Shown: one piece after another, positions 1 to 28,049 of the stretch | Numbering within the stretch: the first letter of the stretch is position 1 | How the letters are laid out: every line of letters starts with the position of its first letter | IMG/VR virus record: IMGVR_UViG_3300027759_003931 | Span: 1 to 28,049 of that record | Direction: 5' to 3' (one strand) | From: a virus | Length of the DNA stretch: 28,049 nt | The notes under the pieces: model-generated | What the model saw: only the letters and a program-made list of their open reading frames with translations | What the model was told of the DNA's origin: nothing | The model's database searches: none | Made by a program: the position numbers and the translations under genes

Positions 1-8
1 AAGGGTGT

Positions 9-37
9 TTGACTAAGCAATAATGCTTTGATATAAT
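9..37 (+). promoter_or_regulatory. Sigma70/SigA-type promoter for the Ntn-hydrolase gene
   Basis: The -35 box TTGACT (9-14) and -10 box TATAAT (32-37) are separated by exactly 17 bases. The predicted start is near base 44, leaving a leader of about 20 bases with a GAGGGGG Shine-Dalgarno sequence before the ATG at 65. Only sequence match supports it. Confidence 0.8.
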
Positions 38-64
38 TAAAGTTATACTCTGAGGGGGAATACC

Positions 65-595
65 ATGACCGTACTTGCTGTTGTGCGTGATCAATTAACT
101 AATAAAATATACATGGCTGGTGATCGTGGTGCCTCAGATGATAATACAATTCTTCCGTTAACATCTCCAAAGGTTTGGAAACTTGGTCCATATTTACTTG
201 GATATGCAGGAGCATTAGATGGAGAACGTATTAGATATAATTTTAATCCATATGTTCCAGATATAAAAGATTTAGATAAATTTATGCAAACTAAGTTTAT
301 TAAACAACTTAGAAATTTTTATGAAGACTGGTGGGTAGACACTACTAAAGAAGGTGATCTAGGTCTTATTATTTGTATTAAGGGTCAAATATATGAACAC
401 AATGCTATTGACATGTCCCTATCAAAATATAATTTAGATTATTTAGCAATGGGTTCAGGAGCAGAGTACGCCTATGGGTACCTATCGGCTACAGAAAAAT
501 CTAAAAATCCTCGTAATCGTGTTGTTGGAGCAGTAAATTCAGCAATAAAATTTAGCCCTACTTGTATGGGTCCAGTTGACGTGGTAAGCGTTTAA
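65..595 (+). CDS. HslV/proteasome-beta-like Ntn hydrolase
   Basis: This 176-residue protein resembles HslV and proteasome beta subunits, N-terminal-nucleophile proteases that form rings with an ATPase partner. Thr2 directly follows the start Met, as expected for a catalytic N-terminal threonine. An AGD motif at 18-20 sits where HslV has its Asp, PKVWKL at 35-40 matches the HslV KVRKL catalytic-lysine segment, GYAGA at 46-50 matches GFAGG, and MGSGAEYAY at 129-137 matches the conserved GSG loop. The length is close to HslV (about 175). No HslU-like ATPase lies in the window, so it may use a host unfoldase, act alone, or have lost proteolysis. It has its own strong promoter and a good Shine-Dalgarno site. 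The fold assignment is fairly firm; the substrate is unknown. Confidence 0.7.
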   Translation: MTVLAVVRDQLTNKIYMAGDRGASDDNTILPLTSPKVWKLGPYLLGYAGALDGERIRYNFNPYVPDIKDLDKFMQTKFIKQLRNFYEDWWVDTTKEGDLGLIICIKGQIYEHNAIDMSLSKYNLDYLAMGSGAEYAYGYLSATEKSKNPRNRVVGAVNSAIKFSPTCMGPVDVVSV

Positions 596-604
596 AGGTA
601 TAAT
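576..604 (+). promoter_or_regulatory. Near-consensus promoter for a leaderless mRNA
   Basis: TTGACG (576-581), a 17-base spacer, TATAAT (599-604), then exactly six bases to the ATG at 611. The predicted first transcribed base is the A of the start codon. No Shine-Dalgarno sequence precedes the gene. The -35 box lies inside the end of the preceding CDS. Confidence 0.8.
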
Positions 605-610
605 TTATAT

Positions 611-829
611 ATGTCAAACTTTGATGATATATTAAAAGATCTTCAAGAAGAGGCATCAAGTCTTGATGAATTTGAGATTTGGTTAAATAATGGAATTGAG
701 CGGGGATGGATAACAGAACCGTTTTGTAACACTCACGAGGGAGATCCTTATATGAGTGAAGAAGAAGCACAAGAGTGGGAAGAGGGCGGAGACCCTTGTC
801 AAGTAGTAATTAAAATAGTAGAAAACTAA
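611..829 (+). CDS. Small acidic phage protein of unknown function
   Basis: This is a 72-residue, strongly acidic, soluble protein. The C-terminal half has a Cys-rich signature, FCNTHEGDP around 38-46 and EEGGDPC around 57-63, resembling small conserved proteins of actinobacteriophages with a CxTH...DPC pattern. The two Cys and one His could bind a metal, but a full site is not evident. Expression is predicted to be leaderless from the promoter at 576-604. The next gene starts eight bases after the stop. Function not recognised. Confidence 0.8.
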   Translation: MSNFDDILKDLQEEASSLDEFEIWLNNGIERGWITEPFCNTHEGDPYMSEEEAQEWEEGGDPCQVVIKIVEN

Positions 830-837
830 GGGGTAAA

Positions 838-1527
838 ATGAAAAAAATAACTTATGCTTTAACAGTATTATTGTTTTCTGTATTTATTGTTCAACCAGCA
901 AATGCAAATTTTGAAGTTGTTATGGGACCTCTTGGTCCAGAACTGATAACTAATTTTAATGCACCTTCAAATTTTGGTCCAACAGTAGGTGGATCAAATG
1001 GTGGAACAGTTGGTGGTGTAGGTGGTTCATATGCAATTGTAGATTCAAATGGAACTGTAACCAATACTATTGTTTGTCATAGTTTTTGTGCCAATGGAAC
1101 ATTTGGTCCAGGTGGGGACACAGTGGCTTTACAGGTTCCTAATAGTAATGTTGGTGTTTGGTTTGGCCCAAATACAACAACATACGACAGAGAAACAAAA
1201 ATATTTACAGCAATAGATCCAAATCCTACTGAAATTAAAATTAAAGATGGAGATTCGTCTGTAACAATTTTTGGAAACAGATTTTTAACTTTTGTTAGTG
1301 GAAATATTTTTGTAACTAATGAAAAACTAATTGGGATTCAAGAAGGTTGGACTTTAAATTCAACGGCTAATGTTTCTGTAATAGAAAACAATATCAAAGA
1401 ATCTTTAGATTTAGGAAATAGAAAAACAAATCAAGAGGTCAGAAGTTTGATAAAAGATTCTGAACTATTATTATTAAATGAAAGAGTAGAAGTTTTAATA
1501 AATTTACTTGATTCTTGGATTAAATAA
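838..1527 (+). CDS. Secreted Gly-rich protein of unknown function
   Basis: This 229-residue protein begins with a clear Sec signal peptide: MKK, a hydrophobic core at about 6-20, and a likely cleavage after ANA near residue 23. The mature N-terminal part (about 25-110) is rich in Gly, Asn, Thr and FGP repeats, typical of a flexible or beta-rich secreted protein. The middle is beta-prone and the last 50 residues are helical and charged. No enzymatic motif is visible. An AGGGG Shine-Dalgarno site precedes the ATG. The tRNA genes follow within 11 bases. It could be a host-envelope modifying or virion-associated protein; this is inference. Confidence 0.75.
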   Translation: MKKITYALTVLLFSVFIVQPANANFEVVMGPLGPELITNFNAPSNFGPTVGGSNGGTVGGVGGSYAIVDSNGTVTNTIVCHSFCANGTFGPGGDTVALQVPNSNVGVWFGPNTTTYDRETKIFTAIDPNPTEIKIKDGDSSVTIFGNRFLTFVSGNIFVTNEKLIGIQEGWTLNSTANVSVIENNIKESLDLGNRKTNQEVRSLIKDSELLLLNERVEVLINLLDSWIK

Positions 1528-1537
1528 TATAAGTGTT

Positions 1538-1609
1538 GCGGAAGTAACTCAACGGTAGAGTACTACCTTGCCAAGGTAGATGTTGCGAGTTCAAATCTCG
1601 TCTTTCGCT
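1538..1609 (+). tRNA. tRNA-Gly (anticodon GCC)
   Basis: A full cloverleaf folds. The 7-bp acceptor stem pairs 1538-1544 with 1602-1608, with one G-U pair. The anticodon stem CTACC/GGTAG encloses the loop TTGCCAA with GCC at 1570-1572. The T stem GCGAG/CTCGT carries a TTCAAAT loop. The discriminator base is T at 1609. CCA is not encoded. Confidence 0.95.
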
Positions 1610-1614
1610 CTAAG

Positions 1615-1686
1615 GCCCTCATGGTCTAGTGGTTATGACATCACCCTTTCACGGTGGTAACAGGGGTTCAATTCCCCTTGGGGGTA
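1615..1686 (+). tRNA. tRNA-Glu (anticodon TTC)
   Basis: The acceptor stem GCCCTCA (1615-1621) pairs with TGGGGGT (1679-1685). The anticodon loop CTTTCAC contains TTC at 1648-1650, and the T arm is GGGG-TTCAATT-CCCC. The overall sequence resembles actinobacterial tRNA-Glu genes. The discriminator is A at 1686 with no encoded CCA. It lies five bases after tRNA-Gly, so the two are probably co-transcribed. Confidence 0.95.
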
Positions 1687-1694
1687 CTAATTTT

Positions 1695-1703
1695 TGGTAT
1701 AAT
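1695..1703 (+). promoter_or_regulatory. Extended -10 promoter for the radical SAM gene
   Basis: TGG followed by TATAAT (1698-1703) is an extended -10 element in the short gap after tRNA-Glu. No good -35 box is seen at the right distance. Predicted start near 1710, with AAAGG before the ATG at 1726. Confidence 0.6.
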
Positions 1704-1725
1704 AAAGAAATAACAAAAGGATATA

Positions 1726-2724
1726 ATGATAAAAAAAATATTAACCATTAACATAGACCCAAATGGAATTTGTAATGCAAAATGCTGGTTTTGTCCAGTA
1801 GCCTACGTTGGTAATTCAAAAGAAAATAAAGCAAATATGTCAATTGAAACTATGGAAGATATATTTAAACAAATAAATGATGGAAGAGGAATTTGGGTAG
1901 AAGAAAAAATAGAAAATTTTCCAATTCACTTTAATGAAATTTTACTATATCCATACTTTAAAGAAATGCTAGATCTCCATAGAAAGTACAACATAAAAAT
2001 ACACATATTTAGCAATGGTGTCAACTTAACAAAAGAAAAAACAGATTTAATTAAAGAGTATAGAGATATCATTGGTAGTGTTCAACTAAATGTTCCATCA
2101 TTAAATGAAAAACAATGGTCTGAGTTTACTGGATTCAACATTAAGATATTTCCAAAACTTGTAAACAATCTTAAATATGCACAAGAACAGTTTTTTAATC
2201 TTTTTGGATCAGATGAATTTTATATTATGGCAAATGGTATTGACGAAAAATCTTTATTTAAAAATGGCGGTTGGTTAGATGTTTTAGATAAAGCACCAAC
2301 ATATAATCCAGATCTAAACGATGGGACATTGGCAGAAATAGTAAAAGAAATGAAAACTATTTTACCAAAAGTAAATATATGGGGAAGAAACAATCTTGGA
2401 GACCGAGTTGGAGTTTTAGAAACATTTGATATTATTTCAAATCAAAATGCAATTAAAGAAAAAAATAATGGAAATGTTATTGGATGTGCAAATTCTAATC
2501 CAGACTCGCTGTATATTTCTGCAACTGGTAACGTTTATATATGTTGTGCAGATTTTAACTATGAAACAGTTTATATAAATATAAAAGATAAAACAATTAA
2601 AGAAATTTGGCACGGACAAGAAAGACAAGAAGCAATTAAAAAAGCATACAGTGGCATATGTACTACTTGCTTTCGTGCAATCAAAGAAGAAGGTTCTGGA
2701 CCAAATGTTGGAAGAAGTTTATAA
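1726..2724 (+). CDS. Radical SAM enzyme with SPASM-like C-terminal domain
   Basis: This 332-residue protein carries the radical SAM signature C16-x3-C20-x2-C23, which binds the 4Fe-4S cluster that cleaves S-adenosylmethionine. The rest of the first 220 residues fits the partial TIM barrel. The C-terminal part has C254, a GNVYICC segment (C273, C274) and CTTC (C312, C315), with the NIKDKTIKEIW pattern usual before the last cysteines of SPASM/Twitch domains that hold auxiliary Fe-S clusters. Such enzymes modify peptides, sugars or tRNA; the substrate here cannot be told. It stands alone between tRNA genes and hsp20, very AT-rich, with no recognisable precursor peptide next to it. It has its own extended -10 promoter. 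Confidence 0.85.
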   Translation: MIKKILTINIDPNGICNAKCWFCPVAYVGNSKENKANMSIETMEDIFKQINDGRGIWVEEKIENFPIHFNEILLYPYFKEMLDLHRKYNIKIHIFSNGVNLTKEKTDLIKEYRDIIGSVQLNVPSLNEKQWSEFTGFNIKIFPKLVNNLKYAQEQFFNLFGSDEFYIMANGIDEKSLFKNGGWLDVLDKAPTYNPDLNDGTLAEIVKEMKTILPKVNIWGRNNLGDRVGVLETFDIISNQNAIKEKNNGNVIGCANSNPDSLYISATGNVYICCADFNYETVYINIKDKTIKEIWHGQERQEAIKKAYSGICTTCFRAIKEEGSGPNVGRSL

Positions 2725-2745
2725 ATAATCGTATTTTAGTACTTA

Positions 2746-2754
2746 TGCTATAAT
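2746..2754 (+). promoter_or_regulatory. Extended -10 promoter for hsp20
   Basis: TGC followed by TATAAT (2749-2754). No clear -35 box. The predicted transcription start is 2761, exactly the first base of a hairpin in the leader. Confidence 0.65.
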
Positions 2755-2760
2755 TGCTTT

Positions 2761-2783
2761 ATACCTGCCCATTAGGGGGGTAT
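2761..2783 (+). promoter_or_regulatory. 5'-terminal hairpin in the hsp20 leader
   Basis: ATACC (2761-2765) pairs with GGTAT (2779-2783) and CCC (2768-2770) with GGG (2775-2777), separated by a small internal loop. It sits at the predicted 5' end of an mRNA leader of about 53 bases. It could stabilise the mRNA. Its CCC could alternatively pair with the GGGG of the Shine-Dalgarno site at 2804-2807, as in an RNA thermometer. That role is conjecture. Confidence 0.45.
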
Positions 2784-2813
2784 ATTAACTTATTCGCTTG
2801 AAAGGGGAATAAA

Positions 2814-3230
2814 ATGGTAACACAGTTTGCAATGGATCTATTCAATGATCCTTTTTTTATTGGCTTTAATAGAGAGTTAGGCCGTTTAAATACAGCACAT
2901 AAAGTAAATTCACAATCGTATCCTCCATATGATCTTCTAAAACTAGATGAAGATACATATCGTCTATCTATTGCAATTGCAGGATTTACAAAAGAAGATA
3001 TTAATGTTTCAATAGACAATGGAACCCTTATAATTAAAGGTGAAATTGTAGAAGTTACAGATGCTGAAATTGTTCACAAAGGAATTGCTGGTCGTAAATT
3101 TGTACGATCTTTTGCTCTTGGTGAATATATGGAAGTATCTAGTGCAGAACTAAAGGATGGCATGTTGACAGTTAATATTATTCGTGTTATTCCTGAAGAC
3201 AAAAAACCTAAAACAATTAAAATAAAATAA
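2814..3230 (+). CDS. Small heat shock protein, Hsp20/IbpA family
   Basis: This 138-residue protein matches the alpha-crystallin (Hsp20) family and is especially close in pattern to IbpA. YPPYDLLKLDEDTYRLSIA begins the domain near residue 40, GFTKEDI follows, then KGIAGRKFVRSFAL and a VIPEDKKP tail containing an I-x-I-like KTIKIK end. These chaperones hold unfolding proteins in the cytoplasm without ATP. Related genes occur in cyanophages and other environmental myoviruses. An AAAGGGGA Shine-Dalgarno sequence precedes the ATG. The promoter and leader hairpin suggest independent control. Confidence 0.92.
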   Translation: MVTQFAMDLFNDPFFIGFNRELGRLNTAHKVNSQSYPPYDLLKLDEDTYRLSIAIAGFTKEDINVSIDNGTLIIKGEIVEVTDAEIVHKGIAGRKFVRSFALGEYMEVSSAELKDGMLTVNIIRVIPEDKKPKTIKIK

Positions 3231-3249
3231 CAATAACAACCTGGGCATG

Positions 3250-3278
3250 TTGCAAAACTGCCTATTATTTGATATACT
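3250..3278 (+). promoter_or_regulatory. SigA-type promoter for the FmdB-like gene
   Basis: TTGCAA (3250-3255), a 17-base spacer, and TATACT (3273-3278). The predicted leader is about 20 bases and ends in a GGGAGGG Shine-Dalgarno site before the ATG at 3304. Confidence 0.7.
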
Positions 3279-3303
3279 TGTAGTAGAACTTAAGGGAGGG
3301 TTT

Positions 3304-3477
3304 ATGCCTAGATACGATTATAAGTGCTCTATCTGTTGTTCACAAATTGAATTTGAAAAATCAATCGGTGATGATAAATCCCCAATATGCTGTAGTGAAT
3401 CCATGCAAAGGCTTTGGAGCGCTCCTGCTGCAATTTTTAACGGTAGTGGATTTTACTCAAGCGACAACAGAAAGTAG
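3304..3477 (+). CDS. FmdB-like zinc ribbon protein
   Basis: A 57-residue protein with MPRYDYKC at the start followed by CSICC, then ICC near residues 28-30, and a WSAPAAIFNGSGFY tail. This is the FmdB/CxxC regulatory-protein pattern, in which two Cys pairs bind zinc. A longer reading frame begins upstream, but the GGGAGGG ribosome site just before 3304 and the family's typical N-terminus fix the start here. Small FmdB proteins are common in actinobacteria and phages; their exact role, possibly transcriptional, is uncertain. Confidence 0.85.
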   Translation: MPRYDYKCSICCSQIEFEKSIGDDKSPICCSESMQRLWSAPAAIFNGSGFYSSDNRK

Positions 3478-3480
3478 ATG

Positions 3481-3486
3481 TATAAT
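3481..3486 (+). promoter_or_regulatory. Possible -10 box for a leaderless mRNA
   Basis: TATAAT ends exactly six bases before the ATG at 3493, the same geometry as at 611. No acceptable -35 box is found 16-18 bases upstream, so this one is weaker. Confidence 0.35.
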
Positions 3487-3492
3487 AATACT

Positions 3493-3750
3493 ATGACCAA
3501 CATTGTTCAAGAACATCCAAGCGTAATTTCAAAAGAATACATACTAAATGCCAATGATCGTTGTGATAAATGTCAAGCACAAGCCTTAGTTAGAGTTAAA
3601 GGTATATCAGGGCAATTAACGTTCTGTAATCATCATTACGAAAACATAATGAACAATCCTGAATCACATAATAAAATGATGGCTTTTTTAGTAGAAATTC
3701 TTGATGAGCGTGAAAAACTTATTAAAGACAAACCAGTGGGAGGCGTATAA
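3493..3750 (+). CDS. DUF7455-like Zn-binding protein
   Basis: An 85-residue protein with DRCDKCQAQALVRV around residues 22-35 and FCNHH at 44-48, a C-x2-C...C-x-H-type metal site. The same DRCxxCGAQAxVRV...FCxHH pattern is found in small actinobacterial proteins (DUF7455, recalled, not searched). The C-terminal part is helical and charged. The start is uncertain: an in-frame ATG at 3478 directly abuts the preceding stop, but 3493 sits six bases after a TATAAT box. The stop overlaps the next ATG by one base. Confidence 0.75.
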   Translation: MTNIVQEHPSVISKEYILNANDRCDKCQAQALVRVKGISGQLTFCNHHYENIMNNPESHNKMMAFLVEILDEREKLIKDKPVGGV

Positions 3751-4157
3751 TGTACGAGTATTTTGTTGAAGAAGTAAAAAATGTTGTTGATGGAGATACC
3801 ATTGATGTTGTTATTGATTTAGGGTTTGATATTTTATTTGCATCCCGTGTCCGTTTGGCTGGTATTGATACTCCAGAATCACGCACAACAGATAAAGCAG
3901 AAAAGGCTCTTGGCATTGAGGCTAAAGAATATTTAAAGAAACAACTTAAAGATGCAAAGTCTGTAGTTATTCGTACAGAAAAAATGAATTCCTCTGAAAA
4001 ATATGGACGCATTCTTGGCTGGGTATACATTAATGGAGAGTCTGAATCCGTTAATAATAAAATGATTAATGATGGTTATGCTTGGGGCTACCTTGGTGAA
4101 ACTAAAGTTAAAGACTTTGATGCATTGAAAAAGGCTAGAGTTAAATCTAGTAAATAA
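3750..4157 (+). CDS. Staphylococcal-nuclease-like (thermonuclease) enzyme
   Basis: A 135-residue SNase-fold nuclease that would cleave DNA or RNA phosphodiester bonds with calcium. VDGDT at 13-17 supplies metal-binding Asp, RLAGIDTPES at 35-44 gives Arg35, Asp40 and Glu43, and KYGRILGW at 84-91 gives Arg87, so all catalytic positions are intact. There is no signal peptide, unlike the secreted bacterial enzyme, so it should act inside the cell. Possible roles are host-DNA degradation or nucleotide recycling. It is coupled to the preceding gene by a one-base overlap. Confidence 0.9.
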   Translation: MYEYFVEEVKNVVDGDTIDVVIDLGFDILFASRVRLAGIDTPESRTTDKAEKALGIEAKEYLKKQLKDAKSVVIRTEKMNSSEKYGRILGWVYINGESESVNNKMINDGYAWGYLGETKVKDFDALKKARVKSSK

Positions 4158-4159
4158 AA

Positions 4160-4945
4160 ATGAATAATAAAGTTTTTGGCAATATTGAATGGAGCGATTC
4201 ATTTAAAGATTTTGCTGGATTGCCAAGACCATTTTCTAAGGTTTTAAAAAAACATCGCATCAACAATAAACTATCTGCAAAGGTTCCCATTCCTTGGCAA
4301 TCTAAAGCAAAAAACGATGAAGGTAGTTTTTTAAGACTAATTCAAGAAAATGAAGATGTTGTTTATTATAAAAATTTATGCTCTTATTGTGGAATAAAAA
4401 TAGAAAATGAGGAAAGTGTCACTAGATGGAAAAATCCAGATATAAGTAAAATAAAACATGATGGAAATTTTGTTTTATCTGATATACATCCACTACATTT
4501 AGAGTGTATGAGGCAAGCAAGAGTTTACTGTCCAGGCATGAGGAAGAAAGATGAAAAAGAATTTGAATATGGGAAATATATAGACTTAAAAAAACACGCA
4601 GAAAAAGAAAGAAATAAGATTCTTCAAATGAATATAATAAACTTATTTAACGTTTTTTATTTTACTGCTGATTGGTGCCAACCATGTAAAAAAATTAAAC
4701 TAATAGTAAATGAGATTAATAGAGATAAAATTGGATTAAAATTTCATATGATTGATGCCGATATAGAGCAGGAGTTAGTGCAAAGATTTAAAATTCAATC
4801 CTTGCCAACTTTTATAATTATTAATCAAGGGAAAGAAATACAAAGACTAACTGGGTCACAAACAAAAGAAAAATTGCAAGAGTTTTTAACTTTTGCTGAA
4901 ACGGGGAACCATGAAAAAATTATTCAAAAGGATATTCAATCCTGA
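4160..4945 (+). CDS. Zn-binding domain fused to a thioredoxin domain
   Basis: A 261-residue two-part protein. The first 150 residues contain C74-x2-C77, then H110-P-L-H113-x2-C116 and C124, a compact Cys/His cluster resembling a zinc or HNH-like site; the catalytic identity is unclear. From about residue 157 a thioredoxin fold begins, with active site WCQPC at 172-176 and the cis-proline segment SLPTFIII at 214-221. The thioredoxin would reduce disulfides, perhaps on the attached Cys-rich part or on ribonucleotide reductase. A Met at 157 could allow separate expression, but no ribosome site precedes it. The end overlaps the next gene by 35 bases. Confidence 0.75.
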   Translation: MNNKVFGNIEWSDSFKDFAGLPRPFSKVLKKHRINNKLSAKVPIPWQSKAKNDEGSFLRLIQENEDVVYYKNLCSYCGIKIENEESVTRWKNPDISKIKHDGNFVLSDIHPLHLECMRQARVYCPGMRKKDEKEFEYGKYIDLKKHAEKERNKILQMNIINLFNVFYFTADWCQPCKKIKLIVNEINRDKIGLKFHMIDADIEQELVQRFKIQSLPTFIIINQGKEIQRLTGSQTKEKLQEFLTFAETGNHEKIIQKDIQS

Positions 4946-5288
4946 TGGGAAAAGTATGACTTCGGATGAAAATGAAATGATTGAAAAGTTAATTCTTGAA
5001 GGAGCGCTTGAGGTTGCTGGTGTTGACTCTGAAGATGGATCATTATTATATTCATTTACCTCAAAAATTGAGCAGGTAATGCCAGAACTTTACCATGATC
5101 ATCTTAATAGAGTTAATGCTGAAATACTTTCATTATGGGAAAGAGGGTATGTAGACATAGACTTTTTAGCAAAAGAGCCAATAGTTACAATCACAAATAA
5201 GTCTTTTGATCCTGTAGAAATGTCAAAACTACGCAAGCAGGATGTTTGGGCTATAGAAGAACTTAAACGCCTAACTCGCAAGAAATAA
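4911..5288 (+). CDS. Hypothetical protein, possibly helix-rich
   Basis: A 125-residue protein of unknown function, mostly helical, with a basic N-terminus (MKKLFKRIF) and a basic C-terminus (LKRLTRKK). A longer frame begins at a TTG at 4893, but ACGGGGA just before the ATG at 4911 fixes this start. The middle section (about 25-85) could form a small winged-helix-like unit, which is only a guess. It overlaps the end of the thioredoxin fusion gene, suggesting coupled translation. Confidence 0.75.
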   Translation: MKKLFKRIFNPDGKSMTSDENEMIEKLILEGALEVAGVDSEDGSLLYSFTSKIEQVMPELYHDHLNRVNAEILSLWERGYVDIDFLAKEPIVTITNKSFDPVEMSKLRKQDVWAIEELKRLTRKK

Positions 5289-5291
5289 CTC

Positions 5292-5300
5292 TGATATAAT
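5292..5300 (+). promoter_or_regulatory. Extended -10 promoter before the 5326 gene
   Basis: TGA followed by TATAAT (5295-5300), with no clear -35 box. Predicted start near 5307, then a TAGGAGGT ribosome site before the ATG at 5326. Confidence 0.65.
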
Positions 5301-5325
5301 CGTTATATAACCTAGGAGGTTTGAT

Positions 5326-6105
5326 ATGCCAGCAGGAAAAGGAAAGCCAGCAGGTGGATACCGTGCAGGTAAAAAAGGTAGTTATGGATGCGAAGGCTAT
5401 CCAACAGTAAGCGCAGACGGAACAGTTCACGGATGTCACCCAACTAAGGCTAAGGCAGCAGCACAGGCTCGTGCTATCTGGGCAAGCACTGCTCGTAAAT
5501 CTTTACCATCACTAGAAAAAGCAATGATTGCAGAAGGTGATTTTGTTATATTTCCTAATGATGAAGATGAAATTGAGGTAGGTCGTGTTGAATATGTTAT
5601 GACTGAAGGTATTTTTGGTTTATCTGATTCTGAATATTCAATTAAAGCAACACGAGAAGATCCAGTTCTTTCAGTTAGATGTTATGAAAATGAAGATGGA
5701 GTATGGGAAGAACAACCATATAGTGTCGGTGTTAGATCTTCTGAAGTTGTAAAAATAGAATCTATTAAAGTATGGAAAGACTCATTAGTAGAAATCTCTT
5801 CATCAAACAATGGAACAACCAGTGTAGAACTTAGTATTCCAGAAGAAATGTCTAAAGCAGAAAAACCTAACTACGAAGATTTTATTAAACCAAGACGTGG
5901 TGGTAGTGAACCATCTAATCCAAAACTTTATGCAAGAGTTGTTCAGGCAGCAAAAGATAAATTTGATGTTTATCCATCTGCTGTAGCAAATTCTTGGGTA
6001 GTTCAAGAGTATAAACGCCGTGGCGGTACATATAAGTCAGAATCAAAATCTACAACCAAAAGTATTTGGGGTGGAGCATTTGATCCTTTGACATTGGAAA
6101 AATAA
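5326..6105 (+). CDS. Conserved phage protein with C-terminal DUF5872-like motif
   Basis: A 259-residue protein in three parts. Residues 1-58 are basic and Gly/Ala-rich with GCEGYPTVSADGTVHGCHPT and an Ala-rich helix. Residues 65-150 are acidic and beta-prone, resembling a small barrel (GDFVIFPNDEDEIEVGRVEYV). Residues 200-234 hold LYARVVQAAKDKFDVYPSA followed by EYKRRGG, a short motif recalled from phage proteins labelled DUF5872. The first and last parts look like nucleic-acid or capsid-associated modules, but no function is assigned. A strong AGGAGGT ribosome site and an extended -10 promoter precede it, and the stop overlaps the next start (TAATG). Confidence 0.8.
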   Translation: MPAGKGKPAGGYRAGKKGSYGCEGYPTVSADGTVHGCHPTKAKAAAQARAIWASTARKSLPSLEKAMIAEGDFVIFPNDEDEIEVGRVEYVMTEGIFGLSDSEYSIKATREDPVLSVRCYENEDGVWEEQPYSVGVRSSEVVKIESIKVWKDSLVEISSSNNGTTSVELSIPEEMSKAEKPNYEDFIKPRRGGSEPSNPKLYARVVQAAKDKFDVYPSAVANSWVVQEYKRRGGTYKSESKSTTKSIWGGAFDPLTLEK

Positions 6106-6263
6106 TGTCTAAAAAATCTTCAGCATCTTTCTTTAAAAACCATGCATTCAATCCATTGCAAATAAAAAATGGAAGAATCGTTCGTTTAAGAAAAGACGGT
6201 AGCATTAAAGCGGATCTTGGCAAGTATCCAAAAGAAAAAAAAGGGGCAAGTAATGGCAAATAA
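6105..6263 (+). CDS. Small basic protein
   Basis: A 52-residue basic protein beginning MSKKSSASFFKNHAFNPLQ. Its ATG overlaps the previous stop by one base (TAATG), and its end overlaps the next gene by 11 bases, so it fits the coupled operon. Function not recognised. Confidence 0.65.
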   Translation: MSKKSSASFFKNHAFNPLQIKNGRIVRLRKDGSIKADLGKYPKEKKGASNGK

Positions 6264-6357
6264 AGAACAAAAGGGTAATGTTAATAAAAAGAAAGAGCCA
6301 AAGATGACTCTTAAAGAAAAACGTACTGCTAAACAAGAAAAAAAGAAATCAAAATGA
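6253..6357 (+). CDS. Lysine-rich micro-protein
   Basis: A 34-residue protein, about half lysine, glutamate and arginine (MANKEQKGNVNKKK...), likely disordered or a single helix. AAGGGG precedes the ATG. Comparable Lys-rich micro-proteins occur in actinobacteriophage gene clusters. The stop overlaps the next start (ATGA). Confidence 0.55.
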   Translation: MANKEQKGNVNKKKEPKMTLKEKRTAKQEKKKSK

Positions 6358-6461
6358 ACACATTTTATTTCTTACATTCATTAGCAATAGGATTGTTAAT
6401 GATTGGTTCATTTTTTATGGGCAAGTCTTATGAAAAAAACAAGATAGAGGAACATGGCTGA
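6354..6461 (+). CDS. Single-pass membrane micro-protein
   Basis: A 35-residue protein with one hydrophobic segment at about residues 4-22 and a charged KSYEKNKIEEHG tail. It starts within an ATGA overlap with the upstream gene and overlaps the next start by eight bases. Role unknown. Confidence 0.55.
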   Translation: MNTFYFLHSLAIGLLMIGSFFMGKSYEKNKIEEHG

Positions 6462-6822
6462 TACGTATACTCCTACATCTGGTATGAAGGCTGCTGCTCG
6501 TCGTGCTTTAAAATGGAAAGCAGATGGCAAGGCTAAGGGGGCAGGAACTCCAGTAGGCTGGGGTAGAGCAACAGACATAGTAAATGGATCTGTTATGTCT
6601 CTCAGTACTGTTAAGAGAATGTATTCTTTTTTCTCCCGTCACGAAGTAGATAAAAAGGGTAAAGGATTTTTTAGCGGTCCAGATTTTCCATCTAATGGAA
6701 GAATTATGTGGGATGCTTGGGGTGGAGACGCAGGGTTTTCATGGAGTCGTGCAATTGTAGAAAGAGAAAAGAAAAAACTAGAAAAAATATGGCAGGGAAC
6801 TGCCTTTGATCTAAGAAAGTAG
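6454..6822 (+). CDS. Conserved phage protein with GWGRAxDI and WGGDAG motifs
   Basis: A 122-residue basic protein. Conserved-looking blocks are AARRALKWKADGKAKGAG at about 14-31, GRATDIVNGSVMSLSTVKRM at 37-56, FFSRHEVDKKGKGFFSG at 59-75 and MWDAWGGDAGFSW at 85-97. I recall similar blocks as a small domain in phage and prophage proteins that act near head or DNA-processing genes, but no specific function is assigned. It and the 5326 gene both end in a similar xFDL tail (AFDPLTLEK, AFDLRK), suggesting a related context. Confidence 0.8.
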   Translation: MADTYTPTSGMKAAARRALKWKADGKAKGAGTPVGWGRATDIVNGSVMSLSTVKRMYSFFSRHEVDKKGKGFFSGPDFPSNGRIMWDAWGGDAGFSWSRAIVEREKKKLEKIWQGTAFDLRK

Positions 6823-6828
6823 GGGGTA

Positions 6829-6990
6829 ATGGAAAATTTAGAAAAAAATGAACTACTTCAACTAATAAGATTTTATAAACAAAAACTATCTGACGTAGAA
6901 TTAGAGTCATTAAAACTACAACTTGAGGTTAATAAACTTAACTCTATGGTTTTAAGTTTAAGTCAAGAACCAGTCAAAAAATCTAAATAA
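6829..6990 (+). CDS. Short coiled-coil protein
   Basis: A 53-residue protein rich in Leu and Glu with heptad-like spacing from residue 4 to about 45, predicting a coiled coil. GGGGG precedes the ATG. It lies between two well-supported genes with gaps of six and one bases. Function unknown. Confidence 0.6.
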   Translation: MENLEKNELLQLIRFYKQKLSDVELESLKLQLEVNKLNSMVLSLSQEPVKKSK

Positions 6991-6991
6991 G

Positions 6992-7420
6992 ATGGAATAT
7001 TTATTAATTATAGGCTTGACATTGCTGTCTTATTGGTCTATAATTAAAATATCAAACAAAAGAAGAATGGTATTTTTAAACAAAAATAAATATAGACAAA
7101 GTTCTATCTATGAAATGGTTAAAGATGTTGTTCCAAAGCAAAGGTTTGATAAGCCTAAAGTTATAACACAATCTCAAAAACATATTCAAAAAAATATGCT
7201 AAGAGTCGTAATAGCAGAAGGAAGTGCATACTGGATATTGAACAATGTTTTCTATACCGCAAACGCTATAAATGGCAGGGTAGATGAAGAAACAATTCAA
7301 CCATTAGATATTGAAAATATGCCAACAAAAGAATTAGACAAGATGTTATCAATACTTGATGACTTAAAACAAGGGGTAGGGCCAAATGATAGTAGCAGTA
7401 CAGGGAACAAAGGAATTTAA
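6992..7420 (+). CDS. Conserved hypothetical with N-terminal membrane anchor
   Basis: A 142-residue protein with one hydrophobic segment at about 3-20 followed by a basic stretch, so it is probably anchored with the rest in the cytoplasm. The soluble part contains RVVIAEGSAYWILNNVFYTA around 71-90, then an acidic helix PTKELDKMLSILDDL. I recall similar small proteins in environmental phages, with no known function. Its end overlaps the next gene by 35 bases. Confidence 0.75.
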   Translation: MEYLLIIGLTLLSYWSIIKISNKRRMVFLNKNKYRQSSIYEMVKDVVPKQRFDKPKVITQSQKHIQKNMLRVVIAEGSAYWILNNVFYTANAINGRVDEETIQPLDIENMPTKELDKMLSILDDLKQGVGPNDSSSTGNKGI

Positions 7421-7736
7421 CGACTATAACGTATTCCTTCGTGCTATGAGCGTTGCTTTATCTGGAATGAAAGATGGAGATAATGATTTTATTATTTACT
7501 CTGCTGGTCCATCAAGAATAAATCATTTTGTTTCAGAGTTTTCTAATTTATCAGAACGAGGAATGAAAGCAAGAGGGAAAAAAATTAAGTTTTATAATGC
7601 TGCGCCAATATGGTTAAGTGAAAATATAAATCAAATTAATTATTTTGCTTTTTTAAGTCGTCCAAAAGAATCAAAATCAAAATTAGTTTTAGTTGCAGAA
7701 GCCAACAACATTGATGTTGGTCTTTTTAGGTATTAG
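7386..7736 (+). CDS. Rossmann-like protein, possibly SLOG/YpsA-related
   Basis: A 116-residue protein starting MIVAVQGTKEFNDYNVF, where a beta strand is followed by the GT(K/R)xFxDY signature typical of SLOG-type nucleotide-binding proteins. FIIYSAGPSRIN at 35-46 and a C-terminal segment ending VGLFRY complete an alpha/beta pattern. SLOG proteins bind nucleotide-derived ligands; the ligand here is not known. AAGGGG lies upstream of the ATG, and the gene overlaps its predecessor. Confidence 0.7.
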   Translation: MIVAVQGTKEFNDYNVFLRAMSVALSGMKDGDNDFIIYSAGPSRINHFVSEFSNLSERGMKARGKKIKFYNAAPIWLSENINQINYFAFLSRPKESKSKLVLVAEANNIDVGLFRY

Positions 7737-7745
7737 GAGAATAGA

Positions 7746-7955
7746 ATGATTATTAGAAGTTTAAATACAATGGAAAAAATTATAAATAAAAATAAAAATT
7801 TGCTATGGAGCGGTTGGGATGTCATTGATTTAAAAGAATCAGACGTTGCAAAAACATCTCCTATGGGTATTAGAGTAAAAGATAAATGGTATTTACATAG
7901 AGTTTATAAGCCTGGTCGTAATGGTTGGGATATACCCAATAAGTATAAGGATTAA
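7746..7955 (+). CDS. Small conserved hypothetical protein
   Basis: A 69-residue protein with LLWSGWDVIDL at about 19-29 and a C-terminal GRNGWDIPNKYKD. The Trp-containing ends look like small conserved phage proteins of unknown function. An AGGAG ribosome site precedes the ATG, and WhiB follows two bases after its stop. Confidence 0.75.
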   Translation: MIIRSLNTMEKIINKNKNLLWSGWDVIDLKESDVAKTSPMGIRVKDKWYLHRVYKPGRNGWDIPNKYKD

Positions 7956-7957
7956 TC

Positions 7958-8239
7958 TTGAAACAGCATTTGTGGAAAGACGAAGCATTATGTTTGGGAA
8001 TGGAAAACAATTCATTTTTTGATAAATATGAAGATCATGAAGAATCTAGAAAAGGTGTTGACGCACTTTGCAAACAATGTCCAGTAAAAAAAGTATGCTT
8101 TGCAAATGGCATATCTGGAAAAGAGTGGGGCGTCTGGGGTGGAGTATACCTAGAAGGTGGAGAAGTTTCAAGAGAGTTTAACAAACATAAAACAAAACAA
8201 GACTGGTCAAATACTTGGCAAGCCTTGACAATGGAATAA
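7958..8239 (+). CDS. WhiB-family iron-sulfur transcription regulator
   Basis: A 93-residue WhiB-like protein. The four cluster-binding cysteines are C12, C38, C41 and C47 (C-x2-C-x5-C for the last three), followed by the diagnostic EWGVWGG turn at 56-62. WhiB proteins are restricted to actinobacteria and their phages. They bind a redox-sensitive 4Fe-4S cluster and act with the major sigma factor. The start must lie before C12; TTG at 7958 is the only fitting start, with AAGGA seven bases before it. The basic tail is short compared with DNA-binding WhiB members, so sigma-factor interaction may dominate. Confidence 0.93.
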   Translation: MKQHLWKDEALCLGMENNSFFDKYEDHEESRKGVDALCKQCPVKKVCFANGISGKEWGVWGGVYLEGGEVSREFNKHKTKQDWSNTWQALTME

Positions 8240-8242
8240 AAT

Positions 8243-8956
8243 ATGGAAAATAAACTATTAAATAATTTAAATCTAATTTCTATTTCTGGGTGCGGTCATT
8301 CTGGAACAACACTTACGGCAACAGTTTTAGGTGCACATAAAAATTTATTATTAATTCCAACTGAAACAAGAATGTTTCTTGATGATTTTTATGATATTAA
8401 TAGTTTTATATTTAACAACTATACAAATGAAAAAACTTCTATAATAGAAAAAACTCCAAACCATGTATATGTTTTAGATAAAATAAAATTAAAGTACCCA
8501 GAAACAAAATTTATATTAAACATTAGGGATCCAAGAGATATTGCAGCATCACTTTATAATAGATTTGATGACTGGAAAAAAACAATGGATAGACTTAAAA
8601 AAGATTTTGAGTATGTAAAAAAATTTTATAATGAATCTTATATAATTAAATATGAAGATATTGTAAATGAGTTTGAAAATACATTTATAAATACATGTAA
8701 ATATTTAAATATAGATTTTGATAAAAATATGTTAACTTATTACAAAGCACCTACAAATTGGTTTAATGTTAAAAATCCTAAAAAAACAAACGGCAAAGAT
8801 TTTAATGGTAATCATGAAATGAACAGGTCTTGGCAAGTAAATCAACCACTTTTTGACGGCACTGGTAGATGGAAAAAAGAATTAAACAATAACCAAATAG
8901 ATGATGTGGTAAAAAATGTTGGAGAATTAGCCAGTTTCTTTGGGTATACGATATAA
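8243..8956 (+). CDS. PAPS-dependent sulfotransferase
   Basis: A 237-residue cytoplasmic sulfotransferase that would move sulfate from PAPS to an acceptor hydroxyl. SGCGHSGTTL at 15-24 is the 5'-phosphosulfate-binding loop, EKTPNH at 69-74 follows, and NIRDPRDIAASLYNRF at 93-108 is the 3'-phosphate-binding region with Arg95 and Ser103. A late RW near residue 210 is also typical. The gene is far more AT-rich than the kinase gene beside it, suggesting separate acquisition. It begins three bases after WhiB. The acceptor is unknown; the glycan genes on the other strand make a sugar plausible. Confidence 0.88.
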   Translation: MENKLLNNLNLISISGCGHSGTTLTATVLGAHKNLLLIPTETRMFLDDFYDINSFIFNNYTNEKTSIIEKTPNHVYVLDKIKLKYPETKFILNIRDPRDIAASLYNRFDDWKKTMDRLKKDFEYVKKFYNESYIIKYEDIVNEFENTFINTCKYLNIDFDKNMLTYYKAPTNWFNVKNPKKTNGKDFNGNHEMNRSWQVNQPLFDGTGRWKKELNNNQIDDVVKNVGELASFFGYTI

Positions 8957-8972
8957 TGATTGTGGAGGAAAA

Positions 8973-9734
8973 ATGATTATACAGATAATTGGATTGCCTG
9001 GCTCTGGTAAAACAGAACTGGCAAAAGCCCTTAAAGAACGTATCAATGCCATTCATCTTAATGCAGATGCGGTACGTGCTACAGTAAACTCTGATCTTGG
9101 ATTTACCGTCAAAGATCGTATAGAGCAGGCACGACGTATGGGGGCTATGGCAAGGCTTATTGCAAATCAAGGAGTTGCTCCAGTCATTGTAGACTTTGTT
9201 TGCCCAACAGAAGAAACTCGTGAGGCATTTGGTAAGCCTAATATTTTAATATTTATGGACACGATTACGCAAAGTCGTTTTGAAGATACAAATAAAATGT
9301 TTGAGCGTCCTGAAACTGCTAACGTATACTTTTCTAATCATGAACTAAATGCTGAAGAAAAAGCATCTCACATAATTGAAAAACATGGTTTGCACGATTG
9401 GTCTGTACCAACAACACTTATGCTTGGTCGTTATCAACCGTGGCATGATGGGCACCATGCTCTATACAAAGAAGCGGGTAAGCGAACCAATCAAGTATTA
9501 CTTGGTGTACGCAATACATACAATACAAGTGAAAAAGATCCACTTAAGTTTGATCAGGTAAAAGAATATATTGCTAAAGATAAGTTCATGGATGGATCAA
9601 TGGTACTTAGACTTCCAAACATTACTAACATTGTCTATGGCCGTGACGTGGGATACAAGATTGAACAAATAGATTTGGGGGCAGACATTCATGCTATTTC
9701 GGCTACTGAAAAACGTCGTGAACTGGGCATCTAA
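8973..9734 (+). CDS. APS kinase-like domain fused to a nucleotidyltransferase
   Basis: A 253-residue fusion. Residues 1-120 match APS kinase (CysC): P-loop GLPGSGKT at 7-14, NADAVR at 30-35, DLGF and DRIEQARRMG at 41-57 (CysC has DLGF...DRIENIRRxG), then FVCPTEETREAF. Residues 146-253 form a HxGH-type nucleotidyltransferase with LGRYQPWHDGHH at 151-162 and ISATEKRR at 242-249, plus VYGRD at 221-225, a GRD reminiscent of ATP sulfurylase. If both halves act on sulfate the protein would make PAPS for the neighbouring sulfotransferase; the second half could instead be an NMN- or glycerol-phosphate-type adenylyl or cytidylyl transferase. GGAGGA fixes the ATG at 8973, although the open frame extends upstream. 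Confidence 0.82.
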   Translation: MIIQIIGLPGSGKTELAKALKERINAIHLNADAVRATVNSDLGFTVKDRIEQARRMGAMARLIANQGVAPVIVDFVCPTEETREAFGKPNILIFMDTITQSRFEDTNKMFERPETANVYFSNHELNAEEKASHIIEKHGLHDWSVPTTLMLGRYQPWHDGHHALYKEAGKRTNQVLLGVRNTYNTSEKDPLKFDQVKEYIAKDKFMDGSMVLRLPNITNIVYGRDVGYKIEQIDLGADIHAISATEKRRELGI

Positions 9735-9822
9735 TGTTGGACAGGGGATTGCAGATGCAGAAGACAGATTTGTTAAAAGCATGTTTGAGGAAGATATAGA
9801 TCATGAAAGTAACGAAGACTAG
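9718..9822 (+). CDS. Candidate 34-residue acidic protein with GTG start
   Basis: An open frame overlapping the end of the fusion gene by 17 bases and the start of the next by 20. It reads MNWASNVGQGIADAEDRFVK and continues acidic to the stop. Amphipathic, phage-like composition favours a real product, but the ribosome site is poor and no homologue is known to me. Confidence 0.4.
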   Translation: MNWASNVGQGIADAEDRFVKSMFEEDIDHESNED

Positions 9823-10006
9823 ATCATTTGTTAAAGCATTAAGTTATCGCATATGGGGAACGCTGTCCTCCGTTGCTGTTGCTTATGCTATAACAAAAAA
9901 TGCTTCACTATCTATAACAATTGCATTTTGGGAAACAGTGGTTAAAGTATTTATTTATTATGGACACGAACGTGGATGGAATTATATTCAATGGGGTAGA
10001 AAATAA
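9803..10006 (+). CDS. DUF2061 small membrane protein
   Basis: A 67-residue membrane protein with two hydrophobic stretches at about 14-29 and 37-53, an N-terminal basic RSFVKALSYRIWGT block and a C-terminal HERGWNYIQWGRK, the hallmarks of DUF2061. Its function is unknown. I recall DUF2061 proteins lying next to sulfate-activation genes in some bacteria, which would fit the APS-kinase-like gene just upstream, but I cannot check this. A GAGGAAG ribosome site lies 10-16 bases before the ATG. Confidence 0.85.
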   Translation: MKVTKTRSFVKALSYRIWGTLSSVAVAYAITKNASLSITIAFWETVVKVFIYYGHERGWNYIQWGRK

Positions 10007-10236
10007 TGTATACAAATGAAATGCGTAGGGCTGTACATTCAATCACACCGCCTAAAGGATTTGGCATAGAGATTATTGACAATGAGCACTTCCTTACAGT
10101 AAAATTAGATGAATATAAATTTCTAAAAATGTTACATGATGAAAAGATAGAAGCATTAAAGTATGTTGTTCAAATAAAAAAGGCTTTAGAGATAAATGGA
10201 GCAATTGTATTAGTTACAAGAGAGGCAGTAAAATGA
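10006..10236 (+). CDS. Small conserved hypothetical protein
   Basis: A 76-residue soluble protein with alternating beta and helix (GFGIEIIDNEHFLTVKLDEYKF, then a charged helix, then INGAIVLVTREAVK). It starts at the last base of the preceding stop and its own stop overlaps the next ATG. Function not recognised. Confidence 0.7.
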   Translation: MYTNEMRRAVHSITPPKGFGIEIIDNEHFLTVKLDEYKFLKMLHDEKIEALKYVVQIKKALEINGAIVLVTREAVK

Positions 10237-10364
10237 TAAAGCAGATTGGTCTGTTTTTTATTTGTAAAATTAAATCACATAACCTTGTTGACGCTGGCTC
10301 TTGTCCATTTACTGGTAAAAGTTATTCAGCCTGTCTAAGATGTGGAGTCACAAAAACAAAATGA
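10233..10364 (+). CDS. Small Cys-rich probable Zn-binding protein
   Basis: A 43-residue protein with C11, H15, C24 and the pair C34-x2-C37 (ACLRCGV). GSCPFTGKSY in the middle resembles tiny actinophage proteins with the pattern CPxTGxxYxxCxRCG. It is translationally coupled on both sides by ATGA overlaps. Role unknown. Confidence 0.65.
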   Translation: MIKQIGLFFICKIKSHNLVDAGSCPFTGKSYSACLRCGVTKTK

Positions 10365-10489
10365 AAAAGAAAATCATTATATTAATATTATCAGTAATAT
10401 CTATTTTTATTGCAATTAATTTATTCTTTGCTTCAAGGCTTAGTGAGTTATCAGATTTAGACTTATTTGATATTGAAGAAGATGACTAA
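10361..10489 (+). CDS. Single-pass membrane micro-protein
   Basis: A 42-residue protein with a MKKK start, one hydrophobic segment at about 5-24 and a short acidic C-terminus ending DIEEDD. It could be an inner-membrane anchor with an acidic outer or inner tail. Start and stop both overlap neighbours (ATGA and TAATG). Confidence 0.6.
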   Translation: MKKKIIILILSVISIFIAINLFFASRLSELSDLDLFDIEEDD

Positions 10490-10977
10490 TGCAAACCTTT
10501 TTACCATACAAAGATTTTGATCAATGTGCTGAGACTCTTGATAATAAACGTTTAAATAAACAGATATTGGAGTCCTATCAGATACTTAAAGTTTTATCTA
10601 ATCAATCTCCTTCAGGAGCATGGCGCAATCATCCAGCAGTATTGATGTGGAAGAACGCTGAAAAATCATTACGTATATACACAAATGCCATGATTAAAGA
10701 GGCTAGGCTTAGAGGTATTAAGACAGACAAGAATGAGGCCAATGTAGAGGCTCTAGAGGCCGTTTCTGGGCATCTGTGGGGCACTGATAAGCCAGTCTGG
10801 AGTAAAGCATCTCATGTAAATCGTGTCAATATTACCCATAGAGCCAACCTTTATCGTAAAGATTATATTTATTATGCACAGTTTTATAAAGATATTCAGA
10901 GTGAATACAATAAGCCTTGTTGCGATAAGTGCTTATACTATTGGACAACTCACGTCATTAGGGATAGAGTACAATAG
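10489..10977 (+). CDS. Pyrimidine-dimer DNA glycosylase-like protein
   Basis: A 162-residue protein matching the phage pyrimidine-dimer glycosylase (PF03013) pattern: MQTFLPYKDFDQCAETLDNKRLNKQ at the start and GAWRNHPAVLMWKNAE at about 43-58. The family includes enzymes related to T4 endonuclease V that cut at ultraviolet-induced dimers. Members are frequent in phages of sunlit water. A C-terminal C-C-x2-C stretch (CCDKC around 143-147) may add a metal site. The ATG overlaps the preceding stop. Confidence 0.85.
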   Translation: MQTFLPYKDFDQCAETLDNKRLNKQILESYQILKVLSNQSPSGAWRNHPAVLMWKNAEKSLRIYTNAMIKEARLRGIKTDKNEANVEALEAVSGHLWGTDKPVWSKASHVNRVNITHRANLYRKDYIYYAQFYKDIQSEYNKPCCDKCLYYWTTHVIRDRVQ

Positions 10978-10982
10978 ATATT

Positions 10983-11345
10983 ATGGAAATGATGTTTTTG
11001 ATATTTTTTGCTACCCTGTCTTTTTCCTTTGGGCTATCCTATTGGGCTACCTTTGATAAACTAAAAAAGTCTAACCTATTGTTGGCTGAACTTTTTATAA
11101 AAACCAGGGCACTTGAAGAGTTAAACTCTCAAATAGATAACGGCATCAGTATGTCTGACGACACAATACACAAAGAAAACTTTATAAAGTTCCTATCTGA
11201 CTCAAGAGATTGGGCTTTTGATTACATTGAAAAGTCACAGCAAACCATTAAAGAGGTTTCAGATGAATTAAGGATAAAAGGCTTGGATAACTATTCCGAA
11301 AAACTTTTAGCCCTTTTACCAGAAACAAATCAAGAAAAGAGATAG
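10983..11345 (+). CDS. Membrane-anchored hypothetical with helical tail
   Basis: A 120-residue protein with one N-terminal hydrophobic segment at about 3-22, then a charged, helix-rich cytoplasmic or periplasmic part including NFIKFLSDSRDWAFDYIEKSQ. Similar arrangements occur in environmental phage proteins of unknown function. It sits one gene before XapX and the holin candidate, so a role in lysis or the envelope is possible but unproven. Confidence 0.7.
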   Translation: MEMMFLIFFATLSFSFGLSYWATFDKLKKSNLLLAELFIKTRALEELNSQIDNGISMSDDTIHKENFIKFLSDSRDWAFDYIEKSQQTIKEVSDELRIKGLDNYSEKLLALLPETNQEKR

Positions 11346-11346
11346 C

Positions 11347-11505
11347 ATGAGAGACATCTTGTTATCAACTATTACGGGTTTTGGATGTGGTGTTGTATTT
11401 GCTGCATTCAAATTACCAGTCCCAGCACCACCAGTTTTTGCGGGAGTCGCAGGAATTGTTGGTCTATGGATTGGTTTTACAACAATAACAAAAGTTATAT
11501 CCTAG
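11347..11505 (+). CDS. XapX-family small membrane protein
   Basis: A 52-residue, two-helix membrane protein matching the XapX domain (DUF1427): LLSTITGFGCGVVFAAFKLPVPAPP then VFAGVAGIVGLWIGF, with the PxPAPP turn between the helices. The family is small and its function is unknown, although many members sit in transport or envelope contexts. The next gene starts eight bases after the stop and has AGGAGGA as its ribosome site. Confidence 0.85.
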   Translation: MRDILLSTITGFGCGVVFAAFKLPVPAPPVFAGVAGIVGLWIGFTTITKVIS

Positions 11506-11513
11506 GAGGAATA

Positions 11514-11792
11514 ATGAATAACCTATTAAACGATAAAACAAAGGCAATGCTGGCATCATATGGACGATCTGTTCTTGGTTCAGTAATTGCACTTTACATG
11601 GCTGGCGTAACTGATCCAAAGGATCTATGGGCTGCATTAGTTGCTGCTTTAGCGCCCGTTGCATTGAGAGCGCTCAATCCTAATGACAAGGCATTTGGCG
11701 TACTGCCAAATACAGGAGCAATTTCAGATGCTCTTGGTAAGATTGTGCCTGTTAAGAGTGCACCAAAAAAGAAGACTGCTAAGAAAAAGTAG
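11514..11792 (+). CDS. Small membrane protein, holin candidate
   Basis: A 92-residue protein with two hydrophobic segments at about 16-31 and 39-53 separated by GVTDPKDLW, followed by a Lys-rich tail (PKKKTAKKK). Length, two transmembrane helices and the positively charged end fit a small holin, which would permeabilise the membrane at lysis, but no endolysin is visible in the window. A longer frame extends upstream; the AGGAGGA site at 11504-11510 fixes the ATG at 11514. A terminator follows. Confidence 0.65.
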   Translation: MNNLLNDKTKAMLASYGRSVLGSVIALYMAGVTDPKDLWAALVAALAPVALRALNPNDKAFGVLPNTGAISDALGKIVPVKSAPKKKTAKKK

Positions 11793-11803
11793 TTTAATTA
11801 ATA

Positions 11804-11842
11804 GAGGGGGCAACTTTAAAACTTGCCCTCTTTATTTTTTTA
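11804..11842 (+). terminator. Rho-independent terminator
   Basis: GAGGGGGCAA (11804-11813) pairs with TTGCCCTC (11823-11830) as an 8-bp stem with a two-base bulge. A T-rich tract (11831-11841) follows. It closes the plus-strand gene run that begins upstream. Confidence 0.8.
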
Positions 11843-11846
11843 TAAT
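11841..11846 (+). promoter_or_regulatory. Possible -10 box for the Stealth-like gene
   Basis: TATAAT overlaps the T tract of the terminator and is eight bases from the ATG at 11855. No good -35 box, because the upstream bases form the terminator stem. GGGG precedes the ATG. Low confidence. Confidence 0.35.
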
Positions 11847-11854
11847 GGGGATTA

Positions 11855-12547
11855 ATGGATTTTGTCTATATATGTAAAGATGGAGTAAACGAAGAACTAA
11901 AGTATTCAATTAGATCTGTCATTGAAAGTTTTCCAGAAGCAAACATATGGCTTGTTGGTGGTAAGCCTGACTGGTATGTAGGAAACTATATAAAAGTAGA
12001 ACAAAAAGAATCAAAGTATAAGAATGCTGTAAAAAATTTACAAACAATTTGTTTTTCACAAGAAATATCAGAATCTTTTGTTTTAATGAATGATGATTTT
12101 TATATTATTAAAAAAATAGATAAGATAGAAAACTTTCACAGTGGTTCATTATTAGATAAGATAAACTTGTATCAAAAATTAAATGGTAACTCTCAGTACA
12201 CTAGAAAACTTTCAGGCACATATAAAAAACTTAAAGCGTTAGGATTTGAAGATCCTTTAGATTATGAACTCCACGTCCCCATGATTATGGAAAAAGAAAA
12301 ATTAAAGATAGTTCTAGAACTTTTAGATCAATTTTTATGGAGATCTATATACGGAAACAAGTTTAATGTTGGTGGAACACAAATGGAAGACGTCAAGGTT
12401 TACAACTCTGGACCATTAGTTCTTAAGTCTTATAATTTAAACATAGATGATCATACCTATTTATCTAGTGCAGATAGTTCATTTAATAATATATTTAATA
12501 AAATACTTAAAACTAAATTTAATAAAAAAACTAGATTTGAGCAATAA
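11855..12547 (+). CDS. Stealth-like sugar-phosphate or glycosyl transferase
   Basis: A 230-residue protein starting MDFVYICKDGVNEELKYSIRSV, then IWLVGGKPDW, and LMNDDFYIIKKI around residues 77-88. The NDD-FY block is the acidic motif of Stealth-type capsule phosphotransferases and GT-A transferases. An ELHVPMIM segment near 142-149 is compatible with the same group. It would transfer a sugar or sugar phosphate to a glycan. Very AT-rich. It is the last plus-strand gene and its end overlaps the convergent minus-strand glycosyltransferase by 17 bases. Confidence 0.68.
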   Translation: MDFVYICKDGVNEELKYSIRSVIESFPEANIWLVGGKPDWYVGNYIKVEQKESKYKNAVKNLQTICFSQEISESFVLMNDDFYIIKKIDKIENFHSGSLLDKINLYQKLNGNSQYTRKLSGTYKKLKALGFEDPLDYELHVPMIMEKEKLKIVLELLDQFLWRSIYGNKFNVGGTQMEDVKVYNSGPLVLKSYNLNIDDHTYLSSADSSFNNIFNKILKTKFNKKTRFEQ

Positions 12548-13568
12548 GTTCTAAGTATTTATCTTTCAATATTGTTGGTGCAAAGTTGTTAAATCCTAAA
12601 TTATAGGCCTGTTGCTTATAGTTAGTTTTATCATTGATAGACATATACCTATCAATTGTTTGTGCTAACAAAACATTATTTGCTTCAAACAAATTAATTC
12701 TAACTTTTGTTCTAATTGTTCCTATAGAGTCTGATTCAACTAACCAATCTTGTGGCAAGATCTGATTATTAGGTGAAACATTTGTCATAAAAACGGGAAG
12801 ACCAGAAAGCAAAGCCTCATTCATTGGTAAACATAGTCCTGCATATCGTCTTGGCAATACCATAGCATCAAAGCCATTATACATATCTTCCCTGTTTTCT
12901 GGATTACCAATTTCAATCTTTAGTCTTGAGTCTGTTACATTAGTTACTATTTCACTTTGACTTCTAATAACTAATTCATAATCTGCTTTAGAGTGCTTTA
13001 GCATATTTATTACGGTTTCAGTACCGTTTCTATCTTTTGCTGCCTTTTTCCCAGCAATGTGTAATAGTCTATTGTGTGATTTAGAGATGTTATTATTTTT
13101 TGCAGTTGCAAATAACTCAGGAGTAGTTGGAGGTGGAAGATGAATTACCTTTGTTCTATCTCCAAACATACTTTGAATTGTTTCAATTTGCCATAAACTA
13201 GGAGATAGTAGGACGTTTGGCAAGGGCAGTTCTGGGTTTGCTAAGTGACCAAACAGTTCATAGTTATACTGAAGAATGGTTTTTACTCCCCGTCTATTTG
13301 CAAACCTTATAAAGTTTTGATCGTAAAAGGTCTCACAACTTAGTACAACATCTACATCTCCTAAAAACATTTTTATCTGTTGAACAGATGGAAAACCCTG
13401 TGTCTTAATACAACTATATTGGTCGTACCATTCTGGATGTTGCTTATTATTATTAAACGGGGTAGAGTCAATTAAAAGAATCTTATCAGGACTAAGCATA
13501 TTAACTAATTCTCTAGTCTGATTACCAAGGCCAGTATTATCTGATCTTGCTATGATTCCTAGTCTCAT
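12531..13568 (-). CDS. Glycosyltransferase, GT-B fold (GT4-like)
   Basis: A 345-residue GT-B-type transferase that would move a sugar from a nucleotide donor to a glycan. MRLGIIARSDNTGLGNQTRELV starts the first Rossmann domain, LLSPSLWQIETIQSMFG begins the linker, and GLCLPMNEALLSGLPVFMTNVSPNN in the C-terminal half is the GT4 donor-binding block with the E-containing loop. It is the last gene of the sugar operon, overlapping its upstream neighbour by four bases (ATGA). Donor and acceptor are unknown. Confidence 0.87.
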   Translation of the reverse strand: MRLGIIARSDNTGLGNQTRELVNMLSPDKILLIDSTPFNNNKQHPEWYDQYSCIKTQGFPSVQQIKMFLGDVDVVLSCETFYDQNFIRFANRRGVKTILQYNYELFGHLANPELPLPNVLLSPSLWQIETIQSMFGDRTKVIHLPPPTTPELFATAKNNNISKSHNRLLHIAGKKAAKDRNGTETVINMLKHSKADYELVIRSQSEIVTNVTDSRLKIEIGNPENREDMYNGFDAMVLPRRYAGLCLPMNEALLSGLPVFMTNVSPNNQILPQDWLVESDSIGTIRTKVRINLFEANNVLLAQTIDRYMSINDKTNYKQQAYNLGFNNFAPTILKDKYLELIAQI

Positions 13569-14326
13569 TCTTTATACCCCCAAGCATCATCATCCTTAGT
13601 ATATTTTCTTGTACCCTGACGACCATCTAAGTGGTAAGAACGTTTGATCTGTCCTTCTGGGTGATAAATCCAAAGTTTGTGTGTATCCCATCCTTCTTGA
13701 CTAAAAGCATTATAAGGAAAAATATCATCTTGAACCTTGCCGTGAAAATTATCCTCAATAAAGGTTTTTTCATCAGAGAATGGTAAAACTATATCTTTAT
13801 AATATTTTACAGTACTTAAGTGTGGTCTCTGACTCCACTGTGCTGTTTTCATAAAGCCATTCTCTAACCCCATCATAAGGTGTTTATGTGGCTCTGGAAT
13901 TTCTGATTCATGATGAAAACGAATAGTATTTGCATGACCAAGTTCTAACATGTCTAAACACTTTTGCCAATCAATTTCATAATCTGTAACTAAAGGTGCA
14001 TCACCTTCAACATAAAGCATTGCTGAAGTATCTATAAGTTTAATAGTTCTTTTCATCATTGTAGTTTGATGGCTATGTTCATCAAAAATTATTGGTAGTA
14101 TATTTTTATATTGATGAAGGCATTTCCACAATATGCGGTTTTTATATTCATCGTAATCTTTTTTACGATTAAGTTGCTCATCCCTTAATCCATCTATTTG
14201 CATAATTATTTCATTATCTGGAAAATGAAATCGTATATCATTAATAGTTTGTTCTATCATTGTAGTATTAGGATGATCTGGAATTACAGATGTTGCAATA
14301 ATTATAGTTATGTCTCTTTTATGCAT
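13565..14326 (-). CDS. GT-A glycosyltransferase-like protein
   Basis: A 253-residue protein with an N-terminal strand DITIIIATSVIPDHPNTTMIEQTI, IIMQIDGLRDEQ, and MLYVEGDAPLV around residues 102-112, an acidic DxD-like site where GT-A enzymes bind metal and donor. The C-terminal half has several His and Trp. Likely a retaining or inverting sugar transferase, though the family is not pinned down. It overlaps the preceding gene by eight bases and the following by four. Confidence 0.6.
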   Translation of the reverse strand: MHKRDITIIIATSVIPDHPNTTMIEQTINDIRFHFPDNEIIMQIDGLRDEQLNRKKDYDEYKNRILWKCLHQYKNILPIIFDEHSHQTTMMKRTIKLIDTSAMLYVEGDAPLVTDYEIDWQKCLDMLELGHANTIRFHHESEIPEPHKHLMMGLENGFMKTAQWSQRPHLSTVKYYKDIVLPFSDEKTFIEDNFHGKVQDDIFPYNAFSQEGWDTHKLWIYHPEGQIKRSYHLDGRQGTRKYTKDDDAWGYKE

Positions 14327-15167
14327 TTACTTGCCTCATTAATTTAATACTAAGATCTCTTTTATATTTTATCCACCAACAAACTACTTGATGCATATTT
14401 TGTGGATAGTTTTCAAGTAAGCCAGGAATTATTTTTGTTAAGTTATGCCAATTATCTGTAACTTGTATTGGAAAATCTGTACCAAAAAGAAGAGTAAAAA
14501 AGTTTGTTTCTTGCATTCTTGAATTTAATCTATCTCCTACTGGTAAACACAACATCTCTATAGCCTCATAAAATCTAAAAGAATCTATTACCTCTGCACC
14601 GCTTGGACATGGGATAATTTTACTAATAAACATCTTGTCATAATATACTTTAGGGACTAGACCCTGTGCAAAACCAGTAGTTGGTTCATAGACAGAGTTT
14701 GGTATTAATGGCATTACTTCTGCTAGTTCTTTTCTTCTTGCATGGGTTATTTGCCCTGCAAAAAATACATCATAGGATTTGTCTTGGTACTCTGGTAAGT
14801 TTTTACTTAAATGTTGCGGAACGCCAAGGGCTAACCTATTATATTTTTTATGTTTATCATGAGGACATGCAATCCATATCTCAATATTGCTATGTTTAAT
14901 CTTATCTACATCAAAAGATCCACTTTCATCACCAGTAATAAATAAAACTACCCTGCCTATTTTGTTTAACTCATCGGATATTAATTCCTCATGCCCTATA
15001 TTTTGTGGTCCAGGCACAACAACAAACGCTCTACCTTTAGGAAGTAATGTTGTAACTCTTTCTGGAATAATATTATTTTTATCAAAAAACTCTTTTAATA
15101 AACCATAGTCCCACTTATCAGCAGCACAGTCTTCTTCTTTAACTGAATAAAGGTATGCGCTAATCAT
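14319..15167 (-). CDS. Exostosin/GT47-like glycosyltransferase
   Basis: A 282-residue protein with VFFAGQITHARRKELAEVMPLIPN at about 134-157 and ISKIIPCPSGAEVIDSFRFYEAIEMLCLPV at about 182-211. The latter is the exostosin-type donor-site pattern (SKFxLCPxG...SxRxYEAxxxGCIPV), which indicates a GT-B transferase. The N-terminal half is degenerate, as in many phage members. Coupled to both neighbours by short overlaps in the operon. Confidence 0.72.
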   Translation of the reverse strand: MISAYLYSVKEEDCAADKWDYGLLKEFFDKNNIIPERVTTLLPKGRAFVVVPGPQNIGHEELISDELNKIGRVVLFITGDESGSFDVDKIKHSNIEIWIACPHDKHKKYNRLALGVPQHLSKNLPEYQDKSYDVFFAGQITHARRKELAEVMPLIPNSVYEPTTGFAQGLVPKVYYDKMFISKIIPCPSGAEVIDSFRFYEAIEMLCLPVGDRLNSRMQETNFFTLLFGTDFPIQVTDNWHNLTKIIPGLLENYPQNMHQVVCWWIKYKRDLSIKLMRQVNA

Positions 15168-16327
15168 TTTGTAGCCTTAACAAACATCCATTCAGGATGC
15201 ATATGATCTGTAAAGATTAAGTTTTTAAATCCTACATCGCTTAATATTCTGTCAATTTCAAACCTTGATGTTTGATAAGAGTATGCAGAATTTTCTTCCC
15301 CAACAACAAATTGAAAGAATAAAATACCACCAACTTTTAATTTTTCATAAGCAAGTTTTATATATTTAATTTTTTCTTGGTGATTAATATGTTGAAAGAC
15401 TAGCATTGAGTACACAAGATCAAGGTTGTCTGCAAGTTCTTGATACTTTATATTATCTTTCTTAGGTGCAAGTTTAATCATTTCATCAGATATATCTATT
15501 CCGTAAAAGTTGCATTCATTATATTTCTCTGCAAGAGGAACGAGCAGCCTTCCTATTCCACATCCAATCTCTAAAACATTATTCCAAGAGTCATTATTAT
15601 TTTCTATAAGATTTAAAAATGTTTCAGTAGGTGCCCACTCATCTGCAATATATTTATATCTTACATCTAAATCTTTTGCAGCATTGTCCCAAAAAACTTT
15701 AGCATGATCTGATATTAAAACTTCCCATAGTTCTTCTTCTACAATAAGTTGTGCAAATAATTTTTCATCTACAATATATGGATTGTTTGCGTATTTTATT
15801 TGTGAATCATATTTTTTTATTGCATTAGTTTTATTTTTTGTAAAGTTAGTGTTGATTTTTTTTAAACCACAAAGTGATGTAAATATTTTTAATCTTGTTT
15901 CATACAAATCTTGATATGACAATTTGTATGGCAACTCAGCATATACAAAATATTTTTTATCAAAATGCTTCATTAAATTAAACAAGGTATCTGATAAAAA
16001 TACGTGGTCTGGATGATGAACTCCTAGTGGAATATATATATTATCAAAATCTACAATTATACTTTTTATCCAATTTATTAAATCATCTTCATTTTGTTTA
16101 CCATAAACATCATCTAATAGATCTCCATTAATAACTTTAGCATTTACCATAGAACAGGCTTCATCATGTTCTTTTCTTAATGTAGTATGCTTTTTATATC
16201 CAGCATCATCTGTTGGTATACCAGCAAATGCAGATGCAATTGTAAAATCATCACTACTATCAAGGATGTAATCCCCTAAAGAAAAAATTCCATCATCTGT
16301 ATGTGAACAAAATATAAGACTACTCAT
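15164..16327 (-). CDS. Fusion of PIG-L-type deacetylase and SAM methyltransferase
   Basis: A 387-residue two-domain enzyme. Residues 1-150 have the PIG-L zinc site: HTDD at 9-12 and GVHHPDH at 102-108, typical of N-acetylglucosaminyl deacetylases. The usual Glu after DD is Gly here, so catalysis needs checking. Residues 225-387 form a class I methyltransferase with LEIGCGIGRLL at 252-262 and a GGILFFQFV strand at 333-341. A longer frame begins at a TTG, but the ATG overlapping the upstream stop by eight bases is the coupled start. Deacetylation followed by methylation of one sugar is a reasonable reading. Confidence 0.85.
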   Translation of the reverse strand: MSSLIFCSHTDDGIFSLGDYILDSSDDFTIASAFAGIPTDDAGYKKHTTLRKEHDEACSMVNAKVINGDLLDDVYGKQNEDDLINWIKSIIVDFDNIYIPLGVHHPDHVFLSDTLFNLMKHFDKKYFVYAELPYKLSYQDLYETRLKIFTSLCGLKKINTNFTKNKTNAIKKYDSQIKYANNPYIVDEKLFAQLIVEEELWEVLISDHAKVFWDNAAKDLDVRYKYIADEWAPTETFLNLIENNNDSWNNVLEIGCGIGRLLVPLAEKYNECNFYGIDISDEMIKLAPKKDNIKYQELADNLDLVYSMLVFQHINHQEKIKYIKLAYEKLKVGGILFFQFVVGEENSAYSYQTSRFEIDRILSDVGFKNLIFTDHMHPEWMFVKATK

Positions 16328-17030
16328 AGAACAAGTGAACTTCGTGTTGGTAATCAAGCAATGTTTCTTTATATCCTAAATTTTTTATCCATTGTCTAAG
16401 ACTATATAAGGATTCATCCCATTGTTGTAACATAAATTCAGGGTGTCCAGATAACCAAATCTTAGGCTTATGCTGCTTAAGCACCTTCTCAGCCCCTCCT
16501 AGGACCCTCCATTCACTGCCCTCTACGTCCAAGGAAATGGCGGTAGGTGGCTTAATCCCGTGATCATAAACACAAGAATCTATAGTTATCTGACCATAAG
16601 AATCACCTTCAAGGTATAACTCTTTAAAGCCATGGGCAATATCAAGATATTCTTCTTCCGCTTCTGGAGGAAATGCGTTGCAATATATTCGTGAAAGATT
16701 GTTTATCTTGTCAGAAGCAAATCCAGGTATACAGACCATTGGAAGTTTTAGATTATTAGCAGACCAAGTTCTTGGAAGGTGGGACCATACTTTAGGATTA
16801 GGTTCAAACAATACAACTTCTGCTCCCCACATTTGACAAAGCGCTGGAAACTCACCTTCTTCTGCACCAACATAATAAACAACATCACCCTTACCAATGT
16901 TATTGTGCATTGATTTAAGCCTTAACTTTTCCCAACCTGATTCACTGTGCCATTCTGGTCTATCTGCACGATGTTTTGGAAGAACTATTTCAAATTCTCC
17001 ATTTAGTATTGTTTTAACCATCTCTGTCAT
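16320..17030 (-). CDS. FkbM-family methyltransferase
   Basis: A 236-residue protein with YYVGAEEGEFPALCQMWGAEVVLFEPNP at about 52-79, where the usual SAM-binding glycine motif is replaced by a degenerate form, and ISLDVEGSEWRVLGGAEKVL at about 165-184, the strongly diagnostic FkbM block, then KIWLSGHPEFM. FkbM enzymes O-methylate sugars or polyketides and are typical of phage and bacterial surface-glycan clusters. Overlaps its neighbours by four and eight bases. Confidence 0.88.
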   Translation of the reverse strand: MTEMVKTILNGEFEIVLPKHRADRPEWHSESGWEKLRLKSMHNNIGKGDVVYYVGAEEGEFPALCQMWGAEVVLFEPNPKVWSHLPRTWSANNLKLPMVCIPGFASDKINNLSRIYCNAFPPEAEEEYLDIAHGFKELYLEGDSYGQITIDSCVYDHGIKPPTAISLDVEGSEWRVLGGAEKVLKQHKPKIWLSGHPEFMLQQWDESLYSLRQWIKNLGYKETLLDYQHEVHLFYE

Positions 17031-17536
17031 TTTATTGCCTCTACAAAATAAAATTCATGTTCTCTTGTATCAAGTTCATAAATTTTTTCATTTGAATATA
17101 CTGTTTGTTTAAATTTTGTTTCAGAAACATTACCAAAGTCAACGCTCTTTAATTTATATTGTAAGGCTTTACTTGTTAACAGTGATGCTGATTGTGAATA
17201 CCAAGTTAACCATGCAGAAAATCTATTGTCTAAGTCATCTTCAGAGTTAGGAAAAAAACTAATATTGTTATTTTTATATGCATCAAATCCAGAAACTATG
17301 TCTGGAAGGCTAATTCTTACAACCCCTCCTGGCTTCAAAACTCTATAAAATTCTGACAATACCTTTTTAATATCATGATACTTAACACAACAAACTATTG
17401 CATGACAAACAATAATATCGCAAGAGTTATCATTTATTGAGTCTAAATTTTTATGCTCTGTATTAAACTCTGGATCAATATCTATATTAGTCCAATTAGA
17501 AGGCTGAATGCTTCCACATCCAAAGTTTATATTCAC
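17027..17536 (-). CDS. SAM-dependent methyltransferase, class I
   Basis: A 169-residue protein with INFGCGSIQPSNWTNIDIDPE at the start, the SAM-binding loop of the predicted methyltransferases often placed near glycosyltransferases, and EFYRVLKPGGVVRISLPD at about 81-98. It is shorter than many family members and ends soon after the core. Probably methylates a sugar or lipid carrier. Coupled by four-base overlaps in the operon. Confidence 0.82.
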   Translation of the reverse strand: MNINFGCGSIQPSNWTNIDIDPEFNTEHKNLDSINDNSCDIIVCHAIVCCVKYHDIKKVLSEFYRVLKPGGVVRISLPDIVSGFDAYKNNNISFFPNSEDDLDNRFSAWLTWYSQSASLLTSKALQYKLKSVDFGNVSETKFKQTVYSNEKIYELDTREHEFYFVEAIK

Positions 17537-18462
17537 TTACTGTCCATGTAAAAATCAACAATTTCTTTCATGCTATCTTTCATAGTATGACTTGGCTTCC
17601 AGTTAGTTTTTTCTTGCAGCAAGGAAGAATTCATAAACTGCTTTTTAATCTCAAATCCATCACTCTTAATTATCTCATGTTTGATTTCTTTACCAATGAC
17701 ACCTTTAACAATGTTAAATACTTCAAGGGTGGAATATCTTTCTCCAGATGATATGTTAAAAGATGGAATATTGTTTATTTCTTCTCCATATGAAAGTATG
17801 CTGGCGTATGCTGAAACAACATCTTTAACGTTAATGTATTCTCTGACATCTCTTCCATCATTTCTTATTGTAAACAATGCATTTTCTTTGTATGCTTTTA
17901 CAATTCCAGGAATCAATCTTTGTGTATTGTTGTCGCCAGTTCCATAAATGTTGCAAGCGCGGGTAGTAACAATTGGCATGCTATAAGTATTTCTATAAGA
18001 GTTACACATAATGTCTGTAATAGACTTAGATGCATCGTAAGGATATATGCCATTGAGAATGTGGTCTTCAAAATATTCATCGTTAGTTAGTTCGCCGTAG
18101 GCTTTATCGCTAGAGGCAACAATGATTGATTTGCACTCTTTGTATTCTCTTAATGACTCAAGAACATTTAGAGTTCCAACAGCGTTTGTATAAAATGTAT
18201 TGTATGGGTATTTGATTGAATCATAAGCCTGTGTCTGTGCTGCAAGATGAATAAAATAATCTGGTCTTGATTTTTCTATAAAGAAATCAACATCTACTTT
18301 ATTATTAATACTTCCATACACCCTGTTTACATCTTTAGAAAGTTCTGTGCGACTATGCTCATCTTTTAGCAGTACAAATACGTTATAACCTAATGATAAG
18401 TAGTGGTTTGATAGGTGAGATCCAAGCAGCCCTGTGGCACCAGTTATTGCTATATTTTTCAT
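17533..18462 (-). CDS. NAD-dependent sugar epimerase/dehydratase (extended SDR)
   Basis: A 309-residue extended short-chain dehydrogenase. ITGATGLLGSH at 6-16 is the NAD-binding loop, HLAAQT around 72-77, VASSDKAYGE around 115-124 and PYDASK at 141-146 give the catalytic Ser/Asp-Tyr-Lys set. The SSDKAYG...PYDASK layout matches nucleotide-sugar 4,6-dehydratases (CDP-glucose or GDP-mannose type). It would make an activated deoxy- or epimer sugar for the nearby transferases. It is the only sugar-nucleotide enzyme in the operon, so precursors would be host-made. Confidence 0.87.
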   Translation of the reverse strand: MKNIAITGATGLLGSHLSNHYLSLGYNVFVLLKDEHSRTELSKDVNRVYGSINNKVDVDFFIEKSRPDYFIHLAAQTQAYDSIKYPYNTFYTNAVGTLNVLESLREYKECKSIIVASSDKAYGELTNDEYFEDHILNGIYPYDASKSITDIMCNSYRNTYSMPIVTTRACNIYGTGDNNTQRLIPGIVKAYKENALFTIRNDGRDVREYINVKDVVSAYASILSYGEEINNIPSFNISSGERYSTLEVFNIVKGVIGKEIKHEIIKSDGFEIKKQFMNSSLLQEKTNWKPSHTMKDSMKEIVDFYMDSK

Positions 18463-19418
18463 TTTATCCCCAATTCACTTATAATTGTACCCCATCTGTG
18501 GACATATGTGTGCTCTTTCTTTGTTCTTTCGTGTCCGTTAAGTCTGATGGTTTCTCTTGATAGCCCGTCCAACAAATACTTGTCTATCTTATTTTTTAGA
18601 TCTTCTAGGTTACCGTGTTCATAAAATACAATTTCATTTTCGTCTTTGAAGTATTCTTCAAGCCCTTTAATACGAGGGTAGATAGTAAAACCACCACGAC
18701 CAGTACTCTCAAACAACCTATCACTAGTGTAGTAAGGATAGTTAAAGTTAATGTTTAAACTATCCCCTATCGCTACTTTGCTTTTAGCATAGATACGGTT
18801 TAACGCATCTCCACGTACAGTTCCAGTATCTCCATCTCCACCAACGTGTAAGAATCTTTTGCCGTAAGTTTTTCTCAAAAAGTCTATTAATTCTGGACGG
18901 TATTTATGTTCATGATGATAACCCTTGCTACCAACAAAGATAATATCATTTTCAAAGTTATGAGGATCATATTCTTCATGGATATAACATTCTTTATCAT
19001 AGACTCCAGCAGGAAGAAAGTGTCCTTTGACCTGTGTATTTTCATTAAACCAATCACACATTAACTTATCTGTAGCAAAGAAGTGACCTATGTTTGTATA
19101 AAAATCATCATTCTTTAAATCTTTTTCACGTTCAATTCCGAACCACAAATCTAAATGATAGGTCATGGTTGGTATGCCAGCAGTCTTTAATTCTTTTAAT
19201 ACATCTGTCATTGTTTTAGATCCTGGGGTTTGCCATCTGTGTGTGTGTACCCATATAAATAGATCAGAGTTTAATGATGCGTTTAATATTTCTTCGCTTG
19301 TTGCTTTCTTTTCCTGCAATTTCTGCACGGTATAGCCAAGAGACTCTAAAGACTTAGCATGATGATTCTCACTACTATAAGATACTTCAAAGTTACCAAG
19401 AAAAACTATGTTAGCCAT
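18459..19418 (-). CDS. CgeB-like glycosyltransferase (GT-B)
   Basis: A 319-residue GT-B protein. The N-terminal half has IVFLGNFEVSYSSENHHAKSL and FFATDKLMCDWF, and the C-terminal half YYTSDRLFESTGRGGFTIYP followed by GLEEYF and NEIVFY. That is the Glyco_trans_1_2/CgeB pattern of maturation and surface-glycan transferases. It begins the enzyme part of the operon, overlapping its upstream gene by eight bases. Confidence 0.85.
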   Translation of the reverse strand: MANIVFLGNFEVSYSSENHHAKSLESLGYTVQKLQEKKATSEEILNASLNSDLFIWVHTHRWQTPGSKTMTDVLKELKTAGIPTMTYHLDLWFGIEREKDLKNDDFYTNIGHFFATDKLMCDWFNENTQVKGHFLPAGVYDKECYIHEEYDPHNFENDIIFVGSKGYHHEHKYRPELIDFLRKTYGKRFLHVGGDGDTGTVRGDALNRIYAKSKVAIGDSLNINFNYPYYTSDRLFESTGRGGFTIYPRIKGLEEYFKDENEIVFYEHGNLEDLKNKIDKYLLDGLSRETIRLNGHERTKKEHTYVHRWGTIISELGIK

Positions 19419-19632
19419 CTATTTGTTCGTTCTGCCCTCTAGCAATTGCAGCAGATGCTTCAAACGCCCTTTGTGTTCTACGAGACTTTAGAAAGCCCCT
19501 TGATTTCCAAAGAGGGATGGTTGCTTCAATATCTTTGGCTATCTGTTCTCTTATTTCTTTAACAGTAAAAACAACAAAGTTCCAAACATCTTCTTTTTGT
19601 TTGTCGTTAAGTTCTTCAGTCCAGTTAGTCAT
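19411..19632 (-). CDS. Small helical hypothetical protein
   Basis: A 73-residue protein, helical, beginning MTNWTEELNDKQKEDVWNFV and ending in an Arg/Ala-rich stretch. An upstream TTG is open in frame, but a GAGGAAG ribosome site and eight-base overlap with the upstream ORF favour the ATG at 19632. It is coupled to the CgeB-like gene. Function not recognised. Confidence 0.7.
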   Translation of the reverse strand: MTNWTEELNDKQKEDVWNFVVFTVKEIREQIAKDIEATIPLWKSRGFLKSRRTQRAFEASAAIARGQNEQIDG

Positions 19633-19726
19633 CTTCTTCCTCAAATTCTTTTAAAGCAGCAGAATTGGTATAACAATTAGAGCAGTCACCATTAATAAGT
19701 TTGCCACCACAAAACTCGCAAAACAT
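19625..19726 (-). CDS. Tiny zinc-ribbon-like protein
   Basis: A 33-residue protein with MFCEFCGGKLINGDCSNCY: C3-x2-C6 and C15-x2-C18 form a complete zinc ribbon, followed by an acidic tail ending EEEDD. Its stop overlaps the next start. Too short for standard gene callers but convincing. Confidence 0.7.
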   Translation of the reverse strand: MFCEFCGGKLINGDCSNCYTNSAALKEFEEEDD

Positions 19727-19745
19727 ATTTTATAAGGTTATTTTT

Positions 19746-19922
19746 TTATTCGTCACTTGAAAATGATTGTTTTACTGAAGCGTCGTTGCCATCAGTAATT
19801 ATATGAAAATATTGCCAACCACAAACAGTACATCTTTCAACAACATTTTTATCAGAATCTACTACATATGCTTCAAGTTGATGATTTGAAGGATTGCAAA
19901 ATTGACCTGTACTTCCGCCCAT
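19746..19922 (-). CDS. Small Cys/His-containing protein
   Basis: A 58-residue protein with C9, H14, then C31-x2-C34 (CTVCGW) and H40. This arrangement can bind zinc. GGGGA lies five bases before the ATG. A TATAAT box (19947-19952) overlaps the stop of the upstream gene and may drive it together with the whole sugar operon, but no good -35 box is present. Confidence 0.65.
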   Translation of the reverse strand: MGGSTGQFCNPSNHQLEAYVVDSDKNVVERCTVCGWQYFHIITDGNDASVKQSFSSDE

Positions 19923-19947
19923 ACTTTCCCCTATCTCTATATATTCA

Positions 19948-20343
19948 TTATATACTAAGTTTACATAGTTTTTGAAACTCAGTAATTAGCCTGATTTTTA
20001 CATTCATTGCAGCAATTAAGCCATCAATGTTTTTATCTACTAAGGCATTTTTAGTATCTTTTTCTGCCTTAATCCATTCTCCAACTACAGATTTGATTTT
20101 ACCAGTTGTAGGCTTTTGTCTTTCATTTAACATTTTAATGTTTAAATCTATCTCTTTTAACACATCCTTGTCACTTGCTAAACCATTAGACCACTTAGAC
20201 ATTACCGTTGAGACATACTTTGTTTTAATATTTTTACAAGAAGCCTGATTTCCTTTAGTCTTTAAGGATTTTGTTGCAGCCTGAGAATGTGTAGTTGGTA
20301 TTAACAATACAAGCAATAAAGAGGTTATAATTATTTTTTTCAT
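19948..20343 (-). CDS. Secreted helical protein of unknown function
   Basis: A 131-residue protein with a clear signal peptide: MKK, hydrophobic core at about 4-16, likely cleavage after SQA near 22. The mature part is helical and charged, with two cysteines (36 and 128) that could form a disulfide outside the membrane. No enzymatic motif. It is transcribed from a strong leaderless-type promoter, so high or early expression is likely. Possibly acts at the host envelope. Confidence 0.75.
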   Translation of the reverse strand: MKKIIITSLLLVLLIPTTHSQAATKSLKTKGNQASCKNIKTKYVSTVMSKWSNGLASDKDVLKEIDLNIKMLNERQKPTTGKIKSVVGEWIKAEKDTKNALVDKNIDGLIAAMNVKIRLITEFQKLCKLSI

Positions 20344-20349
20344 ATTATA

Positions 20350-20378
20350 ATTATATCCTACTCAGGTTGTTTTGTAAA
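20350..20378 (-). promoter_or_regulatory. SigA-type promoter for a leaderless mRNA (secreted protein)
   Basis: On the minus strand TTTACA (20373-20378), 17 bases, TATAAT (20350-20355), then six bases to the ATG at 20343. The geometry is identical to the promoter at 576-604. Confidence 0.8.
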
Positions 20379-20549
20379 GTTATGTTTATTTTTAATAACT
20401 GGATCAAGCCTATCCCAGTGCCCCGCATAATTACCTTTGTATACCTCTCCAGTTTCTCTATCTATAAGCAACCATTTATCTGGACATTTAGTATGAACAA
20501 CTAAATCAATAGGCTTCTGAAACTCTTCAAACTTTTTTATTTTTTTCAT
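20358..20549 (-). CDS. Small conserved hypothetical protein
   Basis: A 63-residue protein with WLLIDRETGEVYKGNYAGHW at about 26-45, a beta-hairpin-like motif seen in small actinophage proteins. A five-codon open frame (ATG AAA GAG CGT AAA TGA) overlaps its start and may couple translation. GAAAGAG serves as ribosome site. Function unknown. Confidence 0.7.
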   Translation of the reverse strand: MKKIKKFEEFQKPIDLVVHTKCPDKWLLIDRETGEVYKGNYAGHWDRLDPVIKNKHNFTKQPE

Positions 20550-20598
20550 TTACGCTCTTTCATTTGATTATTTAAAATTTAATATTTCCTAGGATAAA

Positions 20599-21300
20599 TT
20601 AATCATATTTTTTACGTGTCCAGAATGTTTTTTTATACCACCCATTAATAACTTGATTTCCAGATTTATTATGTTTTTTACTATTCTTAACTAATCCTTT
20701 TGTTATTTTAGAAAACCAATTTTGTTGATAAAATGGTATTATCTGTGCTATAGGAGTTCCTTGAGGAATTATACCTTCAAAACCTTGTTTAATATAAAAT
20801 GGAATTCTACCTTCAGGACTCATGATCAACCCACCATCTACAACACCACTAAGAGTAACAAATGGAAGATCATGCCTGTTTAATGGATGAGTTAGTAGAA
20901 GGCTATACCCAATTGGGATTGTATTTGCAACTCCAGTAAGCCAACTATACTCTGCTGGGAAACATCCTGATGGAATTAAATTTAAATCTGCAACTTCTGG
21001 TCTTGTTTCTGGGGGATACTCAATGCCATTACGATAAGTAAGAAGTGGAATACCGTGATTATTTTTAATGTAAAGATCATGTGGCAAAACAATCATATAT
21101 CCAGTTGTAAAAGAATCTAGAAATGGCATACATTGTTTTAATGTATGTCCAAATCCTTTTTCTATGTTAAATAATTCATTATTTTTCCATTTAGGGATTT
21201 TTTTATACCATTCTGGAATATGATTTTTTGCTGGAGTTATAATATTTGGATATAGTTCTATTGCAGACTCATATTGAAGTATTGGCTTTTTTTTAAACAT
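20599..21300 (-). CDS. Conserved phage hypothetical (DUF6065-like)
   Basis: A 233-residue protein with PAKNHIPEWYKKIPKW near 23-38, HTLKQCMPFLDSFTTGYMIVLP near 52-73 and FYIKQGFEGIIPQGTPIAQIIPF near 168-190. Similar proteins are common in phages of marine bacteria and I recall a DUF6065 label, unverified. The last block looks like a beta-rich jelly-roll or dUTPase-like core, but no active-site residues can be named. It follows the oxygenase gene by seven bases, so the pair may act together. Confidence 0.7.
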   Translation of the reverse strand: MFKKKPILQYESAIELYPNIITPAKNHIPEWYKKIPKWKNNELFNIEKGFGHTLKQCMPFLDSFTTGYMIVLPHDLYIKNNHGIPLLTYRNGIEYPPETRPEVADLNLIPSGCFPAEYSWLTGVANTIPIGYSLLLTHPLNRHDLPFVTLSGVVDGGLIMSPEGRIPFYIKQGFEGIIPQGTPIAQIIPFYQQNWFSKITKGLVKNSKKHNKSGNQVINGWYKKTFWTRKKYD

Positions 21301-21307
21301 ATTTATT

Positions 21308-21817
21308 TTAAAACCTTGGATTTTTATACTCTATTTTATCTGTATAACTAATTGTAATAACATACCTTTTACCTGATTTAACTGGATTTACTCCGTGTAG
21401 ATATGGGGTTGGAAAATGGATTAATTCATATTTTTCGGGGGTATAAGTATAACCACCATCAATCTCTGGAAAGGACAACTCTCCACCTGTATATTCGTCA
21501 TTTAAATAAATTACTGTACTTACAGTCTCAGAATCATCTTCAACATCTCTGTGAACGTTCATAAAAGCACCCTCTTCATAAAGGGCAACTAAATTCTCTG
21601 TTGAATAAAGATTTTTACCTTCAATAAATTTGTCTGAATACTTTTTTACAAAATTAATTAAGACAGGCTCGTCAGAGTTATATAATCTAAACGTTCCATC
21701 GCCTCTTTCATTGTTGAGTTGATTTTTTGACTTTAGTTCATCCATTAAATCAATTAATGATTTAGCATCTTCTGGCTCAACATAGTTCTTAAATGATTTT
21801 ATTTCTTCTTTATTCAT
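21308..21817 (-). CDS. 2-oxoglutarate/Fe(II) dioxygenase (prolyl-4-hydroxylase type)
   Basis: A 169-residue dioxygenase that would hydroxylate a protein, nucleotide or small molecule with 2-oxoglutarate and oxygen. The iron ligands are H89 and D91 (VHRDVED) and H141 (YLHGVNPV), with a basic 2-oxoglutarate site at K150/R151. TVIYLNDEYTGGELSFPE at 101-118 is the usual double-stranded beta-helix stretch. All catalytic residues are present. AGGA lies upstream with a long spacer. Substrate unknown; phages and cyanophages carry many such enzymes. Confidence 0.88.
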   Translation of the reverse strand: MNKEEIKSFKNYVEPEDAKSLIDLMDELKSKNQLNNERGDGTFRLYNSDEPVLINFVKKYSDKFIEGKNLYSTENLVALYEEGAFMNVHRDVEDDSETVSTVIYLNDEYTGGELSFPEIDGGYTYTPEKYELIHFPTPYLHGVNPVKSGKRYVITISYTDKIEYKNPRF

Positions 21818-21866
21818 ATTTTTAAATCCTTTTCTTTAAATTGTCAGACTCCATAGTATAAGTCTA

Positions 21867-21995
21867 TCATTCATTGAGGCTCTTTATCCTTGCTAGGATC
21901 CTCTGCTTCATTTCCTCACGCTCTTCTAAAGGTAACTGCATGCCCGTATCTATTTCTGCCATTGAAATGGCTAGGTCAACAATATCTTCACTCAT
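21867..21995 (-). CDS. Small acidic/basic helical protein
   Basis: A 42-residue protein beginning MSEDIVDLAISMAEIDTGMQ and ending in a basic helix. No strong ribosome site, but it follows the preceding small gene by 14 bases in the same direction. Function unknown. Confidence 0.5.
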   Translation of the reverse strand: MSEDIVDLAISMAEIDTGMQLPLEEREEMKQRILARIKSLNE

Positions 21996-22009
21996 GGGCT
22001 TGATTCAGT

Positions 22010-22156
22010 TTAGTATTCAAGTGTTACCCAAAACCAAAGAAAGTCAATATTAAAACAAAATCTGTCTACGTGAAATCCTAACCCAATTCTGCGGGGAGCA
22101 AAACCAATACTAAGCCAAGACCTATTGGTAACTCGCCACTCTTTAGTCCTAATCAT
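22010..22156 (-). CDS. Trp/Arg-rich small protein
   Basis: A 48-residue protein rich in Trp, Arg and Phe, with WLSIGFAPRRIGLGFHVDRF in the middle, a compact beta pattern resembling small phage proteins. It starts 12 bases after the preceding stop. Confidence 0.6.
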   Translation of the reverse strand: MIRTKEWRVTNRSWLSIGFAPRRIGLGFHVDRFCFNIDFLWFWVTLEY

Positions 22157-22168
22157 AAGTTTCCCATT

Positions 22169-22324
22169 CTATATGTATGCCTGGTTTAAAAACTCATCTG
22201 CCCAAAAATCAGCAAGTGATTCATTACCTATATCATTGAAGTAATAACGATTTTTTTCAAGGCTGTAAGTCCAACCCTTCCAAAGATTAACATCTTCTTC
22301 CGCCCAAGTAAGGTTTGTATCCAT
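22169..22324 (-). CDS. Small acidic protein
   Basis: A 51-residue acidic protein with three Trp, beginning MDTNLTWAEEDVNLWKGWTY. Its ATG overlaps the upstream stop (TAATG), so translation is coupled. Function unknown. Confidence 0.6.
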   Translation of the reverse strand: MDTNLTWAEEDVNLWKGWTYSLEKNRYYFNDIGNESLADFWADEFLNQAYI

Positions 22325-22473
22325 TAGTCAGCCCTAACATCTGGGCTTTTAAGATAAAAGATTAATGTCATTTTGCTACCACAGGGGCAGTGAAAATTGT
22401 AGTCTAGTTTCTTATGGATTTCCATGTGGATCGTGGTCTCACATCTTTCGCAAATAAATTCGTAGGTATGCAT
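22324..22473 (-). CDS. Zinc-ribbon-like small protein
   Basis: A 49-residue protein with C8-x2-C11 (ICERCET) and C29-x-C31 (HCPCGS), a full zinc ribbon. It lies at the head of a four-gene cluster of tiny ORFs and has its own leaderless-type promoter. Confidence 0.72.
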   Translation of the reverse strand: MHTYEFICERCETTIHMEIHKKLDYNFHCPCGSKMTLIFYLKSPDVRAD

Positions 22474-22479
22474 GTATCT

Positions 22480-22508
22480 AGTGTATCAAGTTTCGGCGGT
22501 AAAAGCAA
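22480..22508 (-). promoter_or_regulatory. SigA-type promoter for a leaderless mRNA (Zn-ribbon)
   Basis: TTGCTT (22503-22508), 17 bases, TACACT (22480-22485), six bases to the ATG at 22473 on the minus strand. Confidence 0.65.
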
Positions 22509-22562
22509 GGCGAAAATAGAGGTTTGAAGTTCGGCGACGGAAAGAGATATCAAACCTTCCAA

Positions 22563-22577
22563 TGCCCTACAAGGGCA
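22563..22577 (-). terminator. Short hairpin after the C2H2-like gene
   Basis: TGCCCT and AGGGCA form a 6-bp stem with a 3-base loop immediately after the stop of the minus-strand gene at 22578. No T tract follows, so it may be a weak terminator or mRNA-end hairpin. Confidence 0.4.
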
Positions 22578-22685
22578 CTATCGGTGAGTATCCTTCATAT
22601 GCCTAGCCAATGAGTCGTGAGCAAAGATAGCCCATCTAAGTTCCCATTCTTTATTACAGATAGGACATATGATTGTTCTTGACAT
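22578..22685 (-). CDS. C2H2-like zinc finger micro-protein
   Basis: A 35-residue protein with C7-x2-C10 and H29-x4-H34, the pattern of a C2H2 zinc finger with a longer loop. Its start codon is six bases from a near-perfect promoter, which supports a real gene despite its size. It may bind DNA or RNA; it directly borders the repeat-rich gap. Confidence 0.7.
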   Translation of the reverse strand: MSRTIICPICNKEWELRWAIFAHDSLARHMKDTHR

Positions 22686-22691
22686 GAATCT

Positions 22692-22720
22692 ATTATCTCA
22701 AATTTTTGCGGGGAAGTCAA
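22692..22720 (-). promoter_or_regulatory. SigA-type promoter for a leaderless mRNA (zinc finger)
   Basis: TTGACT (22715-22720), 17 bases, GATAAT (22692-22697), six bases to the ATG at 22685 on the minus strand. Confidence 0.75.
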
Positions 22721-23465
22721 AAGTATCCCCATAACCACCAGTATAATAACAAACCTTTCAAACCATATAGCCTGATATCCCCATATCCCAGATAGCCCAG
22801 ATAGCCAAAAAGTAAGGTTTGAACCTGTGTGCAACTATCTGGTTTGATAATGAGAATATGCACAATATGGATCCAGGGCGATGGTTTGATACCCGCTAAT
22901 TTAAGGCTTGGAAGGCTTTTAAATGCCATTTAGAATGGTTTGATAAGAGAAATAAATCTTACTGATATTTTTTAATTATAGTTAAAAGGGAGGAAAGTGG
23001 AGGATAGTGGGTGATTGGGCGATTTTATAGATGGCGTCGTAATCCTCTGGCGGCCAAACCTCCCTATCCCAAACCTTCCAAACCTTTCTATCCCCATATC
23101 TGGCATGCATTATACCCCCAAAACAATGGTTTGTCAAACCTTTATAGCCTAAAAAAATGCCCCAAAAATGTAGCAAAATCTTTTAAAACACCAGGAAAAA
23201 ATCTAGAAAGGTTTGATAACTATGGTAAAAGTTTTAAATAATTCGCAATTTAAATTCCCGCTTCGTAATGTCTATTAATACTAGGACTCAGCGCCCCGCG
23301 TGGACGCAAAAACGGCGGGGATAAAAAGATATACCAATACTCCTAGTAGTATACAAACCATATCTTCTGGATATAAAGGTTTGGCAGATATGAGGTTTGA
23401 AGGTTTGAGATTGAAAGGTTTGAAGGTTTGATATGAATCTGGAAAATTCTACAAATGTCGTAATC

Positions 23466-23486
23466 TCCCACGATCTGGGATTTTTT
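23466..23486 (+). terminator. Possible plus-strand terminator in the gap
   Basis: TCCCA and TGGGA form a 5-bp stem with a 5-base loop, followed directly by TTTTTT. Short stem, so tentative. If active it would end a plus-strand transcript, against the direction of all nearby genes. Confidence 0.4.
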
Positions 23487-23565
23487 AGAAAAGGTTCTTA
23501 ATGTCTTTTAGAGAAATCTATGTCCGTTTTGGGTGGTTTGATATAGTTTACCCGAGCAAGCAGGG

Positions 23566-23832
23566 CTATGCCTGGTCGCCAAGCAATTCGTCAAGACTTT
23601 CCCACTCTCTATCAGCAACTTGTAGAGAAGCAATAAATAGATCATAGGTTTCGTTTATATATAACTCTGACTGACTTGTTGGCAAAACAATTTCATTCAT
23701 CAAGAAATAGGCAAGTGGCAAACCTAAATCGTTATACTCTACAAAATCTTGTAAGTCCTCATCATCACGATAGTTCATCCACAACTCAGCAAGGATAGTT
23801 ATCTTATTCTCAAAAGTATTACCGCCTGCCAT
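23566..23832 (-). CDS. Conserved actinophage-type hypothetical protein
   Basis: An 88-residue acidic protein with ILAELWMNYRDDEDLQDFVEYNDLGLPLAYF at about 13-43 and a DREWESLDELL end. I recall nearly the same block in small actinobacteriophage proteins of unknown function. The start overlaps the end of the preceding gene by 14 bases. It lies at the edge of the repeat region. Confidence 0.75.
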   Translation of the reverse strand: MAGGNTFENKITILAELWMNYRDDEDLQDFVEYNDLGLPLAYFLMNEIVLPTSQSELYINETYDLFIASLQVADREWESLDELLGDQA

Positions 23833-24052
23833 TGTAAACTCCTCTATCTAATTGGTCAACTTCTTTATTATACTGCATGGCTTCCAATACTTCATTAGCC
23901 CTAGTATAAATAATATGGGGAGAACCCTTTGCTAAATAAAATCCTATGGCTTCTAAGTCAAGAGTAAAGTCAGATAGCAAAGTAGTTATTCTACCTGCGA
24001 CCTTTTCCTCTTTACTTATTCCAAGTCTAATAGACCTACGCATAAACCCCAT
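23819..24052 (-). CDS. Small conserved hypothetical protein
   Basis: A 77-residue helical, basic protein with RLGISKEEKVAGRITTLLSD and DLEAIGFYLAKGSPHIIYTRANEV. Two ATGs are possible, at 24052 and 24043. The leaderless-type promoter six bases before 24052 favours that start, while GGGG lies only three bases before 24043. Small actinophage proteins of this kind often precede the 88-residue gene that follows. Function unknown. Confidence 0.7.
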   Translation of the reverse strand: MGFMRRSIRLGISKEEKVAGRITTLLSDFTLDLEAIGFYLAKGSPHIIYTRANEVLEAMQYNKEVDQLDRGVYNGRR

Positions 24053-24058
24053 ATCCCA

Positions 24059-24087
24059 ATTCTATCAAAAAGTATGGGGAAGCACAA
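24059..24087 (-). promoter_or_regulatory. SigA-type promoter for a leaderless mRNA
   Basis: TTGTGC (24082-24087), 17 bases, TAGAAT (24059-24064), six bases to the ATG at 24052 on the minus strand. The -35 box lies within the terminator hairpin at 24076-24112. Confidence 0.6.
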
Positions 24088-24112
24088 GTCCACCACAAAC
24101 CTGTGCCTCCCC
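24076..24112 (-). terminator. Strong hairpin terminator
   Basis: On the minus-strand RNA GGGGAGGCACA pairs with TGTGCTTCCCC over 11 bp, including one G-U pair; on the plus strand that position is an A-C mismatch, so it favours minus transcription. A short T run (CTTTTTG) follows. It would end transcription of the 24146-26693 gene run. Confidence 0.7.
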
Positions 24113-24145
24113 CTGTCTATAGCGAGAGGTGACCCCTACCTCCGC

Positions 24146-24517
24146 TTATGAAGCCCCCACAGTGGAAAGGACACTGCTGGGCAAATTGTAACTAATAAAA
24201 CTATTAATGTCTTTGTGCCCTACGTTATCATGACTGATAGTATTATCTGTAAGGTCAATGATTATTGGATGGTCCATAAAACCTAGGTCATTAGGATTAC
24301 ATGCATAGATGCCAAACCCTGTTTCATCCAGAATGGAATCCTTTAGTAGATGACTAATGGCCATACGTACGTAGTATTCTCTGTCCCCGCTTCGTACCGC
24401 TGCATGCTGCAGGGCCTGAGCAAGATCTTCGTACATACTGTCTTCGCCCCAATGGCTGTACAGCGCTACTGCTAGGTCCTCTGACTGTTTAAAAACGAAT
24501 GTGCAACGTGCTCCCAT
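24146..24517 (-). CDS. Conserved phage hypothetical protein
   Basis: A 123-residue protein starting MGARCTFVFKQSEDLAVALYSHWGE, then YYVRMAISHLL and TGFGIYACNPNDLG, a pattern I recall from small proteins of actinobacteriophages. Beta-strand core with no recognised catalytic residues. Its ATG overlaps the preceding stop by one base. Confidence 0.78.
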   Translation of the reverse strand: MGARCTFVFKQSEDLAVALYSHWGEDSMYEDLAQALQHAAVRSGDREYYVRMAISHLLKDSILDETGFGIYACNPNDLGFMDHPIIIDLTDNTISHDNVGHKDINSFISYNLPSSVLSTVGAS

Positions 24518-24675
24518 TACTCTTCCTCATTCTTCTCAATTAGAAACGGTACGATTGATAGTTGGTTAGTTATCTCATTAAAGATGCTGTCTTCATCTTC
24601 ATTGTCAGTCTCATATTCAAAATTCATGTAGGTGCCTGTTGGCTCAAAGATTACTTCAATTTCCCATATGGCCAT
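24517..24675 (-). CDS. Small acidic protein
   Basis: A 52-residue acidic protein starting MAIWEIEVIFEPTGTYMNFE and ending EKNEEE. Start and stop both overlap neighbours (TAATG), so it is a coupled member of the run. Function unknown. Confidence 0.68.
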   Translation of the reverse strand: MAIWEIEVIFEPTGTYMNFEYETDNEDEDSIFNEITNQLSIVPFLIEKNEEE

Positions 24676-24866
24676 TAAAGTGTCTCCTCAGATTGTGTTG
24701 ACTCAACTAGGTCCCATGCAATTCCTGAACCATCTGCAATTGTTACAGCATATTCATCTAAGAATTCATTTTCTGCAATGTCTCGTGCATCAACATCGCT
24801 CTCTGCATCTATAATACGAAAAGACTTGGTGATTTGTCCTGTAACTTTAACCTCGTAAGTTGGCAT
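24675..24866 (-). CDS. Small acidic beta-rich protein
   Basis: A 63-residue protein beginning MPTYEVKVTGQITKSFRIIDA and continuing acidic, a beta-hairpin type composition typical of small phage proteins. GGAGA precedes the ATG. Its end overlaps the next gene by one base. Confidence 0.72.
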   Translation of the reverse strand: MPTYEVKVTGQITKSFRIIDAESDVDARDIAENEFLDEYAVTIADGSGIAWDLVESTQSEETL

Positions 24867-25317
24867 CGTGGGTCTCCATTTCTTCTATCTCTTTGATTTC
24901 TTCTATTGTAGCGCAACCAGCACATTTTTCCAAATCCTCAAACTTGTCATAATGTAAGGCTGCTGCTTCATCTTCCCATATCTCATAACAGTTAGGACAT
25001 TCGTAAACACCCTCGCTGCTAATCTGTATCTGATAGTCCTTGCTACCATCAAAGGGCACGGCAGTTACGAAGTACCCAATCCTATTAACTATACGCATAC
25101 CCTGAAATATATAGGTACCTCTGTCGTCCCCATCACAATAAGTCCATATCCTATTAGGCTCCTGAGATTGGACAAACCTTAACTCGTCATCATATGTCTC
25201 AAACATATAGCCTATGCCATCCTCAGTTTGAAATGAGGCATTGCTATCTATATGGTTTGGGATTGGCTTGAATTTATCAAACCACTCTTCCTCTGTAAGT
25301 TCTATTAGGTCATTCAT
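24847..25317 (-). CDS. Hypothetical protein with C-terminal zinc ribbon
   Basis: A 156-residue protein. The first part is acidic and beta-rich (TEDGIGYMFETYDDELRFVQ). The C-terminal part has YECPNCYEIWEDEAAALHYDKFEDL and CAGC, so C-x2-C pairs plus a His could bind zinc. AAAGGA lies before the ATG. Overlaps the preceding and following genes. Function unknown. Confidence 0.72.
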   Translation of the reverse strand: MNDLIELTEEEWFDKFKPIPNHIDSNASFQTEDGIGYMFETYDDELRFVQSQEPNRIWTYCDGDDRGTYIFQGMRIVNRIGYFVTAVPFDGSKDYQIQISSEGVYECPNCYEIWEDEAAALHYDKFEDLEKCAGCATIEEIKEIEEMETHDANLRG

Positions 25318-25588
25318 TTGTCTCTATCCTTTCATTGATAGCAAATGATAAATCGTATGTTAGTTGATATACCGTCGTGAGTGCGTCAATCTGACCTTCC
25401 CAGTAGGCTCGCTGTATTGAATCCATTGCTTCTTCTGATTCAGCCTCAGCCTTCTGAGCAATATCTAATTGTGTTTCTGCTGCCAGCATAAGGTTCTTTA
25501 ATTCACCATGAATGATGTTCAAACCTGATTCACCCATGTCTACTAACTTTTGTAGTCGTGGTGAAAATTCGTAGTCAAGATTATTCAT
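25310..25588 (-). CDS. Coiled-coil hypothetical protein
   Basis: A 92-residue protein that is helical throughout, with a long Ala/Glu-rich coiled-coil candidate at about 35-60 (AETQLDIAQKAEAESEEAMD). AAGGAGAG precedes the ATG. Role unknown. Confidence 0.72.
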   Translation of the reverse strand: MNNLDYEFSPRLQKLVDMGESGLNIIHGELKNLMLAAETQLDIAQKAEAESEEAMDSIQRAYWEGQIDALTTVYQLTYDLSFAINERIETNE

Positions 25589-25596
25589 CGCTCTCC

Positions 25597-26133
25597 TTAG
25601 AAGTGGAAGTCTACAGGTACTAGATAGTGTAGCGCAGCCTCTTCAGGTTTGTCAAGGCGCTCTTCAAGATAGTGGAACTCAGAAGTAAATTCATTGTGGT
25701 CATAAAACGCACTGTCAGGTGTCCACTTACCATTAAGCATGTTTATGGTTTCTTGGATATCCCAGCGAGAAAAATCAAATCTTTGATTACTTTCTGGTTT
25801 GCAATCATTGCTAATATAATCAACGATATCTGATTTCAATCTATCAAATGCGTTATCAAGTTTAGTTAGTTTCTCATTCATAAACTTAATGCGATACTTT
25901 TTAATGTCTGATATTATTTCTAAAAACTGTTCAGGCTTATCAGCATATGAGATAATCATATCTTGTGAAGGTTCATAGGCAGAAGCAGAGTAGCGGCCAC
26001 CACCTACAACATGCCAGTCTGACCAGTCAGCCAAACGATAACCGTCTTCATTAGGCATAAGACTAACAGTGACGATGTCAAAGGCTTCTTGTTTATCTTT
26101 TGCTTTTGTTGCTATCCAATGTAGTGTATGCAA
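25597..26133 (-). CDS. Conserved phage hypothetical (WSDWHVVGGGR motif)
   Basis: A 178-residue protein with IATKAKDKQEAFDIV near the start and RLADWSDWHVVGGGRYSAS near 33-51, a block I recall from actinophage and environmental phage proteins of unknown function. A longer frame opens upstream at a TTG at 26193, but AGAAAGGA lies nine bases before the TTG at 26133, which gives a better start. A GlxR/CRP-like palindrome lies about 70 bases upstream. Confidence 0.75.
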   Translation of the reverse strand: MHTLHWIATKAKDKQEAFDIVTVSLMPNEDGYRLADWSDWHVVGGGRYSASAYEPSQDMIISYADKPEQFLEIISDIKKYRIKFMNEKLTKLDNAFDRLKSDIVDYISNDCKPESNQRFDFSRWDIQETINMLNGKWTPDSAFYDHNEFTSEFHYLEERLDKPEEAALHYLVPVDFHF

Positions 26134-26203
26134 TCTGGGTTCCTTTCTGTAGTGTCTTAATACAAGTTTAACAAAATACCTGCAATTTTGCAAGGTATAG
26201 AGA

Positions 26204-26219
26204 TGTGATCTACATCACA
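26204..26219. promoter_or_regulatory. GlxR/CRP-type palindrome TGTGA-N6-TCACA
   Basis: TGTGATCTACATCACA is a perfect inverted repeat and matches the GlxR consensus TGTGANNTANNTCACA of actinobacteria, itself the classic CRP half-sites. It overlaps the stop of the minus-strand ORF at 26210 and lies upstream of the gene starting at 26133. If functional it would link phage expression to host cAMP/GlxR control. One 16-base match can arise by chance. Confidence 0.55.
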
Positions 26220-26344
26220 GGACAGTCATCGTATGGGAAGTACTCTTGCTCCTCACAGGCACAGAAGTCAAATAGTTCTACTTGTGATACGTGAGTGAGG
26301 TTGGCCATATCTGACCAGTAATGAACGGCAACCAGGTCAGTCAT
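26210..26344 (-). CDS. Small acidic Cys-containing protein
   Basis: A 44-residue protein beginning MTDLVAVHYWSDMANLTHVS, with C28-x-C30 and a late C41. Its ATG overlaps the upstream stop (TAATG). It fits the coupled run. Function unknown. Confidence 0.62.
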   Translation of the reverse strand: MTDLVAVHYWSDMANLTHVSQVELFDFCACEEQEYFPYDDCPVM

Positions 26345-26520
26345 TATCCATAGTATGTGTTCTCATCTATGTACCCTTCTGCTAGTAGTCCCTCAAAGAA
26401 GTCCCATACTATTAGTAATTGTTTGTAGTTTTGTTCATCCCCCTGGTTTTTGGCGGTATCAATAGCCCAAGTTAAACTATTACCAAAGGCTTGTATATCT
26501 TTATACGTATAACCTAACAT
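26344..26520 (-). CDS. Small helical protein
   Basis: A 58-residue protein beginning MLGYTYKDIQAFGNSLTWAI. A longer frame opens at a TTG, but GGGAGG before the ATG at 26520 fixes the start. Coupled with neighbours at both ends. Function unknown. Confidence 0.7.
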   Translation of the reverse strand: MLGYTYKDIQAFGNSLTWAIDTAKNQGDEQNYKQLLIVWDFFEGLLAEGYIDENTYYG

Positions 26521-26693
26521 TACTTTACCTCCCAATACTCTAGGATAGTTTCAAGGGTAGTGTGAATAACACAATCGCAGTCTCCACCCATGTTATCCAT
26601 AAACTCTAGGTGAGAGTAGTTATCATTATAGATTTCATCTACAAGGTTTCCAACTGTTATGGCTCTTAGTTTTTCTACGGTTTTTAGGGTCAT
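26520..26693 (-). CDS. Small acidic protein with CDC motif
   Basis: A 57-residue protein beginning MTLKTVEKLRAITVGNLVDE and carrying a C-x-C pair (CDC) near residues 39-41. It is the first gene after the promoter at 26700-26728 and therefore begins the transcript that ends at 24076. Function unknown. Confidence 0.7.
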   Translation of the reverse strand: MTLKTVEKLRAITVGNLVDEIYNDNYSHLEFMDNMGGDCDCVIHTTLETILEYWEVK

Positions 26694-26699
26694 ATTAAT

Positions 26700-26728
26700 A
26701 TTTTACATGAAACTGGGAAAAATGTCAA
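26700..26728 (-). promoter_or_regulatory. Consensus promoter for a leaderless mRNA
   Basis: On the minus strand TTGACA (26723-26728), 17 bases, TAAAAT (26700-26705), six bases to the ATG at 26693. This is the best -35 match in the window. Confidence 0.85.
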
Positions 26729-26774
26729 CTATCCGTAATGAGAAAATGGGAAAAATATCATCTCAACGTAATAC
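26709..26774. repeat. Imperfect tandem 33-bp repeat at the promoter
   Basis: Two units, 26709-26741 and 26742-26774, agree at about 25 of 33 positions. Both start GAAAnTGGGAAAAAT and share a CGTAAT block near the end. The first unit contains the -35 box and part of the spacer of the 26693 promoter, the second lies just upstream, suggesting operator sites. Confidence 0.6.
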
Positions 26775-26807
26775 AATTATAACAAAAATGTTACACTCGG
26801 GCACCTG

Positions 26808-26881
26808 CGATCCCAACGGGACTTGAACCCGTAGCCTTTACCGTGACAGGGTAACGATCTAACCAATTGATCTATGGGACC
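26808..26881 (-). tRNA. tRNA-Asp (anticodon GTC)
   Basis: On the minus strand GGTCCCA pairs with TGGGATC as the acceptor stem. The anticodon stem TTACC/GGTAA has the loop CTGTCAC with GTC. The T arm is ACGGG-TTCAAGT-CCCGT. The discriminator is G at 26808 and no CCA is encoded. It lies 37 bases after the DUF932 stop and may be cut from that transcript. Confidence 0.95.
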
Positions 26882-26918
26882 AGCGGAGCAGTTTTAAATC
26901 ATGCTCAGGATTTTTTTA

Positions 26919-27935
26919 CTAAGCCAGTTGCAAAGTATTTTGCACAATAGTTAGCAAACGATTTTTCTCTGCGTTAATTGCAGGGTCAAATCCAGAAGCA
27001 GCAGCAAACATGCTTTCGCTATTACCACCACGAGCAGAACGATACCAGTCTAAACGCTCAGTTAGTGCATTGAACGCACCCCAAGCATTTCCACTAATCA
27101 TTCCGTTATATTCACCAGTATAGATATCGTTAATCATATCTACCTTGTTTTCCCATTTCTTTACAGCACCCTTAGTGTCTAAATCAGGCTTAGGGTAAGC
27201 AGCAAGAATAATGTCATTGAAATCTTTTGCGGAGATTTCTTTTGCTATCATAGCGTGAGCCATCTTATCAAATTCGTCCATGTAAGAATTAGCCATGCCT
27301 AGTGCCTGACGAGCAACAGTTATTTTGCCTTCAGCAGTTTGTGTATGACGGATTTTAAAAGATTGCTTTACGCCGTCTTTCTTGCGTGTACGATTGAGTG
27401 CAACATTAAGAGTATTAGCGCACACAACGCGAACAGGTGTTATGCTTGCTTGAATGGCGATTGAGCCATCATGTGATGTGTTAATAAGCAGATAAGTTTT
27501 AACAACATCTGCCACGCCGTTAGGGTCTAATACAGTTTCACGCTCTAATGCAAGAGAGCCAAATACTACACGACCACCACGAATTGAGCCAGCAGTTTCC
27601 CAGCGACCCCCACCATCAAGAATGTTATCACCAAATGAAAACAAATCTTCATTTTGTAGTGGAACATAACGCTCACCAACAATTCCCAAAACATCAGTTT
27701 GAGTTTTATCAGTAGGGTTAGTGCGAACAACATATTGGTAAGATTTATCAGATACTAAACTAGATGGGATTTCTAAATCTTCTAGTCTAACATTCCAATT
27801 ATTAAGATTAGCAGCAACTAACATTTCGTTAGTATTTTTCTCAGTATCAAATACAGTACCAAGATTGTGCCATGCAGGTTCACGGAATGATGCAAAACTT
27901 GCAACACCGTTTTGAGTTTCTAACTCATGAGCCAT
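26919..27935 (-). CDS. DUF932 / phage-plasmid-like protein (TIGR03299 type)
   Basis: A 338-residue protein matching the DUF932 family: FREPAWHNLGTVF near 17-29, GIVGERYVPLQNEDLFSFGD around 84-103, INTSHDGSIAIQASITPVRVVCANTL around 151-176 and FKIRHTQTAEGKI. The family is frequent in phages and plasmids and sometimes called LGT_TIGR03299; its role is not known, although it is often among the first genes. GAAAGGA is the ribosome site. A promoter at 27962-27990 gives a 19-base leader. Confidence 0.92.
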   Translation of the reverse strand: MAHELETQNGVASFASFREPAWHNLGTVFDTEKNTNEMLVAANLNNWNVRLEDLEIPSSLVSDKSYQYVVRTNPTDKTQTDVLGIVGERYVPLQNEDLFSFGDNILDGGGRWETAGSIRGGRVVFGSLALERETVLDPNGVADVVKTYLLINTSHDGSIAIQASITPVRVVCANTLNVALNRTRKKDGVKQSFKIRHTQTAEGKITVARQALGMANSYMDEFDKMAHAMIAKEISAKDFNDIILAAYPKPDLDTKGAVKKWENKVDMINDIYTGEYNGMISGNAWGAFNALTERLDWYRSARGGNSESMFAAASGFDPAINAEKNRLLTIVQNTLQLA

Positions 27936-27961
27936 TTTTGTCCTTTCGGTTGTTTTAATTA

Positions 27962-27990
27962 AGTTTAGCAGTCATATCAGACAATGTCAA
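27962..27990 (-). promoter_or_regulatory. Promoter for the DUF932 gene
   Basis: TTGACA (27985-27990), 17 bases, TAAACT (27962-27967) on the minus strand, predicted start near 27955 with a 19-base leader and GAAAGGA ribosome site. Confidence 0.75.
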
Positions 27991-28049
27991 ATAGGATTAG
28001 GGAAAAAGGTTTAATCTTCTTAATTGGGATAAAACGGACATTTCGGGCT

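Follow-up and report, generated by a model that had tools for sequence, protein, structure and literature searches.

The 28-kb virus record IMGVR_UViG_3300027759_003931, analyzed over its whole stretch of 28,049 nucleotides (hereafter, the window), carries at positions 8243 to 10006 a cassette of genes for a sulfotransferase, a two-domain fusion protein, and a small DUF2061 protein. The fusion, which combines an APS kinase-like domain with an HxGH nucleotidyltransferase (NTase) domain, is probably a minimal PAPS synthase that has a non-homologous sulfurylase half and feeds the phage sulfotransferase; no activity of this protein has been measured. The C-terminal NTase, an apparent derivative of NMN adenylyltransferases that is unrelated in sequence to Sat/Met3 and CysDN, would convert ATP and sulfate to APS and PPi (the ATP sulfurylase reaction), and the N-terminal kinase would phosphorylate the 3'-OH of APS, yielding PAPS. 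With PAPS as the donor, the neighboring sulfotransferase would then sulfate an unidentified acceptor, for which a glycan of the surface or virion, produced by the glycan operon in the window, is plausible. The DUF2061 protein, small and probably membrane-bound, may serve as a membrane anchor for the enzyme or help sulfate to enter. Both reactions and the use of sulfate as the NTase acceptor are inferred, as are the part played by DUF2061 and the target of sulfation.

The assignment of the kinase and the NTase to sulfate activation relies on the APS-kinase fold, the fusions of DUF2061 with CysN, and four kinds of genomic context: the position of the two genes at the end of CysI-CysH-DUF2061-kinase-NTase operons, their presence in apr/CysQ clusters, a three-domain Rhizobium protein, and the adjacency of sulfotransferases in phages. 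These contexts lend comparative support to the proposal of the initial annotation that the fusion makes PAPS for the sulfotransferase.

Domain composition of the cassette

The cassette had been described as three consecutive genes, and this description holds: the open reading frames are intact, lie on the same (plus) strand, and belong to families recognized above the Pfam cutoffs. Domain content, conservation of the active-site motifs and of the gene context, and the APS-kinase fold of the kinase half are established computationally. The sulfotransferase (8243 to 8956, 237 aa), of the PAPS-dependent type, passes the cutoffs of both PF13469 (Sulfotransfer_3; 54.4 bits, cutoff 27) and PF00685 (Sulfotransfer_1; 25.4 bits, cutoff 22). 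Intact PAPS-binding motifs had been ascribed to it; a 5'-PSB-like GCGHSGTT and, further downstream, an ILNIRDPRDI stretch are present. This family was found at only 11 viral loci (73 to 100% identity), produced no match in isolate phages, and showed weak matches to PDB sequences in phmmer.

Immediately upstream of the cassette lies a WhiB gene, from which an actinobacterial host is inferred. The phage is also inferred to infect streamlined freshwater bacteria, for which dependence on exogenous reduced sulfur has been reported (PMC11561045), so that their phage may need a PAPS supply of its own. Downstream of the cassette, positions 11855 to 12547 (plus strand) encode a Stealth_CR2-like protein (weak Pfam match; phrog_7999), which adjoins a long run of ORFs on the minus strand (12531 to 19418) that by eye resemble glycosyltransferases, methyltransferases, and epimerases. 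This run and its Stealth_CR2-like neighbor are a candidate origin of the sulfated glycan. It is reasonably likely that the cassette serves sulfation in this phage; that the acceptor is a glycan is possible, if rather uncertain.

The fusion gene (8973 to 9734, plus strand, 253 aa) likely starts, judging from the sequence, at the ATG at 8973, which follows a GGAGG, rather than at the TTG at 8940. Its product matches phrog_10255 (“kinase”) with 216 bits, residues 1 to 252 aligning with positions 2 to 229 of the 230-position profile. All the motifs quoted in the initial annotation in support of APS kinase and HxGH NTase halves, namely, GLPGSGKT, DLGF, DRIEQARR, GRYQPWHDGH, GRD, and ISAT, were located in this protein. 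The AlphaFold model of the fusion has a pLDDT of 91.8, and its top 50 PDB matches in Foldseek (E values down to 4.6e-9) are all APS kinases or enzymes with APS-kinase domains, many of them with APS bound. The possibility that the fusion is a chance product or an artifact is ruled out by its end-to-end conservation over hundreds of contigs.

The kinase half (residues 1 to 138; 8973 to 9386), with the P-loop GLPGSGKT at 8991 to 9014, is APS-kinase-like by both sequence and predicted fold, as the initial annotation had it: residues 2 to 86 match PF01583 (APS_kinase) with 58 bits (cutoff 21.1), in agreement with the Foldseek top 50. The score against the NCBIfam equivalog model TIGR00455 is 60.2 bits, below the cutoff of 138.7. 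The asparagine of the DRxEN motif is replaced by Gln or His, and the lid region is shorter than in APS kinases, where the DRxEN asparagine and the lid residues have well-known roles. The kinase very likely acts on APS, with phosphorylation of its 3'-OH inferred from context in the absence of biochemical data. The phage proteins L245:3102-3995 and L275:59-1018 have at their C terminus a divergent kinase-like domain that is a relative of this half; the former is encoded directly upstream of the fusion.

The NTase half (residues 143 to 253; 9399 to 9734) contains GRYQPWHDGH (9426 to 9455), YGRDVGY (9636 to 9656), and ISATEKR (9696 to 9716), all conserved in homologs. The patterns GRxQPxHxGH, YGR[DG]VGY, and ISATxxR are retained across 47 non-redundant NTases, and an alignment of 17 sequences has 24 invariant positions in this half. 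The match to Pfam CTP_transf_like (17.4 bits) is below the cutoff of 21, and neither NadM model is met (PRK01153, 22.8 bits, cutoff 127; TIGR01527, 18 bits, cutoff 181). In hhalign, the NTase profile matches NMNAT with a probability of 98.8%, over the first 77 of 114 columns, versus 5% for Sat. Modeled alone, this half (pLDDT, 89.0) shows weak structural matches to NMN and pantetheine-phosphate adenylyltransferases (best E value, about 1e-3). A remote homolog of Sat was considered and rejected, given the 5% hhalign probability, the absence of Sat from the 50 best Foldseek matches, and a shared stretch limited to ISGT/ISAT; the Pfam search likewise found no match to the Sat domain PF01747 in the fusion. 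For this half, the comparison with the APS kinase, ATP sulfurylase, and NMNAT families proposed in the initial annotation led to the NMNAT group, and profile comparison places the origin of the NTase half in the NMN-adenylyltransferase branch and not in ATP sulfurylase. The PAPS reading was to be considered refuted if this half grouped with NMN or glycerol-phosphate transferases and the kinase half lacked APS activity; the grouping was indeed obtained, and a lack of APS activity is not indicated. Since the NMNAT match spans only 77 of the 114 columns and the NTases have conserved motifs of their own, the NMNAT branch appears to be the source of the nucleotide-binding part, and the acceptor side looks family specific. 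That the NTase is a sulfurylase is a probable inference from operon position, with no activity measured.

The third gene (9803 to 10006, plus strand) encodes the DUF2061 protein, which covers almost the entire PF09834 model (59.6 bits, cutoff 23.1). DUF2061 is found at 86 of 89 near fusion loci (a few of which overlap) and stays with the fusion despite differing gene order around them. It was detected at 19 of 80 distant viral loci, in 14 cases with a start no more than about 15 bases from the fusion end. In other proteins, DUF2061 is joined to CysN or to CysN-CysC, domain architectures that tie it to sulfate activation independently. The literature search on DUF2061 function found nothing.

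Viral relatives and their sulfotransferase neighbors

Relatives of the fusion were found in the scan on at least 593 viral contigs, so that its layout, described as unusual in the initial annotation, is in fact common in phages. Eighty near relatives have 83 to 95% identity, and a second scan gave 80 distant viral loci (36 to 51%). Among isolated phages, full-length relatives (39 to 41%) are encoded by Casjensviridae of Stenotrophomonas, Xanthomonas, and Clavibacter and by the Stenotrophomonas phage DLP_6.

Linkage to sulfotransferases was assessed with local profiles made from Pfam-checked sulfotransferases. At 19 of the 80 distant loci, a sulfotransferase gene is located within 2 kb of the fusion, and at 7 of them within 50 bp. 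These neighbors are of the Sulfotransfer_1/3 and Sulfotransfer_2 types and lie on either side of the fusion; the phages that carry them are diverged and separated in the tree, and more than one Pfam family is represented. A whole-contig scan for Sulfotransfer_3 produced matches in 14 of 48 long contigs; in half of those 14, a match falls within 2.5 kb of the fusion, versus 1.5 contigs expected at random (P = 1.5e-4, with the contigs not fully independent). Most near phage loci have no sulfotransferase adjoining the fusion, and none was found near it in Casjensviridae. The earlier view of the sulfotransferase as the cassette partner had to be revised accordingly: the constant partner of the fusion is DUF2061, and sulfotransferases are recurrent accessory neighbors.

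In Casjensviridae, the fusion is directly preceded by a NADAR gene. In the Stenotrophomonas phage Bhz60, the end of this gene (L090:6553-6996; PF08719, 92.6 bits) slightly overlaps the beginning of the fusion gene; the Xanthomonas phage AhaSv and the Clavibacter phage 33 have a similar gene order, with the gene at the NADAR position annotated as hypothetical. Several phage proteins of 584 to 617 aa (L249:1129-2922, L262, and L265) combine a sulfotransferase domain at the N terminus with a C-terminal region that resembles separate 345- to 450-aa neighbors elsewhere, with weak TPR matches. No report of a phage PAPS synthase was found in the literature search.

Bacterial homologs and their sulfur gene neighborhoods

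Tracing DUF2061 into bacteria led to four interrelated alphaproteobacterial genomes that share an operon encoding sirohydrochlorin chelatase, CysG-type methyltransferase, CysI, CysH, DUF2061, kinase, and NTase, in that order. The last two genes are in the exact position expected for APS kinase and ATP sulfurylase; if they have these activities, assimilatory sulfate reduction would have its enzymatic steps accounted for. The kinase and NTase of the window are, respectively, 40 to 42% and 47 to 49% identical to the proteins from this operon. A search there with PF01507 found CysH and no CysD. The absence of Sat is not cleanly demonstrated: G413, an operon-bearing genome searched nearly whole (0.8 Mb), has a Sat homolog in a surface-glycan island, and for G521, neither Sat nor CysD was found in the 734 kb scanned of about 0.9 Mb.

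Full-length homologs of the fusion are encoded in SAR11 and other marine alphaproteobacteria. There, separate genes with an 8-base overlap mostly encode the kinase and NTase, located beside aprA-aprB-aprM (apr genes were recognized by eye and AprA was confirmed with TIGR02061). CysQ is encoded near them in about nine apr loci (a representative was confirmed with TIGR01331), and at some apr loci just one of the halves is present, either the kinase or the NTase. Three Pelagibacterales loci (L191, L192, and L198) have, on one strand and without the kinase, the gene order NTase-aprM-aprB-aprA-116aa-TauE. The conserved 116-aa protein (e.g., L101:5206-5556, minus strand) has no Pfam match and is encoded beside aprA at nearly all alphaproteobacterial loci. 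In MarineAlpha5 (L141 to L143), the kinase is found without the NTase beside apr and TauE.

Hand cross-tabulation of 198 Pelagibacterales genomes gave 145 with both AprA and the pair, 15 with AprA only, 12 with the pair only, and 26 with neither (Fisher P = 2.5e-13, uncorrected for shared ancestry). Here, the pair means a strong match to the kinase, the NTase, or both; weak matches of about 1e-10, typical of CysNC, were excluded. Among the 160 AprA-encoding genomes, Sat was found in 8 and CysD in none. ATP sulfurylase is reportedly absent from most SAR11 (PMC10356861).

Pelagibacterales also encode a second kinase-NTase type away from apr (L181 to L200), with neighbors that by eye include genes for Rieske oxygenase, methyltransferase, and sarcosine/dimethylglycine dehydrogenase-like and phytanoyl dioxygenase-like proteins. 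Short Sat homologs (about 350 aa) are encoded amid surface-glycan-type genes in Pelagibacterales (L177 to L180) and in G413 (L376:1793-2857, minus strand) and may have a role in glycan modification; the homolog in L178 has an APS-kinase-like gene next to it.

A single 555-aa frame from Rhizobium sp. BK376 combines Sulfotransfer_2 (residues 21 to 231), APS-kinase-like (291 to 408), and NTase (433 to 539) domains, the last two being 53% and 45% identical to those of the window. The linked kinase-NTase pairs form a tree (midpoint rooted, without support values) with phage branches interspersed among bacterial ones, so that, as far as such a tree allows, the module was probably exchanged between phages and bacteria more than once.

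Alternative interpretations and known systems

With NMNATs as the nearest relatives of the NTase half, the fusion could act in NadR-like NAD salvage, the kinase making NMN from nicotinamide riboside and the NTase adenylating NMN to NAD to counter host NAD depletion. Phages are known to carry NadV, NadM, and NadR (PMC9503650), and the NADAR gene directly upstream of the fusion in Casjensviridae is a context that fits an NAD role better. This reading is nevertheless unlikely: the kinase half is APS-kinase-like rather than a NadR kinase, the NMNAT likeness does not extend to the acceptor side, and both the bacterial sulfur contexts and the Rhizobium sulfotransferase fusion would be left unexplained. 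Also improbable is a genuine APS kinase in something other than a full PAPS synthase from sulfate, with the NTase shifting the adenylyl group of APS to another phosphate acceptor, or working in SAR11 solely in the direction that consumes APS. The NTase-only operons with aprMBA and TauE would suit an APS-consuming step, and the NTase lineage consists of adenylyltransferases with phosphate acceptors; however, conversion of sulfate to APS is the sole step missing from the CysI-CysH operons, and a fusion of this kind could feed a sulfotransferase only with a host source of APS.

The mixing of functions in phage genomes and the minority status of sulfotransferase neighbors in the closest relatives leave some room for a fusion with an unrelated nucleotide role that meets sulfotransferases by chance in glycan regions. 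Such a coincidence is very hard to reconcile with the nonrandom sulfotransferase positions, with the more than one Pfam family found beside the fusion in tree-separated phages, and with the three-domain Rhizobium protein. A Campylobacter-type cytidine-diphosphoramidate kinase was also considered and set aside, as its partner transferase belongs to another superfamily. Against the minimal PAPS synthase itself stand the NMNAT lineage of the NTase, the NADAR context in Casjensviridae, the Sat homolog of G413, the apr loci with a single half, the Gln/His in place of the DRxEN asparagine, the short lid, and the few sulfotransferases at near loci.

The broader proposal, favored here with considerable reserve, is that these NTases form a third class of ATP sulfurylase, derived from NMN adenylyltransferases, beside Sat and CysDN, which phages join to an APS kinase in a 250-residue PAPS synthase that supplies their own sulfotransferases, SAR11-type bacteria use as well, and DUF2061 accompanies as a membrane partner. 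If true, an unrelated enzyme class would be added to a textbook step, and phages would carry complete cassettes for sulfate activation plus transfer. The NTase class would serve the missing sulfate/APS step of SAR11 and related ocean bacteria, filling the recognized gap in SAR11 that have APS reductase but mostly no known ATP sulfurylase (PMC10356861). DUF2061 and phrog_10255 would gain a testable role, and testing takes just two small domains.

Among known systems, the fusion resembles the bifunctional PAPS synthases (animal PAPSS and bacterial Sat-CysC; PDB 1x6v and 2gks) in combining an APS-kinase domain with an HxGH-type domain of the adenylyltransferase superfamily. The kinase comes first, as in human PAPSS1, and the Foldseek alignment with 1x6v spans about 266 columns. 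Unlike these enzymes, which have about 550 to 630 aa, the fusion has only 253, and its second domain has no sequence homology to Sat. With the APS kinase CysC (PF01583, TIGR00455), it shares the P-loop, DxxR, GF, DR.E, and F.xP motifs and the fold but scores far under the TIGR00455 cutoff, lacks the DRxEN asparagine, and has a shortened lid. With NadM and NMNAT-Nudix proteins, it shares the GRxQPxHxGH nucleotide-binding half, whereas the acceptor half of this NTase of about 110 aa has the YGR[DG]VGY...ISATxxR signature and the gene context is that of sulfur metabolism. The phrog_10255 family is the same two-domain protein at full length, but its PHROGs function is only “kinase,” with the NTase half, the sulfur role, and DUF2061 unrecorded.

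Follow-up and report, generated by a model that had tools for sequence, protein, structure and literature searches.

The window, the whole 28,049-nucleotide (28-kb) viral record analysed here, belongs to a widespread group of uncultured freshwater actinobacterial viruses. One of its reading frames (7958–8239) has a translation that, judged by eye, resembles WhiB, an accepted actinophage marker (PMC6802176; PMC10202952). A long run of genes at 11.8–19.4 kb resembles, again by eye, glycosyltransferases, methyltransferases and one sugar epimerase, and an Rfam search of the window returned three tRNAs only. Among small minus-strand genes lies a stretch (hereafter, the gap) rich in the hexamer GGTTTG. 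A preliminary description had counted about 21 copies in 1 kb; the exact count in 22521–23540 is 21, a density of ~20.6 per kb versus 0.9 per kb in the remaining window. Over the entire window GGTTTG or CAAACC occurs 46 times, a number reached by none of 100 dinucleotide shuffles (14.3 ± 3.5). The features of the gap and its conserved neighbours, which together with their counterparts in relatives we refer to as the module, are as follows.

22521–23540, both strands: 21 clustered GGTTTG sites (13 plus, 8 minus) belonging to degenerate arrays whose period is 8 bp
22841–22888, plus strand: two further TGGTTTGATA sites (at 22841 and 22883), on the far side of the core
22937–22942, plus strand: GGTTTG site at a fixed offset of 24 from the core element, where relatives carry DnaA boxes
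22949–22988: presumed DNA-unwinding element at the end of the core; this 40-mer has the lowest duplex stability in the gap (99.3rd percentile of the window)
22952–23043, minus strand: conserved core of the putative origin, ~90 bp, ATTACG...CCCACTATCCTCCACTTTCCTCC...ATCAGTAAGATTTAT
23038–23043, plus strand: first of three TCGTAAT elements in the gap (others at 23264 and 23459)
23055–23084, minus strand: three GGTTTG sites lying between promoter and core and oriented with transcription
23109–23137, minus strand: predicted sigma-70-type promoter with 12 of 12 consensus bases (TTGACA at 23137–23132, 17-bp spacer, TATAAT at 23114–23109), conserved
23128–23140: palindrome GGTTTGTCAAACC over the −35 box, consisting of two inverted GGTTTG sites, conserved in part of the relatives
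23210–23540, minus strand: array upstream of the promoter, with sites mainly in one direction (CAAACC on the minus strand)
23566–23832, minus strand: 88-aa gene, a conserved neighbour encoding an acidic helical protein, present in 54 of 57 modules
23819–24052, minus strand: 77-aa gene, a conserved neighbour encoding the best candidate array-binding protein, present in 56 of 57 modules
26919–27935, minus strand: DUF932 gene, upstream, present in all 57 modules examined

Most of what had been described for the gap could be reproduced. The inverted pair is present as listed, and two identical 16-mers, AGGTTTGAAGGTTTGA, lie at 23393–23408 and 23416–23431. The gap is largely gene-free, with no convincing gene longer than a 35-aa reading frame at 22578–22685; other reading frames, 64–79 aa in length, overlap one another on both strands, and the ones covering the core are not preserved as open frames in relatives. 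A 42-aa reading frame across the core was rejected as a gene on that account. The cluster is not a CRISPR, as had been stated: its repeat families are 12–26 nt long and irregularly spaced, and long repeats with regular spacers were not found.

Relatives were collected with the DUF932 protein and with the 88-aa protein adjoining the cluster. In most of ~200 related viral loci, the densest GGTTTG/CAAACC kilobase is found at the same location, directly downstream of the pair of small conserved genes. Six or more sites fall within the 1.4 kb after the 88-aa gene in 170 of 196 loci. The gap contains 8.67 sites per kb compared with 0.99 per kb elsewhere (73 non-redundant loci). Two large records, G001 (116.6 kb) and G002 (114.4 kb), have one single 1-kb bin each with at least 6 sites, and a third, G005 (104.5 kb), has two, one at 79 kb (the module, 9 sites) and one at 94 kb (8 sites). 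The conserved core occurs once in each of these three records, in G005 at 78.8 kb. Equal density of the motif elsewhere and absence of the cluster from relatives, the two outcomes that the preliminary description had named as speaking against it, were thus both looked for, and neither holds. All of these sequences are metagenomic contigs whose shared ancestry lowers the number of independent observations, for which the non-redundant subsets correct only partly.

The sites had been described as irregularly spaced. This holds only in part: in pooled relatives the same-strand spacings are strongly periodic at 8 bp. In 46 strictly non-redundant clusters, same-strand distances peak at 8, 16, 23–24, 31–32 and 40 bp, with 71% of spacings within 1 bp of a multiple of 8 (random mean 39%, maximum 49% in 500 placements). 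The periodic signal at 8 bp is 0.48, compared with at most 0.22 in 500 randomisations, and no periodicity at 10.5 bp was seen in the same clusters. At a distance of one unit, positions in the flanks of the sites are conserved more weakly. Besides GGTTTG, the word TCGTAAT is enriched in the gap of relatives (3.65 per kb versus 0.53 per kb), including several that have no GGTTTG. Relatives without GGTTTG have other enriched words there (AATTTGG at 10116–10490 in L113; ATCCCCA at 904–1402 in L121), which perhaps reflect a changed specificity of the binding protein. The idea that each uses another single word spaced by 8 bp was dropped, as L113, L121 and others have too few copies for a period.

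Read along the minus strand of the window, the module consists of the array, the promoter, three sites, the core, the unwinding element and then, in relatives, DnaA boxes. Aligned near relatives share long invariant stretches. The −35 box of the promoter overlaps the palindrome GGTTTGACAAACC. Among 122 modules, a set selected for a promoter with at most one mismatch, a GGTTTG site overlaps the −35 box from the left side in 66 and from the right side in 45. A set unbiased for DNA motifs comes from loci retrieved solely by protein search; of its 63 distinct modules, 43 have the perfect promoter, versus 4 of 315 stretches drawn at random from the same loci. A second TTGACA-N17-TATAAT promoter with 12 of 12 consensus bases is located at 7016–7044, inside the reading frame 6992–7420.

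The columns of the core were located with a pattern fixing CAGTAA, so that the conservation of its letters is partly by construction. In the window, duplex stability is lowest at the core element, and the profile averaged over 79 non-redundant modules has its minimum there too, as expected for the AT-rich unwinding element of an oriC-like origin. This element has an A at every third position, which is compatible with 3′-NAN-5′ DnaA-trios, a reading that is suggestive only because part of the element's letters is fixed by the search pattern. RNAalifold found no consensus RNA structure in 94 sequences; the constraint therefore seems to act on the DNA.

Directly after the core, many relatives carry TGTGGATAA DnaA boxes. 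About half of the relatives have two to seven, which share one strand and are spaced in multiples of 11 bp; the first of them mostly lies 16 bp away from the core. Among the 63 distinct modules, boxes lie within 150 bp of the core in 29, with the first at exactly +16 in 25; no box is reversed, and the background is 0.027 boxes per 150 bp. The larger set of 122 modules contains 263 forward and 0 reversed boxes, their number being biased since the set was partly collected with a pattern containing two DnaA boxes. Spacings in this set cluster at 11–12, 21–23, 32–34, 43–45 and 52–55 bp, as expected for sites on one helix face; one relative, L124, has seven boxes within ~100 bp. The box cluster expected of an oriC-like origin is thus found in 29 of 63 distinct relatives and is absent from the window, whose gap holds no DnaA box even with one mismatch; close relatives likewise have none. 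The sequence TTATCAAACC was considered as a degenerate box and rejected, given its three mismatches and its orientation opposite to that of the relatives' boxes.

What takes the place of the boxes is in part another site. CAAACC is present within 60 bp in 19 of the 34 modules that have no boxes, at offset 24 in 15 of them, and in box-bearing modules CAAACC never occurs before offset 42. The other 15 of the 34 have no replacing CAAACC within 60 bp. This, like the absence of boxes from the window and from about half of the modules, counts against the origin reading set out below. On this comparison of sequences, the branch of the window appears to have dropped the DnaA boxes while retaining the virus-specific repeats. 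As the core, the promoter and the array are kept in this branch while the boxes are gone, either the task of DnaA passed to another protein or DnaA had never been required.

Of the two neighbouring products proposed earlier as binders of the repeat, that of 23819–24052, the 77-aa protein, is a reasonable candidate in view of its near-constant presence beside the module. Gly37 and Arg51 are invariant in its family, and Pro45 and Tyr49 nearly so. A structural model of modest confidence (pLDDT 76.6, pTM 0.36) has three helices and could be a helix-turn-helix. Several relatives without GGTTTG also lack the equivalent of Pro45, with exceptions, an association that is a lead on the binder and not a test. 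The family has no match in PHROGs, PDB sequences or deposited phages, and a fold search of the model against the PDB gave nothing significant. The same search gave nothing significant for the confident helical model of the 88-aa protein. We regard the 77-aa protein as the best but unproven candidate for binding the array. The other proposed binder, a 35-aa C2H2/zinc-ribbon-like micro-protein (22578–22685), is preceded by a promoter-like TTGACT-N17-GATAAT (22720). Similar reading frames occur in 70 fetched loci (tblastn), but it is an unlikely binder, being absent from such cluster-rich close relatives as L006, L008, L009, L022 and L096. A ribbon-helix-helix binder was rejected, with no RHH_1 (PF01402) match in nine large related records even at an E value of 1. 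Behind the promoter there is no conserved gene; the most frequent downstream family occurs in 21 of 57 loci, versus 54–57 for the upstream neighbours.

More than 100 uncultured viral contigs carry the module. Deposited phages contain only distant DUF932 relatives, the best at 55% in Streptomyces phages (one of this group, Jay2Jay, is placed in Stanwilliamsviridae), and a search of them found no relative of the module or of the 77-aa and 88-aa proteins. The origin pattern was also run against 84,980 bacterial and archaeal species, and one contig matched. This contig, L272, is 22.9 kb long, comes from a Chitinophagaceae metagenome-assembled genome and also has the 88-aa gene; it is probably a misbinned phage contig. 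As for the replication machinery, G002 encodes RecA, the DNA polymerase III alpha subunit (DnaE), a DnaG-type primase and a DnaB-type helicase. The initiator family searched by profile was DnaA domain IV, which gave no match in nine large related records, with positive controls; a phage-encoded DnaA was rejected on this basis. ParA (PF13614) and ParB (PF02195) profiles matched none of the same nine records, with controls positive.

Taken together, we consider it likely that the GGTTTG cluster is part of the replication origin of this actinobacterial phage group and that the array is bound by a phage-encoded protein. Of the functions put forward in the preliminary description, an origin is the one that the relatives favour, with DnaA boxes, unwinding element and promoter lying together in their sequences. 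Phased host-initiator boxes at a fixed distance from the weakest duplex, an array of sites and a strong promoter, combined in one unique non-coding module, are standard origin anatomy, from which we infer that replication starts here. A change in third-position skew across the region was not seen (22 loci, P = 0.23 and 0.31), and this counts against an origin. In the mechanism that we propose, a phage-encoded protein would bind the arrays that flank the strong promoter, built from 8-bp units that are best conserved as GGTTTG, and melting would take place where the conserved core ends, in the AT-rich element ATCAGTAAGATTTAT. About half of the lineages would have help in opening this element from host DnaA bound to the phased boxes beside it. 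In the branch of the window, where the boxes are gone and GGTTTG sites lie near the same place, the phage protein would have to open the element alone, possibly aided by transcription from the promoter through the core. The DnaB-type helicase, DnaG-type primase and DNA polymerase III alpha subunit of the phage, as encoded by G002, could then take over.

A more far-reaching version, which we put forward tentatively and hold to be possible at best, is that a natural swap of initiators has occurred within one origin. Host DnaA and the phage protein would act together on the core and unwinding element in some lineages, and in the window's branch the same core and element would depend on the phage protein only, with GGTTTG at offset 24 mostly in place of the lost boxes. 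This protein, perhaps the product of the neighbouring 77-aa gene, would then coat 8-bp arrays and represent a novel type of initiator or origin activator. The literature searched yielded no description of origins of large uncultured actinophages. If the origin reading is true, the module can serve as an origin marker in a virus group common in freshwater, and its gradation from many DnaA boxes to none forms an evolutionary series in which dependence on a host initiator can be tested directly.

That the module also binds a regulator, as had been suggested, may well hold in addition, since GGTTTG sites overlap the −35 box. A regulatory switch and nothing else seems unlikely to us. It would consist of a strong early promoter with a stoperator-like operator array for a phage repressor or activator, tuned by host DnaA through the boxes and driving the variable small genes to the left. 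The perfect promoter beneath a GGTTTG palindrome, the arrays flanking it in opposite orientation and the small, variable, early-type genes downstream all fit such a switch. It leaves unexplained the ~90-bp core, the +16 distance and helical phasing of the DnaA boxes next to the least stable DNA, and the lack of a conserved gene after the promoter. True stoperators of the L5 type are moreover dispersed in the genome and mostly intergenic, whereas here there is essentially one cluster (G001 and G002 have a single peak each and G005 has two bins, the rest being at background level). We give somewhat lower odds, well on the improbable side, to an RNA-primed origin, in which the leftward transcript from 23109 serves as a primer or as a non-coding initiator RNA; such a role of RNA has been proposed for the prophage origins of cluster A mycobacteriophages. 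Actinophages are known to have RNA-based origins (PMC7157519), and the conserved promoter reads into the core with no conserved gene behind it; against this, conserved RNA structure was not found, parABS was not found either, and the DnaA boxes and arrays point to opening by a protein. It can be combined with the protein-opened origin that we favour.

Two further functions are very improbable. A partition (centromere-like) site, also suggested in the preliminary description, would have cooperatively bound 8-bp arrays like omega-repressor heptads or ParG/ParR sites, and 8-bp periodic arrays in both orientations do resemble those of ribbon-helix-helix proteins. The suggestion found no support: the element would be expected to encode ParA and ParB, the nine large related records match neither these nor RHH_1, and the core and DnaA boxes would be left unexplained. 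A packaging (cos/pac) site has, if anything, the slimmer chance. The module is non-coding, unique and conserved, and the DUF932 gene of Jay2Jay lies 1.6–2.7 kb from the genome end, but contigs run through the module in most relatives, and DnaA boxes and a promoter are not expected in cos/pac.

Among known systems, ribbon-helix-helix proteins bind arrays of short units, direct and inverted, over promoters, with 8 bp for the met boxes of MetJ and 7 bp for the heptads of the omega repressor. The module shares with these the 7–8-bp period, the direct and inverted units and the position over a promoter; its sequence is unrelated, its array is far longer and RHH_1 is not matched.

Clustered sites for a protein encoded by the element itself, an AT-rich unwinding element and adjacent DnaA boxes, all in single copy, make up the iteron-plus-DnaA-box origins of plasmids and of phage P1 (oriR). 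The module is alike in its clustered sites, its AT-rich element, the DnaA boxes beside it (in relatives) and its one copy per genome. It differs in having 8-bp units over ~1 kb in both orientations, a perfect promoter inside, a whole branch without DnaA boxes and no recognised rep gene, the initiator profile search being that with DnaA domain IV. The RepA iterons of P1 are mentioned in PMC7157519, which also describes RNA-based and RepA prophage origins of cluster A mycobacteriophages. These lie beside parABS, have no reported repeat motifs and can be deleted with lytic growth remaining normal. Like them, the module is an actinophage, non-coding origin region, transcribed (here by a predicted promoter) and without a recognised initiator gene; unlike them, it has repeats and, in relatives, DnaA boxes, and neither a consensus RNA structure nor parABS was found.

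The basal unwinding system of bacterial oriC consists of DnaA boxes and DnaA-trios, 3′-NAN-5′ with GAT preferred (PMC8287927). The relatives resemble it in their tandem boxes of one orientation followed, within 16 bp, by an AT-rich element with A at every third base, whereas the trios would read TAG-AAT-GAC-TAT and not the preferred GAT, in letters partly fixed by the search pattern. The module resides on a phage and is not a copy of a host oriC, given the one matching contig in all the species searched. By analogy with the plasmid and P1 systems, the module may work like an iteron/DnaA-box origin.
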